Assembly: GCA_002843155.1 (NCBI GenBank)
Contig: PGZD01000001.1
Location: 62,001-126,000, forward strand
Direction of reading: 5' to 3'
Length of the DNA stretch: 64,000 nucleotides
DNA from: Gammaproteobacteria bacterium HGW-Gammaproteobacteria-3
Lineage (GTDB): Bacteria > Pseudomonadota > Gammaproteobacteria > Methylococcales > Methylomonadaceae
Made by a program: the position numbers and the translations under genes
Shown: in pieces, positions 1-64,000 of the stretch
Position numbering within the stretch: the stretch's first letter is position 1
How the letters are laid out: every line of letters begins with the position of its first letter
Notes under the pieces: generated by a model
The model's database searches: none
Seen by the model: only the letters and a program-made list of their open reading frames with translations
What the model was told of the DNA's origin: nothing

Positions 1-62
1 ATAGCTATTGCACCGCTTTTGTTGAACAGTTGCTTGATGAGGCTGCTGTGTTTATGAATCAT
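1..62 (-). CDS. Start of next gene in RND operon, probable HlyD/CusB-like adaptor (partial)
   Basis: On the minus strand an ATG at position 62 opens a frame that stays open to the window edge (first residues MIHKHSSLIKQLFNKSGAIA). The ATG overlaps the stop codon of the upstream TolC-like gene by four bases (ATGA), the same translational coupling seen in the czcC-czcB pair at 37941-37944. Position after an outer-membrane factor suggests the periplasmic adaptor of a fourth RND pump. Only 20 residues are visible, so identity is inferred from context alone; a basic N-terminus fits an inner-membrane-anchored adaptor. Confidence 0.45.
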   Translation of the reverse strand, partial: MIHKHSSLIKQLFNKSGAIA

Positions 63-1279
63 GGCCGTTCTCCAATGATGCCTTCAAGCCGGGCGAGGGC
101 TTTTTCATGTTCGACAATTTCGCCATGTAGTTCGATTTCATTGTCCAGCAGCGTCAGTAAACTGGACAGCAAACTGAGGAAATCCACTTTGCCGACACCA
201 TAACTGGCCTGAGCCGCGGCAAGCGTGAAATGTGCCTGGGGAATAATGGCGCCTTGAAGAATGCGAATAAGTTCCTCGGCGCGTTGTGCCTGTGCGATAT
301 TGTCCTTGACCCGGAACAACAGTTCCTGCCTGATCTTCTGCAAATCGTCCTTGCTGGCCTCCCGTCCGGCCACAGCCTCTTTCACCCCTTGCCGTTGTTT
401 GGTGGCAAAATAGAGCGGCACTTCCACATTTAGCATGACCTGATAACCGTTGAGCCCAGTCGGTTCTTCACGGATGCCGCTGGCGCTGAGTTCAAAATTG
501 GGTAAATATTCCCGCTTTGCCAGATCGATTGTTTTATCGCCGCGTTCCACGCCCTTTATTTGGGTGGTAAGTAGCGGCGCCGTGGTGCCGACCAATACTT
601 CCAACTGTTCCTGGCTGTGTTGCAACGGCATTATCGCGATTTCTTCCGGGATTCCCAACGGACTATAGGGATGGCGATTCAAGAGCCGGTTAATGTCTGC
701 CGACAGCGATTGCTTGCGTTGTTCTAAACTGGCCAGCCGCGCGATCAGCCGCGAAATTTCCGTCTGTGCCCGATAGACATCCTGTTGCGCGCCCTTTCCT
801 ACCTCATAGTATGCCTTGGCGGTTTCCTCGAACTGAACCAGCAGGCGCTTGTTTTTCTCTACAATAGCTATCGATTTGACAATAAAATGGAGATCGTAAT
901 AGGCCTCTTTGAGGGCGGCGACCAGTCCAAGCCGGGTCGCCAGATAGCTTTGTTCCAGCATTTCGGCTTCACTGGACGCGATTTCACCTTTGAGCCCGAG
1001 TTTGCCAGGAAACGGAATCGCCTGACTGACTCCAGCCATCGTTTCCCGTTTTTCCAATTCCCTGTGACTCCAGAGAAGTTTAGGATCGGGGAGGGTCTGG
1101 ACCTGGGGAATTCTGGCCTGAGCAGATACCCAGCGTTGTTCAGCCGCCTTGATTTCAGGGTTTTGATCCAACGCCTCCTGGATCAGTTGCGCCAATGGCA
1201 AAACGGGCTCAACGTTATTGTCAGCGGCGAGCATCGAAGCAGGCCACAACAGGCTAGCCCATAGCAAGGCGGATTTCAT
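59..1279 (-). CDS. TolC/CzcC-like outer-membrane efflux factor
   Basis: A 406-residue outer-membrane factor expected to form the trimeric exit channel of an RND metal-efflux pump. A Sec signal peptide (hydrophobic core then AADN) occupies about residues 1-20, and the remainder is the helical OEP repeat. It shares the segment GVSQAIPFPGKL (about residues 83-94) and the YEVGKGAQQDV repeat motif with the two cusC genes of this window, so it belongs to the same metal-type subgroup. The ATG is preceded by AGGAG with 6-7 bases spacing. The next gene overlaps its stop. It lies directly downstream of an ATPase pseudogene. Metal specificity cannot be read from the channel. Confidence 0.9.
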   Translation of the reverse strand: MKSALLWASLLWPASMLAADNNVEPVLPLAQLIQEALDQNPEIKAAEQRWVSAQARIPQVQTLPDPKLLWSHRELEKRETMAGVSQAIPFPGKLGLKGEIASSEAEMLEQSYLATRLGLVAALKEAYYDLHFIVKSIAIVEKNKRLLVQFEETAKAYYEVGKGAQQDVYRAQTEISRLIARLASLEQRKQSLSADINRLLNRHPYSPLGIPEEIAIMPLQHSQEQLEVLVGTTAPLLTTQIKGVERGDKTIDLAKREYLPNFELSASGIREEPTGLNGYQVMLNVEVPLYFATKQRQGVKEAVAGREASKDDLQKIRQELLFRVKDNIAQAQRAEELIRILQGAIIPQAHFTLAAAQASYGVGKVDFLSLLSSLLTLLDNEIELHGEIVEHEKALARLEGIIGERP

Positions 1280-1298
1280 GATATTTCTCCTGAGCCGT

Positions 1299-1472
1299 TC
1301 ATTTGAACTGGTTTACAAAAATGACCAAGGTCGAAGTACTTGCCCTTGCGTCGTTTATTTTGCTCATACCGGGCGAGCCGATTTTTTGCTTCATTTGGCA
1401 GAAAGCCCTGCTCCAAATCGTTTTCAATACGGCTTGCGGCTTCGATAATCGATAGTTGTACCATGCGTTCAT
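1299..1472 (-). pseudogene. Remnant of a P2-type cation ATPase N-terminus
   Basis: Minus-strand translation gives MNAWYN, then after a frame change LSIIEAASRIENDLEQG and EAKNRLARYEQNKRRKGK, then after another frame change TLVIFVNQFK and a stop. This lines up residue by residue with the first 50 residues of the intact ATPase at 16321-19026 (MMHTWHKLSAIE, DMEQGLSTEEAKKRLARYGQ, LLIFISQFK). The remnant keeps a GGAG ribosome site 8 bases ahead of its ATG, so it is a decayed gene start rather than a chance match. It has at least two frameshifts and everything beyond the cytoplasmic N-domain is gone. Confidence 0.85.
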
Positions 1473-1637
1473 AGAGGTGCTCCTCGGCAACGGCTCCCTG
1501 CGTTGGCTAGAGCCGCTTACTGTTAGTGCTCTACCTTCCACCATAACCCACAGGGATTTGGGGATGCAGACTTTGCATGGAGCAAAATATCTGCCCATGC
1601 AGTCCCATTAACAGAAAATCGGCAATGCCAACTTGTA

Positions 1638-2243
1638 TTAAACGTTTGATTTTTCATTATTGTGGCCTGCAGTTTCCGGCAGACGGCAAAATCCTTGTGC
1701 AGGAAAATCCAGGGCGCTGTTAAATTTGCTGGATAAATTCTGGAAGGCAATGAGCCCGGTGAGTTCGACTATTTCACCCTCGTTAAAGTATTCATACAGG
1801 CGCCGAGACAAATCGTCATCAACCCGCCGATCGGTATACGTCACAGCCTCGACATAGTCCAGAACAAGCCTTTCCTTGTTATCGAACAACCCGCTTTCTT
1901 GCCATCGAGCAAGAGCCTCCACCTTGTTCATGGAGCCCGTTCTTTTTGCCAACACGGCGGAGTTAATATCAATACAAAAACGGCAGCCGTTTATTTGCGA
2001 TACCCTTACCGTAATCAATGATCGCAGAACTGGATCTATAGGGCTGCTTTTTCTATCCAGCACCCCATAGAGTATAGCTATTGCTGCAAATAACCGGGGG
2101 ACTCTGGCCCAAATCAAAGCAGGCTTAAGGACTTGTCCATATTTCCTTTTTTGATTCCAAAAGAATGGACGAAGGTAGCAGGGATAACTAACAATGGGCT
2201 TTTCTGTGACTCTCATATCATAATCCAAGCAGATAGTTAACAT
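1638..2243 (-). CDS. AhpD-like carboxymuconolactone decarboxylase family protein
   Basis: A 201-residue protein of the AhpD/CMD fold. The signature is the CxxC pair in INGCRFCIDIN (Cys87, Cys90), the redox motif of the alkylhydroperoxidase D family, preceded by the usual LITVRVSQ helix. Family members act as thiol-dependent peroxidases or related reductases, but many CxxC members have no known substrate. The first in-frame ATG is at 2243; an internal ATG at 2216 would remove nine residues and neither has a convincing ribosome site. It stands alone between the ATPase remnant and a lipoprotein gene. Function beyond the fold is not visible. Confidence 0.8.
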   Translation of the reverse strand: MLTICLDYDMRVTEKPIVSYPCYLRPFFWNQKRKYGQVLKPALIWARVPRLFAAIAILYGVLDRKSSPIDPVLRSLITVRVSQINGCRFCIDINSAVLAKRTGSMNKVEALARWQESGLFDNKERLVLDYVEAVTYTDRRVDDDLSRRLYEYFNEGEIVELTGLIAFQNLSSKFNSALDFPAQGFCRLPETAGHNNEKSNV

Positions 2244-2288
2244 CCGGACTCATCCTAAGACGGTACGGGCAGTGGCTTGTATAAAGCG

Positions 2289-2627
2289 TTACATCTGACG
2301 ATGCAGCTTTGCCATACTCAAGTTTTCTTCAACGGCTTTTTCATAGACGTTAATCAGCCACTGGCAATGGTCTTTAAAACTTTGCGCCTGTTTACCGTAG
2401 AGATAGCTTTTTGACTGATACTGGCTAAGCAGTTTCTTGTGCTGCTCAACTTTAAGCTGCATGACTTTCGCCGCTTCCTCATAGTGTTGCGCCAGTGCCT
2501 CATGATCGGCTTTGGTTTTTGCGTTGTGCACGGCTTGATTCATATCCATCGGATGCGGGCTAAAATTTGCACATGCGGACAACAAACCAATAGCCAAAAG
2601 CAGGATAATCAGTAATTTAGTTTTCAT
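2289..2627 (-). CDS. Small lipoprotein of the HPMDM family (copy 1)
   Basis: A 112-residue predicted lipoprotein: basic start MKTK, hydrophobic stretch, lipobox LLSAC at Cys19, then the motif SPHPMDM. The body is long, charged and probably helical (DHEALAQHYEEAAK, EHKKLLSQYQSKSYLYGKQ), followed by a conserved HCQ and the C-terminal HRQM. Five paralogues occur in this window (13093, 13474, 20640, 30483, 46840), almost all beside metal-transport genes. GGAG lies about 7 bases before the ATG. I do not recognise a described function. His, Met and Cys in conserved places make a metal-related envelope role possible, but that is inference. Confidence 0.85.
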   Translation of the reverse strand: MKTKLLIILLLAIGLLSACANFSPHPMDMNQAVHNAKTKADHEALAQHYEEAAKVMQLKVEQHKKLLSQYQSKSYLYGKQAQSFKDHCQWLINVYEKAVEENLSMAKLHRQM

Positions 2628-2683
2628 GAGTTTTCTCCAAAATAATTCAAATAGTTAAAATGACATCGCTCATCATCCGCCAT

Positions 2684-3319
2684 TTAGATTGTGAATCGTG
2701 GAAAGAATGCCGGTACACGATCTGCATATTTTGAATATTTCTCCCCAAATTCAGCATAGGCTTCTCTCTCTTCGGTTCGGGCCAGTCGGACGTACATGTA
2801 GAGCAAAATCGGAAACATCGCCACTGTCACGATGGTCGGCCATTGCAGCAGGAATCCGAACATGATCATCACGAACCCGGCGTACTGCGGATGCCGGATT
2901 TTTGCGTAGGGTCCGGTGGTGGCCAATGTATGCTGGCGTTGCGCTCGGTACAGCACCCGCCATGCGCTGGATAACAGAAAGAACCCGGCAACGATCAGAA
3001 CGCTGCTGATCAAGTGAAAGGGTCCGAAGTGCGGGTTGCCGCGCCAGCCGAACAGGTCTTCCAGCAGATGGCCGGCATCATGCGAAAGCGGATCGATGCC
3101 GGGAATGCGTTTGGTGAGCCAGCCGGAAAGCAGGTAAATGGTAAGTGGAAAGCCGTACATCTCGGTGAACAGTGCCACGATGAAGGCGGAGAAGGCACCG
3201 AAAGAGCGCCAGTCGCGCTTGCTTTGCGGCTTGGCGAAGCTGAAGGCGAAAATGATGAATACCAGCGAATTGATGATGACCAGCGACCAGAGTCCATAAG
3301 CCGGAGATGGGGCGATCAT
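2684..3319 (-). CDS. Isoprenylcysteine carboxyl methyltransferase-like membrane protein
   Basis: A 211-residue polytopic membrane protein with about five hydrophobic segments. The C-terminal half carries the ICMT/PEMT-type SAM-binding pattern: [16 protein letters not shown], followed by [25 protein letters not shown]. Bacterial members are mostly uncharacterised and often sit near copper genes. The ATG at 3319 is chosen because it overlaps the stop of the upstream DUF2933 gene by four bases (ATGA) and gives a clean membrane start; a longer open frame reaching 3508 has an arginine-rich, non-membrane extension. It forms a two-gene operon with the DUF2933 gene. Confidence 0.8.
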
Positions 3320-3549
3320 TTCCTGTCTCCTTCGATTGTGTCTTGGTTGTGGACATGATGGCCATGGTCGCCGTGGCCGTGATGCATGAACAGATGCATC
3401 AGTGGACAGGCCAGCAGGAACAGGTAAGGCAGGATGCCCAGCACATGGGCGCGATGCTCTGTGAACAGCAGGAATACGGCAATTAAAAGAAACCCGTAAA
3501 ACACCCACCTGCCCTTAGCGATGTGGTGCGTCTCGTGCTCATCGGTCAT
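3316..3549 (-). CDS. DUF2933-like small His-rich membrane protein
   Basis: A 77-residue protein with two transmembrane segments (about residues 15-30 and 36-52) and a His-rich tail in which [12 protein letters not shown] follows LMHLFMHH. The layout matches the DUF2933 group of small membrane proteins frequently encoded with copper-resistance genes. The ATG at 3549 has AGGAG 6 bases upstream, which favours it over an upstream in-frame ATG at 3636. It overlaps the ICMT-like gene by four bases. The histidines suggest metal binding at the membrane face, which is an inference. Confidence 0.75.
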
Positions 3550-3825
3550 GATGCTCTCCTTTTTTATCTGATTAATCAAAGGCAAACACTCGGCTTTTCT
3601 GGGGGGCTCCAAGAGTTTGACAATTCCGGGAATCATCGTGGGTCTCCCAAAATGAGAACCGCCAAAAGTTCAATAGATGAGGAAATTCACGATGAATTCA
3701 CCAAAGTTTTATATCATACAAAATGGGAGCGTAAGGTCTGTAGTGGCGACGCTGTACGCGGAAAAGCCCGCGACGGCGAGGGACAAGGATGAGCAATCAC
3801 ACTTTTCATGAATTTTCTCTTAGGT

Positions 3826-4275
3826 TTAGTGTCTGGCAAAAACGCGGGTGCTGCCGTCCGCCTGGACAAGCAAGGTTTCATACGGAACGGGCTTGGCGGT
3901 TTCCATGCCCGGAGAACCGGGCGGCATGGAGGGAACGGCCAAGCCGAGAGCTTGGGGTTTTTCCTTGAGCAGGCGCTGGATGTCGGCGGCGGGAACATGG
4001 CCTTCGATGACGTAGTCGCCGACCCGGGCGGTGTGGCAGGAACCCAGGCGATCGGGCATGCCCAGTTTTTTCCGCGCTGCGGGGATGTCGTTAATCTCGC
4101 GGGTGCTTACCAGAAAACCGTTCTGTTGTAGGTGCTCAATCCATTTTCCGCAGCAACCGCAAGAGGGGCTCTTGAACACTTCTACCTGCGTCGCAGCTTG
4201 CGCCCAAGCGGTGCCGGTGCTGACGAGGAAGACTAACAGTAAGGAGTGAAGATGTGGTTTCAGATCTGATTTCAT
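3826..4275 (-). CDS. DUF411 periplasmic metal-binding protein
   Basis: A 149-residue exported protein of the DUF411 family. It has a signal peptide ending near AWAQA (residue 26), then the motif SPSCGCCGKW (Cys39, Cys41, Cys42), DIPAARKKLGMPD, SCHTA (Cys79-His80) and EGHVPA, which are the conserved metal-type positions of the family. DUF411 proteins occur in copper and silver resistance clusters and are thought to bind metal in the periplasm. It is transcribed alone, on the same strand as the DUF2933/ICMT pair 276 bases downstream, and faces away from the cusCBA operon. Confidence 0.85.
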   Translation of the reverse strand: MKSDLKPHLHSLLLVFLVSTGTAWAQAATQVEVFKSPSCGCCGKWIEHLQQNGFLVSTREINDIPAARKKLGMPDRLGSCHTARVGDYVIEGHVPAADIQRLLKEKPQALGLAVPSMPPGSPGMETAKPVPYETLLVQADGSTRVFARH

Positions 4276-4855
4276 GACTGTTTCCAGGGCAATTTAAATG
4301 TGGGCAATCTAAACGGTTGTTCCTTACGAGAGGATGGCCTAGACATTACATTTCCGTAATCTTCGGTGATATGCTCAGTGCATGTGGGAATGCGGTGTCG
4401 TGCCGTGAGGCTGTTCGGGTCGGAATTGCTTACCTTTTCGGATCCGTGCTCCTCCTGACCACTGTGGGTATGCCCACCTTGACTTCTATCTTATCCCTAT
4501 ACGGTTTTTGCAATTTTTTCATTATTTAGTGGTTGTCGCCAAACTTACAAATAGCATCGCAATGCTCGCGAAATTCTGAAAATAAGATATATTCGATTGG
4601 GGGTGATTTGCTTGCTGGAAGGCAGTGAGAGCTGTAAAACTACATCCTTTTACCAACTATCGGGCACCACCAAATATAAAGTTTCATTTCCGGTAGCAAT
4701 GGAATAAGAAAGGTCGGTCAGTCGTAAAATTCCTGAATAAATCGAGACGGTTCGGTTAAATGAAATTGCTGGACTATCCAGCAGTAGAGTCGTTACACTG
4801 GCGCACTCTACAAAATTTCATCTACAATAATGAAGATTAGTTAGATTCGGGCAAT
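4276..4855. other. 580-base non-coding divergent intergenic region
   Basis: No convincing gene is seen between the divergent DUF411 gene and the cus operon leader. A 70-codon open frame at 4317-4529 has no ribosome site and no recognisable composition. The region should carry both promoters. It contains a perfect palindrome at 4767-4783, listed separately, and a short dyad ATTAC-N6-GTAAT at 4345-4360. Confidence 0.5.
4767..4783. promoter_or_regulatory. Perfect 7+3+7 inverted repeat upstream of cus operon
   Basis: TGCTGGA-CTA-TCCAGCA is a perfect dyad 73 bases before the ATG of the leader gene at 4856. It is not followed by a T-run, so an operator for a dimeric regulator is more likely than a terminator. 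No cognate regulator gene is adjacent. Confidence 0.35.
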
Positions 4856-5197
4856 ATGATGCAACACCGCTTCGCCACCATTCTATTAGTGCTCATGGCT
4901 ATCATGCCTGTAGTGGTGGCGTTTGCTCATTATTCTGTACTTGCCAGCCAGTTATCGGTTGCGCAAATGGTTGTCGCCGCCGATGATATGGACGATGGAG
5001 GGGGCTTGGCATCCAAACATGCCGATCATTGCCAATCCGCCACGGCCAAACCTCACTTGGCTAGTTGTAGCTTTCATGTTTGCGTTGATTGTGCAATCAC
5101 CACGTCTTTTGGATTTTTTCCTATTCATGGGGCGCTAGTCACTATAGCTCTGAGGAAATACCTACCTCTGTTTCGTTGCTGGTTCCCCCCGATATAA
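4856..5197 (+). CDS. Small exported Cys/His protein heading cus operon 1
   Basis: A 113-residue protein with an N-terminal hydrophobic signal or anchor (about residues 8-28). A polar loop then carries His and Cys (SKHADHCQSA, LASCSFHVCVDCA), followed by a second hydrophobic stretch ending in a basic tail. No family was recognised with confidence; size and layout recall the DUF2946-like proteins found near copper genes. It precedes cusC by about 140 bases on the same strand. A comparable protein sits in the same place before cus operon 2 (40291) and before the czc operon (39393-39848). A periplasmic metal-sensing or metal-binding role is inferred only from context. Confidence 0.65.
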   Translation: MMQHRFATILLVLMAIMPVVVAFAHYSVLASQLSVAQMVVAADDMDDGGGLASKHADHCQSATAKPHLASCSFHVCVDCAITTSFGFFPIHGALVTIALRKYLPLFRCWFPPI

Positions 5198-5336
5198 AAC
5201 CGCCGATTATTACCCTCTAAGCCGTTCAACGGCGGTGTTTTACTGTAAATAACAACCACCGCCATTAAGACGACCAACATTGGCTGGCTTTAGGCCGTTG
5301 GTTGGTCGTCATTGTTACGACCTTATGAGGACGATC

Positions 5337-6623
5337 ATGACATCCTTTTTTTGTTTAAAGCGTCTGCTGATGGCGACGCTGTTTTTCGTCTGTAGCATTG
5401 CCGCCGCTGCGGAGCAGTCGCTATTAACGGTTGAGGCGGCCACTCAAAAAGTCGCTCAGGACAATCCCGACCTGGCGCAAATGCTGGCTCGCGCCAAGGC
5501 GATGGCCGCCATTCCATCACAAGAGGGCAGCCTGCCCGATCCGCAAATCAGTTTCAATGCCATGAGCCTGCCGACCAATAGTTTCAGCACCCGGCCGGAA
5601 GACATGACACAGATTGGTTTCGGGCTTTCCCAGGCCATTCCCTTTCCCGGCAAACTGGCGCTACGCGAGCAGGCGGCGATGTATGAAGCGGAAGCCGCCA
5701 CACTGACTGCCGATGAACTGCGCCTGCGCCTGTTGAGCGATGTCAAAACCCTGTGGTGGCAGGTTTTTTATCTGGATCGAACCCTGGAGATTGTGAACAA
5801 CAATCACACCTTATTGCAGCAGTTCGTCGACATCGCCAGAAGCAAATACGAAGTCGGCGAAGGCTTGCAGCAGGACGTATTGCTGGCCCAGCTGGAGTTA
5901 TCCAAATTGCTCGATCAAAAAATCACGCTGACCGGGATGCGGCGCGGCACCGTTGCCAAGCTCAACGCCTTGCTGGATCAACCCGCCAACAACTCCGTGC
6001 AATTACCTGCCACAATTTCAATACAGCTGCCGGAAATCAGGCAGGATGACCGCCTGTATCAGCAAGCGGAAAGCTCTAGGCCACTGCTGGAAAGCGAGCG
6101 GCGTGGCATTAACGCCGCGCAATCCAAGCTGGAACTGGCTCAAAAAGACGTATTGCCCGATTTCAATGTCGAAGCGGCGTATGGCGCTCGCGATAACATG
6201 CCGGACGGTACCCGGCGTTCCGATCTGCTGAGTCTGGGCGTCGGCATGAACGTACCGATTTTTGCCGGCAGCAAGCAGAACAAGATGATAGACCAGCGCA
6301 CCAGCGAGCTGATGCAACAACGCTATGCGCTGCAAGATCGATGGAACACGGTTCGTGCTGAAATTACCCAAAGCCACAGCGATTACCAGCGGGCCAAACA
6401 GCAATTCGTATTGTTCGATACCGGCATCATCCCGCAGGCCCGGCAAACCGTGGCCTCCATGCTGGCCGGCTATCAGGTCAACAAGGTCGATTTTCTGAAT
6501 CTGGTGCGTAGCCAGATCACCTTGTTCGAATACGAAACCCAATACTGGAAAGCCTTTACGGAAGCCCAACAAGCACTGGCGCAACTCTGCGCGAATGTGG
6601 GCGAGGACGACATTTATGAATAA
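5337..6623 (+). CDS. cusC: CusC/CzcC-like outer-membrane factor, operon 1
   Basis: A 428-residue TolC-family protein, the outer-membrane channel of the CusCBA-type pump. It has a signal peptide through about SIAAAAEQ, and the helical OEP body includes LSQAIPFPGKLALREQA and KYEVGEGLQQDVLLAQLELSK. The start at 5337 has GAGG 6 bases upstream; ATG 5325 and TTG 5280 are alternatives without that support. The gene ends inside the start of cusB (8-base overlap), so the operon is translationally coupled. Closely related to the channel at 40802 and more distantly to those at 59 and 37941. The symbol is by analogy with Cu/Ag pumps; the channel itself does not fix specificity. Confidence 0.88.
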   Translation: MTSFFCLKRLLMATLFFVCSIAAAAEQSLLTVEAATQKVAQDNPDLAQMLARAKAMAAIPSQEGSLPDPQISFNAMSLPTNSFSTRPEDMTQIGFGLSQAIPFPGKLALREQAAMYEAEAATLTADELRLRLLSDVKTLWWQVFYLDRTLEIVNNNHTLLQQFVDIARSKYEVGEGLQQDVLLAQLELSKLLDQKITLTGMRRGTVAKLNALLDQPANNSVQLPATISIQLPEIRQDDRLYQQAESSRPLLESERRGINAAQSKLELAQKDVLPDFNVEAAYGARDNMPDGTRRSDLLSLGVGMNVPIFAGSKQNKMIDQRTSELMQQRYALQDRWNTVRAEITQSHSDYQRAKQQFVLFDTGIIPQARQTVASMLAGYQVNKVDFLNLVRSQITLFEYETQYWKAFTEAQQALAQLCANVGEDDIYE

Positions 6624-8034
6624 GCAATTGTTATTAACCGCCACAGTGACCTTGGGGATAGGCTTGGCGGGCGGTTATTGGCTGGCTCAGCAACCTAAAC
6701 AGGAATCGGTTGTTCAACCGGCAGAGGGCAGGAAGCCTTTGTTTTATCGAAGCCCCATGAATCCATCGGCGACTTCCCCTGTGCCAACCAAGGATGAAAT
6801 GGGCATGGCTTATGAGCCGGTTTATGCCGACGATAATGTGCCTAAGCAACCCAAAATCCTGTTTTACCGTAATCCCATGAATCCCTCGGTCACCTCGCCG
6901 GTGCCGGCCAAAGACAATATGGGCATGGATTATCTGCCCATGTATGCGGAAGATGAGCATAAAGCCGACGACTCGGCCGGTACCGTTAGAATCGATGCCG
7001 CCACGGTCCAAAACATCGGCGTGCGAACCTCGTTTGCCAAACAAACCTTGCTATCGCATGTGGTCCGAGCCGTTGGCCGGGTAGCCTATGATGAAGAGCA
7101 TATTGTCCGCCTGCATCCCAAAACCGAAGGCTGGATCGAAACCTTGCGTGCCGATAAGACTGGGCAAAGGGTCAGGAAGAATGAAGAGCTGCTGAGTATT
7201 TACTCCCCACAACTGGTGGCCAGCCAACAGGAATATGTGCTGGCGTTAAACAATCTTAAAGTGTTGGAAAAAAGCCCGATCGAAGACATTCGCCGTGGCG
7301 CGGAAGAACTGGTCAAAAGCTCCCGCGAACGCTTGAATCTGTTGGATGTGCCGGCCCATCAACTACACGACCTGACGGATAGCCAATCCATCAAAAAGAG
7401 CCTGCATATTCATACCCCGGCGGACGGCATCGTCATCAATATCGGTGCTCGCGAAGGCCAATACGTGACGCCGGAAACAGAGCTGTACATGATCGCCGAT
7501 CTATCCACGGTCTGGGTCTATGCCGAAATTTATGAGTACGAACTGCCCTGGGTGAAGGAAGGCGACCCGGTTCACATGCGCTTGGCCGGTGTGCCGGGCC
7601 GGACGTTCAGAGGCCGCCTGGCGTTTATCTATCCCTATGCCGAAGCCAAGACCCGGACCATTAAAGTGCGTCTGGTATTTGATAATGCCGACTTATTGTT
7701 AAAACCCGATATGTTTGCCGAAGTCACTATCCATGCCGGCAAACAACTGGATGCGGTGGTGATACCTTCCGAAGCCGTTATCCGTTCCGGCGCGCAAACC
7801 CAGGTGTTGGTGGTGCGCGGTCCCGGTAAATTCGAGCCGCGTCAGGTGACGACGGGTTTGTCGTCCAATGACGACATTGCCATTATTGATGGCTTAGCTG
7901 CGGGTGAGGAAGTGGTCACCTTGGCGCAATTCCTGATCGACTCCGAATCCAAGCTGAACGAAGCCACCTCTAAGATGACGGAACCTTCGGCACCGCAACA
8001 GCCGGCAACCAAGTCGTTGTCCGTTGTCCGTTGA
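6616..8034 (+). CDS. cusB: CusB-like periplasmic adaptor with two heavy-metal-binding repeats
   Basis: A 472-residue membrane-fusion protein linking CusA to CusC. An N-terminal anchor (residues 5-23) is followed by two tandem heavy-metal-binding domains: FYRSPMNPSATSPVPTKDEM with GMAYEPVY, and FYRNPMNPSVTSPVPAKDNM with GMDYLPMY. The HlyD-type barrel-sandwich and beta-barrel domains follow (GWIETLRADKTGQRV, ADGIVINIGAREGQYV, LRPDM-like LLKPDMFAEV). His/Met in the HMBD repeats are typical of Cu/Ag adaptors. The ATG at 6616 has a GAGG site and overlaps the cusC stop. The same two-repeat layout is found in the operon 2 adaptor. Confidence 0.92.
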   Translation: MNKQLLLTATVTLGIGLAGGYWLAQQPKQESVVQPAEGRKPLFYRSPMNPSATSPVPTKDEMGMAYEPVYADDNVPKQPKILFYRNPMNPSVTSPVPAKDNMGMDYLPMYAEDEHKADDSAGTVRIDAATVQNIGVRTSFAKQTLLSHVVRAVGRVAYDEEHIVRLHPKTEGWIETLRADKTGQRVRKNEELLSIYSPQLVASQQEYVLALNNLKVLEKSPIEDIRRGAEELVKSSRERLNLLDVPAHQLHDLTDSQSIKKSLHIHTPADGIVINIGAREGQYVTPETELYMIADLSTVWVYAEIYEYELPWVKEGDPVHMRLAGVPGRTFRGRLAFIYPYAEAKTRTIKVRLVFDNADLLLKPDMFAEVTIHAGKQLDAVVIPSEAVIRSGAQTQVLVVRGPGKFEPRQVTTGLSSNDDIAIIDGLAAGEEVVTLAQFLIDSESKLNEATSKMTEPSAPQQPATKSLSVVR

Positions 8035-8051
8035 GCAGGGAGCGCACCGAC

Positions 8052-11000
8052 ATGACTGATTTCATCATCAATAGCGTTTTAAAAGATCGCTTCATGGTAT
8101 TGCTGGGGGCAATTATCCTGGCCATCGGCGGGATTTGGTCGTTTAAGAATATGCCATTGGACGCGATACCGGACCTGTCCGACGTGCAGGTGATTATCTT
8201 CACCGACTATGCCGACCAATCGCCGCAGGTGGTCGAAAATCAGGTCACCTATCCCTTGACCACCGCCATGCTGGCCGTGCCGCATGCCAAGGTGGTGCGC
8301 GGTTATTCCTTCTTCGGCTTGTCGTTTGTTTATGTGATTTTCGAAGACGGCACCGACATCTATTGGGCGCGGTCGCGGGTGCTGGAATATCTCAACTATG
8401 TGAAAAATCGTTTGCCGCAAGGCGTCACGCCGGCGCTCGGTCCCGATGCCACCGGTGTCGGCTGGATTTACGAATATGCCTTGGTGGACAAGACCGGCAA
8501 GCACGACCTGGCGCAACTGCGTTCGATTCAAGACTGGTATCTGCGTTATCCCTTGCAGACCGTGCCTGGTGTGTCTGAGGTCGCTTCGGTTGGTGGCTAC
8601 GTTAAACAATACCAGGTGGAAGTCGACCCCAACGCGCTGCAAGCCTATGACATTGCCTTATCCACGGTGATGATGGCCATCAAGCGCTCCAACAACGATG
8701 TTGGTGGGCGTCTGCTGGAAGTGGGTGAAACCGAATACATGGTCAGGGGGCTGGGTTACATCAAATCCATCGCCGATCTGAATACCATACCGGTGGGCGT
8801 CGATGCCAACGGTACGCCGATACGGTTACAGGATGTGGCTCATATTCAAATTGGCCCCGAGCTGCGCCGAGGCGTCACCGAACTCAACGGCGAAGGCGAA
8901 GTAGCCGGCGGCGTGGTGATCATGCGTTTCGGTGAAAACGCCCTGGCAACCATTGAAGATGTACGGGCGAAACTGGAAGAACTGAAAAAAGGCCTGCCGG
9001 AAGGGGTTGAAATCGTCCCGGTCTATGACCGAGGCAGCCTGATCGAACGGGCGGTGGACACCTTGAAAGAGGCGTTGACCCAAGAGCTGATCATCGTTTG
9101 CGCCTTGGTCGCCTTGTTTTTACTGCACCTGCGTTCGTCCTTGGTTATCGTGATTACCTTGCCCTTGGGTATCCTGATGGCCTTCATTGCGATGAAATGG
9201 CAAGGCATGAATGCCAACATCATGTCGTTGGGCGGTATCGCGCTGGCCATCGGCGATATGGTCGATGGTGGCGTGGTGATGGTGGAAAACGCCCATAAAC
9301 ACCTGGCCGAAGCGGCCGAGAAAAAACAAGCCAAGTTGACTTCACAGGAACGCTGGGAAGCCATCGGCAATGCCTCCCGCGAAGTCGGTTCGGGGCTGTT
9401 TTCCTCGCTGTTGGTGATTACGGTTTCCTTCCTGCCCATCATCACCATGGAAGCACAGGAAGGCCGCCTGTTCAGCCCATTGGCGTACACCAAAACCTAT
9501 GCAATGGCCGCCGCCGCGATATTGACCATCACTTTGGTGCCGGTGCTGATGGGCTATTTTGTGCGCGGCAAGATCATTCCCGAGCAAAAAAACCCGATTA
9601 ATCGGATTTTGCATGCCATGCATTCGCCGGTTTTAAAAGTAGCGATGCGCTGGCGAGGTGCCACGCTCATAGTGGCGTTGCTGTTGATGGCCTCTACGCT
9701 TTATCCCTTATCCAAACTGGGTAGCGAGTTTATGCCGCCCCTGGATGAAGGCGACATTTTATACATGCCCACCACCTTTCCGGGCATATCCGTCACCAAG
9801 GCCAAGGAGGTGTTACAACAGACCGACAAGATCATCAAGACCTTTCCCGAGGTGCATCATGTGTTCGGCAAGATCGGCCGGGCCGAAACCGCCACCGATG
9901 CCGCACCGTTGATGATGGTGGAAACTACCATTAAGTTAAAGCCAAGAGAACAGTGGCCTGATCCGACCAAAACCACCCGGCAACTGATGGATGAAATGGA
10001 CAGGGCCATCCATTTCCCTGGTTTGGCCAACGCCTGGACCATGCCCATCAAAACCCGGATAGACATGCTCTCCACCGGCATCAAGACCCCGGTGGGCATC
10101 AAGGTATCCGGTCCCGATCTGAACGTGCTGCAATCCCTGTCGCTGCAAATCGAACAGGCCATGAAAACCTTGCCGGACACGCTGTCGGCCTACGGTGATC
10201 GGGCGGTCGGCGGCTATTTCCTGGACTTCGACATCAACCGCGAAGCCGCCGCGCGTTACGGCTTAACGGTCGGCGATGTGCAGGATGTGATTCAAAGCGC
10301 GATCGGCGGCATGAACATCACCGAAACCGTGGAAGGGCTGGAGCGCTATCCGGTCAATCTGCGTTACCCGCGCGATCTGCGGGATAACCCGGAAGCCTTG
10401 CGACGAGTGTTGATTTCCACCCCGACCGGAAGCCAGATTCCTTTGACATCGGTGGCAGACATCAATTTTAAACGCGGTACGGATGTCATCAAAACCGAGG
10501 ATGCACGGCCCAATGCCTGGATTTATGTGGACCTTAAAATCTCCGACATTGGCGGTTATGTGGAGCAGGCAAAAAAGACCTTAGCCGAGACTGTCACGAT
10601 ACCTGCTGGTTATACCGTCACTTGGTCCGGTCAATTCGAATACATGGAGCGAGCGGCGGAACGCTTGCGCATCGTAGTGCCCATCACACTACTGCTGATT
10701 TTTATCCTGTTGTATACCGCCTTTCGCAATATCACCGAGCCGACTATCGTGATGTTGGCGATTCCATTTAGCCTGATTGGTGGAATTTGGTTCATATACT
10801 GGTTGGGGTACAACCTGTCGATTACCGTCTATGTCGGTTTTATTGCGCTGGCCGGCACGGCGGCGGAAACCGGGGTGATGGTGCTAAGTTTTATCGATAT
10901 TGAAATCGAAAAACTGCGGGCGCAAAAGCAGGCGCCATTGACCGGCGAGGAAATCAGAGTGGCTTGCGAAGCCGCGACGGCATTGCGCGTTCGGCCGGTC

Positions 11001-11195
11001 GCGATTACCTCGCTGGCCAACATCATCGGCTTGATACCCATCATGACGGCGACCGGCACCGGCGCGGACGTGACCCAACGCATTGCCGCCCCCGCGCTGG
11101 GCGGCATGCTCACCGTGTTGATATTAAGCCTTTTGGTGTTCCCGGTGATTTACAGCCTGGTGTTGCAGTTTCAAGAACGGTTTCGAACCTCATAG
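8052..11195 (+). CDS. cusA: CusA-type RND cation efflux pump, operon 1
   Basis: A 1047-residue inner-membrane HME-RND proton antiporter with 12 expected transmembrane helices and two large periplasmic loops. The Cu(I)/Ag(I) methionine triad of CusA is conserved: Met572 (ILYMPTT), Met622 (APLMMVET) and Met672 (RIDMLSTG). The TM4 proton-relay motif reads AIGDMVDGGVVMVEN, differing from the AIGAMVDAA type of operon 2. An ATG at 8052 with AGGGAG about 10 bases upstream is preferred over a TTG at 8031 that overlaps the cusB stop. This is the last gene of the cusCBA unit; a split CDF gene follows 56 bases later. Confidence 0.93.
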   Translation: MTDFIINSVLKDRFMVLLGAIILAIGGIWSFKNMPLDAIPDLSDVQVIIFTDYADQSPQVVENQVTYPLTTAMLAVPHAKVVRGYSFFGLSFVYVIFEDGTDIYWARSRVLEYLNYVKNRLPQGVTPALGPDATGVGWIYEYALVDKTGKHDLAQLRSIQDWYLRYPLQTVPGVSEVASVGGYVKQYQVEVDPNALQAYDIALSTVMMAIKRSNNDVGGRLLEVGETEYMVRGLGYIKSIADLNTIPVGVDANGTPIRLQDVAHIQIGPELRRGVTELNGEGEVAGGVVIMRFGENALATIEDVRAKLEELKKGLPEGVEIVPVYDRGSLIERAVDTLKEALTQELIIVCALVALFLLHLRSSLVIVITLPLGILMAFIAMKWQGMNANIMSLGGIALAIGDMVDGGVVMVENAHKHLAEAAEKKQAKLTSQERWEAIGNASREVGSGLFSSLLVITVSFLPIITMEAQEGRLFSPLAYTKTYAMAAAAILTITLVPVLMGYFVRGKIIPEQKNPINRILHAMHSPVLKVAMRWRGATLIVALLLMASTLYPLSKLGSEFMPPLDEGDILYMPTTFPGISVTKAKEVLQQTDKIIKTFPEVHHVFGKIGRAETATDAAPLMMVETTIKLKPREQWPDPTKTTRQLMDEMDRAIHFPGLANAWTMPIKTRIDMLSTGIKTPVGIKVSGPDLNVLQSLSLQIEQAMKTLPDTLSAYGDRAVGGYFLDFDINREAAARYGLTVGDVQDVIQSAIGGMNITETVEGLERYPVNLRYPRDLRDNPEALRRVLISTPTGSQIPLTSVADINFKRGTDVIKTEDARPNAWIYVDLKISDIGGYVEQAKKTLAETVTIPAGYTVTWSGQFEYMERAAERLRIVVPITLLLIFILLYTAFRNITEPTIVMLAIPFSLIGGIWFIYWLGYNLSITVYVGFIALAGTAAETGVMVLSFIDIEIEKLRAQKQAPLTGEEIRVACEAATALRVRPVAITSLANIIGLIPIMTATGTGADVTQRIAAPALGGMLTVLILSLLVFPVIYSLVLQFQERFRTS

Positions 11196-11490
11196 TCTTG
11201 AGAGGTTACTGATGCTTTCATCAATTGGTTAGGCTCACGGAGAATTTTGATATGGCTTCATGTTGTGAAAATAACTGCGCAATTGAGAAATTACACGAAC
11301 GACAACGTGGCACGCTTAAAGCTGTTCTCGTTATTAATGCTGTTATGTTTGTCGTCATTGTCGGCGGGGCGGTTTACGGAAAATCAACGGCGCTGCTATC
11401 GGACAGCCTGGACAATCTCGGCGATGCGCTGACGTATGGCTTAAGCCTGTACGCCGTTTCTAAAGAAGCGGCTACTAAGGCGAAAGTGGC

Positions 11491-11500
11491 CTTATTTAAA
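11491..11500. repeat. Target-site duplication, left copy
   Basis: CTTATTTAAA immediately before the left inverted repeat of the IS1595-type element. It is identical to 12539-12548 and encodes part of ALFK in the interrupted CDF gene. Confidence 0.85.
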
Positions 11501-12538
11501 GCTCTGTTAGCGTTAATAGTTGAAATTGAACGATCGCTTTTTTGGCTTGGTCTCAGCCGACAAGGAGGTAGCGGTATGAACACAAAAAGCTATCGGGACT
11601 GGCTAAAAGGACTCGATGAACTGACGAGTCATCAGCAACAAAGAGTATTGAGCCGGCTGAACAAGATGGTCTCGGGAGACACGGTTGCCGCCAGACTAGA
11701 ACAAGCGGCGCCTCAAGGCTGTCCGCAATGCCAAAGTCACCGACTGGCTCGCTGGGGCCGGCAAGCCGGTTTGCAACGCTACCGTTGTCGCGACTGCGGC
11801 AAGTGTTGCAATGCCTTAACGGGAACACCCTTGGCTCGACTTCGACATAAGGACTGTTGGTTGACTTATAGCCAAGCCATGATTGAAGGGCTGACGGTGC
11901 GAAATGCAGCCTATCGTTGCGGGATCGACAAAACCACGAGCTTTCGCTGGCGACACCGTTTTCTCACCGATGTCGTTGAGTTGAAGGCGACCGGCTTGAC
12001 AGGTATTGTGGAAGCGGACGAAACCTATTTCCCTCTGTCATTCAAAGGCTCACGTCACTTGCCCAGGCCAGCGCATCACCGAGGTCATGACATTCACCAG
12101 CGCGGCACCGGCGAGGATCAAGTACCGGTATTGGTGTTACGCGATCGTCATGGGGCCACGACCGATTTCAAACTGACCCTGGCTTGTCAACGCGAAGAAG
12201 CGCCGATTCTGAGCCAAGTCATCCGCCCAGATTCCATACTCTGTACCGATGGTGGCGCCAGTCTCAAAGGGGCTGCACGCCAAGCCGGTATCGCTCATCG
12301 CGCTTTGAATCTGTCGGCGGGGGTACGGGTGTTGGCTGGGGTTTACCACATTCAAAACGTCAACGCCTACGACAGTCGGCTGAAAAATTGGATGCGGCAA
12401 TTTCATGGGGTCGCCACCAAATATCTGGAAAATTATCTCGGCTGGCGTCGAGGATTGGAGCAATGGGGTGAGCTCGCTACACCTCAAACCTGGATGCTCG
12501 CCGCCGTTGGGCAAATCAACTGTTAACGCTAACAGAGC
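11501..12538 (+). mobile_element. IS1595-type insertion sequence, 1038 bp
   Basis: The ends are inverted repeats: GCTCTGTTAGCGTTAA at 11501-11516 is perfectly repeated in reverse at 12523-12538, and the match continues imperfectly for about eight more bases. A 10-base direct repeat CTTATTTAAA flanks it (11491-11500, 12539-12548). It holds one transposase gene in the same direction as the disrupted CDF gene. Intact ends, intact repeats and an open transposase point to a recent insertion. The usual target duplication of this family is 8 bases, so 10 is a small departure. Confidence 0.88.
11576..12526 (+). CDS. IS1595-family (ISXO2-like) transposase
   Basis: A 316-residue DDE transposase. An N-terminal zinc ribbon (CPQC ... 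CRDCGKC, about residues 47-80) is followed by a helix-turn-helix stretch and the ISXO2-like catalytic core with VEADETYF, CTDGGASL and HIQNVNAYDSRLKNWM, the last containing the family's late acidic/Asn region. An ATG at 11576 has AAGGAGG 8 bases upstream, so the gene has its own translation start. The frame is also open upstream without a stop to the CDF start at 11252, so a CDF-transposase fusion could be translated. Confidence 0.9.
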   Translation: MNTKSYRDWLKGLDELTSHQQQRVLSRLNKMVSGDTVAARLEQAAPQGCPQCQSHRLARWGRQAGLQRYRCRDCGKCCNALTGTPLARLRHKDCWLTYSQAMIEGLTVRNAAYRCGIDKTTSFRWRHRFLTDVVELKATGLTGIVEADETYFPLSFKGSRHLPRPAHHRGHDIHQRGTGEDQVPVLVLRDRHGATTDFKLTLACQREEAPILSQVIRPDSILCTDGGASLKGAARQAGIAHRALNLSAGVRVLAGVYHIQNVNAYDSRLKNWMRQFHGVATKYLENYLGWRRGLEQWGELATPQTWMLAAVGQINC

Positions 12539-12548
12539 CTTATTTAAA
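12539..12548. repeat. Target-site duplication, right copy
   Basis: CTTATTTAAA immediately after the right inverted repeat. The CDF frame continues with GGGAGT from here. Confidence 0.85.
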
Positions 12549-13092
12549 GGGAGTTTGATATTGATCGGGGCATGTGTGGTCTTGGCGCAAATCATTCAGC
12601 GGTTGATTGAACCGGTACTGCCATCTTACGAAATCATGGGTATTTTCAGTTTGGCGGGCCTGGCGGCAAATTCGCTATGTCTATTTCTGCTGTGGAAGCA
12701 CAGAAATGAAGACATCAACATGAGCTCGGTATGGGAATGTTCAAGAAACGACATTGCGTCAAATCTATCGGTATTTATCACAGCGGGAGCAGTTTGGTAC
12801 TTTGAATCGGGATGGGCGGATATTTTCGTCGCATCCTGTCTTGTTTTTCTTTTGCTAAATTCTTCTTTCCGCGTTATTCGCTCCGCGCTTAGAGAATTAC
12901 ATGAATCATTTTCTCTATAACCAAGGGAAAACGTATATCGATTATTTCTATAGATGGCGAAACATCGCGCGATGTCGATGTCAGAGCTTTAAATTAAGTG
13001 TATGAGGCGCAGTAAAACGAAAAACCTAACTACCGACCAATTTTAATGTGCCTCCATCCCCGAAAACAGAACTTTATTTAAGGAAATTTACT

Positions 13093-13449
13093 ATGAACAT
13101 GACGAAAACTTTACTGATTTCAGCAATGCTGGGATTGTTGAGCGGCTGCGTCCAACTGGCTTCTCATCCCATGGACATGATCGTAGCCATTCATAACGCG
13201 AAAACAAAGACAGACCACGAAGCACTGGCAGTTCATTACGAACAAATAGCCCATGAAATGAAAGCGAAGTCCGATGATCACAAAAAACAATTAGGGGAAT
13301 ATCGAGCAATTCTTTCAAAAGCAGATGAGCAATATGCCCAATTCGAAGCGCATTGTTTACAATTGATCAAAATATATGCCCAAGCCGAGCAAGAAAACTT
13401 GGGAATGGCTCGACTGCACCGTCAAATTGCTTCTGGATTACTAAACTAA
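13093..13449 (+). CDS. Small lipoprotein of the HPMDM family (copy 2)
   Basis: A 118-residue predicted lipoprotein with lipobox LLSGC (Cys18) followed by ASHPMDMIVAIHNAKTKTDH and the same charged helical body as its paralogues (DHEALAVHYEQIAHEM, HCLQLIKIYAQAEQENL, ARLHRQI). It differs from the consensus in the middle (EYRAILSKADEQYAQFEAHC replaces the QYQSKSYLYGKQ stretch), so it is an older divergent copy. AAGGA precedes ATG 13093; the upstream in-frame start at 13048 lacks a site and would bury the signal. It lies just before copy 3 on the same strand, 24 bases apart, so the two probably form an operon. Confidence 0.8.
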   Translation: MNMTKTLLISAMLGLLSGCVQLASHPMDMIVAIHNAKTKTDHEALAVHYEQIAHEMKAKSDDHKKQLGEYRAILSKADEQYAQFEAHCLQLIKIYAQAEQENLGMARLHRQIASGLLN

Positions 13450-13473
13450 AATCCGTTTCTCTGGAAATCACCT

Positions 13474-13791
13474 ATGAAAACAAAATTACTAATCACTTTG
13501 CTTTTAACGATCGGCTTATTAGCCGCCTGTAGCGAAATCAATCCTCATTCGATGGATTTGGACTTGGCCGTACAGCATGAGGCGTTGGTAAAACACTATG
13601 AAGAAACCGCTAAGGAGATGCAGGCCAAGGTCCAGGAACACAAGCTGCTTTTGAGCCAATACCAGGCCAAAAGCTATCTTTACGGCCGGCAAGCCGAAGG
13701 GTTTAAAGAGCATTGCCAATCATTGATCAATGCCTACGAAAAAGCGGCGGAAGAAAATTTGAATATGGCAAATCTGCATCGTCAGATGTAA
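13474..13791 (+). CDS. Small lipoprotein of the HPMDM family (copy 3)
   Basis: A 105-residue predicted lipoprotein: MKTKLLITLLLTIGLLAAC signal with lipobox Cys19, then NPHSMDLDLAVQHEALVKHY. The HPMDM motif is HSMDL here, and the roughly ten residues (NAKTKAD) seen in copies 1, 2, 4 and 6 are missing, a short form shared with copy 5 at 30483. The C-terminal part is typical (SQYQAKSYLYGRQ, HCQSLINAYEKAAEENL, ANLHRQM). It follows copy 2 by 24 bases. Function unknown; predicted inner- or outer-membrane-anchored periplasmic protein. Confidence 0.82.
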   Translation: MKTKLLITLLLTIGLLAACSEINPHSMDLDLAVQHEALVKHYEETAKEMQAKVQEHKLLLSQYQAKSYLYGRQAEGFKEHCQSLINAYEKAAEENLNMANLHRQM

Positions 13792-13906
13792 CGCTTCACA
13801 CAAGTCAGGGAATGTTTCCATCCCCTATGCAATTGTACGTACTGGTACCTTGCTCGCCCTGGCTCACGAAACCCGTGGCATAGTAAAGAATGGGAGAATT
13901 CCCATT

Positions 13907-14128
13907 ATGAAATCCAATACCGACCTACCCAAGGCTCCCGAATCGAAGCCAGCGCACGCCGGCCACGCCCATCATGCCCACATGGCGGCGGATTTCCGGA
14001 AGATGCTCCAAACCCTGGTGGGGCTGCGAGAAGCCATTCGTTTTCCGGGCGACATCTATGTTCTATTCGGCCTTTCTTCCGCGGTATTTTGGTATGGTGG
14101 CTGGCCGTTTCTCAAAGGTTTGTTCACC
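13907..14128 (+). pseudogene. Truncated CopB-type copper ATPase N-terminus
   Basis: The frame from ATG 13907 encodes a His-rich start (HAGHAHHAHMAADFRK), then GLREAIRFPGDIYVLFGLSS and AVFWYGGWPFLKGLF. The latter is the TM2-TM3 region typical of CopB/P1B-3 ATPases, where DELKSRQPGMMTL would normally follow. Here the coding breaks off at a GC-rich hairpin and the rest of the roughly 700-residue pump is absent. Part of TM1 is also missing between RKMLQTLV and GLREAI. A short read-through continues to 14227 without similarity. It is a dead fragment of a copper exporter, consistent with repeated rearrangement here. Confidence 0.75.
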
Positions 14129-14130
14129 CA

Positions 14131-14155
14131 CCCCCCCCGGCTACGCCGGGGGGGT
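14131..14155. repeat. GC-rich palindrome at the copB break
   Basis: CCCCCCCGGC-TAC-GCCGGGGGGG forms a hairpin with 10-base perfect arms (14132-14141 and 14145-14154) exactly where copB similarity ends. No T-run follows. It resembles a REP-type palindromic repeat, and may mark the deletion or insertion junction. Confidence 0.6.
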
Positions 14156-14181
14156 GCCATCATTAATCAGTGTTTAGAACC

Positions 14182-14355
14182 ATGTTTAAAGTCATCCTTA
14201 ACTGCATCCGCTCCATTGGCATCGTAAAGCTCGTTTCTGCCGTTACCCTTCTGCTGGTGATCATCCCCGCATTAAACGCCTGCGCCGCACCCCATTACAC
14301 CGGCCGGAAAGCATCGCCTTTTCCGTGCAAATCCTACCAGTGCAATAGTAAATAA
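14182..14355 (+). CDS. Hypothetical small lipoprotein-like peptide
   Basis: A 57-codon frame with a basic start, a strong hydrophobic segment and a lipobox-like ALNAC followed by a short Cys-containing basic tail (AAPHYTGRKASPFPCKSYQC). It looks like an exported or lipid-anchored peptide. No clear ribosome site precedes ATG 14182 and I recognise no family. It could be real or a chance frame in the debris downstream of truncated copB. Confidence 0.3.
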   Translation: MFKVILNCIRSIGIVKLVSAVTLLLVIIPALNACAAPHYTGRKASPFPCKSYQCNSK

Positions 14356-14550
14356 CCGAATCCGCTACTCGATGGTTAATGTGACAGAACCGGAAAATTC
14401 GAACCGATGCTTTTGAAGCCAAAATGGTCTCGTAGTAATGTGTCCGTGAAATTAGGGAAAGATCAAATTTGTAACTACACTAATAAACAATCATTAAGCA
14501 ATTTCATCGCTCAACTAAATGTGCAAGCTTCTTCTTGCTGGAAATTGAAC

Positions 14551-14946
14551 CTACTGTCCTTTAATGGCCGTCATTAGGCCTTTAAAATCATCGGAGATAG
14601 ACATCAGCGTGAACTGATATTGCAGTGCGTTCTCTGCATATTTTGCTTGCTCAATATGCTCTTCTACAGTGTTACCATCTAATGAAGCTTGCTGGGGATT
14701 TCTATACAGCAGCTGTGCACCAAGCATATTATTTGGGGCTGTTAAATGTCCCTGTTGGGTGCGCTGCAAATCAGAACCTTTAGCTGCAAGTGTTTGTTGA
14801 AACACTGATTTAAAGTCCAAATCTCGAGCTTTGTAATCTGGAGTATCGGCGTTAGCCAGATTGGATGCCAAGATTTCGCTACGTTTTTCTCGCAGTCTCA
14901 AGATTTGCGGATTTTCCATCAAGGCTGCATCAAAACTAATTGCCAT
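14551..14946 (-). CDS. flgB: Flagellar basal-body rod protein FlgB (orphan)
   Basis: A 131-residue FlgB-type proximal rod protein. Residues 1-45 carry the family N-terminal region with SNLANADTPDYKARDLDF, and the C-terminal part (NTVEEHIEQAKYAENALQYQ, LMSISDDFKGLMTAIKGQ) matches the rod-protein C-terminal helix. Length is normal and the frame is intact, with GTAGGAG ahead of ATG 14946. FlgB is normally the first gene of flgBCDEFG, but no other flagellar gene is visible here and the surroundings are transposon and metal-gene debris. It may be a displaced second copy; whether it is expressed cannot be told. Confidence 0.88.
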   Translation of the reverse strand: MAISFDAALMENPQILRLREKRSEILASNLANADTPDYKARDLDFKSVFQQTLAAKGSDLQRTQQGHLTAPNNMLGAQLLYRNPQQASLDGNTVEEHIEQAKYAENALQYQFTLMSISDDFKGLMTAIKGQ

Positions 14947-15137
14947 AAATTTCTCCTACAAAACACATAATGTAAAATTAATTAAGCACTAATTATGCCA
15001 TACAAATTTTTCATTTAATATTCATGTATATAGATAACGGCAATGTCATCCTCTGTATAAGAAAAGACCAAAGATCGAAAATTAAGTCAATAAAATGGCA
15101 GGCGGTGCATTGCCTCATGGAAAAAGGTAATCGAAGT

Positions 15138-15539
15138 TCAAAGTCGATGCCTCACATTAGGTGTAACCGAGAGAAGCTGGAACGCCTGCCCCAAGACATC
15201 CACCGCATGACGAGCTTCCAGGGTGATGGCGACTTTAGCGGCCAAGACCTTACGGCTGGCCCAATCGAGCACGGCAGTCAGATAGGCGAAGCCTTTCGCC
15301 ATAAGAATGTAGGTCGTATCCAAAGCCCAAACCTGATTGGCGCGATTGATCTTTATGCTTCGTAGCAGGTAAGGATAAACCTCGTGTCCCGGCGATTTCT
15401 GGCTGGTTTTAGGCTCGCAGTACACCGCTTCAATGCCCATTTTCATCATCAAGGTTTTGACACGCTTACGGCCAATGGGGATACCCTGCAGGTTCAGTTC
15501 ATTCAAACGCTTGATCTTATCGGTAGGGTCGCCATTCAA
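15138..15539 (-). pseudogene. IS3-family transposase OrfB fragment
   Basis: The minus-strand frame encodes the middle of an IS3-type OrfB: LQGIPIGRKRVKTLMMKMGI, SPGHEVYPYLLRSIKINRAN and QVWALDTTYILMAKGFAYL (containing the first catalytic Asp), then AVLDWASRKVLAAKVAITLE. It lacks the N-terminal part, and the frame leaves the family after VLGQAF, so the second Asp and Glu of the DDE core are gone. It is unrelated in sequence to the intact IS3 element at 47288. A dead remnant, probably from an old insertion. Confidence 0.85.
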
Positions 15540-15673
15540 TCAAACAAATAAAAACTACGATAAAGTATAAACTTCGACAGCACTGTGATGTCCTTTGTAA
15601 GTTTGGTAAGAGCCACAAAATAATGAATAAAATTGCAACATCCGTATGACACAAGCAAAGAGGGGAGAGAATC

Positions 15674-16243
15674 ATGATGATCCATTGGCATAAATCGATC
15701 ACAATCACCTTGGTTGGTGTGTTTTTCTTGTTGGAAGGATGTGCCGTTACCCAGCCCGCATTTTACCGGACTTCGGACGTTAAGCCTGAATCCATAGGTC
15801 AAATTACGTTATTGCCAGCTGTTGATGCGCGAATCGATCAGCAGGTCGCGGTTCCTCTCGAAGAACCTTTGCGCCAAAAGGCGGCAACGATCCTGAAGCG
15901 GAAAGGATACCCCGTGGTCTTGAGTAATTCGGGCGAGAGTGCTGCCCTGACGGGCGATAGTCTACGGGCCGCCGATCCTGCCTTGATAAAACGCCTTGGT
16001 CCGCCGGATGCACGCTGGATCATGGTCTTGGCCCTTATCGATCTCAATGTGGTTGGCAGCAACGATAAGGTGGAAGTGGCAGGCTTTCTATACGACAAGG
16101 AGAAGGGCTTGCTGCTATGGCGGGACAGCGTTATTTGTTTGGTCGGGGATGGTGGCATTTTGGGCGGGCTAATAAACGATAAAAGGGTCGATCTAGCGGT
16201 TTCTACCGCAGTGGATTCGTTATTGGGCAGTATTCCGGAATAG
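15674..16243 (+). CDS. Putative lipoprotein of unknown function
   Basis: A 189-residue protein with a signal sequence and lipobox LLEGC (Cys23). The mature part has TLLPAVDARIDQQVAVPLEE, a paired Lys-rich helix, PPDARWIMVLALIDLNVVGS and GFLYDKEKGLLLWRDSV. A pattern of predicted strands with a late Gly-rich segment resembles envelope lipoproteins of the GNA1162 or CsgG-like type, but the match is weak and I assign no function. GGGAG precedes the tandem ATGs at 15674. The P-type ATPase gene follows about 75 bases later on the same strand, so co-transcription is possible. Confidence 0.7.
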   Translation: MMIHWHKSITITLVGVFFLLEGCAVTQPAFYRTSDVKPESIGQITLLPAVDARIDQQVAVPLEEPLRQKAATILKRKGYPVVLSNSGESAALTGDSLRAADPALIKRLGPPDARWIMVLALIDLNVVGSNDKVEVAGFLYDKEKGLLLWRDSVICLVGDGGILGGLINDKRVDLAVSTAVDSLLGSIPE

Positions 16244-16320
16244 GGACTCGTTTTGATAATCCCACGCTGCCACCGGTCGTTATCTCTGCCATCACCGATA
16301 TGTTTAAAGGGAGGTGGGTC

Positions 16321-19026
16321 ATGATGCATACATGGCACAAGCTATCTGCAATCGAAACCGCAGGCCTGCTTGCGACCGATATGGAACAGGGACTTTCCAC
16401 CGAAGAGGCGAAAAAGCGACTTGCTCGATATGGGCAAAATAAACTGCATAAGGGCAAGCGATTTTCGGCTTTGTTGATTTTTATCAGCCAGTTTAAAAGT
16501 CTCGTTATTTGGGTGCTGATTGGCGCAGCGGCCGTTTCCGTTGCACTCGGTGAAGTCATCGACGGTATTGCCATCATCGCTATCGTGATCTTGAATGCGG
16601 TCATTGGCTTTCTCCAGGAGTATCGAGCCGAGAAAGCGGCAGCCGCACTCGCTCGTTTAACAGCGCCGCATTGCCGAGTGATTCGGGATGGCCATAGCCT
16701 GGTGGTCACCACATCTGAGGTCGTTCCTGGCGATCTACTGTTACTCGAAGCGGGCGATTTGGTTGCGGCGGATGCCCGCCTTATTCAAGCTTCCGTGTTT
16801 CGTGTCAATGAAGCCCCGCTCACGGGGGAATCGCAAGCCGTGGCTAAGTTTACCGTTAGTCTGGTATTGGACACACCGCTGGCTGAGCGGAGCAATATGG
16901 TTTTTCTCGGGACCAGTGTGACTGGTGGTTCCGCTCGCGCAGTGGTGGTCAACACCGGCATGGAAACCGAACTGGGTCGCATCGCGAAACTGCTCGAATC
17001 GGCCGAAAGCGGAGAAACCCCTTTACAACGCCAACTGGAGCGGGTTGGGCGCCTGTTATTGATAGCGTGTTTCGGCATTGTCGGCTTGATTTTCGGTCTG
17101 GGAGTATGGCGAGGCATCGCCCCCTTTGAGCTTTTCCTAAGTTCGGTGAGTCTTGCGGTCGCGGCGATTCCCGAAGGGCTGCCAGCGGTGGTAACGATTG
17201 CGCTGGCATTAGGCGTACAGCGAATGGTTCAACGGCATGCCTTGGTGCGACGCTTGGCTTCGGTCGAAACATTGGGCCGTGCGCAGGTGATTTGTACCGA
17301 CAAGACCGGCACGCTGACGATGGGTGAAATGACGGCCCGCAAGTTGGTGACCTCGCAAAACCTCTATCGTGTTACCGGTGAAGGTTACGCCACGGAAGGC
17401 ACATTTTTCTCTGGCAACATGGAAAGTTTCCCTTCGGAAAGCCCCGAATTATTCGCCTTGCTGCGAGCATCGGCGGCATGCAACGATGCCGAACTCACGC
17501 TAATCGATGGCCGATCTACTGTAGTAGGCGATCCTACCGAGGGGGCGTTATTGGTGGCCGCCGAGAAAGCGAATATTACGAGGTCTGCCATTGAAACGGA
17601 CATGCCGCGTTTGGCGGTGATCCCTTTTGATTCTGACCGCAAGCGCATGAGCGTTATCCGTCGTCAGACCAATTTCCCCTGGGCCTTTGTCAAAGGTGCT
17701 CCCGAAGTCGTTCTTAGCCGTTGCACGTTGATTCGCACCGACCAAGGTGTCAGGGCATTGACTGAAATCGACCGCACTCATTTTTTTCAGGCCAATCGCT
17801 TACTGGCCAACGATGCGTTGCGAGTGCTGGCCGTGGCAGAGCGTCCACTAGAAGGCATCCATTTCGGTGCGGGCGTATTCGGTAGTGATGTCGAGATCGA
17901 ACAGCAGCTTATTTTGCTAGGACTCGTTGGCTTACAGGACCCACCGCGTGGTGAAGCCAGAGAGGCCGTCAGCAAATGCAAACGGGCAGGGATCAAAACG
18001 GTGATGATCACTGGCGATCATCCGGATACCGCGCGGGCCATTGGCTGCGAATTAGGGATTATGGATAAGGGCGATGAAGTTCTGATTGGTGCCGAGATAG
18101 ACCACTTGGACGATGCTGAGTTAAAGGAACGCGTGCCGCATGTTTCGGTGTATGCACGGGTAACCGCCGAGCATAAACTGCGTATCGTTCGGGCATGGAA
18201 AGCGACTGGGGCGGTTGTCGCGATGACGGGAGACGGCGTGAACGATGCGCCGGCTATCAAAGAAGCATCCATCGGAATCGCCATGGGCATTACCGGTACT
18301 GAAGTGACCAAAGAAGCCGCCGACATGATTGTCGCCGATGATAATTTTGCTTCCATTGTCGCCGCCGTTGAAGAAGGACGCGGCATTTATGACAACATCG
18401 CCAAAACCTTGGCTTACCTGTTGGGCAGTAGCACCGGCGAGTTGTTGGTGATGTTGGGTGCGGTGCTGCTGGGTTGGCCATTACCGCTTTTACCGTTACA
18501 TCTTTTGTGGATCAACCTGGTCACCGATGGTTTTGCGGCCTTGGCCCTTTCCACCGATCCGATTGATCCAGGGGTATTGAATCGCCCGCCTCGACAGGCT
18601 CAGTCCCAGTTACTCAACCGGCATTTGTTTTATCTGACTTTATTCACCGGTTTGTTAGCCGCGAGCGTCACGCTCGGCGTGTTTGCCTATGAACTGCATG
18701 TGGTTGGCAATACGCTAGATCAAGCTCGCGATGCCGCCTTTACCGCTCTGGTGATTACCGGTTTGCTGCGTGCCTTCGGTGCGCGAAGCGAGCAACGTGT
18801 CATCTGGCAAATCGGCTTGTTTTCCAATCTGCGCTTGTTTCTGATTGTCGCCGTGTGTTTCAGCTTACAGTTGGCGATACACCATATTTCGATGCTGCAA
18901 ACCCTGTTTCAGATCAAATCGGTGTCGTTGCATCAGTGTGTCGTCTGGATCGGGGTTGGATTTATACCCTTGGCAATCTTAGAGTTCAGAAAAATCCTGC
19001 TTAATCGTGCTAAAAAGTTTGCTTAG
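16321..19026 (+). CDS. P2-type cation-transporting ATPase
   Basis: A 901-residue P-type ATPase of the calcium / Na-K-like P2 class. It has the cation ATPase N-domain (residues 1-60), actuator motif LTGESQAV, the M4 binding-site motif AAIPEGLPAVV, phosphorylation site CTDKTGTLT (Asp327), nucleotide-binding KGAPEVV, hinge MTGDGVNDAPAIKEA (from Met635), and M6 LWINLVTDGFAALALS. PEGL in M4 and NLVTD in M6 match Ca2+/Mn2+ exporters and rule out heavy-metal P1B pumps (no CPC). The tandem ATG at 16321 has GGGAGGTGG upstream. It is followed directly by the HD-domain gene. An N-terminal remnant of a close homologue sits at 1299-1472. Confidence 0.93.
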   Translation: MMHTWHKLSAIETAGLLATDMEQGLSTEEAKKRLARYGQNKLHKGKRFSALLIFISQFKSLVIWVLIGAAAVSVALGEVIDGIAIIAIVILNAVIGFLQEYRAEKAAAALARLTAPHCRVIRDGHSLVVTTSEVVPGDLLLLEAGDLVAADARLIQASVFRVNEAPLTGESQAVAKFTVSLVLDTPLAERSNMVFLGTSVTGGSARAVVVNTGMETELGRIAKLLESAESGETPLQRQLERVGRLLLIACFGIVGLIFGLGVWRGIAPFELFLSSVSLAVAAIPEGLPAVVTIALALGVQRMVQRHALVRRLASVETLGRAQVICTDKTGTLTMGEMTARKLVTSQNLYRVTGEGYATEGTFFSGNMESFPSESPELFALLRASAACNDAELTLIDGRSTVVGDPTEGALLVAAEKANITRSAIETDMPRLAVIPFDSDRKRMSVIRRQTNFPWAFVKGAPEVVLSRCTLIRTDQGVRALTEIDRTHFFQANRLLANDALRVLAVAERPLEGIHFGAGVFGSDVEIEQQLILLGLVGLQDPPRGEAREAVSKCKRAGIKTVMITGDHPDTARAIGCELGIMDKGDEVLIGAEIDHLDDAELKERVPHVSVYARVTAEHKLRIVRAWKATGAVVAMTGDGVNDAPAIKEASIGIAMGITGTEVTKEAADMIVADDNFASIVAAVEEGRGIYDNIAKTLAYLLGSSTGELLVMLGAVLLGWPLPLLPLHLLWINLVTDGFAALALSTDPIDPGVLNRPPRQAQSQLLNRHLFYLTLFTGLLAASVTLGVFAYELHVVGNTLDQARDAAFTALVITGLLRAFGARSEQRVIWQIGLFSNLRLFLIVAVCFSLQLAIHHISMLQTLFQIKSVSLHQCVVWIGVGFIPLAILEFRKILLNRAKKFA

Positions 19027-19030
19027 AACA

Positions 19031-20404
19031 ATGAAAACCAAGCAATCACGTTGCCATCAGCCTAAAAAGATGAAATCGCCACAAGCGATGTCCACCAATC
19101 GGTTTATCCACCGAAAAATTCTGACCCGATTGTTTTTAGGCTGGTTGTTCCTGAGTGTAACGGTAGGCGGTTCCACTTTATGGCTGGAGATCAAGAGGGC
19201 CGAGCAATTGGTTCATGCCCTTGCGCTGAAGGAATCAGCGATATTCAGCGGAGCATCGGCCCATAATCTGGAACAACTCGATGCCCAATCGACCGAACAC
19301 CTGACGCAGCTAGCCGAACAGCTGGTTAGCCAGCATTTTCTGATTGTCGAATTGTACGACCGCAACAAACAATTAAAACTCGAAGCCGTTCGCCAAGGAC
19401 AGGAATTGGTCGAGCAATTCATCGATCAATATCGCCATCAATTTCCACAGGCCGACGAGTTTACTCATGACCTGCATTTTATTCATGGGCAGTTGTGGCT
19501 GGTGACACTGGTTCCACTACGTGGCGAACAGGATTCGCCCATGGGTTATTTCGAGGGTGTTTATCAGGTTGATCCGGAAACGTTTGCCATGTTGAAGCAA
19601 AACCTAATCCGTATGCTGGCCTTCGTGACGCTAGGCATTTTCTTTACCAGCCTCTTGATGTATCCGATTGTCCTGACACTCAATCGAGGCGTCATCAGGC
19701 TTTCCGGCGAACTCTTACAAGGCAATCTTGAACTGATGAATGTACTGGGCTGTGCCATCGCAGAACGCGATTCGGAAACCAACCATCATAACTATCGAGT
19801 GACTTATTACGCGCTACGGCTTGGCGAAGCGATTGGATTGCCTGAAGAAAATATGCGCGATCTAATTGCAGGGGCTTTTTTGCACGATGTTGGCAAGATC
19901 GGCATCCGCGATCCGATTTTACTGAAACCGGGAAAACTAACAGCGGATGAATTCGAGGTCATGAAAACGCATGTGGTATTAGGCGTGGAAATTCTAAACA
20001 AATCGCACTGGTTAACCGGTGCGCGGGATGTCGTGGAGTTTCATCATGAAAAATATGACGGCAGCGGGTATTTGCAAGGCCTTACAGGGAACACCATTCC
20101 ACTAAACGCGCGAATATTTGCTATAGGGGACGTGTTTGATGCGCTGACCTCGCAACGTCCGTACAAGGAAGCGTGGCCCGTAGTCGATGCTATTTCCAAG
20201 CTCGTAAAAGAAGGCGGTAGCCACTTTGACCCTCGGCTGGTAACGATTTTTGCCAAGATTGCTCCGCGTCTTCATCAAGAGGTGAATGATTTAGACGAAT
20301 CTCAACTGGAGGCAATGCTACAACGCCTCGTTGGCGAACACTTCTTGAATACAGCTTTTAAGGTTCGAAAGGCAAGAGATGAATTTTCTCGCACATCAGC
20401 TTAG
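19031..20404 (+). CDS. Membrane HD-GYP-like phosphohydrolase
   Basis: A 457-residue protein: basic N-terminus with RFIHRKILTRLFLGWLF, TM1 about residues 35-60, a periplasmic sensor-like region, TM2 about 190-215, then a cytoplasmic HD domain. It has HDVGKIGIRDPILLKPGKL near residue 285 and HHEKYDGSGYLQGL near 337, ending IFAIGDVFDALTSQRPYKEAW. The arrangement is that of HD-GYP cyclic-di-GMP phosphodiesterases, but the GYP signature reads GYL. It starts 5 bases after the ATPase stop and may respond to or control the pump. A later ATG at 19088 is an alternative start. A remnant of a close paralogue lies at 39990-40300. Confidence 0.85.
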   Translation: MKTKQSRCHQPKKMKSPQAMSTNRFIHRKILTRLFLGWLFLSVTVGGSTLWLEIKRAEQLVHALALKESAIFSGASAHNLEQLDAQSTEHLTQLAEQLVSQHFLIVELYDRNKQLKLEAVRQGQELVEQFIDQYRHQFPQADEFTHDLHFIHGQLWLVTLVPLRGEQDSPMGYFEGVYQVDPETFAMLKQNLIRMLAFVTLGIFFTSLLMYPIVLTLNRGVIRLSGELLQGNLELMNVLGCAIAERDSETNHHNYRVTYYALRLGEAIGLPEENMRDLIAGAFLHDVGKIGIRDPILLKPGKLTADEFEVMKTHVVLGVEILNKSHWLTGARDVVEFHHEKYDGSGYLQGLTGNTIPLNARIFAIGDVFDALTSQRPYKEAWPVVDAISKLVKEGGSHFDPRLVTIFAKIAPRLHQEVNDLDESQLEAMLQRLVGEHFLNTAFKVRKARDEFSRTSA

Positions 20405-20639
20405 GAGGTTGACCCAATGCGGTGCGTCAACACGCCTATTTGCACCAGTGTTGCGCAATCAGACACGGGAGTACTTAAAAACGAATTTAACTTATTGATT
20501 TTAATAATGGCACTATTTGTGCTTGAAAAATAAAGATTTATAGAGCGGATTGATGTTATTTCTAATTTTTCATCACTCCATGAACTATAAAAACAGGACG
20601 AAATTAACGATTAATAACAACTAAATCTGGAGAAAATCT

Positions 20640-20978
20640 ATGAAAACAAAACTATTGATTACCCTATTGTTAGGTGCTGGCATCTTAGTGGCATGCAGCG
20701 AGATGAACCCTCATCCGATGGATATGACTCAAGCCGTACAAAGCGCAACGACAAAGGCAGATCATGAGGCATTGGCTAAACATTACGAAGAAGCCGCGAA
20801 AGAACTGCAACTTAAAGTTGAAGAGCACAAAAAACTGCTTAGCCAATACCAGTCAAAAAGCTATGTTTACGGCAAGCAACTCGACACCTTGGTAAGCCAT
20901 TGTCGAGTGTTGATTAATGCCTATGAAAAGGCGGCTGAAGCCAATTTAAGTATGGCGGCAATGCATCGTCAGATGTAA
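20640..20978 (+). CDS. Small lipoprotein of the HPMDM family (copy 4)
   Basis: A 112-residue lipoprotein with the family's standard form: MKTKLLITLLLGAGILVAC (lipobox Cys19), NPHPMDMTQAVQSATTKADH, EALAKHYEEAAKELQLKVEE, HKKLLSQYQSKSYVYGKQ, a conserved HCRVLINAYEKAAEANL and terminal HRQM. Very close to copy 1 at 2289. TCTGGAGA precedes the ATG. It follows the ATPase/HD gene pair by 235 bases on the same strand and ends at a bidirectional hairpin. Predicted periplasm-facing, helical, function unknown. Confidence 0.87.
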   Translation: MKTKLLITLLLGAGILVACSEMNPHPMDMTQAVQSATTKADHEALAKHYEEAAKELQLKVEEHKKLLSQYQSKSYVYGKQLDTLVSHCRVLINAYEKAAEANLSMAAMHRQM

Positions 20979-21021
20979 ACAGTAAGTCTTTTCGTCAAAA
21001 TCGACGCACATTAATCTAGGC

Positions 21022-21051
21022 AAGATGGGCTAAGGTAACGCGGCCCATCTT
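21022..21051. terminator. Bidirectional hairpin terminator candidate
   Basis: AAGATGGGC and GCCCATCTT form perfect 9-base arms around a 12-base loop between the convergent lipoprotein (ends 20978) and antitoxin (ends 21071) genes. There is no long T-run, so Rho-independent activity is likely modest. Confidence 0.55.
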
Positions 21052-21070
21052 ATTCGGTAAACCTCCCAAC

Positions 21071-21373
21071 TCAAGAGGGTTCCAGCTCTATTTTTACCTT
21101 TTTCCCGAGAGCGGCGGCGGCGCTCACTAAGGTTGTAAGGGTTAAACTGGTATCCTCTTCATCCAGCAACCTATTCAGCGATGCTCTGCTGGTATGCATT
21201 TTTTTGGCCATTGCCGTTTTACTCAGCTTAAGCGAAGACATGCCTTCTGAAATTTGCCAGGCAATAATCCGTTTGGTTGCCACGGCGGTTACGTCTTCGA
21301 GAATTGCTTCATCGCTGAGAAAATCGTCAAAGCTGCTGCCGATATGAGGATTCTCTTCGTGTTGACTGGTCAT
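21071..21373 (-). CDS. HigA-like antitoxin with helix-turn-helix
   Basis: A 100-residue DNA-binding antitoxin. The region KLSKTAMAKKMHTSRASLNR (about residues 50-70) is an XRE-type helix-turn-helix, followed by LLDEEDTSLTLTTLVSAAAA typical of HigA/HigA2-like antidotes. It overlaps the toxin gene upstream by four bases (ATGA), so the two are translationally coupled with the toxin first, the HigBA order. It is expected to neutralise the toxin and repress the pair, probably at the palindrome 21722-21741. Confidence 0.83.
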   Translation of the reverse strand: MTSQHEENPHIGSSFDDFLSDEAILEDVTAVATKRIIAWQISEGMSSLKLSKTAMAKKMHTSRASLNRLLDEEDTSLTLTTLVSAAAALGKKVKIELEPS

Positions 21374-21714
21374 TTTTTCCCCCGTAATGCTTTCAATCGT
21401 TGTTTTGCCAGATCAAGCTCTGGCTTCGGTGTTTTTTGATTTTTCTTGATAAAACCATGCAGCAAAATCATCGTTTGGTTGACGATGACAAACAGAACGC
21501 GGGCAATCCGATTATCCAGCTTAATTCTGACGTCCCAAATATCGCCTTCAAGGTAATCGACTAAAGGCATGCCAAGAGGCCAACCGAACTGCACCGTTTT
21601 AATATCTTCGCCAATCGTTTTTCTATCCTGAGCCGATAACGCTTTCAACCATTCTCTAACCGGTTCGCTACCGGCTTCAGTGGCAAAAAATCTAACAGAA
21701 AGGATTGGATTCAT
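21370..21714 (-). CDS. HigB-like/phage Gp49-like toxin (RelE superfamily)
   Basis: A 114-residue toxin of the Gp49/HigB type. It has LSVRFFATEAGSEPVREWLK at the start, GWPLGMPLVDYLEGDIWDVR in the centre, then IKLDNRIARVLFVI and LLHGFIKKNQKTPKPELDLA, the conserved core of RelE-fold mRNA interferases of this group. It is transcribed first in the pair and followed by the antitoxin with a four-base overlap. Its presence in a mobile metal-resistance region fits a stabilisation module. Confidence 0.85.
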   Translation of the reverse strand: MNPILSVRFFATEAGSEPVREWLKALSAQDRKTIGEDIKTVQFGWPLGMPLVDYLEGDIWDVRIKLDNRIARVLFVIVNQTMILLHGFIKKNQKTPKPELDLAKQRLKALRGKK

Positions 21715-21721
21715 TCGCGTA

Positions 21722-21741
21722 GCGTATCAATATTGGTACGC
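21722..21741. promoter_or_regulatory. Palindromic operator candidate upstream of higB-like gene
   Basis: GCGTATCAATATTGGTACGC is a 20-base palindrome with one mismatched pair, ending 8 bases before the toxin ATG. Its position and symmetry fit an autoregulatory operator for the HTH antitoxin. Confidence 0.5.
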
Positions 21742-22049
21742 ATAAACAAGTCTCTCTTTATCCGATAGGACAACTGTTTGTAAATCACGACTGATTGATA
21801 GTTGTCGGATTTTTCAATATTTGTGTCACACGGCAGGCCAATTATTGACGCAATAAATGAAAAATCTCAGATTTTATGACGGCAATAATGAAATATTTCT
21901 CGGCTAAAGGCATTAGAAAAGAGGTCACAAAAAGAAGCCAAACTTACTAAGATTAGATTATTTATTGAAACTTAGCTCGGTCGTTCAACAACAGCGTAAA
22001 AGAATCGTGTTATCTCAGGGTAAACAGTCCGATAGAGAGTCTGCACAGT
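21742..22049. other. Non-coding region upstream of the toxin-antitoxin pair
   Basis: No gene seen. The AT-rich stretch separates the TA pair from the downstream end of the TauE/SafE gene, both on the minus strand, and presumably carries the TA promoter. No tRNA or clear repeat was recognised. Confidence 0.4.
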
Positions 22050-22985
22050 TTAGCGAAAAAACATCACATAGCTCGCCTGAAGAGTAATCACCAAACCATC
22101 GAGCAACGCGATAAAGGCGAAACCCTTTTTTGTGTCACGCGGGGAAATCCATTGCGCAAGAAAGGGCCCCAGCCGTCCACCCCAGAGTACGCCGAGCATC
22201 GTGAATGCCGCCAACTCCCAGGGTACGCCACCATAATAGAAGGCATGAATAAAAGCCAGTAGCAGGGAATTTAACGACAACAATACTACGCCCAGCCCAA
22301 TTGCCCGGTTAGCGTTAAGGCCATAGGCGAGCATACAAAAGGCGGCAATGATTTCGCCCTCGCCAATCGCAACCCAGCCGGTAATCATGCCGCCGATAAA
22401 AGAAACCAGGACGATTGGGATACGGGCATGCGCGGGAAGTTCTGTTAGTCCGCCTTTTCGATCCAACGTGATCAGCGTCAGCAAGCCCGCTATGAACGCA
22501 ATGGGGCCAAACAGCCCTTTGACCAGCATCGGCTGCGGGTGAATCAAGAATGTGGATATCATTGTCCCAATAATAAGCGCAGGCACGGTCCATTTCAAAA
22601 GCCGCAACGGTACTTCGCCGCGCCGCAGCCAACCGGATGCGCCGCTGGTCATGCCGACGGCCTGGGTGACGAACGCGAGTTTTAAGGCGCTGACCGGATC
22701 GACTTGGTAAGCGAACATCAGCACGGGAATAAAAACAATGCCGCCCCCAATCGCGGTAGCATTACCGATGAATGCACCAAACACACCGACGATGATCAGC
22801 GGCCAATTGCTGGCTGCAAGCCCGATTGGGTCTGGGAATATAGTCGCGTAACCGGCAATCCAGATCAGGGTAAATACAAAAAGCCAAGGCGTGAAATACG
22901 CAAAGCTTTTTGCCGATGAAGGGTTGTCCAGCTCCATCACAGGGGCGGAATAACGAGAGAACTGCTGTTTTTGATTGCTTCTCAT
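22050..22985 (-). CDS. TauE/SafE family permease (first)
   Basis: A 311-residue membrane protein with about eight to nine hydrophobic segments and the duplicated TauE/SafE pattern: GVFGAFIGNATAIGGGIVFI in the first half and GWVAIGEGEIIAAF in the second. Family members export sulfite, sulfonates or related organic anions; the substrate here is unknown. The first true ATG is 22985 (the codon before it is TTG). An NrtS-like gene ends 12 bases upstream and a second TauE/SafE gene follows further upstream, all on the minus strand, so an anion-transport operon is likely. Confidence 0.85.
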   Translation of the reverse strand: MRSNQKQQFSRYSAPVMELDNPSSAKSFAYFTPWLFVFTLIWIAGYATIFPDPIGLAASNWPLIIVGVFGAFIGNATAIGGGIVFIPVLMFAYQVDPVSALKLAFVTQAVGMTSGASGWLRRGEVPLRLLKWTVPALIIGTMISTFLIHPQPMLVKGLFGPIAFIAGLLTLITLDRKGGLTELPAHARIPIVLVSFIGGMITGWVAIGEGEIIAAFCMLAYGLNANRAIGLGVVLLSLNSLLLAFIHAFYYGGVPWELAAFTMLGVLWGGRLGPFLAQWISPRDTKKGFAFIALLDGLVITLQASYVMFFR

Positions 22986-22997
22986 CAATGCAACTCA

Positions 22998-23354
22998 TTA
23001 AATGTTTTGATTATTTTTAATTTGTTGCAGTCGGATAATGAGCGAATTAAAAACAGTTTTTGAACAATGAACCAGTTCGCATCCTTTCTTTTTAAGAAGT
23101 TCCCAGATTAATTGATTAATACTGGGCATATTCTCAGCAGCACAAATCGCTTCAGTACTTGAATAGGTCGAAACACAATAGGGCACTAAGTAGGTCAAGG
23201 TGATTTTGATGTATTCCTTTATCGATAATCCATCGCTCAACATCACATCGCCGTGATTGATCAACATCAGAATTGAACCCACGACTAGCGCAATCTTAAT
23301 CGCGCGCGTCAAAATATTTTTTTGCAAGGCAATTTTAAACCAACCACTTATCAT
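22998..23354 (-). CDS. NrtS-like small membrane protein
   Basis: A 118-residue protein. Residues 14-65 carry two hydrophobic helices with AIKIALVVGSILMLINHGD and KITLTYLVPYCVSTYSS, matching the core of the NrtS nitrate/nitrite transporter family described in cyanobacteria and some proteobacteria. The C-terminal 50 residues (NMPSINQLIWELLKKKG, NSLIIRLQQIKNN) extend beyond the usual short NrtS and are of unknown role. It lies between two TauE/SafE permeases on the same strand. Function by similarity to the core motif only. Confidence 0.65.
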   Translation of the reverse strand: MISGWFKIALQKNILTRAIKIALVVGSILMLINHGDVMLSDGLSIKEYIKITLTYLVPYCVSTYSSTEAICAAENMPSINQLIWELLKKKGCELVHCSKTVFNSLIIRLQQIKNNQNI

Positions 23355-23464
23355 ACGGTGTCATCCTTACCCAGGTAATGTGTAATAAACACATAAAGAT
23401 TGGGTGTTTAATAATTAAAATCTGATTGTTAAGATTTGTGTGTTTATAGAGTAATTGCGGATGA

Positions 23465-24589
23465 TTAAACGACTGTCTGCCAAAGCAGCCGTATCCCGAC
23501 TGTGAACAAGAACAGCGCAAATATCTTTTTCAGGTTCTCGGTCGGCAGCTTATGTGCGAGTTGCGCCCCCATTGGGGCGAATACCCGGCTACTGGTCACG
23601 ATGCAAAGAAACGCCGGTACATAAAGATAACCCAGGCTCCAGCTAGGAAGACTGGCGTTGCTCCAGCCCAGGGCGATGTAGCCGAAAGAACCGACGATAG
23701 CGATGGATAATCCACAGGCGCTGGAAATAATCCCGGCTTGGCGCAAGGAAAACTGGCGCTTGACCAGGAAAGGGACGATGATGACCCCGATGTCGGCGCC
23801 CAGGAGAGTGCAAAGTACACCGATGATGCCGCCTGCACCGACAAGGTTTCGTTCGCCAGGCGACTTATCAGGAACGAGCGCTGGCGAGTAGGGTTTGATT
23901 ATCTGAAAAGCTACCCATAGCGGAAAAAAGGCGAACAGCGTTTTAAAAAGATCGGTCGGCAGGCTGTCCGCGACAACTGACCCCAACAGAGAACCGACCA
24001 AGACACCTGGCACCAGTTGCTTCACGACCGGCCAGTCGACCGCACCGAGAAGGTGGTGAGACTGAAGGGAGGCGGCTGAAGTGACGATGATGGTGGCTAG
24101 CGAAGTCGCCACGGCCATCAGCATGACCAGGTCCGGCGCAATCCCCTGAGCCGAAAAAAGCCAGACCAGGAAAGGGACGATAATAATGCCGCCGCCGATG
24201 CCGAACAGTCCGGAAAGCAGGCCCGCAACGCTTCCCAAAAGCAGATAGTAAATACTCGGCAAGCCGACCATCGCCAGCGTGAGCGTCGCGGTAACACAGA
24301 ACAGTGTCTTATACAGACGCTCGCTTTTAGGCTCTGGGCCAGTCTCGCCGGATTCATCGGTCTGAACGGATGACTGATAAAGCTTGCTATGGGCAAATAC
24401 GAGACAATTAACCGCTGTGAAATTAAAGATCGGGCTCAGGAAGTGCAACACCGACAGGTGGCTGATGGCTGCATTGCCAAAACCGGCCGCCATCAACGCC
24501 AATGGTGTTTTGCCATAGAGGGAAGCCCAATCGCGACCGTGGTCTCGCCAAAGATCAACGAGTTCGACTCCGAATTTCACTTGTATCAT
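23465..24589 (-). CDS. TauE/SafE family permease (second) with N-terminal extension
   Basis: A 374-residue membrane protein. Residues about 95-374 form a TauE/SafE permease (LLSGLFGIGGGIIIVPF, then LCTLLGADIGVIIVPFLV in the second repeat). The first ~75 residues (WRDHGRDWASLYGKTPLALM, FLSPIFNFTAVNCLVFAH) are not part of the usual family, contain a hydrophobic segment and are joined through a charged linker (DESGETGPEPKSE). The extension might be a fused small domain or a relic of another gene. The ATG at 24589 is the only in-frame start giving the whole extension. Substrate unknown. Confidence 0.78.
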   Translation of the reverse strand: MIQVKFGVELVDLWRDHGRDWASLYGKTPLALMAAGFGNAAISHLSVLHFLSPIFNFTAVNCLVFAHSKLYQSSVQTDESGETGPEPKSERLYKTLFCVTATLTLAMVGLPSIYYLLLGSVAGLLSGLFGIGGGIIIVPFLVWLFSAQGIAPDLVMLMAVATSLATIIVTSAASLQSHHLLGAVDWPVVKQLVPGVLVGSLLGSVVADSLPTDLFKTLFAFFPLWVAFQIIKPYSPALVPDKSPGERNLVGAGGIIGVLCTLLGADIGVIIVPFLVKRQFSLRQAGIISSACGLSIAIVGSFGYIALGWSNASLPSWSLGYLYVPAFLCIVTSSRVFAPMGAQLAHKLPTENLKKIFALFLFTVGIRLLWQTVV

Positions 24590-24746
24590 GGTATTTTCCT
24601 TCTCAAAGTACGATTGAAATAATAAATGCCGTACTTAGGAACAGAGTCAATCAGAAAGTTAACAGACATGAAGTTTTCGATAATGATTTCAAACCAGTCA
24701 GCAGGAATCTGCTCCTGTCTGGCTTCCTGATTGGAAAAAGAGGTTG

Positions 24747-25764
24747 TTAATCCAAGTCAGAACAGCTATTTACAATACAGTGGCTTAACGCTAAGAAAAT
24801 ATCCTGCCGGTTGTTTTGTGTGGTGATAATCTCTATTCGGCTATTCGCTGAAGGTTTACACGGCACGATAGTCATTACCCCATCAACCGCATTAAAAATA
24901 AACCAGCCTTTATCGGTCGCAAAAACCGCTTTTATTCTTTCTGCCTCAAGGTTGCTTAGTAACCGTGATGTGCGTATATAATCAAAGCAACTGTGTTCCG
25001 GGAATACAGCGCCAAAACTCTGGTAACCATCCGTTGAATTAGACTTAAGTTGATACTTATTCGTTAGCGTGACTTCAGCTGTTTGAGTGAATTGATCTTG
25101 ATGGGCATTAGGAAAAGAGGCTTGCCTTTCCGGGTTTCTGGTCAAATCCAGCCAGGCAACATCCAGTTGACCTTGAACAGTTTGAGCAACAACCGCTTTA
25201 CGTGGTCGGCTGCCATCGGCCCAACGCTCGAACAGCTGAGTCACTGCCTTGTCGGCTAAATCCATTTTATTAGCGACTAGCACATCAGCTAAGGCGATTT
25301 GATCAACAAAGTTTTCATGCGATGTGTAGCGACTATCGCCTAACTTTCTCGGATCAACCAGGCAGATACTGGCCCGCACATCCAGCACGGTTTGAAAATG
25401 CCCGCCGACGAGCCTATCCAAGACCCGCTTTGGGTGGCCTAACCCCGTTGGTTCAATAAGCAAACGGTCCGGCTTGACTTCCGTTAACAAGCGATTAACG
25501 GCAACCTGAAAAGGCAGTCCCACCGCACAACACAGACAGCCCCCCGGCACTTCCCTGATTATTGCTCCGTGAGCTGCGGATAGAGCCGTCGATTCCAACT
25601 TGTCCAAACTCATTGACCAATACCGCCCATTTTTCGTCAGCCGGTTTTTGATTAAGCAAGTTAAGAATGGCCGTGGTTTTACCGGCACCGAGGAAACCCA
25701 TCACGATATTGGTTGGGATATTGGTCAGTTTTCTGGGCACTTTAGGCTTCATCCATCTAGGCAT
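24747..25764 (-). pseudogene. CobW/G3E-family GTPase split by a frameshift
   Basis: The N-terminal frame (ATG 25764 or 25752) encodes GFLGAGKTTAILNLL (Walker A) and VLVNEFGQVGIDGS, then runs out of homology. The neighbouring frame continues the protein with AHGAIIREVPGGCLCCAVGL (the CxCC metal motif), RLLIEPTGLGHPKRVLD and the CobW C-terminal domain to 24747. The switch lies near 25580-25600 and a single-base change would restore one ~339-residue protein. G3E GTPases act as metal chaperones. It follows merE on the same strand. Either a recent inactivation or a sequencing error; both halves are otherwise well preserved. Confidence 0.85.
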
Positions 25765-25765
25765 C

Positions 25766-25802
25766 AAACTGTAGAGACACGATGTGCGCGTCTCTACAGT
25801 TT
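25766..25802. repeat. Long inverted repeat between merE and cobW-like gene
   Basis: AAACTGTAGAGACACG and its reverse complement (one mismatch) form 16-base arms around a 5-base loop. The merE stop codon lies in one arm and the cobW-like start abuts the other. It resembles widely dispersed GTAGAGACG-type palindromic repeats, and could act as a terminator or mask the downstream start. Confidence 0.75.
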
Positions 25803-26102
25803 AATTTTATTAAATGCCAACAGTGCTGCGGTTAACGAAATTAGGCATATCACCGAAAATCCCATGACGGCGGTTACCGTATCTGCTGACAAGAAACTGC
25901 CTAAGGCTGTCCCGGAAAACAGCATGATCCAAAAAGCAATATGACAAGGACAGGCGAGCAATGCTAAAGACGCAAAAAACCAACCGGTTAAACGCCTTCT
26001 CGGCGACAGGGATTGGTCGGAATATGGCTGCGTTAAAGAGGTATCACAAGACTTGTTATCACACTTGGATAAGTGAGCCGTGTTATTTAAACTTGTTTTC
26101 AT
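25794..26102 (-). CDS. merE: MerE-like mercury transport protein
   Basis: A 102-residue membrane protein. The core LTGWFFASLALLACPCHIAF places CPCH at residues 51-54, followed by FSGTALGSFLSADTVTAVMG and a final hydrophobic helix, which matches MerE (CPCH in TM1, AGTTAGAFL after it). MerE takes up Hg(II) and methylmercury. This copy is longer than the usual ~78 residues because of a polar, Cys-containing N-terminal extension (SKCDNKSCD). Last intact gene of the mer operon, behind the TRASH protein. Confidence 0.8.
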   Translation of the reverse strand: MKTSLNNTAHLSKCDNKSCDTSLTQPYSDQSLSPRRRLTGWFFASLALLACPCHIAFWIMLFSGTALGSFLSADTVTAVMGFSVICLISLTAALLAFNKIKL

Positions 26103-26126
26103 TGTTCCACCTTGCTTCGTTTCGAT

Positions 26127-26504
26127 TTATTTACCACAACAGCCAATGGTTTCACCGAAAACACCGGCATAGTTTGTTTGCCAGGCTAAACGCGCAATGA
26201 AATAGTGTGGATTTTTATTGAATTCATTCAAGCAATGAGGGCAGCGACAAAACCCAACCGAGTTGCCATTAAAATCCACTGTCACTGTGGCATTAAACGG
26301 TTTCTCAGCTAAACAAACAGGACATACCGTCAAACCGGCTGTTTCGGCCAGACATGATTCAGGGTGGGTTATGAATAACTCCAAACAACCTTTGCAACAG
26401 AACCAGTATTGCTTCCCTGCATAGTTATGGTGAACAGCATTTTTCTTAGTGATGCCTAATCTAACTAACGAGCATCCACAAGCCGGGCAAATGGGCGTCT
26501 CCAT
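26127..26504 (-). CDS. Double TRASH/YHS-like Cys-rich protein in mer operon
   Basis: A 125-residue soluble protein with 14 cysteines in two similar blocks. Block 1 has CPACGC (6-11), YAGKQYWFCCKGCLELF (Cys36, 37, 40) and Cys51. Block 2 has CPVC (61-64) and GFCRCPHCLNEF (Cys86, 88, 91). The C-terminus is IGCCGK. The pattern Y-x-G-x-x-Y-x-F-C-C-x-x-C with a following helix is that of TRASH/YHS metal-binding domains. It sits between merC and merE with short gaps, so it is part of the operon. Archaeal MerH is a TRASH mercury chaperone; a similar role here is inference. Confidence 0.7.
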   Translation of the reverse strand: METPICPACGCSLVRLGITKKNAVHHNYAGKQYWFCCKGCLELFITHPESCLAETAGLTVCPVCLAEKPFNATVTVDFNGNSVGFCRCPHCLNEFNKNPHYFIARLAWQTNYAGVFGETIGCCGK

Positions 26505-26510
26505 CGTTTG

Positions 26511-26936
26511 TTACCGGTCTTCTGTCTTGCATTCGTCATCCACGCAGGCAGGACTGTTGCGTCCGATCATAAAATCCCAGATATTGGCGACGACAAAAAG
26601 AGTAAGCCCACTATAGACCAGTATCACGGCGACCGGCAATATCCCAGTAACGGTAAACCCCAAGCCGATGATACTGAGCAATGCGCCGATACCACCGGTC
26701 CAGAACGCGAGCATCGCTTCCTCCGATAGCGCTTCATGTTTCCTGGCGGAACGATAAAGCGCCCATAAATTTAAACCGGTGAACCCTACAAATATCGGTA
26801 ACAAATAGGCATCGTTTATCAGAAAACCAAGCCCAACAGCACCTACTGTGCTGAGCACAACAGAGATGCCGAGACAACACGCCGCAGCAATCGCGGCACC
26901 GAATAAACCGCCAAATTGACTTAATTTTTCTCGCAT
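26511..26936 (-). CDS. merC: MerC-like mercury uptake protein
   Basis: A 141-residue protein with four hydrophobic segments and the membrane-embedded vicinal cysteines AAACCLGISVVLSTVG (Cys20-Cys21), as in MerC. The C-terminal tail adds ACVDDEC, a second cytoplasmic Cys pair. MerC imports Hg(II) for reduction by MerA. Length equals the family norm. It lies between merD and the TRASH gene. MerT is also present in this operon, so there are at least two importers plus MerE. Confidence 0.85.
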   Translation of the reverse strand: MREKLSQFGGLFGAAIAAACCLGISVVLSTVGAVGLGFLINDAYLLPIFVGFTGLNLWALYRSARKHEALSEEAMLAFWTGGIGALLSIIGLGFTVTGILPVAVILVYSGLTLFVVANIWDFMIGRNSPACVDDECKTEDR

Positions 26937-26959
26937 TTTAATGCTCCTCAGTAATTCAC

Positions 26960-27325
26960 TTAAAGCACGATACCTAAATGCTGCTTCAGGCTTTGTTCAA
27001 AACAATTTAATCGATCCCGACATGTTTCAATATATTGAGTTAACTCAGCCAGACTTGTTTCCGTAGCGTCAACATCCCTGTTATCACGGCCTGACAATAA
27101 ACGGTCAATCTGCTCTAACGGAACACCCACATCACGAGCCGTTCGAATAAACAGTAACCGTTCAATCACGGGCTCGTAAAACAAGAACATTCCGCCCGCT
27201 GTTCTGTCGTTTACCTGAATCAAACCTCGATCTATATAGGTTCTAATGCAATGGGTACTGATACCGGTTTGTTCAGCCAGAGTTGAGAGTCTGATCAGTT
27301 TGTCATCCTTAAGACAGACATTCAT
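26960..27325 (-). CDS. merD: MerD-like co-regulator
   Basis: A 121-residue MerR-family protein with an N-terminal winged helix (IRLSTLAEQTGISTHCIRTY, IDRGLIQVNDRTAGGMFLFY) and a short dimerisation helix. It lacks the three mercury-ligand cysteines of MerR. Position directly after merA and overall size fit MerD, the protein that displaces MerR and turns the operon down. ATG 27325 overlaps the merA stop region (27328) by a few bases upstream in the message, leaving genes adjacent; a longer frame from 27343 would begin inside merA. Confidence 0.78.
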   Translation of the reverse strand: MNVCLKDDKLIRLSTLAEQTGISTHCIRTYIDRGLIQVNDRTAGGMFLFYEPVIERLLFIRTARDVGVPLEQIDRLLSGRDNRDVDATETSLAELTQYIETCRDRLNCFEQSLKQHLGIVL

Positions 27326-27327
27326 TT

Positions 27328-29348
<2,021 letters not shown>

Positions 29349-29353
29349 TTTCC

Positions 29354-29725
29354 TTAATTCATAAAAATCGGGGCATACCAGGGAAAGGTCAACAGCAGTA
29401 AGATCAACGCCGAGCCAATCCAGAAGATCATCCGCTGTTTGTGTTTAACTTCGGGTAATGCACAGGCCTCGCCTTCTTCACAGCTATCCGGTATCAAATA
29501 GAGTTTGCGATACCCCAGGCCAATAAAAATCAGGGTTAGAATAATAAAATAAGGTCTAACCGTTTCCATTGAAGTGAAGGCGCTCATCCACGCGCCGCCA
29601 ATCCCTAAGGATATAAGCAGCAAGGGGCCGACACAGCAGACCGATGCGCCGATAGCGGCTAGTACGGCACCGATTCCTAGCCAGGATGGGTTTTCTGTGG
29701 GTGGTATTTCATGTTCTGTCGTCAT
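29354..29725 (-). CDS. merT: MerT mercuric transport protein
   Basis: A 123-residue inner-membrane protein with three hydrophobic segments. TM1 contains the vicinal pair ASVCCVGPLLL (Cys30-Cys31), and the cytoplasmic loop carries the second pair DSCEEGEACAL (Cys82, Cys88), exactly the MerT plan. It transfers Hg(II) from MerP to MerA. The start at 29725 gives the standard length; a frame from 29767 adds a non-family extension. First gene after the MerR-type promoter. Confidence 0.93.
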   Translation of the reverse strand: MTTEHEIPPTENPSWLGIGAVLAAIGASVCCVGPLLLISLGIGGAWMSAFTSMETVRPYFIILTLIFIGLGYRKLYLIPDSCEEGEACALPEVKHKQRMIFWIGSALILLLLTFPWYAPIFMN

Positions 29726-29823
29726 AAGATTTTCCGAAATAAAAACTAAGCGCCTGATCCTCTGCATTCAACAAGAGCATGATGAATGCAGAGAATGTGA
29801 TGTTTTAATAAACTTCGGATAAA

Positions 29824-29855
29824 AATTTAAATCCCGTTCTATAGAACAGAGTCAA
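29824..29855 (-). promoter_or_regulatory. MerR-type mer promoter/operator
   Basis: On the minus strand TTGACT (29850-29855) and TAAATT (29824-29829) are separated by 20 bases. The overlong spacer holds the perfect palindrome GTTCTATAGAAC (29836-29847), framed as CTGTTCTATAGAACGG. This corresponds to the classical mer operator TTGACTCCGTAC... with an overlong spacer that MerR untwists. It lies about 100 bases upstream of merT, just after the merR stop. Confidence 0.85.
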
Positions 29856-29881
29856 GCAGTTGTTGCATTATTTTTGAATAC

Positions 29882-30286
29882 TCAGGATTTTGAGTCCGAG
29901 TTATTTGAAAGGGCATTGATGAGGGAACAATGTTCTGCGGAGGAATCGTTCTGACAACCTTTAACCAGGCTATCCAATACATTATGAAGGGCCGTTAAAT
30001 CCTTTATTTGCGCATCGATTTGCTGGCATTTCTGTTCGGCAATTTTTCGCACATCGGCGCAATGATCATCATCAAGCGATAACAGTTGGGCAATTTCTTT
30101 TAAGGTAAAACCCGCTTGTTGCGCGCGTTTGATGAACCGGATTCTGGCGATGGTATGGGGTGGATAATGCCGGTAGCCGCTAAGGGGTTTACCAGGTTCA
30201 TCCAGCAAACCTATACGCTGGTAATAACGGATAGTTTCAACAGTGACTTCGGTTTGTTTGGCCAGATTGCCGATCGTCAGTTTCAT
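29882..30286 (-). CDS. merR: MerR mercury-responsive regulator
   Basis: A 134-residue regulator with winged HTH (MKLTIGNLAKQTEVTVETIR, YYQRIGLLDE) and a long dimerisation helix. The three Hg(II) ligands are Cys76, Cys111 and Cys120; their spacing (35 and 9) is identical to that of Cys82, Cys117 and Cys126 in the well-studied Tn501 MerR. It is encoded upstream of, and in the same direction as, merTPA, not divergently as in Tn501/Tn21. ATG 30286 is chosen because the MerR fold begins there; a frame from 30361 adds unrelated sequence. Confidence 0.93.
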   Translation of the reverse strand: MKLTIGNLAKQTEVTVETIRYYQRIGLLDEPGKPLSGYRHYPPHTIARIRFIKRAQQAGFTLKEIAQLLSLDDDHCADVRKIAEQKCQQIDAQIKDLTALHNVLDSLVKGCQNDSSAEHCSLINALSNNSDSKS

Positions 30287-30390
30287 CTTTGCGCCTGTAT
30301 GTGTTGTTTCAGAAAACGACCAATTGATGTGACGCGATTGATGGCGCAAGACAAAACGCACCTACCTGATCTGCATCCAGCAAGCGGCTG

Positions 30391-30433
30391 ACTTCGGTTT
30401 GTTTGGCAAGTTTGCCAATAGTTAGGTTCACGC
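30391..30433 (-). pseudogene. Fragment of a second merR-like gene start
   Basis: From a GTG at 30433 the minus strand reads NLTIGKLAKQTEV, nearly identical to the first residues of merR (KLTIGNLAKQTEV), then departs into unrelated sequence. The DNA also matches the corresponding part of merR with only a few differences. It is a leftover of a duplicated merR, upstream of the intact copy. Confidence 0.75.
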
Positions 30434-30482
30434 CGTTACAAGTTTCTCAGATTTATAAGTTCCACAAAAGCGGATCGCCAGA

Positions 30483-30806
30483 TTAATGCTCCGTTCCTCG
30501 AACCATCTCTGCCATATCCCGGTTTGCAGTGACGGCCTGCTGGTAAAGATCAATCACTTCTTGGCTATGCGCTTTAAGATCGTTCGCATGTCTACCATAA
30601 ACGTAACGTTGCGACTCAAATTGGCTGAGATATTCTTTATGTTCCTCAATCTTGGTCTGTAATTCATTGGCCTCGTCTTGGAAATGTTTGGCTAATGCCT
30701 CATGCTGTATAGTCAGGTCAGTATCCATGGCATGAGGCTCCATGAAGCTACAAGCAGATAATAAGGATTCAGCTAAAACTAAAAGAATCAGTGATTTTAA
30801 TGTCAT
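30483..30806 (-). CDS. Small lipoprotein of the HPMDM family (copy 5, divergent)
   Basis: A 107-residue lipoprotein: signal MTLKSLILLVLAESLLSAC with lipobox Cys19, then EPHAMDTDLTIQHEALAKHF. The HPMDM motif is HAMDT, the NAKTKAD stretch is absent as in copy 3, and the usual HCQ is HSQ, so the conserved Cys is lost. The body keeps EEHKEYLSQFESQRYVYGRH. GGAG lies 6 bases before ATG 30806. It is downstream of the ZntA-like ATPase on the same strand. The most diverged copy; any metal role depending on the Cys would not hold here. Confidence 0.8.
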   Translation of the reverse strand: MTLKSLILLVLAESLLSACSFMEPHAMDTDLTIQHEALAKHFQDEANELQTKIEEHKEYLSQFESQRYVYGRHANDLKAHSQEVIDLYQQAVTANRDMAEMVRGTEH

Positions 30807-30888
30807 GGTTATCTCCAAAGGTATCTTGAAATGGTAATGTCTAGGCGCTTTGACAATGTTAAAGCGACCTTTAATAAGTTCAGGCCAC

Positions 30889-33210
30889 TTAAAAGGCCGT
30901 ATTTTTGGGATGAAGTAATCTCAATCCGTTGGCTACAACCAATAGGGAAGCGCCCATGTCGGCTGCTATGGCTTCCCATAAGGTCGCCACACCTGCAAAG
31001 GCTAAAACGGCGAATGCTGCTTTGATCGTCAGCGCAAAAGCAATATTCTGTCGAATAATCGCCAGTGTTCTTTTGGAATGCCCGATCAGCCAAGGTAGCT
31101 TGGAAAGATCATCGCCCATCAGGGCAATATCGGCTATTTCGATAGCCGCATCTGACCCTAACACCCCCATGGCAATTCCCAGGTTGGCCCGTCCCAGTGC
31201 CGGTGCGTCGTTGACACCATCACCGATCATCGCTACCTGTCCGTATTTCTCGACCATTTGACTGACGATCTCCACTTTATCGGCCGGCAATAATACGGCG
31301 TGTACCTCATCGATGCCAATTTGGGCCGCGATGTTATTGGCCGTCACCCGATTGTCACCGGTCAACATTGCCAGGTGTTGGATTCCATTTTGTCTCAGCG
31401 CTTGCAAAATCGATCTGATGTCGGCGCGAGGCTGGTCGGCAACGGCAATGAGACCGCAAATATGCCGATCATTGCCGATGGCAATCACGGTTTGCCCTGT
31501 TTGTTCAAGGGCAATTGCTTTTTCACTGATTTCCGGGATTTCCTGACTACGTTCCAATAAATAGCGACGCGATCCCAACCAGAAATCCGTGCCATTAAAT
31601 AGTCCGGTGACACCTTTACCCGGTAGAACCGTCACATTGTCTGCGCTGGCCACGTTGATACCGCGTTGTTCCGTATAGCGTAAAATGGCTTTGGCCAACG
31701 GATGATTGCTTCGTGCTTCCAGTGCGGCAGCGCGGCTTAGAAGTTCTTCTTGGCTATGACCATTAAAAGGATAAACCCCCGTGACGATTGGGTCGCCCGA
31801 GGTCAGCGTGCCGGTTTTATCAAAGGCAATCGCATTAAGATGTGCGGGTGTTTCAATATAAATGCCCCCTTTGATCAGAATGCCTTGTCGGGCTGCACAG
31901 GCCAACGCGGCGACAATACTGACCGGTGTCGAAATGACCAATGCACAGGGGCAGGCAATGACCAGCAACACCAAGGCGTGGTAAAACCATTCGTTCCAGC
32001 CCCCTTCGAAAAATACCGGTGGAATGATACACATGGCCAACGCCACCAGCATCACAGTCGGGGTATAAATACGCGCAAATTTCTCCACCCATTGTTCGAC
32101 CTCGGCTCGCTTACCATGAGCTTCGCCGACCAACCGGGTAATCTGTGCCAAGGTGGTATCCGAAACCAACTTGGTGGATCGGATTTCCAATGTCCCTTCA
32201 ACATTAATACTGCCGGCAAACACCTCGTCACCCACTTGCTTGGCAACCGGCATGCTTTCACCGGTAATCGGCGCCTGATTGACTGAACTGAAACCGGCAA
32301 TTACGTTGCCATCCAGGGGGATTTTAGCGCCAGGTGCTAATATGAAACGGGTTCCTATACTGACTTCTGCCGCTGGTACCACGCATTCCTGGCCGGTTTC
32401 ATCCTTGATCGTCACCGTCGAGGGCGCTAAATCCAGCAAGGCTTCAACGGCATGCCGGGCACGGCCAATACTCCAACTCTCAATCGCCAGAGACAGCGCA
32501 AACAGAAAACTGACCGTTGCCGCCTCAAACCATTCATCAATGAACATCGCACCGATAACCGCAATCGTCATCAGCAAATTCATATCCGCTCGGAAGCGTT
32601 TCAAGGCATAAAACGCCTTAACAATCACATGCCGCGCACCGCAAGCCACCGCTAAACCAAAGGCGATTTTTTCAGGCAAAGGCATAGCCTGCTGAGCATG
32701 GGCATTCAGTAAGCTTTGTAGATAGTCAGTGACCACGTCCCATTGCAGGGTGCCGTTTTTGGCCGAGCTGAAAATGGTTTGAATATCCACAAAGCCGCCG
32801 GCTATGGCGATATGAATTAGCATGCCGGCCACGATAAATACACCGCTAAGCACGGTAAAAACGGTCTTCGAACGGTGCAGTTGTTTGGCATCGGCATCGG
32901 TCTGACCGGACTGCCAACGAGCCGCCTGCATGCCCGTTGCCGCTACTGCTTTGATGATGGTCTTTTCAGTCACGGGCTCGGCATCAGACAACAGCGTCAT
33001 GCGCCCGTTTAAAACATCAAAGGCCAGTTTGTCACTGCCGCCCACGAGCGGGCCTATCGCGCTTTTCAAGGTAGAGACCTCTTCGGCGCAATCCAGTCCC
33101 TCGATTTTGAACGTGATGCCACTCGATAAGTTTGATGGCGTTGGCTGGTGGTTATCCGGTTTCTCGCCAGGACAACAACAGGTTTTTTCTGATGGCTTGC
33201 AGGTACTCAT
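30889..33210 (-). CDS. P1B-type Zn/Cd/Pb-translocating ATPase (ZntA/CadA-like)
   Basis: A 773-residue heavy-metal exporter. The Cys-rich N-terminus has CCC (11-13) and a modified HMA-like domain GLDCAEEV (Cys41). The usual transmembrane set includes CPC at 420-422 in TM6, the phosphorylation site DKTGTLT (Asp464), an HP motif within SNHPLAKAI, hinge MIGDGVNDAPALGRA, and a late ADMGASLLVVANGLRLL helix. CPC with DCAEE and the terminal Asp-containing helix is the P1B-2 pattern for Zn2+/Cd2+/Pb2+. It follows czcA with a 3-base gap on the same strand, so it is the last member of the czcCBA transcript. Confidence 0.93.
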   Translation of the reverse strand: MSTCKPSEKTCCCPGEKPDNHQPTPSNLSSGITFKIEGLDCAEEVSTLKSAIGPLVGGSDKLAFDVLNGRMTLLSDAEPVTEKTIIKAVAATGMQAARWQSGQTDADAKQLHRSKTVFTVLSGVFIVAGMLIHIAIAGGFVDIQTIFSSAKNGTLQWDVVTDYLQSLLNAHAQQAMPLPEKIAFGLAVACGARHVIVKAFYALKRFRADMNLLMTIAVIGAMFIDEWFEAATVSFLFALSLAIESWSIGRARHAVEALLDLAPSTVTIKDETGQECVVPAAEVSIGTRFILAPGAKIPLDGNVIAGFSSVNQAPITGESMPVAKQVGDEVFAGSINVEGTLEIRSTKLVSDTTLAQITRLVGEAHGKRAEVEQWVEKFARIYTPTVMLVALAMCIIPPVFFEGGWNEWFYHALVLLVIACPCALVISTPVSIVAALACAARQGILIKGGIYIETPAHLNAIAFDKTGTLTSGDPIVTGVYPFNGHSQEELLSRAAALEARSNHPLAKAILRYTEQRGINVASADNVTVLPGKGVTGLFNGTDFWLGSRRYLLERSQEIPEISEKAIALEQTGQTVIAIGNDRHICGLIAVADQPRADIRSILQALRQNGIQHLAMLTGDNRVTANNIAAQIGIDEVHAVLLPADKVEIVSQMVEKYGQVAMIGDGVNDAPALGRANLGIAMGVLGSDAAIEIADIALMGDDLSKLPWLIGHSKRTLAIIRQNIAFALTIKAAFAVLAFAGVATLWEAIAADMGASLLVVANGLRLLHPKNTAF

Positions 33211-33213
33211 CGT

Positions 33214-36200
33214 TCAACCCTCGTTAGAATCAATCTGCGGTATTCCCGGTATCATGGGACTTACTGGTTGGTCTTGGCGATGCGCGAACCAGTAAAGAAT
33301 CGGTAATACCAACAATGTCAGCATCGTTGACGAGAGAATGCCGCCAATCACTACAGTCGCCAGCGGGCGCTGTACCTCTGCGCCGGTACCGGTGGCAATG
33401 GCCATTGGCACGAAACCGAACGAGGCCACCAATGCGGTCATCAACACTGGCCTAAGACGTGTCAGAGCACCCTCCACAATCGCCTTATCCAGCGACATGC
33501 CTTCGTCGCGCAAACCACGGATAAAGGCAATCATTACCAGCCCGTTCAGTACCGCCACACCCGACAAGGCGATGAATCCGACTGCCGCCGAAATCGACAT
33601 CGGAATATCGCGCAACCAAAGTGCGACCAAGCCGCCGGTCAACGCAAAGGGGATGCCGCTGAACACCAGCAAACCGTCCTTGGCATTGCCAAACATCATG
33701 AACAGGAGTGTGAAAACCAGGATTAACGCCACAGGCACCACAATTTGCAAGCGATGGGCCGCCGATTGCAACTGTTCGAACTGTCCGCCCCAACTTGTCC
33801 AATAACCGGATGGAATTTTGACTTTCTGTTGCAGCTTTTGTTCGGCCTCGGCAACAAAAGAGCCGATGTCGCGGCCTCGCACGTTGGCACTGATGACGAT
33901 TCGGCGTTTGCCGTTCTCGCGGCTGATTTGATTAGGGCCGGGAGCCATTTCCAGGCTGGCTACTTCGGCCAGTGGGATATAACTGGTTCGTCCATCTCGG
34001 TTTTGCCCGTGCGGCAATGAGATTGGCAAGCGGTTGATGGCATCCAGATTACTGCGCAGGTTCTCCGGCAGTCGCACGATGATGTCGAAACGCCGGTCAC
34101 CCTCAAACAAGGTGCCGGCTTCGGTGCCACCAATCGCGGTAGCCACCGCATCCTGCACATCGCCCACGTTTAAGCCGTAGCGCGAAGTTTTATCCCGGTC
34201 GATATTGAGCGTCAGCATCGGCAAGCCGGTAGTTTGCTCGACTTTCACTTCGGATGCACCGGGAATTGCCTCCATGACCGCCGAAATTTCAGTCGCCGTG
34301 TCATTCAATACATCCATATCATCGCCAAACACTTTAACGGCAACGTCGCTACGCACCCCTGAAATCAGTTCATTGAAGCGCAACTGGATAGGCTGGGAAA
34401 ACTCGTAGAGGTTGCCGGGTAGTTTGTTGGCCGCCGCTTGTATCGCCGCCAGCAAGTCATCGCGTGATTTACCGGGTTCAGGCCATTGCTCGCGAGGTTT
34501 GAGCATGATGTAACCATCCGAGATATTCGGCGGCATCGGGTCAGATGCGATTTCGGCGGTACCGGTTCGTGCAAATATTCGCTCGATTTCGGGAAACTGC
34601 TGCTTCAGAGCCTGCTCAATCTGCTGCTGCATGGCGACCGATTGCGACAAACTGGTACCCGGAATACGCATCGCCTGAATGGCGAAATCGCCTTCATTCA
34701 AGCTCGGCACAAACTCGCTGCCCATCCGAGTCGCCAACAAGCCCGACAGAATCACCGCGACCACCGCCAGCGTGAGTATCACCGGCTTGTTGCTCATGAC
34801 GCTATCCAGTACCGGCGCATAGATACGCTTGGCACTCAGCATCACCACATTTTCCTTTTCGGCGACTTTATCGCCGATAAACAGCGCCACAGCCGCCGGA
34901 ATAAAGGTCACGGACAGTATCATGGCTCCCACCAAGGCAATGACCACCGTGAACGCCATCGGATGAAACATTTTGCCTTCCACCCCCGTCAGCGCAAAGA
35001 TGGGCAAGTACACGACCATGATGATCAACTGGCCAAATAACAGCGCTCGCCGCGCTTCTTTCGACGCCGTGAACACTTCATGAAAACGTTCACTACGTGT
35101 TAGCGAACGCCCCTGCTGTTCCTGAGCATGGGCCAGCCTTCGTACACAGTTCTCCACAATCACCACCGCACCGTCGATGATCACACCAAAATCGAGCGCC
35201 CCCAGACTCATCAAGTTGGCACTGACTTGATACGTCACCATGCCGGTGAAGGTGAACAACATTGATAACGGTATGACCATTGCCGTAATGATGGCCGCAC
35301 GAATATTACCGAGGAACAGAAACAGAATCACGATGACCAGAATTGCCCCTTCGGTTAAGTTCTTCTTGACCGTATTGATGGCTTTATCGACCAATACCGT
35401 TCGGTCATAGACCGTCACGGCCTGCACCCCTTCGGGCAGCGTGCGGTTGATTTCCGTCATCTTTTTGTCGACCGCTTGCGAGACGGCACGGCTATTCTGA
35501 CCGATCAGCATAAAGACCGTACCCAATACCATCTCTCGGCCATTTTCGGTTGCAGCGCCGGTGCGCAGTTCTCGGCCGATTTCGACTTCGCCGACATCGC
35601 GAATGCGAATGGGCACACCCTGGACATTACCGAGAATAATGTTGCGAATATCTTCCATCGAATGCACTTGGCCCGGCGCACGAATCAGATATTGTTCGCC
35701 ACGCTTTTCGATGTAACCGGCACCGACATTATTGTTGTTACGATCCAGCGCGGTAACGATGTCTTGCAAGGTCAGACCATAGGACGCCAGTTTTTCCGGA
35801 ATCGGTGCCACCTGATATTGTTTGGCGTAGCCGCCAATGGAATTGATTTCGGTGACCCCCGGCACGTTGCGCAACTGCGGTTTGATAATCCAGTCCTGGA
35901 TTTCACGCAGATCGGTCGCGGTGTAAGGCGAACCGTCAGGTTTTTTGGCCCCTTCTTGGGCTTCGACTATCCATAAATAGATTTCGCCAAGACCGGTGGA
36001 AATGGGACCCATCGCCGGCGTGATACCGGCGGGCAGTTTATCCTTGGCTTCCTGAATACGTTGGTTCACCAATTGCCGGGCGAAATAGACATCGGTGCCG
36101 TCCTGGAAAATCACCGTGACCTGCGATAAGCCGTAACGCGAAAGCGACCGGGTTTGTTCCAGATGCGGCAAACCCGCCATGACGGTTTCGATGGGGTAAG

Positions 36201-36396
36201 TGATCCGCTGTTCGGTTTCCAAAGGCGAATAACCCGGTGCCGTCGTATTAATTTGTACCTGAACATTGGTGATGTCCGGCACGGCGTCGATGGGCAGAAT
36301 CGAGTAATTGAAAACACCGAGTCCTGCCATACCCAGTACGGCCAGGATAACCAGCCAGCGATGCTCGATCGCTAAACGAATGAGTCGTTCAAACAT
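33214..36396 (-). CDS. czcA: CzcA-type RND divalent-cation efflux pump
   Basis: A 1060-residue HME-RND transporter. The TM4 motif reads LDFGVIIDGAVVIVEN, the DFGxxxDGA form found in pumps for Zn2+, Co2+ and Cd2+. The three methionines that define CusA are replaced (AIQAMRIPG, PMPPNISDG, RFNELISG), so copper/silver specificity is unlikely. Twelve transmembrane helices and two periplasmic loops are evident. ATG 36396 has AGGAG 7-8 bases upstream. It lies between czcB and the P1B ATPase. Confidence 0.93.
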   Translation of the reverse strand: MFERLIRLAIEHRWLVILAVLGMAGLGVFNYSILPIDAVPDITNVQVQINTTAPGYSPLETEQRITYPIETVMAGLPHLEQTRSLSRYGLSQVTVIFQDGTDVYFARQLVNQRIQEAKDKLPAGITPAMGPISTGLGEIYLWIVEAQEGAKKPDGSPYTATDLREIQDWIIKPQLRNVPGVTEINSIGGYAKQYQVAPIPEKLASYGLTLQDIVTALDRNNNNVGAGYIEKRGEQYLIRAPGQVHSMEDIRNIILGNVQGVPIRIRDVGEVEIGRELRTGAATENGREMVLGTVFMLIGQNSRAVSQAVDKKMTEINRTLPEGVQAVTVYDRTVLVDKAINTVKKNLTEGAILVIVILFLFLGNIRAAIITAMVIPLSMLFTFTGMVTYQVSANLMSLGALDFGVIIDGAVVIVENCVRRLAHAQEQQGRSLTRSERFHEVFTASKEARRALLFGQLIIMVVYLPIFALTGVEGKMFHPMAFTVVIALVGAMILSVTFIPAAVALFIGDKVAEKENVVMLSAKRIYAPVLDSVMSNKPVILTLAVVAVILSGLLATRMGSEFVPSLNEGDFAIQAMRIPGTSLSQSVAMQQQIEQALKQQFPEIERIFARTGTAEIASDPMPPNISDGYIMLKPREQWPEPGKSRDDLLAAIQAAANKLPGNLYEFSQPIQLRFNELISGVRSDVAVKVFGDDMDVLNDTATEISAVMEAIPGASEVKVEQTTGLPMLTLNIDRDKTSRYGLNVGDVQDAVATAIGGTEAGTLFEGDRRFDIIVRLPENLRSNLDAINRLPISLPHGQNRDGRTSYIPLAEVASLEMAPGPNQISRENGKRRIVISANVRGRDIGSFVAEAEQKLQQKVKIPSGYWTSWGGQFEQLQSAAHRLQIVVPVALILVFTLLFMMFGNAKDGLLVFSGIPFALTGGLVALWLRDIPMSISAAVGFIALSGVAVLNGLVMIAFIRGLRDEGMSLDKAIVEGALTRLRPVLMTALVASFGFVPMAIATGTGAEVQRPLATVVIGGILSSTMLTLLVLPILYWFAHRQDQPVSPMIPGIPQIDSNEG

Positions 36397-36414
36397 GATG
36401 CGAACTCCTGGAGA

Positions 36415-37944
36415 TCAATGCGAATGCTCGGCACTGCTTTTGCCTTGCTCGGATTTAAGGACGAAGCTGCCATTGGCAGCGTATTCGGTACCAGGCATGA
36501 GTCCTGTCACGATCTCGGTGACTTTGCCATCTGATAGGCCGGTGGTGATGGGTTGAGCAATAAAGCCGCCGGGTACGCGAATAAAAATCGTCGGCTTGTT
36601 TTTGATCATCTGGATGGCATCGGCGGCGACCGCGACCGGCACTTCACTTTCCTTGGTAGGCAGTTCGACCGTGATAAACAATCCAGGTCGCCAGGCCATC
36701 TGCGGATTGTCCAGCGTCACGCGAGCCGTAGCGGTACGGGTTTGTTTGCCCATCAATGCGCCCACATAAGACAACGTACCGGTTGCCGAAGAATCGAACG
36801 CCGTGGCCTTGATGTTGACCTGTTTGCCGACTTGCACGACATTGAGATCCTTCGCCGAGACGATAATTTCGGCCCAGACGGAGGATAAGTCAGTGATGGT
36901 GAAAATGCTGGCATCTTCCTTGACCGCTTCTCCCATGGCGATGTGTTTCTCGACCACCATGCCGTCGAACGGGGCGCGAATTTCGTAACGATTGAGTGAG
37001 CCGCCGCTGGCCGACACGGCAGGACTTGCGCCGAGTGCTATCAATTTCTGTTGGGCATTATGAACGGCGATTTCCATTTCCTGCATTGCTTGCCGGGCTT
37101 GTTGGTAGTCTTGCTCCGCCGAGATTTTGTCCTCCCATAAGTGCTTTTCCCTCGCAAAGGTAGAGCGGGCTAACTCCAATCGCCTTTGTGCCGACAACAA
37201 TTCACTACGCTGCTCGGACAACACCGTACTGGCAATCACGGCGATGACCTGACCTTGTTTGACTTGCTGGCCCAGGTTGGCGGAAATGCTCTCCACCACA
37301 CCGGCCAAACGCGGCACCACATGAGACGTCTTATCTTCATTGAAGCGAATTTCACCCGGTAGGGTGACAGAGCTTGTGATGTGCGCTGCACCTGCGGTCT
37401 GAATCGAGATACCGGTTTCGGCGATTTGCTGATCGCTCAAGGTTACTTTGCCTTCTTCTTTACTGAAAGCAAACTGAAACGTCTGACCATCATGCCTTGC
37501 CGTCACGTTCGCTTCAAAGACATGGGGCTCATCGATAGCCTGGATACTCTGCCAATACGCTTTTTCAGGCGCAAACTCGATGCGCTGTTGCTCGCCGCTC
37601 GGGCGCTTTAGTTGCACGGAGAGTTGATCGGCAACGGGCTGAAGCGGTTTATCCTGATTGAACGGATAAACGCGAAAGTGCGGTTCACCACCTTCCTCGC
37701 TGAGCAGGATTTCCAGCTTAAAGTCACCGTCGCTGTAAACAGCGCCGCCGTGCGGGCCTTGGGCTTGTTTGGCGTCATCGGCATGTTCGGCGCTATCGAC
37801 TTTAGCCGCTGCATGGTTTTCTTCGCCGTGTTCCTCGCCTTCGGGCATCGATTTGTCGATGCTCAGAATAAATAAGCCAAGCAAGAGGCCGACCACAATA
37901 ATCGCGACGATAGCGGTCCATTGTTTTTTGTTAATCGTGTTCAT
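36415..37944 (-). CDS. czcB: CzcB-type periplasmic adaptor
   Basis: A 509-residue membrane-fusion protein. It has an N-terminal anchor (residues 9-28), then a His/Glu-rich linker (GEEHGEENHAAA, SAEHADD) and a CzcB-type extra domain beginning GPHGGAVYSDGDFKLEILLS. The hairpin and barrel domains follow (GEIRFNEDKTSHVVPRLAGV, GQQVKQGQVIAVI, APFDGMVVEKHIAMGEAV). The C-terminus is SSAEHSH. It joins CzcA to CzcC across the periplasm. GAGG precedes ATG 37944, which overlaps the czcC stop by four bases. Unlike the two CusB proteins it lacks the YRHPMNP-type repeats. Confidence 0.92.
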   Translation of the reverse strand: MNTINKKQWTAIVAIIVVGLLLGLFILSIDKSMPEGEEHGEENHAAAKVDSAEHADDAKQAQGPHGGAVYSDGDFKLEILLSEEGGEPHFRVYPFNQDKPLQPVADQLSVQLKRPSGEQQRIEFAPEKAYWQSIQAIDEPHVFEANVTARHDGQTFQFAFSKEEGKVTLSDQQIAETGISIQTAGAAHITSSVTLPGEIRFNEDKTSHVVPRLAGVVESISANLGQQVKQGQVIAVIASTVLSEQRSELLSAQRRLELARSTFAREKHLWEDKISAEQDYQQARQAMQEMEIAVHNAQQKLIALGASPAVSASGGSLNRYEIRAPFDGMVVEKHIAMGEAVKEDASIFTITDLSSVWAEIIVSAKDLNVVQVGKQVNIKATAFDSSATGTLSYVGALMGKQTRTATARVTLDNPQMAWRPGLFITVELPTKESEVPVAVAADAIQMIKNKPTIFIRVPGGFIAQPITTGLSDGKVTEIVTGLMPGTEYAANGSFVLKSEQGKSSAEHSH

Positions 37945-39302
37945 GGTGATACCTCGGGTTGGCTGTCCGCCACTGTCTCGTTCATATTGCTGCCGACCAA
38001 ACGTTCCACGTTGGCCACGGACTTGTGATATTCGGCCAAAGCCAGTAAATACTGATTTTTAGCGCCGAACAGGGTGCGCTGTGCATCCAGTACGTCCATA
38101 AAACTGAATTTACCCAAGCGGTAGCCTTCGCGAGCGGCGTCATAAGCACTTTGGGCGCCCGGTAAAATATCTTGCTGCAAGGTGATGATTTCGGAATGAG
38201 CGGTATCCAGGGCTTGATAGGCGGTGTTCAATGCCGTGGCGATGCGGACCTCAGTGCTACGCAATTCGTCTTCCGCTTTGGTCAATCGATGCTCGGCTTC
38301 TTGAACACGGCCTTGATTGCGGTCGAAAACCGGCAATGGCACCGAAAAACCAACGACTAAGGCGTAATCATTGGGCATCAGATATTTACTGGCACCCACG
38401 GTCGCGGTGACATCTGGGATGGCTTTGGACTTTTCCATCGTAATCAATGCCTGACGTTGGGTGATTTCGGTGGCCCAACGGGCTAAATCCGGATTTTTAG
38501 AGAGGCGTTGCGCCAATGAGTCTAGGGAAGCCGGCGCTTGTATGCTTTCCAAATTACCGCTCACCATCTCAAAGCGCGGTGTCGTGCTGCCCCAGCCGGC
38601 GGCTAAACGCTTGCGGGCGGCTTCCAGTTCTTTCTGAGCTCGCATCAGCTCAATTTGCACAGAAGCGCGAGCAACTTTAGCCTTGGTTTCTTCAACGGGC
38701 GATACCTTGCCTGCCTGCACTCGCGCAGAGGTCGTGACCGTTGTCTGATTAGCCAATTCATGAATTTGCTGTGTTAGCGTCAAGCGCTGTTGGGCGGCCA
38801 ACACGTCAATAAATGCCTGCGTAACTTGAGTGAGTACATCGGCTCGTTTGGTTTCGTAATCCCAATCGGCTAATTGCTTGGTTAGCGAGGCGGCTTCCAT
38901 GCGAGCGGCGCGCTTACCGCCCAATTCGATCAATTGACTCAGCTCCAAGGTGACGACATCGCCGTCGAAACCCTTGATGACCTGATTTCCAAAGTTTGCC
39001 GCATTGGCATTGAAGGTGGGATTGGGAAACAAACCCGCTTGGAGGGTGGCGGCTTCCTGTGCTCGGCTCTCCCAGGAAAAAGCGGATAGCTCGGGGTTCT
39101 GGGTTAGCGCTAGGGCAAGCGCTTGAGACAAAACCAGGGAACCGGTCGGTTCCTCAATGGCTTGCCGACTGGAACCGTTTGCACCCAGATCGCCTGATTG
39201 TGCCGGCAATAGCGTGTCGTCTGCCGGACTCGCATCGACCGAGCCGGCAGTAATCAATAAACACAGTGCAACGCCAAGTGGCCGCACATAATTTGAGAAC
39301 AT
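37941..39302 (-). CDS. czcC: CzcC-type outer-membrane factor
   Basis: A 453-residue TolC-family channel with a signal peptide ending near VDASPAD and two OEP repeats (ALTQNPELSAFSWESRAQEA, TFNANAANFGNQVIKGFDGD, GYRLGKFSFMDVLDAQRTLF). The LELSQLIELGGKRAAR motif is typical of the CzcC subgroup and differs from the SQAIPFPGKL motif of the cus channels. GGAG is present ahead of ATG 39302. First gene of czcCBA, with a small membrane-protein gene 90 bases upstream on the same strand. Confidence 0.92.
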   Translation of the reverse strand: MFSNYVRPLGVALCLLITAGSVDASPADDTLLPAQSGDLGANGSSRQAIEEPTGSLVLSQALALALTQNPELSAFSWESRAQEAATLQAGLFPNPTFNANAANFGNQVIKGFDGDVVTLELSQLIELGGKRAARMEAASLTKQLADWDYETKRADVLTQVTQAFIDVLAAQQRLTLTQQIHELANQTTVTTSARVQAGKVSPVEETKAKVARASVQIELMRAQKELEAARKRLAAGWGSTTPRFEMVSGNLESIQAPASLDSLAQRLSKNPDLARWATEITQRQALITMEKSKAIPDVTATVGASKYLMPNDYALVVGFSVPLPVFDRNQGRVQEAEHRLTKAEDELRSTEVRIATALNTAYQALDTAHSEIITLQQDILPGAQSAYDAAREGYRLGKFSFMDVLDAQRTLFGAKNQYLLALAEYHKSVANVERLVGSNMNETVADSQPEVSP

Positions 39303-39392
39303 GGAAAATTTCTCCGTAGCATAGAGGGAACGTCAACACGGACACAGGTGAACCTGCGCCTTCGGCTGGTGAGTTGCAGCTAGGAGAAGTGG

Positions 39393-39848
39393 CTAAATCA
39401 GTAAAACGGTACTGCGAAGGGCGAGTAGTCGGGAATCGGTAAACGGCGGGTCGAAAAATGCCGGCTGCCGAATAACGACTTTGGCATAAAGGACTAGCAG
39501 TGAGATCAGGAAAAATACCGGTAAAAGTCCAATATCAATCGCTATTTTTAATAAATTCGTCAATTGTAGGGGGATGTGATCATCACCATCGATAGGAATG
39601 TCAGTGCAAGGTGACGAGCAGGGATCATCGTCATTGCTCGTAAGAGCATTGGTCTCGTCGTTGAAACGAGTGACAACAGTTAAACTTACGGATTGGTCTT
39701 TTCCATTCTTCTCTACAGCGACATGACCATCAGCACCAAAACATAGCACAAAGGCCGACACATCTCGATGGCCCAGGCCAAAATGACCAAGCACCGCGAG
39801 TATCAGCACAATAGAGAGCCAAATTTTAGAGTGTCGCAAAGCATTCAT
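39393..39848 (-). CDS. Small membrane protein heading the czc operon
   Basis: A 151-residue protein: basic start, signal/anchor helix (residues 9-25), a polar loop with one Cys before and three acid-flanked Cys/Asp (NDDDPCSSPCTDIPIDGDDH), then a second hydrophobic helix and a short tail. No family recognised, though length and the acidic Cys motif fit a periplasmic metal-facing loop. It lies on the same strand directly before czcC. Comparable positions before the two cusC genes are held by other small exported proteins with Cys and His, though these share little sequence. Confidence 0.6.
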   Translation of the reverse strand: MNALRHSKIWLSIVLILAVLGHFGLGHRDVSAFVLCFGADGHVAVEKNGKDQSVSLTVVTRFNDETNALTSNDDDPCSSPCTDIPIDGDDHIPLQLTNLLKIAIDIGLLPVFFLISLLVLYAKVVIRQPAFFDPPFTDSRLLALRSTVLLI

Positions 39849-39989
39849 TTTTTAAAGCTACACCAAATGAATCTAAATGACAATGACTTAACTGTTTTTT
39901 AGTATTTCGTGGTTTTGAGACCTAACAGGCTGTTGAAGAACGTATGTATATTTCACGCTGAGGCAGAATTTTCAGAGGCGATGTAAACA

Positions 39990-40300
39990 ATGATGAATTC
40001 GAATTCGTTGAAAATTACAGTCAATACAATGGCAGACTCGCAAGCGGCATTGGCTACAAGCCGTTTCATTCATCGAAAAATTCTGACTCGTTTATGTCTT
40101 GGATGACTTTTTCTTAGTGTGACAATCGGCGGCACTGTCTTGTTTGCCCAGTATGTTTTGGCGGGTGCCTGAGAATTTGGCGATGCGTTGGAAGAACGTT
40201 AGAAACCCTATCAGATGGTGACCAATCAGATATTGAAAAAAGCCAATAGGCATGCTAGCGTAATGACCTTAGTTTTTTTGGATAAAGTTTTTGTTGTCAA
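39990..40300 (+). pseudogene. Remnant of HD-GYP-like membrane protein N-terminus
   Basis: From ATG 39990 the frame reads TSRFIHRKILTRLCLG, a TGA where the paralogue has Trp, then LFLSVTIGGTVLF, further stops, and HASVMTLVFLDK. This parallels the first ~120 residues of the intact HD protein at 19031 (TNRFIHRKILTRLFLG-W-LFLSVTVGG, then HFLIVELYDRN). Three internal stops and loss of the HD domain show a dead gene. It lies just before the small exported protein and cus operon 2. Confidence 0.85.
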
Positions 40301-40716
40301 CGCTTCGTGCTCATCGCCATAGTCATTATCGGTCTATTTTGATTTTGGTAATGATGGTCAGCTGGCTATTCATGCTGGTGGCGTCGACGTGCGCCATGCC
40401 TATGCCGGTTCAGCTTCCTGCTGTTGATGCGATGCCGGTCGGCTGTTCAGAGTCCATGCATCACTCTGAGCAAACAAAACACTTTTCCTCGCAAGCTCAG
40501 GACTGCGTTCTTAAATCCTGCCCAGACTCTCAACCCAATCCGACTTTCAATATCAAAATCGATAAACCGGAAATCCCGTTGTTTATTGCATGTCTGGTAT
40601 GGTTAATCGGCTGTTTGTTTAGCTACCGCCCACCTCAACTGATATTCAATCGGATAAGGCCGCCTATTGGCAAGCCGATTCCGTTGTTTTATCGTTTTTG
40701 CACACTCCTGAATTAG
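40291..40716 (+). CDS. Small exported Cys/His protein heading cus operon 2
   Basis: An open frame of 141 codons from TTG 40291; ATG 40351 is the first methionine start and would give 121 residues with a shorter signal. A hydrophobic signal (ILILVMMVSWLFMLVAS) is followed by a Met/Pro/His/Cys loop (CAMPMPVQLPAVDAMPVGCS, MHHSEQTKHF, DCVLKSC) and a second hydrophobic segment with a basic tail. Met, His and Cys are typical Cu(I)/Ag(I) ligands. It precedes cusC by 85 bases. No family recognised; the start is uncertain. Confidence 0.55.
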   Translation: MLSTLRAHRHSHYRSILILVMMVSWLFMLVASTCAMPMPVQLPAVDAMPVGCSESMHHSEQTKHFSSQAQDCVLKSCPDSQPNPTFNIKIDKPEIPLFIACLVWLIGCLFSYRPPQLIFNRIRPPIGKPIPLFYRFCTLLN

Positions 40717-40801
40717 TCATTTCTCCCAGGTAACCCTCGCCTTGTTGGCGTGATAGAGCTTCATGCTTTGGCGTGAGCCTGTGTTTCCTTGTTTGGAGAA
40801 A

Positions 40802-42112
40802 ATGATGTACCCCTTGTTATACCCCTCGCCCCTTGATCGGGTGTCTTGGCCCTATTGGGCGCTCGGTTGCTATCTGATGATTTTCATCAGCATAGTCCAT
40901 GCCGATGAAACGATTTTATCCATTGAACAGGCCGTTCAACTAGCTCAGGCGGGCAATCCCGGTCTTGCTGAAATTAAAGCGCGCGCTGAGGCACTGGCGG
41001 CTATTCCTTCGCAGGAAGGTGCGCTTCCAGACCCAACGCTTAATTTCGATACACTGAATGTCCCAACCAGTAGCTTCAGTCTTCACAAGGAAGACATGAC
41101 CATGATGGATGTCGGCGTCAGTCAGACAATTCCCTTTCCGGGTAAGTTGGCCTTGAAGGAACAAGCGGCGGAACAGGAAGCCCTGGCCGCTGCCGATTCG
41201 GTAGATGTCGCCCGTTTGCGTCTGGTTCGTGATGTCAAACAGGCCTGGTGGCGCTTGTTCTATTACGATCGAGCAATCAATGTCATTGCCGAAAGCGAAC
41301 AATTTTTTCAGCAACTGATCGATACCGCCCAATCCCGCTACAAAGCGGGTCAGGGGCAACAGCAGGATGTGCTGCTGGCCCAATTGGAACTCTCGAAACT
41401 CAAGGATGAAAAAATCGAGCTGATCAGCATGCGCCACAGTACCGGTATTCAGCTCAACACATTGCTTAGCCGCAACTCCGATACCTTGATAAAACTGCCT
41501 GACCAAGCCGAGATCAAAACCCCGGTCTTGGTGGTTGCGGATTTGCAAACACAAGCCATGGAACATAGCCCGCTGTTTGAGCAGCATCGCAAAATGCTCG
41601 GTGCCGCCAAGACCCGCATTGAAATCGCCGAAAAGGATTTCTATCCCGATCTGACACTGGGTGCGGGTTATGCAGTCAGGCAAAACACGCCGTCCAGCGA
41701 ATCGCGTAGCGATTTTGCCAGTGTCAAACTCAGTATCAATTTGCCAATCTATGCCGAGCAAAAACAGGCCAAGGCGGTCGATCAACGCAATAGTGAATTA
41801 TTGCAGGAGCAGTACGCCTTGCAGGACGAGCACAACAAAGTCCATGGTGAAATTGCTGCCAATACCGCCCAATACCTGCATGCAAAACAGCGGTTAGCGT
41901 TATTCGAGCATGAAATCATTCCTCAAGCGCAGCAGACTGTCAGCTCTTTGATGGCCGGGTATCCCGTCGGCAAAGCTGACTTCAGTAACTTGCTCCGCAC
42001 CCAGCTGAGCTTGTTTCAGTATCAAAGCCAATATTGGAAATCATTGGTCGAAACCCAGCAATTGCTGGCGGAATTATCGAATTTAATTGGCGAGGAACTG
42101 ACTCATGACTAA
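40802..42112 (+). CDS. cusC: CusC/CzcC-like outer-membrane factor, operon 2
   Basis: A 436-residue TolC-family channel. The signal region runs to about HADETIL, and the body carries GVSQTIPFPGKLALKEQA and RYKAGQGQQQDVLLAQLELS, close to the channel at 5337 (both also share AAIPSQEG and LPDP near the N-terminus). Tandem ATGs at 40802/40805 follow GGAG. The stop overlaps cusB by eight bases. First core gene of the second cusCBA set. Confidence 0.88.
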   Translation: MMYPLLYPSPLDRVSWPYWALGCYLMIFISIVHADETILSIEQAVQLAQAGNPGLAEIKARAEALAAIPSQEGALPDPTLNFDTLNVPTSSFSLHKEDMTMMDVGVSQTIPFPGKLALKEQAAEQEALAAADSVDVARLRLVRDVKQAWWRLFYYDRAINVIAESEQFFQQLIDTAQSRYKAGQGQQQDVLLAQLELSKLKDEKIELISMRHSTGIQLNTLLSRNSDTLIKLPDQAEIKTPVLVVADLQTQAMEHSPLFEQHRKMLGAAKTRIEIAEKDFYPDLTLGAGYAVRQNTPSSESRSDFASVKLSINLPIYAEQKQAKAVDQRNSELLQEQYALQDEHNKVHGEIAANTAQYLHAKQRLALFEHEIIPQAQQTVSSLMAGYPVGKADFSNLLRTQLSLFQYQSQYWKSLVETQQLLAELSNLIGEELTHD

Positions 42113-43562
42113 GCAAGCCATTCTGGTCAGTATATTGACCATGATCATCGGAATCGCCGGCGGCTTTTGGCTGGCGAATAAGCCGCAATCCATGGAAAAG
42201 ACTGTGTCGGTCGCAGAGCATAAACCACGGTTTTATCGGCATCCGATGAATCCAAAAGTGACGTCTTCGACACCAGCAAAGGATGAAATGGGCATGGATT
42301 ATCTACCCGTGTATGCCGATGAACTTTCGCCGACATCCCAACCGAACAAAGGGCGCATTCTGTATTACCGCCACCCCATGGGGACCGCAGACACATCGCC
42401 GGTACCGAAAAAGGACGAAATGGGCATGGATTATCTGCCGGTTTACGAAGGCAAGGTAACGAGTTCTAAACTCTTGACGATCAGCCCCGAAAAAATCCAA
42501 AAGCTCGGCGTCAAAACCGAGAAAGTTCAATATCGGGATTTAGTGCGTTCTATCCGTGCGCCGGGCAGTATTCAAGTTGATGAGCGTCGGTTACATGTCA
42601 TCAATGCCAAATTCGAGGGCTGGATACAACGGTTGCTAGTTAATAGCACGGGACAAGCTGTCAAACGCGGTCAGCCATTATTGGAAGTCTACAGTCCTGA
42701 TCTACTCACGGCTCAACAGGAATATCTGATCGCCAAACAAGGCGAGGCGTCATTGCAACAGGCCAGTCCACAGGCGCTAGCCACCGCGCAGCAACTCACC
42801 CGTAATGCCTTAAAGCGGCTGAATTATTGGGATATAGGCCAGGCACAATTGCAACGTTTGCAAGAGCAGGATCGCGTGATCGAAACCCTGTCGTTGCAAT
42901 CGCCTGTCAATGGCGTCGTGATGGAGAAGCCAGCAGTAGACGGGATGCGTTTTATGCCGGGCGAAATATTGTTCCAGATTGCCGACTTGAGTCGGGTGTG
43001 GCTGATTGTCGATGTGTTCGAGCCCGATTTAGAGTGGGTCAAAATGGGTCAAGCGGTCGTCGTCGCTTTCAAAGCTTACCCCGATAAATCTTTTCAAGGG
43101 CAAGTGGGTTTTGTCTATCCCACGCTGAATACCGACACGCGCACCGTCAAAGTTAGAGTGGACATGGACAACGCGCAAGGTTTTCTGAGGCCTGGTCTAT
43201 ATGGTAGCGTTGAATTATTGACTTCCCAGCAACAGCACCGCGAGTTAAGTGTACCCGATTCGGCCATCCTCGATAGCGGTACACGGCAAGTGGTTCTGGT
43301 GCAAGAGGATGAAGGCCGGTTTGAACCGCGTCCGGTGAAAATTGGCCATCAGACGGGGGGATTCAGCGAAGTACTTGAGGGTTTGCAGGATGGCGACAAC
43401 GTAGTCACCCGCGCTAATTTCTTGATCGATGCCGAAAGCAATTTGAAAGCGGCGCTGGATAGTATGCGCAGCGTGGATCAGATGCCAGAATCCGAAGCTA
43501 CTCAGCCGGACACTCAGGCTATGCCGAGACATGATCACAATCAACATGCAGTGGAGAACTAG
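42105..43562 (+). CDS. cusB: CusB-like periplasmic adaptor, operon 2
   Basis: A 485-residue membrane-fusion protein. An N-terminal anchor (residues 5-24) is followed by two heavy-metal-binding repeats: FYRHPMNPKVTSSTPAKDEM with GMDYLPVY, and YYRHPMGTADTSPVPKKDEM with GMDYLPVY. The adaptor domains (GWIQRLLVNSTGQAVKRGQP, SPVNGVVMEKPAVDGMRFMP) come next, then a His-rich C-terminus (PRHDHNQHAVEN). HMBD repeats and the neighbouring CusA methionine triad support Cu(I)/Ag(I). GAGG precedes ATG 42105. Confidence 0.92.
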   Translation: MTKQAILVSILTMIIGIAGGFWLANKPQSMEKTVSVAEHKPRFYRHPMNPKVTSSTPAKDEMGMDYLPVYADELSPTSQPNKGRILYYRHPMGTADTSPVPKKDEMGMDYLPVYEGKVTSSKLLTISPEKIQKLGVKTEKVQYRDLVRSIRAPGSIQVDERRLHVINAKFEGWIQRLLVNSTGQAVKRGQPLLEVYSPDLLTAQQEYLIAKQGEASLQQASPQALATAQQLTRNALKRLNYWDIGQAQLQRLQEQDRVIETLSLQSPVNGVVMEKPAVDGMRFMPGEILFQIADLSRVWLIVDVFEPDLEWVKMGQAVVVAFKAYPDKSFQGQVGFVYPTLNTDTRTVKVRVDMDNAQGFLRPGLYGSVELLTSQQQHRELSVPDSAILDSGTRQVVLVQEDEGRFEPRPVKIGHQTGGFSEVLEGLQDGDNVVTRANFLIDAESNLKAALDSMRSVDQMPESEATQPDTQAMPRHDHNQHAVEN

Positions 43563-43564
43563 CC

Positions 43565-46500
43565 ATGTTGGAACGTATGATTGCATGGTCGTTGAAGAAC
43601 GTGTTTCTGGTTCTGATCACGACGTTATTTTTAATCTGTGGCGGCATTTATGCTCTGATCAAGATTCCGCTTGATGCCCTACCTGATCTGTCCGATGCCC
43701 AAGTCATTGTCTACACGGAATTCCCTGGCCAAGCACCTCAGGTGGTCGAGGATCAAGTCACTTATCCACTGACCACCGCGATGCTGAGTGTGCCGCGATC
43801 CAAGGTGGTTCGTGGTTTCTCATTTTTCGGTGCATCCTTTGTGTACGTGATCTTTGAGGATGGTACTGATATTTATTGGGCCCGCTCCAGGGTGCTCGAA
43901 TATTTAAATTTTGCGGCCGGACGGTTGCCACGTGGTGTTACGCCGCAGTTAGGGCCAGATGCCACCGGCGTGGGCTGGGTGTATCAATATGCGTTGTTGG
44001 GCAAGGATTACTCCCTGGCAGAACTGCGTACCCTGCAAGACTGGTTTGTGCGCTATCAGTTGACCAAGGCACAGGGAATTGCCGAAGTCGCCAGCGTCGG
44101 TGGGTTCGTCCAGCAATATCAAGTGACGGTCGATCCGCATAAACTCCAGGCTTATGGTATCCCGCTTAAAACAGTGACTGAAGCAATTGCCAATGGCAAC
44201 CGCGACGTGGGTGGGCGGGCGATTGAAATGACCGAAACTGAATATATGGTGCGCGGTCGTGGTTATTTGCATGGCATCCACGATCTGGAACGCTTGGTAT
44301 TAAAAGTCGCCAATGGTACGCCCGTTTTAGTGCGCGACGTGGCCAGAGTTGAATTGGTACCCGATGAACGTCGCGGTATTACCGAACTGAATGGCGAGGG
44401 CGAAGTGGTGTCCGGCATCGCCATCGCTCGCTACGGTCAAAATGCGCTGGAAGTGATTGATAACTTGAAACTGCGGTTAAAGGAAATTACCGCAGGTCTG
44501 CCAGCGGGTGTCAGCATAAAAGCGGTGTATGACCGTGCTGATTTGATCCAACGAGCGATCGAGAATTTACGCCATACGCTATTGGAAGAGAGTGTGGTGG
44601 TCGCCGTTATTTGTGCGGCATTTCTGTTGCATCTGCGTAGTGCGCTGGTGGCCATCGTCATGCTGCCAGTTGGTGTCCTGATCGCTTTTATCGTCATGTA
44701 TTTATTGAAGATGAACTCCAATATTATGAGCTTGGGGGGCATCGCCATTGCGATTGGCGCAATGGTCGATGCCGCCATCGTGATGATTGAAAACGTGCAT
44801 AAGCACCTGGAGCACGATGCCGGAAAATTGCCCAGGCACACGATTGTGTTGAATGCCTGCCGAGAAGTCGGGCCGCCATTATTTTTCAGTTTGCTGATCA
44901 TCACCGTATCCTTCTTACCGGTGTTCACGCTGGAAGCCCAAGAGGGACGACTATTTCAGCCATTGGCATACACCAAAACCTTTGCCATGGCCGGCGCGGC
45001 CTTGCTGTCGGTGACGCTGGTGCCGGTGCTGATATTGTTGTTTGTGCGTGGTCATATCCGACCCGAGCAAGATAACCCTGTCAACCGGGTATTGCTGTGG
45101 CTGTATCGCCCGGTGATTACCTGGGTGATGCGTTTTAAGAAAACCACGGTATTGCTGGCGTTGCTGGTCATGGCTGCGAGTATTTACCCTGCCATGCAAT
45201 TGGGTGGCGAATTCATGCCGACCTTAAACGAAGGCACGTTGTTATTTATGCCGCAGACCTTGCCTGGCTTGTCGGTGACCAAAACGGCCGAATTACTGCA
45301 AACTCAGGACCGCATCATCAAAACCTTCCCTGAAGTCGAATCGGTATTCGGCAAAGCCGGGCGTGCCGCCACGGCAACCGACCCGGCTCCTTTGGAAATG
45401 TCCGAGACTGTGGTCAATCTCAAGCCGGAATCACAATGGCGTCCCAGTATGACCATCGACAAATTGATTGCGGAAATGGATCAGGCCCTGCAAATTCCCG
45501 GTGTTAGCAATGCCTGGACCATGCCGATCAAAAATCGCATCGACATGCTGGCCACCGGTATTCGCACTCCAGTTGGCGTCAAGTTATTCGGTAACGACCT
45601 GGCTGAAATGGAACGGTTGGCCCAGCAAATCGAACAAGTTATCAAGAACGTACCTGGCACGACCAGCGCGTATGCCGAGCGCATTACCGGTGGTTATTAC
45701 TTGAATATCGATCCCGACTATGAAGCCTTGGCTCGCTATGGGTTGATGGTTGGCGATATTCAAAATCTAATTTCAACCGCCATCGGCGGCGAGATGGTGA
45801 CGACTATGGTCGAAGGCCGCGAGCGCTTCGGCGTGATCGTGCGTTATCCGCGCGAACTCAGGAACAGTCCTAGTGCCATAGGCAATCACTTACTGGTAAC
45901 GACTGCTGACGGTGCCATGATTCCTTTATCGTCGGTGGCACATCTGAGCTTATCCAAAGGGCCGCCGGGTATTCGTACCGAAAACTCGCTGCTCTCGGCT
46001 TATATCTTCGTCGATTTGCGGGATCGCGATATTGCCGGTTATGTTCATGATGCCAAACTGGCTGTTGAGAAAGCGGTAGCACTCCCTACCGGTTACTACA
46101 TTACCTGGAGCGGGCAATTCGAGTATATGGAGCGGGCGATTGAGCGGTTGAAGATTGTCGTACCGTTGACCATGCTGATCATTTTTATACTGCTGTATCT
46201 GAATTTTGGGCGAATGACGGAAACCCTGATCGTTATGTTGTCGGTGCCGTTTGCGCTGGTGGGCGGCGTCTGGTTGCTGTGGGCGTTGAACTATAACGTT
46301 AGTGTGGCGGTTGGTGTGGGCTTTATCGCACTGGCTGGAGTGGCTGCGGAAACCGGCGTCATCATGCTGATCTACCTGGATCACGCCTACCAGGCCAAAA
46401 TCGAAGAATGCCGGCAACACGGTCAGGATTTTACCCGGAATGAACTCTACACCAGTGTGGTCAGCGGTGCGGCAGAACGGCTACGACCAAAGATGATGAC

Positions 46501-46681
46501 TGTAGCCGCCATCATGGCCGGTCTGTTACCCATCATGTGGAGCAACGGTACCGGATCAGAAGTCATGCGCCGCATTGCTGCCCCGATGGTGGGGGGCATG
46601 ATCTCTTCGATGCTGCTGACGTTGATTGTAATTCCAGCGATTTATGCGCTGTTGAAAGGCCATTCATTGAAATCGCGATGA
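43565..46681 (+). CDS. cusA: CusA-type RND cation efflux pump, operon 2
   Basis: A 1038-residue HME-RND transporter with the CusA TM4 motif AIGAMVDAAIVMIEN. The complete Cu(I)/Ag(I) methionine triad is present: Met562 (LLFMPQT), Met612 (APLEMSET) and Met661 (RIDMLATG), with spacings 50 and 49 as in E. coli CusA. GGAG precedes ATG 43565, two bases after the cusB stop. It is followed by lipoprotein copy 6. It is homologous along its length to the pump at 8052 but more canonical in TM4. Confidence 0.94.
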   Translation: MLERMIAWSLKNVFLVLITTLFLICGGIYALIKIPLDALPDLSDAQVIVYTEFPGQAPQVVEDQVTYPLTTAMLSVPRSKVVRGFSFFGASFVYVIFEDGTDIYWARSRVLEYLNFAAGRLPRGVTPQLGPDATGVGWVYQYALLGKDYSLAELRTLQDWFVRYQLTKAQGIAEVASVGGFVQQYQVTVDPHKLQAYGIPLKTVTEAIANGNRDVGGRAIEMTETEYMVRGRGYLHGIHDLERLVLKVANGTPVLVRDVARVELVPDERRGITELNGEGEVVSGIAIARYGQNALEVIDNLKLRLKEITAGLPAGVSIKAVYDRADLIQRAIENLRHTLLEESVVVAVICAAFLLHLRSALVAIVMLPVGVLIAFIVMYLLKMNSNIMSLGGIAIAIGAMVDAAIVMIENVHKHLEHDAGKLPRHTIVLNACREVGPPLFFSLLIITVSFLPVFTLEAQEGRLFQPLAYTKTFAMAGAALLSVTLVPVLILLFVRGHIRPEQDNPVNRVLLWLYRPVITWVMRFKKTTVLLALLVMAASIYPAMQLGGEFMPTLNEGTLLFMPQTLPGLSVTKTAELLQTQDRIIKTFPEVESVFGKAGRAATATDPAPLEMSETVVNLKPESQWRPSMTIDKLIAEMDQALQIPGVSNAWTMPIKNRIDMLATGIRTPVGVKLFGNDLAEMERLAQQIEQVIKNVPGTTSAYAERITGGYYLNIDPDYEALARYGLMVGDIQNLISTAIGGEMVTTMVEGRERFGVIVRYPRELRNSPSAIGNHLLVTTADGAMIPLSSVAHLSLSKGPPGIRTENSLLSAYIFVDLRDRDIAGYVHDAKLAVEKAVALPTGYYITWSGQFEYMERAIERLKIVVPLTMLIIFILLYLNFGRMTETLIVMLSVPFALVGGVWLLWALNYNVSVAVGVGFIALAGVAAETGVIMLIYLDHAYQAKIEECRQHGQDFTRNELYTSVVSGAAERLRPKMMTVAAIMAGLLPIMWSNGTGSEVMRRIAAPMVGGMISSMLLTLIVIPAIYALLKGHSLKSR

Positions 46682-46839
46682 AGTTCAGCACAGTAAATTT
46701 TCTCATGTCACATTCACTTAACCAGGAGTTTTATGACAATAAGTACAGTCAAAATAATGCATTAAATAACAACCTTTTAACCAAACATGACGGTATTTTT
46801 AGTGCTGTCTGAAGAATTTCACCGAACTGGAGAAATCCC

Positions 46840-47193
46840 ATGAAAACCATAACTAAATTGTTGGTCGTCACTTCTTTAACGTTGGGAGTTTTATCAGGTT
46901 GCCAACAAAATCCCCATCCCATGGATATGAGTGCAGCTATCCAAAGTGCGAAAACTAAGGATGACCATGAGTCTTTGGCGACTCATTTTGAGCAAAATGC
47001 AAAGGATGCCGAAGTCAAAGTGGAAGAACACAAAAAGCTTCTGCAACAGTACAAGCAGCACAGCTACCTGTACGGCAAGCAATCCGAGATGTTTTTCGAA
47101 CATTGCCAATCGCTAATCAATTCCTACCAAAAAGCAGTTGATGCCAATACAGCGATGGCTAAAATGCATCATCAAATGGCAGGAGACAAATAA
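46840..47193 (+). CDS. Small lipoprotein of the HPMDM family (copy 6)
   Basis: A 117-residue lipoprotein: signal MKTITKLLVVTSLTLGVLSGC (lipobox Cys21), QNPHPMDMSAAIQSAKTKDD, then the helical body (HESLATHFEQNAKDAEVKVE, EHKKLLQQYKQHSYLYGKQS), conserved HCQSLINSYQKAVDANT and KMHHQM. TGGAGA precedes the ATG. It lies 158 bases after cusA on the same strand and just before the IS3 element, so it may be the tail gene of cus operon 2. Confidence 0.87.
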   Translation: MKTITKLLVVTSLTLGVLSGCQQNPHPMDMSAAIQSAKTKDDHESLATHFEQNAKDAEVKVEEHKKLLQQYKQHSYLYGKQSEMFFEHCQSLINSYQKAVDANTAMAKMHHQMAGDK

Positions 47194-47344
47194 ACAGTCT
47201 TGAAAATTAAAGGATTTGAGGCATGAAAATTTTATTTCTTGCCTTCAAATCGATGCATATTTCGGGACCAAATCATTTGCTTTTTGATGTGGTTACACTT
47301 TGCTGGACACACTTTTACAATGCCTAAAACTGAGTGTGGTCCAA

Positions 47345-47641
47345 ATGAGCCGAGAAAAACCCAATACCTATACTGCTGAATTCCGAGCCTCAGCCGTTAA
47401 GCTGGCGAATGAATCAGACAAATCCGTTGCCCAGGTTGCCCTTGATCTAGGGATTAACGTGAATACCCTGCATACGTGGATTGGCAAATACAGTCGCCGC
47501 CAATCCCCCGATAACCCGGTCAGAACCGATGATCATCTTTATGACGAACTCAAGCGTCTCAAGAAAGAGGTGGCCCGACTGACCGAGGAGCGCGATTTGT
47601 TAAAAAAGGCCGCCGCGTACTTTGCCAAAGAGCAACGGTAA
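47345..47641 (+). CDS. IS3-family transposase OrfA
   Basis: A 98-residue helix-turn-helix protein (YTAEFRASAVKLANESDKSV, ALDLGINVNTLHTWI) with a C-terminal leucine-zipper-like segment (ELKRLKKEVARLTEERDLLK) for multimerisation. It binds the IS ends and joins OrfB by frameshifting. The A AAA AAG slippery heptamer lies near its end. Confidence 0.9.
   Translation: MSREKPNTYTAEFRASAVKLANESDKSVAQVALDLGINVNTLHTWIGKYSRRQSPDNPVRTDDHLYDELKRLKKEVARLTEERDLLKKAAAYFAKEQR
47602..47608 (+). promoter_or_regulatory. Programmed -1 frameshift site (A AAA AAG)
   Basis: Within OrfA the codons TTA AAA AAG form the standard heptamer. A -1 slip here enters the OrfB frame, which is open from this point to 48501, giving the OrfAB transposase. 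Confidence 0.8.
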
Positions 47642-47688
47642 AGCACGCTTGGATTCAAAAGCATACGGCGGAATTCAGCGTCGCGGCA

Positions 47689-48501
47689 ATGTGTCGGTTT
47701 TTGCAAGTGTCGCCCAGCGCCTATTACGCCTGGCAGCATCGCCGCCCCTCGCCACGGCAGCGAGAAGATGAACAACTGAGTAACCTGGTGCAGCAAGCCT
47801 TCGAAAAAAGCCGACGCAGTTATGGCACCCGACGGATCAAAATTGCCCTGTCCCATCAAGGTCAATCCGTGGGGCGACGGCGAATTGGTCACTTAATGAG
47901 AGAAGCCGGATTAACGTGTAAAACCAAGCGCCGATTTAAAGTCACCACCGATTCCGAGCACGACCTGCTGATTGCACCTAATCATTTGATTCGTCAGTTC
48001 GCCGTTGATCGAGCAAACAGAGTCTATACGGGTGATATTACCTATATCCATACTCAGGAAGGCTGGTTGTATTTGGCGGTGGTGATCGACTTGTTTTCCC
48101 GCCAGATCGTGGATTGGTCAATGGCCGAACATATGAAAACCCAGTTGGTCAACGATGCGCGCTTGATGGCCATTTGGAAACGTAAGCCCGACAAAGGCTT
48201 GCTATGGCATACCGACCGGGGTAGCCAATATGCCTCAGAAAGCCATCGGGCTTTGCTGAAACAACACGGCATTCGACAAAGCATGAGCCGAAAAGGGAAT
48301 TGCTGGGATAACGCGGTTTCGGAGAGTTTCTTTCACACCCTAAAAACTGAACTGATTCACCAACAGACTTTCCAGACCCACGATCAGGCTAAACAAGCGG
48401 TGTTCGAATATATCGAAGTGTTTTACAACCGGGAGCGGTTACATTCCGCTAACGGCTACCTGTCACCGATTAATTACGAATTGCGGCATCAAGCCGCTTA
48501 A
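47689..48501 (+). CDS. IS3-family transposase OrfB
   Basis: 270 residues from ATG 47689, but normally made as an OrfAB fusion through the -1 frameshift; the frame is open upstream to it. It has the HTH_21-like region (RRSYGTRRIKIALSHQGQSV) and an rve integrase core with the first Asp in YTGDITYIHT, second in WHTDRGSQYAS, and Glu in NAVSESFFHTLKTELIH, so the DDE triad is complete. The element should be competent. Unrelated to the IS3 remnant at 15138. Confidence 0.92.
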   Translation: MCRFLQVSPSAYYAWQHRRPSPRQREDEQLSNLVQQAFEKSRRSYGTRRIKIALSHQGQSVGRRRIGHLMREAGLTCKTKRRFKVTTDSEHDLLIAPNHLIRQFAVDRANRVYTGDITYIHTQEGWLYLAVVIDLFSRQIVDWSMAEHMKTQLVNDARLMAIWKRKPDKGLLWHTDRGSQYASESHRALLKQHGIRQSMSRKGNCWDNAVSESFFHTLKTELIHQQTFQTHDQAKQAVFEYIEVFYNRERLHSANGYLSPINYELRHQAA

Positions 48502-48530
48502 CTATGTGTCCGGTTTAGTGTTGACACATC

Positions 48531-48731
48531 ACTTACGAATGGCGCGACGATTCCGGCCAGTGGTTCCACAGATACGGCAACGAAAACTGGGAGTTCAACG
48601 CTCAGGGTTTCATGCAACGGCGCTTTGCCAGCATCAACGATTTGCCGATCAAGGAAGAGCCGCGTTTGTTTCACTGGCCGTTGGGCCGCCGTCCCGACGA
48701 TCATGCCAGTTTGAGCGATTTGGGGTTGTAG
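48531..48731 (+). pseudogene. C-terminal stump of a DUF1348 (NTF2-like) gene
   Basis: The frame starting at the IS edge encodes [40 protein letters not shown] and [15 protein letters not shown] before TAG. This is the C-terminal third of the DUF1348/SnoaL-like family, usually ~150 residues. The N-terminal part is absent in the window; a gene start at 47223 on the other side of the IS does not match it. The 216 bases that follow, before traL, contain no gene. Confidence 0.8.
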
Positions 48732-48947
48732 ATGGTCGATTGACGGTGCGGTTGAGCCATCTTCGGGAAACGTCTTGACAATATTAGCCCCGGAGAGGAT
48801 TACATCCAATATCAAGCTAAAGGTCTTTAAAGTATAGAACTCTCAACCTGCCGTCAATTTTTACAGCTGATCGCAAATTCGTCATCAGCTGCAAACGACC
48901 TCCTTAAAATCCGCTTCACAATAATGACCATCCAACCGGAGGTCATT

Positions 48948-49229
48948 ATGGAACCCGTTGCCATCCCCCAATCGATCGACGATCCGATCCACATTTTGCT
49001 GTGGAGCGCGGACGAGATCGTACCCTTCATGGTCAGCATGCTCACTGGCATGTTGATTGATCAGTTCATTCCGGGCATGGCGCTTGGCTTCATCGCAGTC
49101 AAACTTTACCGGCGCTTTCGGGACAACCGGCCTGATGGTTATACCTTGCATGCGCTGTATTGGCTGGGTCTGTTGCCCAATCGCTCCCGAACCATCCCCA
49201 ATCCCTACATTCGCCGGTTCCTGCCATGA
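48948..49229 (+). CDS. traL: TraL, F-type conjugation pilus assembly protein
   Basis: A 93-residue protein of the TraL family: IPQSIDDPIHILLWSADEIV, a central hydrophobic helix pair (PFMVSMLTGMLIDQFIPGMA) and the C-terminal YWLGLLPNRSRTIPNPYIRR. It corresponds to VirB3 at the inner membrane of the type IV secretion system. ATG 48948 has GGAGG 7 bases upstream, better than ATG 48924. First gene of a long operon; the stop overlaps traE by four bases. A TTGACA at 48775-48780 is upstream but has no convincing -10. Confidence 0.88.
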   Translation: MEPVAIPQSIDDPIHILLWSADEIVPFMVSMLTGMLIDQFIPGMALGFIAVKLYRRFRDNRPDGYTLHALYWLGLLPNRSRTIPNPYIRRFLP

Positions 49230-49837
49230 GATGGTCGGATTTTCTGCAAACCTGGGATGGACACGAGACCGAGAACCGGTTTAGCCGAGTCGTCGTCATT
49301 GGATTGCTCGTCGTTTGTGTGATTACCTCACTTGCCGCCTGGCGTACCGAGCGCAGCATCATTTTGGTGCCCCCTACGTTGACCCAGGAAGTTGAAGTAA
49401 CGCGTAGTAGCGCCTCTAGTGAGTTCAAAGAGTCCTGGGGCTTGTACATGGCGGAATTGCTCGGCAACACCACACCAGCCAACGCCGATTTTCTAAAAGT
49501 GGCCATCGAGCCTTTGCTGGCACCGGATATTTATCGTAGCGTCCTGGATGCGATGACCGATCAAATCAAGGCCATCAAGATGGATCGGGTGGCAATCAGC
49601 TTCACGCCACGTCATGTCGATTATGAAGCCGAGACCAACAAAGTCTTCGTCAGCGGCGAGCTCAAAAGCCAAGGCCCCAGTTCCAAACCCGACATCAAAC
49701 CCCGTACCTACGAATTCATCATCGCCGTCAAGAACTACCGGCCTCGACTGGAGTTCATCGATGTCTACCCTGATTCGCCCAGAACCTTAGATCGACTGAA
49801 AGCAATGCAAGGCCAAACCCGCGAGGCTCAACCATGA
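49226..49837 (+). CDS. traE: TraE, F-type conjugation protein
   Basis: A 203-residue protein with one N-terminal transmembrane segment (VVVIGLLVVCVITSLAAW, about residues 22-40) and a periplasmic domain of the TraE/VirB5-8-like family (SWGLYMAELLGNTTPANADF, YEAETNKVFVSGELKSQG, YEFIIAVKNYRPRLEFIDVY). ATG 49226 overlaps the traL stop (ATGA), and traK overlaps its end. It is needed for pilus assembly. Confidence 0.88.
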   Translation: MRWSDFLQTWDGHETENRFSRVVVIGLLVVCVITSLAAWRTERSIILVPPTLTQEVEVTRSSASSEFKESWGLYMAELLGNTTPANADFLKVAIEPLLAPDIYRSVLDAMTDQIKAIKMDRVAISFTPRHVDYEAETNKVFVSGELKSQGPSSKPDIKPRTYEFIIAVKNYRPRLEFIDVYPDSPRTLDRLKAMQGQTREAQP

Positions 49838-50796
49838 AACGATCATTACCGTCATTTTTGTTACTGCTGACCGTTAGCACTGCCTTATCTGCGGATGAAT
49901 TACCCGTGACCGTTTTACCGCTGGTTACCACGGTAGCAGATCCTTTGCCGCCAGCAGGCGAGTCAGCTGGACAGCAAACGGATTTGGGCATCGAGCTTCC
50001 GCCGGTCGATGCCAGCGTATTGCAAACGGCCAAGCAACAGGCAGCAATTGCATCGACAACCTCCGTTGGTCCGCAACACATTCAAGTCAAACCCGGCATC
50101 AACGAACTGATGCCGATTGCCGTCGGCCATTTGAATCGCCTGGTCACCCCCTTCGAACATCCCGTAGTCACAACGACCAGCCAAGCGACCACTAGCACCA
50201 AAGGCAAAATCGTCTACGTCGCCACGGCCGACGAAACGCCGGTGACCTTATACATCACTCCTGGCGACAACCAGGACATCGCCTTGTCGCTGACCTTGAT
50301 CCCCAAACGTATTCCGGCACGGGAAATCCATCTCAGCCTGGATAAAGACAGTTACAAGCTGTTGAGCAAACTGCAATCGCCCAGTACCTCTTCAGGCAAA
50401 ACCAGCGATCAGGAACAAGCCTACATCGCCCAAATTAAAAAGCTATTCCGCGACCTGGGCCTGCAAAAGACACCGCCAGGCTTTTCCCTGCGCGATCCAA
50501 GCAAGGGCGAACATATTCAGTGCTTGCAAGACCTCGTTCAGATTAAAACTGGCCAGGTACTGGAAGGACACGACATGCTGATTCTGGTCGGTCTGGCGCG
50601 TAATACCGGCATGGAGCCCCTGGAGTTTGACGAGCGATCTTGTGCAACCACCAAAGACGAGGTGTTAGCTGTTGCCAGCTGGCCCAAAGTCGTACTGGGA
50701 CAGAACGAATCCACCGAGCTCTATGTTGCGGTCAGACATACACCGGAAACATCATCGACGCTCAGACCGTCATTGCTCAATGGGAGTCAACCCTGA
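49834..50796 (+). CDS. traK: TraK, F-type outer-membrane complex protein
   Basis: A 320-residue secreted protein (signal peptide to about ALSADELPV), VirB9-like. The N-terminal part is proline/threonine-rich and low-complexity, then IQVKPGINELMPIAVGHLNR and the conserved TraK strands (KIVYVATADETPVTLYITPG, LSLTLIPKRIPAREIHLSLD). It forms the outer core with TraV and TraB. Overlaps traE by four bases and traB by one. Confidence 0.87.
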   Translation: MKRSLPSFLLLLTVSTALSADELPVTVLPLVTTVADPLPPAGESAGQQTDLGIELPPVDASVLQTAKQQAAIASTTSVGPQHIQVKPGINELMPIAVGHLNRLVTPFEHPVVTTTSQATTSTKGKIVYVATADETPVTLYITPGDNQDIALSLTLIPKRIPAREIHLSLDKDSYKLLSKLQSPSTSSGKTSDQEQAYIAQIKKLFRDLGLQKTPPGFSLRDPSKGEHIQCLQDLVQIKTGQVLEGHDMLILVGLARNTGMEPLEFDERSCATTKDEVLAVASWPKVVLGQNESTELYVAVRHTPETSSTLRPSLLNGSQP

Positions 50797-52175
50797 TGGC
50801 CAGCATGGACAACTGGTGGTCACGTTTGAGTCCTACCGCCAAGCGCAATGTCGCGGTAGGCAGTATCGGCACCGTGCTATTGGCAACCATCATTGCTTTG
50901 GCCTCTGTTTCACCGGAAATCGCCAAGCCGACCAGTAAACAAGCGACGATTCAGCACATCCTGACCGACAGCGATCCTCGTTCACTAGGCATCGACGGCA
51001 TTTCCTCCCAGCTTCGCGATCTGCTGCAAAAGAACGAAGAGCAAGGGCGGCGGTTAGCTGCGATTGAAGAACAACAAAAGCGCGAGCAGCAATCCGATGA
51101 ACTGCGTTTCAAGCAATGGACTAGCGCCGAACGGGAAGCCTATGAAGCCAAACTCAAAGCCGTCAGCGGTGAAGTCGAGTCGTTGAAAAACAAATCCACA
51201 ACAACGATACCACCTACTGATGATGCTGATACCAACAACGCCGCAACTGGCAACAATACGCCGTCACCTAATTATGCTGGCCGCCGTTACAACTCGACTA
51301 GACCCAATACCGCTCAAGAAGATCTGAACAGCGTCTTTGAACAGGCTGCGATTCCGTCACCGACGACTGGCAATGCCGGTATCTCGGGCGGACGAACCGG
51401 TGCCAATGCACAAACGCCTGTAGCGATGCAGATTCGGGTCATCAAGGAAGAAAAAGCGTCCACACCTACAACGGATGCTAAAGCCGCTGGCGAAAACGGT
51501 TCGGCAAATGCCACAGCACGCAGTGATGTCTTTATCCCTGCCGGCAGCGTCCTGACTGGCGTTTTATTAAACGGCCTGGATGCACCGACCGGCAAAAAAG
51601 CCAAGAAAGAACCGATGCCGGTGCTGTTCCGCATCAAGAAGGAAGCCATTCTGCCCAACCGCTTCCACGCCGATGTCCGCGAATGTTTTCTGCTCGCCGC
51701 CGGCTTTGGCGACTTGAGTGCCGAACGCGCCTATTTTCGTGGCGAGACCTTTTCCTGCGTGCGCCAGGACGGTGGCGTGATCGAGGTACCCATGAACGCC
51801 TATGCGACCGGCGAAGACGGGAAGAACGGTGTGCGCGGTCGCGTCGTTTCCAAACAAGGCGCCCTACTCGCGCAATCAATGATGGCCGGATTTTTAAGAG
51901 GCTTTTCCGATGCCTTCGGCCGTAACCAGATTCCGGTGCTGATGACCGGAGGACTGGGCAGCCTGGCAGGAAGCACACCGTTCCAAAGTGCCTTTTCCTC
52001 GCAATCAATGGAAGGCGGTGCCTTGAAAGGCGCTGGTTACGCGATGGAACGACTGTCGCATTTTTACATGGACATGGCGGAAGAGATTTACCCGGTCATC
52101 GAAGTCGACGCCACCCGCCAAGTCAATTTCATCGTGCAGAAAGGCACGGCATTGAAACTCAAAACTCCAAGCTGA
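50796..52175 (+). CDS. traB: TraB, F-type transfer scaffold (VirB10-like)
   Basis: A 459-residue inner-to-outer membrane scaffold. TM helix (GSIGTVLLATIIALASVS, residues 23-40), coiled-coil region (QLRDLLQKNEEQGRRLAAIE, REQQSDELRF), Pro/Thr/Asn-rich linker, then the conserved VirB10-type C-domain (SDVFIPAGSVLTGVLLNGLD, VLFRIKKEAILPNRFHADVR, GGVIEVPMNAYATGEDGKNG). The ATG at 50796 shares its first base with the traK TGA stop. Longer upstream frames lie inside traK. Confidence 0.9.
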   Translation: MASMDNWWSRLSPTAKRNVAVGSIGTVLLATIIALASVSPEIAKPTSKQATIQHILTDSDPRSLGIDGISSQLRDLLQKNEEQGRRLAAIEEQQKREQQSDELRFKQWTSAEREAYEAKLKAVSGEVESLKNKSTTTIPPTDDADTNNAATGNNTPSPNYAGRRYNSTRPNTAQEDLNSVFEQAAIPSPTTGNAGISGGRTGANAQTPVAMQIRVIKEEKASTPTTDAKAAGENGSANATARSDVFIPAGSVLTGVLLNGLDAPTGKKAKKEPMPVLFRIKKEAILPNRFHADVRECFLLAAGFGDLSAERAYFRGETFSCVRQDGGVIEVPMNAYATGEDGKNGVRGRVVSKQGALLAQSMMAGFLRGFSDAFGRNQIPVLMTGGLGSLAGSTPFQSAFSSQSMEGGALKGAGYAMERLSHFYMDMAEEIYPVIEVDATRQVNFIVQKGTALKLKTPS

Positions 52176-52204
52176 TTATTCAACCCATGATCCGGAACAA
52201 TAAT

Positions 52205-53011
52205 ATGAATCTACGCCATACCAGCTTACTCCTATCATTGCTGATATTTGCTTCAGCCACCTTTGCCGACAATCCGCCAAAGGTAGCAGCCTCCGGCATT
52301 GCCGCCAGCTTACTGTCGATCAAAATCGACGGCATGCAGGATTTGCCAATCAGCGGATTGAAAATGGTCAAGACCGGCGCACAAACCGTGTTCATTTCCA
52401 GTAACGGTCGCTTTGCGCTTTACGGCGGCAAGCTGATGGATGTCTGGACCCAGCAGGAAATCAAGGATTTGCCTGACATCGACAAAATCGCCAATCGCAT
52501 CGATCTGTCGCGGATGAAGCTGAATGTCGACGATCTGGGCCCGGTCACGGTCGGACATGGCAAGGAATCGGTCTTGGTGTTCATCGATCCACGTTGTCCG
52601 TATTGCGGCAAAGTCATGAAAGATCTGCAAGCCCTTAAAGACAAATACACCTTCAAGCTGGTGATGGTGCCGATCCTGGGTGCCGAATCGCAAAACATCG
52701 TCGTGCAACTGGCGTGTCAGTTGGGTTCACCAGATGCCAAAGCCAAAGACGCGGTGCGCGAACGGCTGTTGAAACAGGATTACGCCGGGTTACCGACCGA
52801 GCAGCCCAAGCAATGCAACAAAGAGCCGTTACAGAAAGCCATCGTTACCGCCAAGCTATTTGGCTTGCAAGGGGTGCCATTCCTGATTGCTCCAGATGGT
52901 CGCACGCATAGTGGCGCACCCGATATCTTGGCCGATTGGTTGGCCAACAAACCAAATGCCGTATCGGCCGCAACCGCTCCTGAACCTACGAAAATGGAGA
53001 AAAAGCCATGA
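52205..53011 (+). CDS. dsbC: DsbC-like thiol-disulfide isomerase of the tra operon
   Basis: A 268-residue exported protein (signal ending near SATFADN). It has a DsbC N-terminal dimerisation region (SIKIDGMQDLPISGLKMVKT, SSNGRFALYGGKLMDVW) and a thioredoxin-fold catalytic domain with CPYC at residues 131-134, cis-Pro region LQGVPFLIAPDG. It assists disulfide formation in Cys-rich TraN/TraU/TraV. It sits between traB and traV, as in SXT-type elements which also carry dsbC among tra genes. Start 52205 is chosen on the signal peptide; ATG 52187 is an alternative. Confidence 0.88.
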   Translation: MNLRHTSLLLSLLIFASATFADNPPKVAASGIAASLLSIKIDGMQDLPISGLKMVKTGAQTVFISSNGRFALYGGKLMDVWTQQEIKDLPDIDKIANRIDLSRMKLNVDDLGPVTVGHGKESVLVFIDPRCPYCGKVMKDLQALKDKYTFKLVMVPILGAESQNIVVQLACQLGSPDAKAKDAVRERLLKQDYAGLPTEQPKQCNKEPLQKAIVTAKLFGLQGVPFLIAPDGRTHSGAPDILADWLANKPNAVSAATAPEPTKMEKKP

Positions 53012-53532
53012 CACGTTATCGCCAAATTTCATTATTCATCATCTCCAGTTTGATGTGGGTACTTGTCACTGGCTGCGCAACCCAGTACGGCTGTAAAGGT
53101 ATGCCGGATGAACCGCAGTGTTTATCGACCACACAGGCCTATCAAGTGACCAATCCCGGATTGCAAGAGGACGCCGGCCAGCAGGCTGGTCATTCGGAGT
53201 CACAAACCCCACCAGCGCCCAGCGTTCCCATGCAACAACCGGTGCCCAAAATCGAAGACCCCACGCCGATTCGTACCCCTTCGCAAGTCATGCGCATCTG
53301 GATCGCTCCTTGGGAAGATGCCGAAGGCGATCTGATGGTATCGAACTATGTCTACACCGAACTGGAACCAAGACGATGGATGATCGGCAAGTCGGCGCCG
53401 ACCTTGAGTCCATCGCTCATTCCTCTGCAAGTCGAGCAAAGGCCTCCTGAAAAACATCAGGCATTGGATAACGATGATTTGGAATCGCGTGGTTTGCCAT
53501 CCACGCTGAACAGCCCAGCCGCCAAAAACTAA
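53008..53532 (+). CDS. traV: TraV, outer-membrane lipoprotein of the T4SS
   Basis: A 174-residue lipoprotein: signal with lipobox VTGC (Cys23), then ATQYGCKGMPDEPQCLSTTQ, the Cys-bearing TraV N-terminal motif, a Pro-rich linker and a C-terminal segment RTPSQVMRIWIAPWEDAEGD, LMVSNYVYTELEPRRWMIG. It anchors the TraK/TraB core in the outer membrane, as VirB7 does. Its ATG overlaps the dsbC stop by four bases. A 123-base gap follows before traA. Confidence 0.88.
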   Translation: MTRYRQISLFIISSLMWVLVTGCATQYGCKGMPDEPQCLSTTQAYQVTNPGLQEDAGQQAGHSESQTPPAPSVPMQQPVPKIEDPTPIRTPSQVMRIWIAPWEDAEGDLMVSNYVYTELEPRRWMIGKSAPTLSPSLIPLQVEQRPPEKHQALDNDDLESRGLPSTLNSPAAKN

Positions 53533-53655
53533 ATTCTTCACCGCCGTGACCTTCGGGATCGGCGAGTCTTAGCGGGCGACCGCTGATGTTGAGCCGGAGC
53601 AAGCTTCCGAGATCGGACGGGCAACCGTCGTCATTCAACTATGAGGTCGTCTTGT

Positions 53656-53955
53656 ATGAAAGTATCCTATCGAACCGGGGTTCTAGTTGCCCTGGCTTCC
53701 TTGTTTTTTGTGTTGTTGGCGCCCGACGCCATGGCCGGTGCCGGCGGTACCGAGTTCAACAACGTCTGGACCTTGCTGACTGGCTGGGTCGAAGGTTTGC
53801 TGGGTCGGATTATCGCCATCGTCTTCGTGATTGTCGGTTTAGTCGCAGGGGTGGTACGCGGAAGCATCATGGGCTTCGTGCTGGGTATTGCCAGCGGCGT
53901 GGGTCTATTTGCGGCACCGACCATCATCACCAATATTGTCACCGCGACACTATAA
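53656..53955 (+). CDS. traA: TraA-like conjugative pilin precursor
   Basis: A 99-residue hydrophobic protein with a leader (VLVALASLFFVLLAPDAMAG) and two helices (LLGRIIAIVFVIVGLVAGVV, GFVLGIASGVGLFAAPTIIT), the F-pilin/VirB2 plan. Cleavage is expected near AMAGAGG (about residue 31). ATG 53656 has GAGG 9 bases upstream; ATG 53641 is possible. It lies between traV and the RRXRR-like gene. Identity rests on topology and synteny more than sequence. Confidence 0.8.
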   Translation: MKVSYRTGVLVALASLFFVLLAPDAMAGAGGTEFNNVWTLLTGWVEGLLGRIIAIVFVIVGLVAGVVRGSIMGFVLGIASGVGLFAAPTIITNIVTATL

Positions 53956-53962
53956 GGTTGTC

Positions 53963-54226
53963 ATGAGCAACATTACCGGACCACACCCCGTTACCGAGAT
54001 GACGGCGGGCAACCGCCGTAACCCAGAACACAAGACTGATCGCACGGTTCGCGTTCAGGCCGCCGATGGTAAACCAATCAATCCGTGCCATCCGGCGCGA
54101 GCGCGGGAACTGCTGCGCAAGAAACGCGCGGTCCGCGTCAGTCGGCATCCCTACACCATTAGATTGCTGCTACAAAACCAGGCCGAAACCATGCGTTTGT
54201 TATACGCCGAGGAGGAATCGGCATGA
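53963..54226 (+). CDS. Stand-alone RRXRR/PLMP-like domain protein in the tra operon
   Basis: An 87-residue protein. Residues about 28-70 contain VRVQAADGKPINPCHPARAR, then LLRKKRAVRVSRHPYTIRLL. This matches the RRXRR domain (the PLMP domain at the N-terminus of IscB-type nucleases, where GKPLMPCHPARAR is typical); PLMP reads PINP here. No HNH or RuvC domain follows. It is an intact operon member: ATG 53963 has AAGG upstream, it starts 7 bases after traA and overlaps traC by four bases (ATGA). Role unknown; RNA or DNA binding is a reasonable guess from the arginine-rich domain, but is not shown. Confidence 0.8.
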   Translation: MSNITGPHPVTEMTAGNRRNPEHKTDRTVRVQAADGKPINPCHPARARELLRKKRAVRVSRHPYTIRLLLQNQAETMRLLYAEEESA

Positions 54227-56637
54227 AACAGTCCAGAATCCATACCGCCGATACGCTTTTTTCAACCCTCGCTTATGACCACGACCACCATCTGTTTTTG
54301 CTGGCCGATTCCAGCATCGGTTTTGGCTTTATCTGCCGGCCATTGACCGGGGCCGATCCCAGTGTTTCGGCTAGGGTCAACGTTCTTCTCAATCAAGACT
54401 GGCCGACCGATACCTTATTGCAAGTCAGCCTTTGGACTTCACCGGATATTGAAGAATCGCTGGCGGTGATGCAAACCCGGCGCCTAAAGCAGCAAAAACA
54501 GACCTATAAAACGATGACCGGGGCCAGCATCGACTTCCTACGTCAAGGCACCACGAAACCTCCGGAATCCATTTCGGGCGCTCGGCTGCGACGCAGTCAT
54601 GTCATCGTCACGGTGAAATTACCCATCGCTAATCCCAGACCCAGTGAAGCGGAAATTCGCCGGGCAACGGAATTACAACTCGCCACTCAGCAATCTTTGT
54701 CGACCATCGGTCTTTATCCTGCTGTCCTGGACGCTGATCAATATGTGCGAGTGCTGAATACCATCCTCAACTGGCACTCGGATGCCGGCTGGAAAGATCG
54801 CGTAGTACCGGAATGCGATCCGACGCAACTGATCCGCGACCAATTGCTGGATTACGACAATGCCTTACAAACCGACGAAAAAGGTATTTGGCTGGGCAAC
54901 AAACGCGTAAAAACCCTATCGGCCAAACGTACCCCGGATCACTTTTACTTTGGTAGCGCCAAAAGTTATCTCGGTGACATTCTGTCCGGTACCCGCGGCA
55001 TTCGCCAGAATGCCCTGATCAGCCTGACCCTACATTACCCCGATGCCGAATCCACCCGATCAAAACAAGAAGGTGTTAGGCAATTCATCACCAATCAGGT
55101 CAACACGCCGATTGCCCGATTTTTACCGGTGTTGGTGCAACGCAAACACAATTTCGATGTGCTGTTCGAAGCCTATGGCGACGGCGACCGGCCGATTCGC
55201 AGTTATTTCGGCGTGCTGCTGTTCTGCGATGAATCTGATGAGACGGCAGCTGTCTCGAATGCTCGGGTGTATTTTCGGGAACTAGGATTTCAGCTGCTGG
55301 AAGACAAATATTTCTGCCTGCCGTTTTTCCTCAACTGTTTGCCGTTCGGTCCTGAGCGCACGGCGATTGCCGATTTGAAACGCTATCGCACCCTCGCCAC
55401 CCGCCATGCCATTCCCTTATTGCCCTTATTCGGCGATTGGGCTGGGACAGGCACTCCCACATTGAATTTCGTCTCCCGTAACGGCGAACACATGGCGGTG
55501 TCGCTGTTCGATACCACCGGTAACTACAACCTGTGTATCGCCGCCGAATCGGGTAAAGGCAAATCCTTCCTGACCAACGAAATCATCGTCAGCTATCTGA
55601 CCGAAGGCGCGCAAATCTGGGCGATCGACGTTGGCCGCTCGTATGAAAATCTGTGCGAGGTGCTGGAAGGCGATTTCGTCAAATTCACCCACGGTTCCGG
55701 GATCTGCATGAATCCGTTCGAGATCGTGCAGAACTTCGAGGAAGAAGCTGATATGTTAGCCGGATTGGTCAGTCAGATGGCGGCACCGACCGAGAAATTG
55801 ACCGATTTTCAAACTGCTGGCCTCAAGCGGATATTGAAACAACTCTGGACTGAGAAAGCCCAAACCATGTCGGTCGACGACATTGCCAAACAGTTGTGTG
55901 CCGAAATCGACCAGCGTTTGAAGGATGTCGGCGAACAGTTGTTTCCGTTCACCACCAAAGGCGAATACGGCCGCTACTTCAACGGCCGCAACAACGCCAA
56001 ATTCGCCAGCGACTTTACCGTGCTGGAACTGGAAGAACTGAAAGGCCGCAAGCATCTGCAACAAGTGGTTCTGTTGCAACTGATCTACCAAATCCAGCAG
56101 GAGATGTATCTCGGTGAACGCAATCGACCCAAGATCGTGATCATCGACGAAGCCTGGGATTTGCTCACCGAAGGCGATGTCGCCAAGTTCATGGAACATG
56201 GCTACCGGCGCTTTCGAAAGTATGGCGGCGCGGCAGTCACGATCACTCAATCGGTCAATGACTTATACCGTAATGCAGCCGGCCGAGCCATCGTCGAGAA
56301 CTCGGCCAATATGTATTTGCTCGGACAAAAAGCCGAAGTCATCGAAGGCATGAAACAGGATCGTCGTTTGCCGTTGTCGGACGGCGGCTATGAACTCCTG
56401 AAAACCGTGCATACCTTACCCGGTGCCTATTCCGAGATTTTCTTTATCACCGAGATGGGCTCCGGTATCGGCCGACTTATTGTCGATCCATTCAAACGCA
56501 TTCTTTTCTCGACCAAACCGGAAGATGTGCAGGCACTCAAGCAGCTGCGTAGACAAGGACTATCTCTCGGCGATGCCATTCAGCAACTGCTCGACAATCG
56601 TAAATCTAAACCTCGGGAGGTAAGCCATGGACGCTAA
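54223..56637 (+). CDS. traC: TraC, F-type T4SS ATPase (VirB4-like)
   Basis: An 804-residue cytoplasmic ATPase powering pilus assembly. Walker A AAESGKGKSFLTNE near residues 440-452, Walker B IVIIDEAWDLL near 636-646, and the FRKYGGAAVTITQSVNDLYR region conserved in TraC/VirB4. The N-terminal half has the TraC domain (LAYDHDHHLFLLADSSIGFG start). It starts overlapping the RRXRR-like gene stop and overlaps trbI by 11 bases. Confidence 0.95.
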   Translation: MKQSRIHTADTLFSTLAYDHDHHLFLLADSSIGFGFICRPLTGADPSVSARVNVLLNQDWPTDTLLQVSLWTSPDIEESLAVMQTRRLKQQKQTYKTMTGASIDFLRQGTTKPPESISGARLRRSHVIVTVKLPIANPRPSEAEIRRATELQLATQQSLSTIGLYPAVLDADQYVRVLNTILNWHSDAGWKDRVVPECDPTQLIRDQLLDYDNALQTDEKGIWLGNKRVKTLSAKRTPDHFYFGSAKSYLGDILSGTRGIRQNALISLTLHYPDAESTRSKQEGVRQFITNQVNTPIARFLPVLVQRKHNFDVLFEAYGDGDRPIRSYFGVLLFCDESDETAAVSNARVYFRELGFQLLEDKYFCLPFFLNCLPFGPERTAIADLKRYRTLATRHAIPLLPLFGDWAGTGTPTLNFVSRNGEHMAVSLFDTTGNYNLCIAAESGKGKSFLTNEIIVSYLTEGAQIWAIDVGRSYENLCEVLEGDFVKFTHGSGICMNPFEIVQNFEEEADMLAGLVSQMAAPTEKLTDFQTAGLKRILKQLWTEKAQTMSVDDIAKQLCAEIDQRLKDVGEQLFPFTTKGEYGRYFNGRNNAKFASDFTVLELEELKGRKHLQQVVLLQLIYQIQQEMYLGERNRPKIVIIDEAWDLLTEGDVAKFMEHGYRRFRKYGGAAVTITQSVNDLYRNAAGRAIVENSANMYLLGQKAEVIEGMKQDRRLPLSDGGYELLKTVHTLPGAYSEIFFITEMGSGIGRLIVDPFKRILFSTKPEDVQALKQLRRQGLSLGDAIQQLLDNRKSKPREVSHGR

Positions 56638-56944
56638 ATCGCAATGGCTGAGTGTTGTCTTGATCACGGCCAGTTTAGGCAGTGTGGGCGGTTGGTTGGC
56701 AGCTTATCAGCAATTACAGCAACCGATTGCTCGGTTGAATCTGGTCACACCAGTGTTCGTACTGGATCGGGCCAAATTGATTCAATCAATTCCGCCGAAT
56801 GCCACGCAAGAACAAATGGCCAAGATCGTCGATGACTGGCAAGCCCAAGCCAAGAAACTCAGTGATGCGGGTTACCTGGTGATCGATTCGACGGCCGTGG
56901 TTGCCGCACCGGACGATGTCTATGTCCGTCATGACGGTAAGTGA
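56627..56944 (+). CDS. trbI: TrbI-like F-type transfer protein
   Basis: A 105-residue protein with one N-terminal transmembrane helix (WLSVVLITASLGSVGGWLAA) and a small periplasmic domain (RLNLVTPVFVLDRAKLIQSI, MAKIVDDWQAQAKKLSDAGY). TrbI of F influences pilus length and retraction; the topology and the place before traF/traW fit. GGGAGG precedes ATG 56627. Similarity is weak, so identity is tentative. Confidence 0.65.
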   Translation: MDAKSQWLSVVLITASLGSVGGWLAAYQQLQQPIARLNLVTPVFVLDRAKLIQSIPPNATQEQMAKIVDDWQAQAKKLSDAGYLVIDSTAVVAAPDDVYVRHDGK

Positions 56945-56948
56945 TGTC

Positions 56949-57479
56949 ATGAGCAAGTACATCACCACCACAGACTCCTACAGTAAACCACCGTTGCGCA
57001 AATTCCTGCTCAAGGCCTTGCCGATATTGCTCTTCGTCTTGGCCGTCGAACGTTACGTTGGCCATCGCTTCCTGATTGGCGGCGATGATCAGGTTGATCG
57101 GTGTTTACCCGACAAATGGATTTATCTGATCGACACCTACAACAAAGATATTTGGCGCGGCGATTTGATGGCGTTTCGTGCCGAGCGCATGTCGCCGTAT
57201 TTCAAGGACGGTCAAATCATCGTCAAAATTGCCGCCGGTGTTACCGGCGATCATATTCAGGTCGACAGTCGGCAGACCACGGTCAACGGTTCCTTGATCA
57301 TCGAAGGTTTGCCGTTAGCGGAAAAACTCAAGAAACCCGCGTCCAGCTTCAAACGTGACGAAACCATCCCACCCGCAGCTTATTGGTTGACCGGCAAAAC
57401 GGATAAGAGCTTTGACTCGCGGTATTGGGGCTATGTCTATGACCACCAAGTGATTGGGCGGGCTTATGCGCTATTTTGA
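56949..57479 (+). CDS. traF: TraF/TrhF-like S26-type peptidase
   Basis: A 176-residue membrane protein: TM helix (FLLKALPILLFVLAVERYVG) then the S26 signal-peptidase-like domain (RGDLMAFRAERMSPYFKDGQ, IIVKIAAGVTGDHIQVDSRQ, ending SRYWGYVYDHQVIGRAYALF). The position of the catalytic Ser appears as Cys in VDRCLPDKWIY, while the Lys-bearing motif is kept. Likely a pilin or T4SS-protein processing factor as in TrhF. The start is taken at ATG 56949; ATG 56931 is an alternative. Overlaps traW. Confidence 0.78.
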   Translation: MSKYITTTDSYSKPPLRKFLLKALPILLFVLAVERYVGHRFLIGGDDQVDRCLPDKWIYLIDTYNKDIWRGDLMAFRAERMSPYFKDGQIIVKIAAGVTGDHIQVDSRQTTVNGSLIIEGLPLAEKLKKPASSFKRDETIPPAAYWLTGKTDKSFDSRYWGYVYDHQVIGRAYALF

Positions 57480-58668
57480 ATTACTGTCCAATCGCCTGCG
57501 TCAGGTCGTGCTCTTTTGCTTGGCAAATGCATTACTGGTGGCCTCGGTGAAAGCCGAAGAGGAATGGTTATCCCAATCGCAGCGGATTCTTAATGCCTTG
57601 GATGGACAAGCTAAGCCTGCTTGGCTGGAAGGCAATCCTTATCAGTCGGAAGCAAACCGGCAAGCCCTGGAGATGATGCGAAACTCGAATGCTATGCAAT
57701 CAATTTCAGCATCCTCAAACCGACTCGACAAAACGGTAACACCTCATCCAGGCAAACCGCTCAAAGTGGTGTTCGTTTCGTTTTCGCTCGGCGATACCGC
57801 ATTGAAAGGCATATTCGAAGAGGCATCGGGACAGGACGATGCGTTGTTGATGTTTCGAGGCCCCAAACCCGGTCAAAAACTACCTGCTCTGTTTGCCGAT
57901 CTGAAACGACTGCTAAAAGACATCGATCCCGTGCCCAACATCGTCATCGATCCGACTCGCTTTCAGAAATGGGCGGTGTCGTCGGTGCCGGCCATCGTCG
58001 TCGAAGCGGATGACAAGGCTTTACTACAAGTCAGAGGCGTCAGCAGTTTGACCTGGCTGAATGATAAATTCAAAGCCGGTGCTGCCGGTGATTTAGGCCG
58101 ATTGGGCGAAGTCTACGACATTGCCGAAATCGATCTGCTCGAAGAAATCAAACGACGGATGGCTGCGATCGACTGGCGGCAGAAGCAGCAACAGGCCATT
58201 GCTCGTTTCTGGGGACAACAAAAATTCGAAGTGTTGCCAGTCGCGTTGGAAGATCGTGAGCGAGTAATCGATATGACGATCACCGCTCCGCGCAATCTGA
58301 CGGCGCCGAACGGTCAACTCATTGTCCGGGCCGGACAAACTGTAAATCCATTGGACAAAATGCCGTTCGGCTTATGCCTGATTGTGTTTGACGCTACTGA
58401 AACCGCCCAAGTCCATTGGATTCGCCAGTTGTCATGCCAGGACAAAAAAGCCCGCGTGATGTATCTGGCCACGTCGGTGTCGCGTCAGGATGGCTGGGAC
58501 GGCTTGAAAGCATTGGAAACATCGCTGAATTCATCGGTGTACTTGTTGACGCCAGACGTACGTAGCCGATTTCAATTACAACACGTACCGAGTCTGGTCG
58601 AGCAGACAGGCAATCGGCTAGTGGTTCGCGAACGCAAACTGCCGGCTTCGGCGGGAGAACGGTCATGA
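57466..58668 (+). CDS. traW: TrbC-TraW fusion protein of the F-type T4SS
   Basis: A 400-residue secreted protein (signal to about ASVKAEE). The N-terminal half has the TrbC thioredoxin-like domain (VVFVSFSLGDTALKGIFEEA, IVIDPTRFQKWAVSSVPAIV), and the C-terminal half has TraW (FEVLPVALEDRERVIDMTIT, APNGQLIVRAGQTVNPLDKM, ending with LTPDVRSRFQLQHVPSLVEQ). In F these are separate proteins that work together in pilus assembly. The start at 57466 overlaps traF; the stop overlaps traU by four bases. Confidence 0.85.
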   Translation: MRYFELLSNRLRQVVLFCLANALLVASVKAEEEWLSQSQRILNALDGQAKPAWLEGNPYQSEANRQALEMMRNSNAMQSISASSNRLDKTVTPHPGKPLKVVFVSFSLGDTALKGIFEEASGQDDALLMFRGPKPGQKLPALFADLKRLLKDIDPVPNIVIDPTRFQKWAVSSVPAIVVEADDKALLQVRGVSSLTWLNDKFKAGAAGDLGRLGEVYDIAEIDLLEEIKRRMAAIDWRQKQQQAIARFWGQQKFEVLPVALEDRERVIDMTITAPRNLTAPNGQLIVRAGQTVNPLDKMPFGLCLIVFDATETAQVHWIRQLSCQDKKARVMYLATSVSRQDGWDGLKALETSLNSSVYLLTPDVRSRFQLQHVPSLVEQTGNRLVVRERKLPASAGERS

Positions 58669-59696
58669 ATTGCCTGATTTTCCCTTGGGCTTTGTGGCTG
58701 TTGATGACCTTGGCGACGAATCTTCATGCCGACACCACAACCAACGCTACCGATCCGCTGTGTGCCGATGCCGAGCTTTGGTCTGGCAAGCTGGTCACCG
58801 ATATTTGCTGGAGTTGTTTGTTTCCGATTCGGGCGGCCGGGGCGTCGCTGGGTGGCGGCAATGTCCCCAGCATCGCTACCGATGAAAAGTTTTGCTTCTG
58901 CACCGACCCCATGGGCATACCGCAATTGGGCATGACGGTGGGTTTATGGAATCCGGCGCGGCTGATTGAGATCGTCCGCAATCCTTGGTGTTCGCCGGCA
59001 CTGGGCGGACATAAAATCAGCGCATCGAATGTGCGACTGATCTCCACCACCGGCAAGGCAGATTTCGACGCCAGCGAGATGTCGTTTTTCAATTACCACT
59101 ACTTCGCCTTTCCGCTGACGATCATGCTGGATCTGTTCTGGGATGGACGATGCAATAGCGACGGCTATCGCGACTTTGATTTGCTCTATGTCTCGGAGCT
59201 CGACCCAACCTGGAACAGCGATTTGCTGGCGTTCTTCACCAGTCCGGAAACAGCGTTGTTCGCAAATCCGGTGGCGATATCGGCCTGTGTCGCCGATGCC
59301 GCGGCGGCTGCGACAGGTAATCCCCTGGATGCCTTGTTCTGGTGCGCCGGGGCTTGGGGGCATATGTATCCTCTCTCTGGTATCTCACCCACCAGTTACG
59401 GCACCGATCCGCGTATCACCAGCCTGTTGGTCACGCGGGCGACAGCAGCTTTGCATCGCCGAGGCCTGGCCTGGAAAACCTCCGGAAACGATGCCCTGTG
59501 CGGCGGGACGATTTATCCCTTCATCCCTAAGTCGCAATACCGGCTGAGCATGTTTTATCCGGTGGCGGAAACCGAGTCCAATCATGTCATCGGCGAGACC
59601 ACCTTCAAATGGGGTGCGGGACGCACTTATCCAGGGCCAGGCGAGGATCACCTCTACCTGCTGTGGCGCTGGCAGGACTGTTGCGTGGGGTTGTGA
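58665..59696 (+). CDS. traU: TraU, F-type mating-pair/transfer protein
   Basis: A 343-residue secreted protein with many cysteines (CADAELW, DICWSCLFPIRAAG, FCFCTDPMGIPQLGMTVGLW, WCSPALGG, CVADAA, CAGAWG, terminal WRWQDCCVGL), all typical of the TraU family. The conserved Cys imply disulfides, in line with DsbC in the same operon. TraU is needed for DNA transfer and mating-pair stability. Four-base overlap with traW, one-base overlap with traN. Confidence 0.93.
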   Translation: MNCLIFPWALWLLMTLATNLHADTTTNATDPLCADAELWSGKLVTDICWSCLFPIRAAGASLGGGNVPSIATDEKFCFCTDPMGIPQLGMTVGLWNPARLIEIVRNPWCSPALGGHKISASNVRLISTTGKADFDASEMSFFNYHYFAFPLTIMLDLFWDGRCNSDGYRDFDLLYVSELDPTWNSDLLAFFTSPETALFANPVAISACVADAAAAATGNPLDALFWCAGAWGHMYPLSGISPTSYGTDPRITSLLVTRATAALHRRGLAWKTSGNDALCGGTIYPFIPKSQYRLSMFYPVAETESNHVIGETTFKWGAGRTYPGPGEDHLYLLWRWQDCCVGL

Positions 59697-62479
59697 TGCA
59701 TATCTGGGCATTATTTGAACCGCAGCGCCGATTTACGCAAGTACTGTCCGCAGTTTTATGCGTGACGATGGCCTGGACACCATTTGGGGTGTCGTGGGCC
59801 GATGCCATGCAAGCCTCGGCCAGCGAGGGTCAGCAGACAGGGCAACAGATTGTTGGCGACTTTCAATTTCCGCTCGATACCGGCAGCGGCTCCTTAACGC
59901 TAAATCCCGGCACTTCCCAGGAAAGTGCGATTTCGATCGGCACGCTGTTTCCAGACACAAACAGCACCAGTACATCGGCCAGCGACTTTGCCAATCTCTA
60001 TGGCAACAATCCCGGTACCATCGCCGCAGGCTTGAATGCGCAAACCACGTTAAATGGGGAAGCCAGCTTCACCGGCGAAGCCTATCGCACCCTGATCGAC
60101 AACGCTCACCAGTCGCATCCGGATTTACACAATGATGCAGTCTGGAATGCCGGCGATCAGGTGTTTGCCAATTTCACGCCCTGGGCGCAGTCGTTTTCGG
60201 ACTGTACCACTGTGACCACGCAAACCGAGACCAGTCATTCGGTTCGGATTCCTGATTACCAACTGTGTCTGCGCCAACCGACGGTGCCGCAAAGTTGTAC
60301 GGCGACGCATCAAGTCAACGTAGAGACCCTACTCAGTTTTGTATCCGGGAACGGAGGCATGTCCAGTTGTGGATCTGGCTGCATGGATTTATATGTCGGC
60401 CGTGTCGGCGATAACTACTGGTCGGCTGGTTGCGGTGTGTTCAACTGGGAAGTGACTTACAACGTCCTTCATCCGGAAGCCATCATCAGTGCCACGCTGG
60501 AGGACGTCGAGTTCGATGACCATGCCCGCGTGTACTATGGCGGCAATCTGATTTATACCGGTTCGACCGGCTGGGGCGGTTCTTGCGAACTGAGTAATAG
60601 CTGGGTCGATCATCCCAATCGTGATGTCACCTATGCCTTCAACAGCACGGGTAACAAAGTCTTTAAACAGGAAACCATGGTCGGTGGTAATGGTGAAGGT
60701 TATTCCAGGATTCGGCTCCGATATGATTTGTCGAAACTGATCACCCAGGATCAATGGAGCTGGAGCGGGCCGAATTGCCAAAACCTGGCCAATGCGATCA
60801 CTGACGGCATTTGCCAGGCGGGCAGCCAGTTGAGTTGCAGCAATGATCCCGCCAATGCCTCGGGTTGTTATGTGGATCCGACTTCGCAAGTCATGGTCTG
60901 TGGTTCCGATTTAGCCCAGGCCCCTGTGGCGAATTCTACAGGGATTCGCAATACCTGCATGCGCATCGACGCCGCCGGGCAATGCGATCTCAATCAATAC
61001 GGTCAATGCTGGACCGATACGGCCGGAACGCATTGCTTGGAGCCACCGGCCAATGATACGCCTACGAAGAGTTGTTCGACTTTAGAAACGCAAGGCTGCT
61101 CATTCATCAAAAGCCAATGTCTGGATGTTCTGGCATCCGGCACCTGCTGGGACAGCATTGATACCTACGACTGCGGCCAGACGGTCGGCATTCCCGGCAT
61201 CCAAAGCAACACCCAGCAGCAATGCGCGGGGCCGGTGCGCTGTATGGGTGAAGACTGCATCACGGTGAATCGCACTCAGAGTCAGGATTTCACCAAGGCG
61301 GTGGCCTTGCTGAATAGCGCGCAGCAAATGGCGATGGATTTACATTGCAACTACGCCAACACCGATCTTCAACAGAAAGATCCCACCACTTGCCAGGTGT
61401 TCCAGGGCAAACCTGCCAGTTGCAAGATGGTCGGCGGCGCGCTCAGCTTGGTGGATTGCTGCGAAACGCCTGAGGGGACCATGGGATTGGGACGCTATAT
61501 CGATTTACTGTTGGCCACCAGTCAATTGGATAATGCCGTCATGACCATGGACAGCACTTCCATCGTCCGTGGCGCCTGGGAAACCATGCGTACACCGTTT
61601 ACCTTGGCCGGCGATGCCTGGAATAGCTTTCAGGCGGACTTTGCCTCAGGTGTAAATGATTTGGTCGGTACCGATATGCTCAGTACCTCAGACGTTGCCT
61701 CACAAGGTTTGCTGGACTCGCTGAAAGGTGAACTGATGAAATCGGTGGCGGAATGGATAGGTAATACCTTTGGTGAAGCCGCGGGTAATGCCTTGTTCAG
61801 TGCCGGCGGGCAAGCGGCTTTCGATTCGGCGGGCAATTTAACGCCGGCCGCAGAATCCGGCGGTGTCGAACTGGGCGGCGGCGCGGCAGTGGCAGGCGAA
61901 ATGCTCAGCACCCTGATGACAGCCTACACCGTGGTGATGATCATTATCATGATCATCCAGATTGTTTACTCGTGCGAACAGTCCGAGTACGAACTGGCGG
62001 CGAAAAAGCAGCTTAAAGTCTGCACCGACTTGGGTACTGTTTGCGAAAGCAAGGTGGCAGGGCTTTGTCTGGTAAGAAAGGAAAGTTATTGCTGCTACAA
62101 CTCGCCCCTAGCCCGCATCCTCAACGAACAAATCAAACCGCAATTGGGGATGGATTTTGGCACACCGGAAAGCCCTGTCTGTACGGGGATTAAAGTGTCC
62201 GATCTGGATAGAGTCGATTGGACTCAAGTCAATCTGGACGAATGGCTGGGCATACTTGCTCAGACGGGGCATTTGCCGACAGCCGCCAATGCCGCCGACA
62301 TGCTCAATCTCGATCAACTCACCGGCACCGGCAGCAGACTCAATCCACAAAAATACGGCGCCACCACGACCACTCGCCAGGACACGTTGACCCGCACCCA
62401 AGGCCGGATGACCGATCTAGATGTCCCTACGGTCAAACGGCAGTCTGAGCTGGAAGGCTGGGGCATGGGGCCGCAATAA
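59696..62479 (+). CDS. traN: TraN, outer-membrane mating-pair stabilisation protein
   Basis: A 927-residue exported Cys-rich protein (signal to about SWADAMQ). The N-terminal and central parts carry many Cys-containing repeats (MRIDAAGQCDLNQYGQCWTD, CSTLETQGCSFIKSQCLDVL, and VDCCETPEG), and a late hydrophobic helix VMIIIMIIQIVYSCEQS. TraN acts at the outer membrane to stabilise mating pairs. ATG 59696 overlaps the traU TGA by one base. Last gene of the visible tra operon; the HU gene faces it. Confidence 0.92.
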   Translation: MHIWALFEPQRRFTQVLSAVLCVTMAWTPFGVSWADAMQASASEGQQTGQQIVGDFQFPLDTGSGSLTLNPGTSQESAISIGTLFPDTNSTSTSASDFANLYGNNPGTIAAGLNAQTTLNGEASFTGEAYRTLIDNAHQSHPDLHNDAVWNAGDQVFANFTPWAQSFSDCTTVTTQTETSHSVRIPDYQLCLRQPTVPQSCTATHQVNVETLLSFVSGNGGMSSCGSGCMDLYVGRVGDNYWSAGCGVFNWEVTYNVLHPEAIISATLEDVEFDDHARVYYGGNLIYTGSTGWGGSCELSNSWVDHPNRDVTYAFNSTGNKVFKQETMVGGNGEGYSRIRLRYDLSKLITQDQWSWSGPNCQNLANAITDGICQAGSQLSCSNDPANASGCYVDPTSQVMVCGSDLAQAPVANSTGIRNTCMRIDAAGQCDLNQYGQCWTDTAGTHCLEPPANDTPTKSCSTLETQGCSFIKSQCLDVLASGTCWDSIDTYDCGQTVGIPGIQSNTQQQCAGPVRCMGEDCITVNRTQSQDFTKAVALLNSAQQMAMDLHCNYANTDLQQKDPTTCQVFQGKPASCKMVGGALSLVDCCETPEGTMGLGRYIDLLLATSQLDNAVMTMDSTSIVRGAWETMRTPFTLAGDAWNSFQADFASGVNDLVGTDMLSTSDVASQGLLDSLKGELMKSVAEWIGNTFGEAAGNALFSAGGQAAFDSAGNLTPAAESGGVELGGGAAVAGEMLSTLMTAYTVVMIIIMIIQIVYSCEQSEYELAAKKQLKVCTDLGTVCESKVAGLCLVRKESYCCYNSPLARILNEQIKPQLGMDFGTPESPVCTGIKVSDLDRVDWTQVNLDEWLGILAQTGHLPTAANAADMLNLDQLTGTGSRLNPQKYGATTTTRQDTLTRTQGRMTDLDVPTVKRQSELEGWGMGPQ

Positions 62480-62495
62480 ACTCTGCGGCCAGTAA

Positions 62496-62768
62496 CTACT
62501 GGACGGCGTCTTTCAAGCCTTTGCCGGCTTTGAAAGATGGTAATTTAGCAGCGGCAATGGTAATTGCTTCGCCGGTTTGTGGATTCCGACCAGTGCGTTC
62601 GGCGCGCTCTTTCACTTCAAAGGTACCGAAGCCGACCAGCGCCACAGAATCACCCGATTTGAGTGTGGACTGGATAGATTGAGTAAGTCCATCCAGTGCT
62701 CGGCCGGCATCTGCTTTGGTCAGGTTGGCGTGGCTGGCGATGGCGTCAATGAGGTCGGATTTGTTCAT
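62496..62768 (-). CDS. HU family DNA-binding protein
   Basis: A 90-residue HU-type histone-like protein ([70 protein letters not shown]) with the intact beta-arm RNPQTG and C-terminal helix. It bends DNA and could serve recombination or replication of the element. It is convergent with traN, 16 bases apart. Confidence 0.95.
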
Positions 62769-62982
62769 ATATGTTATTTCCCTTGTTGATAAAAACTGCT
62801 TGTATGGACGTTTGATCTACGAGATTGAATGATATTACTTAAAATGATTGTGGCCAAAAATTGCTGAATAGCTATGCACCAAAATAGTTAATACTTATGC
62901 GTTAAGCCCCTTAGCTGCTAACATTCCATCATTTATTGATACTGCATAATAACCGTTAGGCATTTGATCAGGAAAGAACTGG

Positions 62983-64000
62983 ATGGACAGGGACAACAAA
63001 CGCGATACGATCATGACCGAGGCCGATACCAGTCGCGAATTCGTTACCCCAAAACTGGTTCAAGCTGGCTGGTCAATCTCACCCCATTCAATCGGCGAAC
63101 AACGTACCTTCACCAATGGCCGGATTTTTGTCACCGGTGGCAAAGTTCGTCGCGGCCAACAGAAACGTGCCGATTATCTGTTGTATTACCGCCGCGATTT
63201 TCCGCTCGCCGTCGTCGAAGTCAAAAGCATCGCCTTTCCCACCGAAACCGGCGTACAACAAGCGCGCGAATATGCAGAAATTCTTGGGCTTAAATTCGCT
63301 TATGCCACCAATGGTCGGCAAATTATTGAAATCGATTACACGACAGGTACCGAGAAGCTTATCGATCAATATCCAAGTCCCGCTGAGCTCTGGCAACGCT
63401 TGAGCGCTTCAGCGTCATTATCCGAATCGGCCAGCAACCATTTATTGGAACCCTTTAACCTGGTATCCGGCAAAACGCCTCGTTACTACCAGGTCATTGC
63501 CATCAACCGCATCATCGAAGCGATTTTACTCGGACAAAAACGCATCCTGACTACCATGGCCACCGGCACCGGTAAAACCTGCGTGGCGTTTCAACTGTGT
63601 TGGAAGTTGTGGAATAGCCGCTGGAACAGAACCGGCGAATATCGACGACCCAAAATTCTGTTTCTCGCCGACCGCAACATCCTGGTCGACGACCCTATGG
63701 CCAAGATGTTTGCCCCGTTTGGCGATGCCCGTTTCAAAATTTCCGGTAACGATGTCAGTCAGGGCCGGGAAATGTATTTCGGCATCTACCAGGCATTGAC
63801 CAATCCCGCCAGCGATGTGTTTCGTCAGTACCGTCCGGACTTTTTCGATTTGATCATCATCGACGAGTGCCATCGCGGCTCCAGTCGCAACGACAGCAGT
63901 TGGCGGGCGGTGCTAGATTATTTCCAACCGGCGGTACAAGTCGGCATGACTGCTACCCCATTGAGAGAAGACTCGCGCGATAGCTACGAATATTTTGGCA
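62983..64000 (+). CDS. hsdR: Type I restriction enzyme HsdR subunit (partial)
   Basis: Open from ATG 62983 (GGAAAG upstream) to the window edge, 339 codons seen, no stop. Nuclease region with ADYLLYYRRDFPLAVVEVKS (PD-ExK-type Asp...Glu-x-Lys), then the helicase part: TTMATGTGKTCVAF (Walker A, about residue 190), FLADRNILVDDPM, IIIDECHRGSSR (DEAH-type, about 294) and VGMTATPLREDS. This is an EcoEI-type HsdR motor and nuclease. Partner hsdM and hsdS genes, if present, lie outside the window. A second ATG at 63013 is possible. Confidence 0.9.
   Translation, partial: MDRDNKRDTIMTEADTSREFVTPKLVQAGWSISPHSIGEQRTFTNGRIFVTGGKVRRGQQKRADYLLYYRRDFPLAVVEVKSIAFPTETGVQQAREYAEILGLKFAYATNGRQIIEIDYTTGTEKLIDQYPSPAELWQRLSASASLSESASNHLLEPFNLVSGKTPRYYQVIAINRIIEAILLGQKRILTTMATGTGKTCVAFQLCWKLWNSRWNRTGEYRRPKILFLADRNILVDDPMAKMFAPFGDARFKISGNDVSQGREMYFGIYQALTNPASDVFRQYRPDFFDLIIIDECHRGSSRNDSSWRAVLDYFQPAVQVGMTATPLREDSRDSYEYFG

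Follow-up and report, generated by a model that had tools for sequence, protein, structure and literature searches.

What is a small cysteine-rich gene doing between merC and merE of a bacterial mercury-resistance operon, and does its product handle the metal? The window analysed here, meaning the whole stretch of 64,000 nucleotides, contains a Methylococcales mer operon that reads on the minus strand merR-merT-merP-merA-merD-merC-gene-merE-cobW-tauE, in which the gene under study occupies 26127-26504 (minus strand); its 125-aa product contains 14 cysteines. An earlier note on this DNA had proposed an extra, two-domain TRASH member of the operon, tightly packed between merC and merE; the ORF proved to be placed exactly as claimed, both neighbours are confirmed by Pfam, and the gene begins 6 bp past merC and stops 24 bp ahead of merE.

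The upstream neighbour encodes a merC-like Hg(II) importer (26511-26936; PF03203, 28.4 bits, just over the cut-off of 27.6) and the downstream one a merE-like transporter (25794-26102; PF05052, 38.5 bits, cut-off 22.8; NF010310, 53.7 bits, under its cut-off of 80). Also on the minus strand lie a merD-like MerR-family regulator (26960-27343; TIGR02054, 66.5 bits, under its cut-off of 103.65; PF13411), the mercuric reductase gene merA, whose product has an N-terminal HMA domain and a C-terminal CCAG tail (27328-28998; TIGR02053, 567 bits; NF010311, 864.8 bits), merP (29013-29348; TIGR02052, 87.5 bits, under its cut-off of 92.55, with the HMA domain over cut-off), merT (29354-29767; PF02411, 110 bits) and merR (29882-30361; TIGR02051, 147 bits, cut-off 150.85). 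Between merR and merT we found a promoter of the form TTGACT-N19-TTAAAT (29825-29855, minus strand), with the dyad GTTCTATAGAAC in its spacer as an inverted repeat at 29836-29847. A long spacer between the -35 and -10 elements is the layout of MerR-controlled promoters, and six further mer loci of methanotrophs share an alignable -35 and dyad region. The gene shares the strand of the mer genes, is tightly spaced, recurs with them in the same order in other genomes and lies downstream of a MerR-type promoter; it truly belongs to this operon as an accessory gene.

The protein itself matches the YHS family (PF04945, 42.8 bits against a gathering cut-off of 30.3, E = 5.4e-11), as do 18 of 18 aligned homologues (E up to 0.01). 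Compared as profiles, its two halves align with a probability of 97% (E = 1e-10), pairing C6 with C61, C9 with C64, C36 with C86, C37 with C88 and C40 with C91, which identifies the protein as a tandem duplication. Repeat 1 spans approximately residues 5-57 (26334-26492) with C6, C9, C11, C36, C37 and C40, and repeat 2 approximately residues 60-109 (26178-26327) with C61, C64, C86, C88 and C91; the invariant columns of the homologues mark both repeats, and 11 cysteines are invariant across the 18 aligned sequences. The cysteine blocks described earlier can be read directly in the translation (ICPACGC...FCCKGC, VCPVC...FCRCPHC), as can the terminal GCCGK (26130-26144), which carries the vicinal pair C122-C123. 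The GCC of this tail recurs in 14 of the 18 homologues and is absent from the pMR68-type branch (L006, L045), L032 and L049. Among the closest copies dN/dS is 0.10-0.18, showing that the gene is under purifying selection. The YHS match (E = 5.4e-11), the alignment of the repeats, the dN/dS values and the gene order shared by other genomes together confirm that the observation goes beyond chance.

The strict TRASH signature is C-x19-22-C-x3-C. Neither repeat has this spacing (C11-x24-C36-x3-C40 or C9-x26-C36 in repeat 1, C64-x21-C86-x4-C91 in repeat 2), and the archaeal TRASH families PF08394 and PF24273 score 8.4 and 13.2 bits on the protein, far below their cut-offs of 27 and 27. The protein belongs to the same superfamily as TRASH but spaces its cysteines differently, and YHS is the better domain name. 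An AlphaFold model, whose input left out the pMR68 row, has a mean pLDDT of 88.7 and consists of two similar strand-strand-helix-helix units, followed from about residue 110 by a low-confidence tail. A PDB sequence search with the protein returned no significant match and a PDB fold search none with E < 0.001. The best weak fold matches were phenol/toluene/methane monooxygenase hydroxylases, which carry a YHS region, and ribosomal proteins of the L24e type; these are consistent with YHS/TRASH and are no proof of it. The L24e-type treble clef has a Cys4 zinc-finger logic in common with our protein, whereas the latter has no significant fold E-value to it and no ribosomal context. We read the fold as a tandem pair of YHS/TRASH-type, treble-clef-like repeats. 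Even the longest hydrophobic stretch falls short of a membrane segment and no sign of an anchor or signal peptide was seen, from which we infer that the protein is cytosolic.

We turn next to known relatives and functional counterparts. The earlier note had suspected that the gene is not a standard member of proteobacterial mer operons. A survey of 272 mer operons by Boyd and Barkay agrees, having recorded free-standing TRASH genes in five operons, all archaeal, and in no bacterial operon, with the archaeal protein proposed to traffic Hg (PMC3466566). Among open-licence papers we found none on YHS domains and mercury resistance. Like our protein, MerH of Sulfolobus belongs to the TRASH/YHS superfamily as a small, free-standing cysteine protein and is encoded together with merA, an arrangement that we observed in the window and in nine further records (L001, L004, L026, L101, L005, L027, L028, L046 and L047). 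Sulfolobus MerH has a single TRASH domain and belongs to an ArsR-type operon without merT or merP. The protein described here differs from it in having two tandem domains and a MerR-type proteobacterial operon, and the low scores of the archaeal TRASH models lend no support to a specific kinship between the two. The four-helix membrane transporter also called MerH and counted in the same survey (PMC3466566) shares only the name and is not a TRASH protein. The metal P-type ATPases of PF04945 carry the same domain by curated score, likewise as tandem N-terminal repeats, and are distant relatives at ~30% identity (L050, L054), whereas our protein is free-standing, has CPxC and FC(x)CxxC motifs (five cysteines per repeat) and ends in a Cys-Cys tail. 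MerP and NmerA, the N-terminal HMA domain of MerA, match it in proposed job, as small thiol proteins that hand Hg(II) on within the mer pathway; their ferredoxin-like HMA fold is unrelated, and MerP is periplasmic while our protein is apparently cytosolic.

To what extent are the homologues tied to mercury genes? Counting mer genes within a few kb as linkage, 14 of 23 intact homologue records are mer-linked, seven are stand-alone, one lies beside cusA and one is ambiguous. Linkage to merA, which the earlier note had proposed to examine, is seen in 12 of the 23: ten of the Methylococcales type (the window, L001, L002, L003, L004, L026, L101, L005, L027 and L028, with L002 and L004 near-identical and not independent) and two other gammaproteobacterial records in which merA is adjacent (L046, L047). 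L001, L004, L026 and L101 preserve the order merA-merD-merC-gene-merE, and shorter forms of it occur in L005, L027 and L028. In L045 the homologue adjoins merT-merP, with merR divergent, and on the Pseudomonas plasmid pMR68 (NC_019309; L006, 4727-5086) it starts ~70 bp after the stop codon of merB2, which the paper on this plasmid lists as an isolated lyase gene (PMC3737084); the gene table of the plasmid collection used, stated to be incomplete, holds no feature for it. Copper or unrelated genes, named in the earlier note as company that would speak against a mercury role, are not the main setting, as 14 of the 23 records are beside mer genes and one is directly after a copper/silver efflux gene (cusA, L032). 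The stand-alone records (L029, L030, L031, L048, L103, L109 and L110) include several on short contigs, and L103 with ~6 kb on each side. The homologues are thus not confined to mer genes, and these stand-alone relatives indicate that the double-YHS family is not mercury-exclusive. The reading of the earlier note is supported in part: an extra two-domain YHS/TRASH member of a proteobacterial mer operon stands, backed by the recurrent order, the MerR-type promoter and the mer linkage in separate lineages, and a chaperone function is putative. In the ambiguous record (L049) the homologue lies between a MerR-family gene and a flavoprotein gene. This flavoprotein (710-2065) resembles one beside the L045 homologue (7966-9309), both scoring ~300-320 bits against the models of MerA and of glutathione reductase and falling short of either cut-off; neither was counted as MerA, and they may be an unnamed reductase type of mer-like clusters.

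The family is rare. Intact carriers make up 9 of 151 Methylococcales genomes, 5 of 369 sampled Gammaproteobacteria genomes (the window's own included, in which the window copy is the sole double-YHS gene) and 3 of 385 genomes of the class of G350, and the orders of G799, G557 and G350 yielded no further members. A pattern scan of viral contigs gave 25 matches, none of them a relative, tblastn against phage sequences found no homologue, and in a plasmid search pMR68 was the only significant match, the others being mostly P-type ATPases with E > 0.1. We counted MerA only over its curated cut-off, as a loose E-value also catches related flavoprotein reductases. MerA was present in 31 of 151 Methylococcales genomes, including 7 of 9 carriers versus 24 of 142 non-carriers (odds ratio 17, Fisher p = 2e-4, which is optimistic since the genomes are related), and was missing in two of the nine Methylococcales carriers and in G821. 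This association rests mainly on the operon-borne copies. The homologue tree is weakly resolved, with 2 of 17 inner branches well supported, and groups the mer-linked copies of methanotrophs, pMR68 with L045, and the stand-alone copies with the merA-linked L046 and L047. Placing the label mer or not mer on it takes about two changes, and the tree is silent on the direction of recruitment.

Based on the genomic setting and the protein's residues, we read the gene as representing a rare, unnamed family of accessory genes in bacterial mer operons, assembled from known domains; its product is probably an unrecognised helper in the intracellular handling of mercury ions. Hg(II) is lethal to cytosolic thiols, and its route from the importers to MerA is usually pictured as a direct exchange between thiols, involving MerT, NmerA and glutathione. 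Our preferred explanation, to which we assign a probability of roughly 55%, is that the double-YHS protein is an accessory cytosolic Hg(II)-thiolate relay or buffer between the MerT, MerC and MerE importers and MerA. Its invariant thiols would bind Hg(II) taken over from these inner-membrane proteins and would hold it or hand it to MerA, and the flexible C-terminal Cys-Cys tail could serve as a mobile ligand akin to the C-terminal Cys pair (CCAG) of MerA. We favour such a carrier or buffer because of the position of the gene among importer genes downstream of merA, the linkage to merA and merB, the dense invariant thiols and the MerA-like tail, and from these we infer that Hg(II) would be the ligand and relay or buffering the role. 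The fuller version, in which a soluble double-YHS/TRASH chaperone was recruited separately beside merA, merT-merP and merB and uses its MerA-like tail to pass mercury from importers to reductase, is offered more tentatively, at somewhat less than even odds. Counting against a mercury carrier are the seven homologues with no nearby mer gene, the one after cusA, the carrier genomes that lack a MerA over cut-off and the pMR68-type branch without the Cys-Cys tail; moreover, four-Cys treble clefs mostly hold structural zinc, and most mer operons function without a double-YHS gene.

Zinc is the basis of one alternative, in which the protein partners the CobW (COG0523) GTPase in storing or delivering Zn(II), or in mending zinc proteins that Hg(II) has harmed, and does not handle mercury. 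A four-Cys treble clef suits zinc, most mer-linked loci of methanotrophs have cobW downstream (L001, L003, L004, L026, L027 and L101), and cobW still adjoins the gene in two (L104, L105) of the three copies that are frameshifted, decayed or truncated (L104, L105, L106). The mer link nevertheless persists in L005, L028, L045, L046, L047 and the pMR68 stretch, where cobW was not found, and the invariant cysteines exceed the need of one zinc site per domain. Also against this reading, the window's own cobW (24747-25767, minus strand; PF02492) is frameshift-broken, with ORFs in two frames compared with the intact 331-aa ORF of L001, and is either a pseudogene or the result of a sequencing error. 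We regard this explanation as unlikely. A general soft-metal or copper protein, taken up by mer operons among several metal systems, would account for the L032 homologue directly after cusA, for the ATPase repeats as distant relatives and for the stand-alone members sharing a part of the tree with L046 and L047; yet the identity to those repeats is just ~30%, and one intact record in 23 beside a copper/silver gene compares with 14 beside mer genes, making this rather improbable.

The decayed copies and the rarity of the family in Methylococcales and Gammaproteobacteria would also suit a passenger gene that contributes nothing to mercury resistance, which we consider quite improbable given the low dN/dS, the retained operon position and the association of separate branches with merA, merT-merP or merB. 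Archaeal regulators that respond to metals can contain TRASH domains (PF08394), and a thiol sensor or co-regulator, for instance one that modulates MerR or MerD and carries no metal onward, might be imagined on this ground; the protein showed no DNA-binding domain, however, PF08394 falls well short (8.4 bits, cut-off 27) and the operon is already supplied with MerR and a MerD-like protein, so that we give this idea very little weight.

If the relay or buffer reading is true, the Hg(II) route of bacterial mer operons would gain a step, performed by a dedicated soluble carrier, and with it a testable system. The bacterial double-YHS genes amend the published survey, in which TRASH genes were restricted to archaeal mer operons, and they indicate a likely role for the gene beside merB2 on pMR68, a well-studied mercury plasmid.

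Several other features of these loci merit mention. The last gene of the window's operon (23465-24589, minus strand) encodes a TauE/SafE permease with a fused MerT-like N-terminus (PF01925, 148.6 bits; PF02411, 41.3 bits), an arrangement that recurs in L001, L004 and L026 and may represent a fusion transporter of mer operons. The same genome has a second MerA over cut-off (G000:C63:41689-43077), accompanied by merR, merT and merP and with no double-YHS gene in its flanks. Directly upstream of merA, L002 and L004 (3116-3364) and L101 (11526-11756) carry an additional, incomplete copy of its N-terminal (HMA) region. Finally, the double-YHS gene is immediately preceded by a carbonic-anhydrase-like gene in L027 (6990-7649), where the latter sits between merD and the double-YHS gene, and in L105 (6014-6673).

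What the first reader, a model, noticed from the sequence alone, without database searches (positions are those of the whole stretch)
53963..54226. Stand-alone RRXRR/PLMP-like protein locked into a tra operon
The 87-residue protein carries the domain that normally begins IscB-type RNA-guided nucleases (GKPINPCHPARAR followed by an arginine-rich helix and HPYTIRL) but no nuclease domain. It is fully integrated in the conjugation operon: 7 bases after traA and a four-base start-stop overlap with traC. A free PLMP-like domain under tra control could bind an RNA or the transferring DNA, or be an accessory or anti-defence factor. The domain resemblance is seen in the sequence; the role is inference.
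Basis: partly seen in the sequence, partly recalled or inferred. Interest (0 to 1): 0.85.

Follow-up and report, generated by a model that had tools for sequence, protein, structure and literature searches.

The report
Nuclease-free IscB domain in conjugation operon
A small protein made only of the RNA-gripping front domain of IscB (the ancestor of Cas9) is a conserved gene of one kind of bacterial DNA-transfer operon, nearly always together with a small RNA hairpin, which points to a new type of RNA-binding switch.

Summary
Confirmed and extended. The 87-aa ORF (53963-54226, +) is a stand-alone PLMP domain: it passes Pfam RRXRR (40.4 bits, cut-off 25) on model positions 2-48 of 174, and its predicted fold matches IscB/IsrB PLMP domains best, then the IF3 N-terminal domain. 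It is no IscB remnant: in 53 of 53 surveyed loci with traC >=64% identical, intact traC start and upstream sequence, it sits between traA and traC, and the core is under purifying selection (median dN/dS 0.16). It also occurs in Methylococcaceae, Chromatiaceae and two Methylomonas plasmids (no gene listed there).

New here: 46 of 50 distinct PLMP-bearing intervals (many near-copies) carry a GNRA-tetraloop hairpin between the traA stop and the PLMP core, mostly behind a second hairpin. The stem shows compensatory changes and conserved synonymous sites. After traA in PLMP-less relatives 0 of 22 have such a stem of 6 bp (1 has 5), and one nested lineage lacks both. Cryo-EM papers report PLMP binding terminal hairpins of omega RNA. 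Best reading: a nuclease-free, guide-less RNA-binding regulator of the pilin/ATPase junction of its own operon. RNA binding is inferred, not shown. I found no evidence for anti-defence.

The parts
53963..54226 (+). Stand-alone PLMP-domain protein (87 aa, P0001); PLMP core about residues 28-69
   Evidence: present in 53 of 53 surveyed loci
53977..53996 (+). Hairpin 1 (HP1): CGG (53977-53979) with CCG (53994-53996), inside ACCGG...CCGAG; only 3 bp in the window, up to 7 bp in relatives
   Evidence: Alignment and pair counts; pattern found once in the window, 0 expected. The window's own minimum-energy fold pairs CGG with another CCG (53988-53990)
54002..54019 (+). Hairpin 2 (HP2): 7-bp stem ACGGCGG/CCGCCGT closing a GCAA (GNRA) tetraloop; lies in codons 14-19 of P0001
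53656..53955 (+). traA, pilin precursor (TraA_gammapb); ends 7 bases upstream of the PLMP ORF
   Evidence: NCBIfam NF041281, 104 bits, cut-off 50
54223..56637 (+). traC, VirB4-like ATPase of the F-type system; start overlaps the PLMP stop by ATGA
   Evidence: NCBIfam TIGR02746, 665 bits, cut-off 567

Best explanation
The protein is a free PLMP domain that works as a small, basic RNA-binding regulator of its own tra operon. Shown by sequence: domain identity, fixed place between the pilin gene traA and the ATPase gene traC, purifying selection on the core, and a co-conserved GNRA hairpin (mostly preceded by a second hairpin) at the traA/PLMP junction. Inferred: the protein binds this tandem hairpin in the tra mRNA, as the PLMP domain of IscB/IsrB binds the terminal hairpins of omega RNA, and thereby adjusts expression across the traA-traC junction, most likely translation of its own ORF and of overlapping traC (pilin needed in excess, ATPase in few copies), with no guide, no DNA target and no nuclease. 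The direction (repression of traC, or protection of the upstream traA message) is open.
For: RRXRR above cut-off in P0001 and in all 5 divergent members tested. Model: strand-strand-helix-strand-strand; the nine best Foldseek matches in the PDB are all IscB/IsrB, then IF3. traA-PLMP-traC in 19 of 19 fetched strong matches, 23 of 29 scan loci (the other six are IscB-like frames or fragments) and 53 of 53 surveyed loci with traC >=64%; ATGA or GTGA overlap with traC in 19 of 19. Core dN/dS median 0.157, 147 usable pairs of 276. GNRA stem of >=5 bp before the PLMP core in 46 of 50 distinct intervals. Of 19 intervals shuffled, 16 have the stem; it is reached in 0-3.7% of shuffles in 14 of these and in 8.5-9.4% in L020 and L096. 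Covariation on 18 distinct rows: 4 of 7 pairs change on both sides (5 of 500 shuffles), score 0.226 versus 0.137 (0 of 500). Lower fourfold variation in HP2 codons, 0.27 versus 0.53. Hairpin outside the PLMP reading frame in L060-L062 and upstream of the start in L020/L096/L097. Absent where PLMP is absent, including a nested lineage. Two papers say PLMP binds terminal hairpins of omega RNA (passages: PMC9581776; PMC9640706). Net charge +5.8 to +8.7 at pH 7 in 4 members.
Against: No binding or expression data. HP1 is weak in the window (3 bp) and its minimum-energy partner differs. Folding energies of the junction stand out in only 4 of 7 sequences (z -1.95 to -3.05; the other three -0.65 to -0.92). 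One clade (L146, L170) has PLMP but only a 4-bp GNRA stem and another strong hairpin. Hairpins lie after the start codon in Methylomonas but before it in other clades, so one simple occlusion model does not fit all. The GNRA loop was a search criterion, so its invariance is partly by construction; most of the 50 intervals are close relatives. One slid register also scores fairly high (0.178 on 4 pairs). The fourfold comparison rests on 6 codons. In Methylomonas the hairpin is also coding. The IscB paper calls the PLMP-hairpin contacts mainly sequence-independent, and one of the two hairpins was dispensable for IsrB nicking.
Confidence: 0.52

Rival explanations
1. The PLMP protein acts by protein contact, as an assembly or chaperone factor for TraC or the secretion complex; the hairpin is an independent mRNA element that sets the traA:traC ratio.
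For: Four-base overlap and fixed adjacency with traC; in IsrB the PLMP domain also packs on the RuvC and TI domains (PMC9581776, passages).
Against: Hairpin and protein are both absent in L151/L152 while traA and traC remain; a plain mRNA element would be expected in PLMP-less relatives too, and 0 of 22 have a stem of 6 bp or more.
Confidence: 0.18
2. The domain works like the IF3 N-terminal domain: it touches the ribosome or initiation complex and tunes translation of the operon without a specific RNA hairpin.
For: IF3-N is the second-best fold group (Z 4.2, rmsd 6.6); the likeness of PLMP to IF3-N is published (PMC9581776, passages).
Against: No Pfam or NCBIfam match to IF3; the alignment to IF3-N is loose (rmsd 5.0 to 7.0) while the nine best IscB/IsrB chains align at 1.4-2.3; it leaves the co-conserved hairpin unexplained.
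Confidence: 0.1
3. It is an anti-defence or establishment factor that protects the transferring element, or a DNA-binding factor for the transferred strand.
For: Encoded in a transfer operon; PLMP comes from RNA-guided nucleases and could compete for a guide RNA (inference).
Against: Sits in the pilus-assembly block; no PADLOC match; no other RRXRR match in the own genome to interfere with; no relatives in viral contigs in two scans; the conserved hairpin in cis is not explained.
Confidence: 0.07
4. Decayed N-terminus of an IscB gene left by a transposon.
For: Same domain as the first 48 positions of IscB; IscB-like frames and fragments exist in relatives.
Against: 53 of 53 loci with the same neighbours, core dN/dS 0.157, length 84-91 aa in 19 loci, no HEARO RNA match.
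Confidence: 0.02

Closest known systems
PLMP domain of IscB/IsrB (OMEGA RNA-guided nucleases), Pfam PF14239 positions 1-48
   Same: Sequence (32-38% identity in the nine best Foldseek alignments), fold, two prolines of the PLMP motif (PINP here), basic helix; placed next to hairpins near its own start
   Different: No RuvC, bridge helix, HNH, WED/TI; no omega RNA match; not in a transposon; encoded in a type IV secretion operon
HEARO / omega RNA (Rfam RF02033)
   Same: Structured RNA next to a PLMP-encoding reading frame; the IsrB paper describes tandem hairpins bound by PLMP at its 3' end, one holding the Shine-Dalgarno sequence
   Different: Only one or two small hairpins; no match to RF02033 up to E 10, while the same kind of search finds HEARO at five of five IscB loci tried, four above cut-off
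[quoted passage not shown]
   Same: Loose fold likeness (Z about 4.2)
   Different: No sequence match; no C-terminal domain; not a housekeeping gene
FinO/ProQ RNA-binding regulators of F-like transfer (recalled; reviews seen only in a search listing)
   Same: Small RNA-binding regulator of tra expression, in supposed function only
   Different: Unrelated domain (no FinO/ProQ match)

Membership tests
RRXRR/PLMP domain (PF14239) | Profile score above the curated cut-off | tested here: met
   40.4 bits against 25; five divergent members 29.6-41.8 bits
RRXRR/PLMP domain (PF14239) | Full-length model of 174 positions | tested here: not met
   Match covers 2-48 only
PLMP domain of IscB/IsrB | Fold: four strands and one helix as in IsrB residues 1-59 | tested here: met
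   E29-32 E38-42 H44-52 E56-60 E65-68, pLDDT about 89 there; rmsd 0.7-1.5 over 41-45 columns to the nine best IscB/IsrB chains. Two IscB-like N-termini were among the 22 rows used
IscB RNA-guided nuclease | NCBIfam IscB equivalog cut-off; RuvC and HNH domains | tested here: not met
   40.3 bits against 175, positions 3-48 of 314; ORF ends after 87 aa
IscB/IsrB OMEGA system | Omega RNA (HEARO) beside the gene | tested here: not met
   No match up to E 10 in window 50000-58000 nor in the own-genome locus L002 and six related loci; positive control
IshB (PLMP plus HNH; recalled) | HNH domain | tested here: not met
   No HNH match; 87 aa
FinO/ProQ | FinO/ProQ domain | tested here: not met
   Only RRXRR found up to E 10 in Pfam
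IF3 N-terminal domain | Sequence or fold membership | tested here: inconclusive
   Fold Z 4.2 at rmsd 6.6, no sequence match
PLMP-hairpin ribonucleoprotein | Binding of hairpin RNA by the protein | not testable with these tools
   Needs a binding assay

The most novel reading that the evidence does not exclude
A two-part riboregulator, free PLMP protein plus its tandem-hairpin mRNA site, is a nuclease-free and guide-less relative of the OMEGA/Cas9 ribonucleoprotein core. It controls pilus gene expression, and is either domesticated from IscB/IsrB or kept from the RNA-binding module out of which these nucleases were first assembled.
Probability: 0.2. Interest if true: 0.9.

Novelty: new variant of a known kind. 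Interest (0 to 1): 0.74.

Why it matters
PLMP is known as the part of IscB/IsrB that grips the terminal hairpins of omega RNA and is missing from Cas9. A lineage that keeps only this domain together with a small hairpin, in a place with no DNA cutting, would separate PLMP's RNA-binding role from targeting, make the suggested regulation of IsrB expression testable in a simple system, and add a new class of regulator to conjugation. It is small enough for a direct binding test.

Tried and rejected
IscB remnant: rejected by synteny and selection. Omega RNA in the locus: no Rfam match. Partner nuclease in the same genome: only one RRXRR match there. Phage or defence link: viral scans empty, PHROGs gave only the HNH endonuclease family at E 0.0005 to 0.26 and one unknown family above 0.1, PADLOC nothing. 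Hairpin as intrinsic terminator: the scan calls no terminator at HP2, and no T run follows its stem. Other copies of the tandem pattern in the window: none; one one-mismatch HP2 match at 16767 on the minus strand. Phylum-wide search: 5 of 398 genomes matched, the own genome included; of the four others one is in a 510-aa open frame, two have stops inside the match and one lies in a 153-aa frame; not followed up further. The N-terminal peptide TG...TE..AGNRR was first taken as a protein motif; the same DNA lies in another frame in L060-L062, so nucleic-acid constraint is the better reading. Divergent member L068: its N-terminal extension is modelled as two helices at low to moderate confidence and was not searched further. 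A structure count on the whole MAFFT alignment A4 was not done because HP1 was misplaced in some rows; HP1 was counted by script, which stopped with an index error after printing the rows and pairs 1-5. An early note (entry 3) says 47 of 53 intervals; the recount is 46 of 50 PLMP-bearing ones.

Literature: 'RRXRR' alone 17 papers, 'RRXRR' with 'IscB' 1, 'PLMP domain' 5, one of them unrelated, 'PLMP' with 'conjugative' 1 unrelated, 'Methylomonas' with 'integrative and conjugative' 7, at least two of IshB/IscB/IsrB 20. In these listings I saw nothing on a PLMP protein in tra operons; most subscription papers and the preprint servers are not held, so this is no proof of absence. PMC9581776, PMC9640706, PMC9755519 and PMC13381706 were read in passages only; all others were seen as listings.

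Full report
OBSERVATION. The ORF at 53963-54226 is real, 87 aa, starts 7 bases after the traA stop and shares ATGA with traC. Pfam gives RRXRR (PF14239) with 40.4 bits against a cut-off of 25, on model positions 2-48 of 174; the NCBIfam IscB model is hit only at positions 3-48 of 314 and far below its cut-off. The neighbours are F-type tra genes. So this is the PLMP part alone. phmmer of the single sequence against PDB sequences gives IscB at E 0.14 only; a profile of 22 sequences, two of them IscB-like N-termini, reaches 6.8e-10.

FOLD. AlphaFold2 on these 22 aligned sequences gives mean pLDDT 71.6, about 89 over residues 31-70, with strand-strand-helix-strand-strand and a C-terminal helix. 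Foldseek: the nine best PDB chains are all IscB or IsrB (best E 1.4e-3; no match reaches 0.001), then IF3. VIA-align: Z 7.2 to 5.8 for the nine best IscB/IsrB chains (another IscB chain scores 3.4), 4.2 for IF3-N. The tool warns that Z under 8 can be a common arrangement; here the sequence profile and the Foldseek ranking agree.

A CONSERVED GENE. In 151 genomes drawn from the same family, 21 have a match at E <= 0.01, some of them IscB-like N-termini. The strongest 20 of 32 listed places (E < 1e-16) include the window; all 19 others lie between traA and traC, with ATGA (17) or GTGA (2) overlap to traC and lengths of 84-91 aa. A scan of genome contigs gave 29 loci: 23 are traA-PLMP-traC (17 Methylomonas/Methylovulum; 4 from a Methylococcaceae bacterium, Methylocaldum and a MAG named Methyloversatilis; 2 Chromatiaceae, Allochromatium and Thiorhodococcus), and 6 are IscB-like frames or fragments without tra matches. 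Of 3278 plasmid records with a related traC, 60 were listed and 8 looked at: the two Methylomonas plasmids among these, pUP202 and pFW12EY, carry the ORF in a traA-traC gap with no listed gene (the PLSDB table is incomplete), and the six others do not carry it.

SURVEY BY traC. Searching traC in 301 genomes of the order gave 53 genomes with a match. Of the places with identity >= 64%, an intact traC N-terminus and upstream sequence, 53 of 53 (33 genomes; many are near-copies) have the PLMP ORF; two places at 56-57% (L151, L152) do not. Left out of this count were places with truncated traC or no usable upstream sequence (G075, G599:360906, G145:C86, G600, G572:C218); of these, the broken G599 copy has no PLMP in the 2 kb before its traC fragment (L144). 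In 369 genomes of the class, 22 had a traC match at E <= 1e-80. In more distant traC loci (26-48%) and in the SXT/R391-like pR997 (label recalled), IncC, pQBR55, PA83, Azospirillum and Geoalkalibacter systems the PLMP profile found nothing at E <= 0.1, except L172, where an IscB-like frame lies on the other strand.

TREE. In a traC tree of 39 rows (one of 40 dropped for lack of sequence) the PLMP label needs at least two changes. L178/L179, longer stretches of the places L151/L152, are nested inside the PLMP clade (97/96 and 100/99), which is most simply a loss; the place of the Chromatiaceae pair is unresolved, so one or two gains stay open.

SELECTION. Over 24 sequences median dN/dS is 0.157 for the core (residues 28-69; 147 of 276 pairs usable), but 0.63 for residues 1-27 and 0.70 for the tail; synonymous differences are fewer in residues 1-27 (mean pS 0.48 against 0.65).

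THE HAIRPIN. Between the traA stop and the PLMP core, 46 of 50 distinct PLMP-bearing intervals contain a stem of at least 5 bp closed by a GNRA loop (28 with 7 bp, 11 with 6, 6 with 5, 1 with 9). Of the other four, L024 and L130 have it with one mismatch, and L146 and L170 have a 4-bp GNRA stem and another strong hairpin. Distinct means not letter-identical; most are close relatives. Dinucleotide shuffles of 19 intervals: of nine Methylomonas-type ones the stem is reached in 0-7 of 2000 shuffles in seven, 58 in L035 and 74 in L037; 24 and 29 in L059/L061; 10 in L150; 41 and 49 in L067/L068; 169 and 187 in L020/L096; L130, L146 and L170 have no perfect stem. In 1833 background 130-nt windows of tra loci, 71 have 5 bp or more and 34 have 6 or more.

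COVARIATION. On 18 distinct rows 88.1% of cells pair, 4 of 7 pairs have changes on both sides (5 of 500 shuffles), and the score is 0.226 against 0.137 in shuffles (0 of 500) and 0.178 at the best slid register. Related sequences can exceed shuffles without structure, and rows were chosen by the GNRA criterion, so I weigh the compensatory changes (GC to AU, CG to GC) and the G-U pairs more than the loop.

TANDEM ARRANGEMENT. Upstream lies ACCGG...CCGAG. In 30 rows that have this arm each of the three CGG/CCG pairs is C-G or G-C in 29, and the fourth pair is T-A in 12, A-T in 7, C-G in 2 and unpaired in 9. In L130, L061, L059, L067 and L068 it is a clear hairpin of 5-7 bp, in the window only 3 bp. 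L020/L096/L097 lack the ACCGG arm, but L020 folds with another hairpin before HP2. Energy folding gives HP2 with a hairpin before it in six of seven sequences tried (in L130 with the mismatch); in the window the partner of CGG differs, and in L146 there is one strong hairpin with another loop. Only four of the seven fold better than z -1.9.

NUCLEIC ACID, NOT ONLY PEPTIDE. In Methylomonas the element is translated (TG...TE..AGNRR). In L060-L062 similar DNA lies in another frame than PLMP, and in L020/L096/L097 it is upstream of the start codon. Fourfold sites in codons 13-19 differ in 0.27 of pairs against 0.53 in codons from 28 on (6 and 32 codons, p 0.004).

CO-OCCURRENCE. In the 260 nt after traA in PLMP-less elements, 0 of 22 have a GNRA stem of 6 bp or more and 1 (L102) has 5 bp (4 of 26 loci had no traA hit, and one of the 22, L171, has only a chance-level one). 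In L151/L152 ORF and hairpin are both gone and traA runs up to traC; the junction itself has no GNRA stem over 1 bp. A tra operon can therefore exist without the pair, which fits a regulator better than a structural part.

MECHANISM. Two cryo-EM papers, read in passages, report that the PLMP domain binds terminal hairpins of omega RNA (PMC9581776: tandem hairpins SL7 and SL8, of which SL8 was dispensable for nicking; [quoted passage not shown] The tra element repeats this layout in small: hairpins next to the PLMP start, PLMP protein, overlapping downstream gene. I infer that the protein (net charge +6.9) binds its own mRNA and sets expression at the pilin/ATPase junction. Binding, effect and direction are not shown.

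WHAT IT IS NOT. Not an IscB (defining parts absent), not an OMEGA system (no omega RNA by Rfam; control), not FinO/ProQ, not in the library of known defence proteins.

VERDICT. Interest is moderate to high, because the domain is separated from nuclease and guide and comes with a candidate RNA site that can be tested directly.

Noticed in passing
L096:3299-3505 and L097:3305-3505 (plasmids pUP202, pFW12EY): PLMP ORF between traA and traC with no gene listed there in the PLSDB table (which is incomplete); the gene may be missed in annotation.
   Followed up: partly
L041 / L172 (G031:C57): An RRXRR/IscB-like frame on the minus strand about 1.3 kb upstream of a distant traC (45%): a separate IscB-type gene next to a PLMP-less tra operon.
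   Followed up: no
L067 and L068, PLMP ORF N-termini: Chromatiaceae members carry an extra N-terminal stretch of about 50 aa, modelled in L068 as two helices at low to moderate confidence.
   Followed up: partly
L146 and L170, traA-PLMP interval: These two lack the usual GNRA hairpin; L146 has one strong 9-bp hairpin with another loop (fold z -3.05), and both have a longer PLMP C-terminal tail.
   Followed up: partly
L098, traA-traC gap: In pR997 the same gap holds an AbiEi/AbiEii toxin-antitoxin pair and dsbC, and a terminator-like hairpin follows traA. The traA-traC gap may be a place for accessory or regulatory cargo.
   Followed up: no
L037:5294-6509 (same as L055:3294-4509): traB matches in two pieces about 1.2 kb apart, which suggests an insertion in traB of this Methylovulum copy.
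   Followed up: no
L144 (G599:C1, before 362882): A traC copy that begins only at residue 146 and has no PLMP ORF in the 2 kb before it: a broken tra copy in a genome with two intact ones.
   Followed up: no
window 47689-48501: Frame resembling an IS3-type transposase (by eye, not searched) just upstream of traL, at the edge of the tra operon.
   Followed up: no
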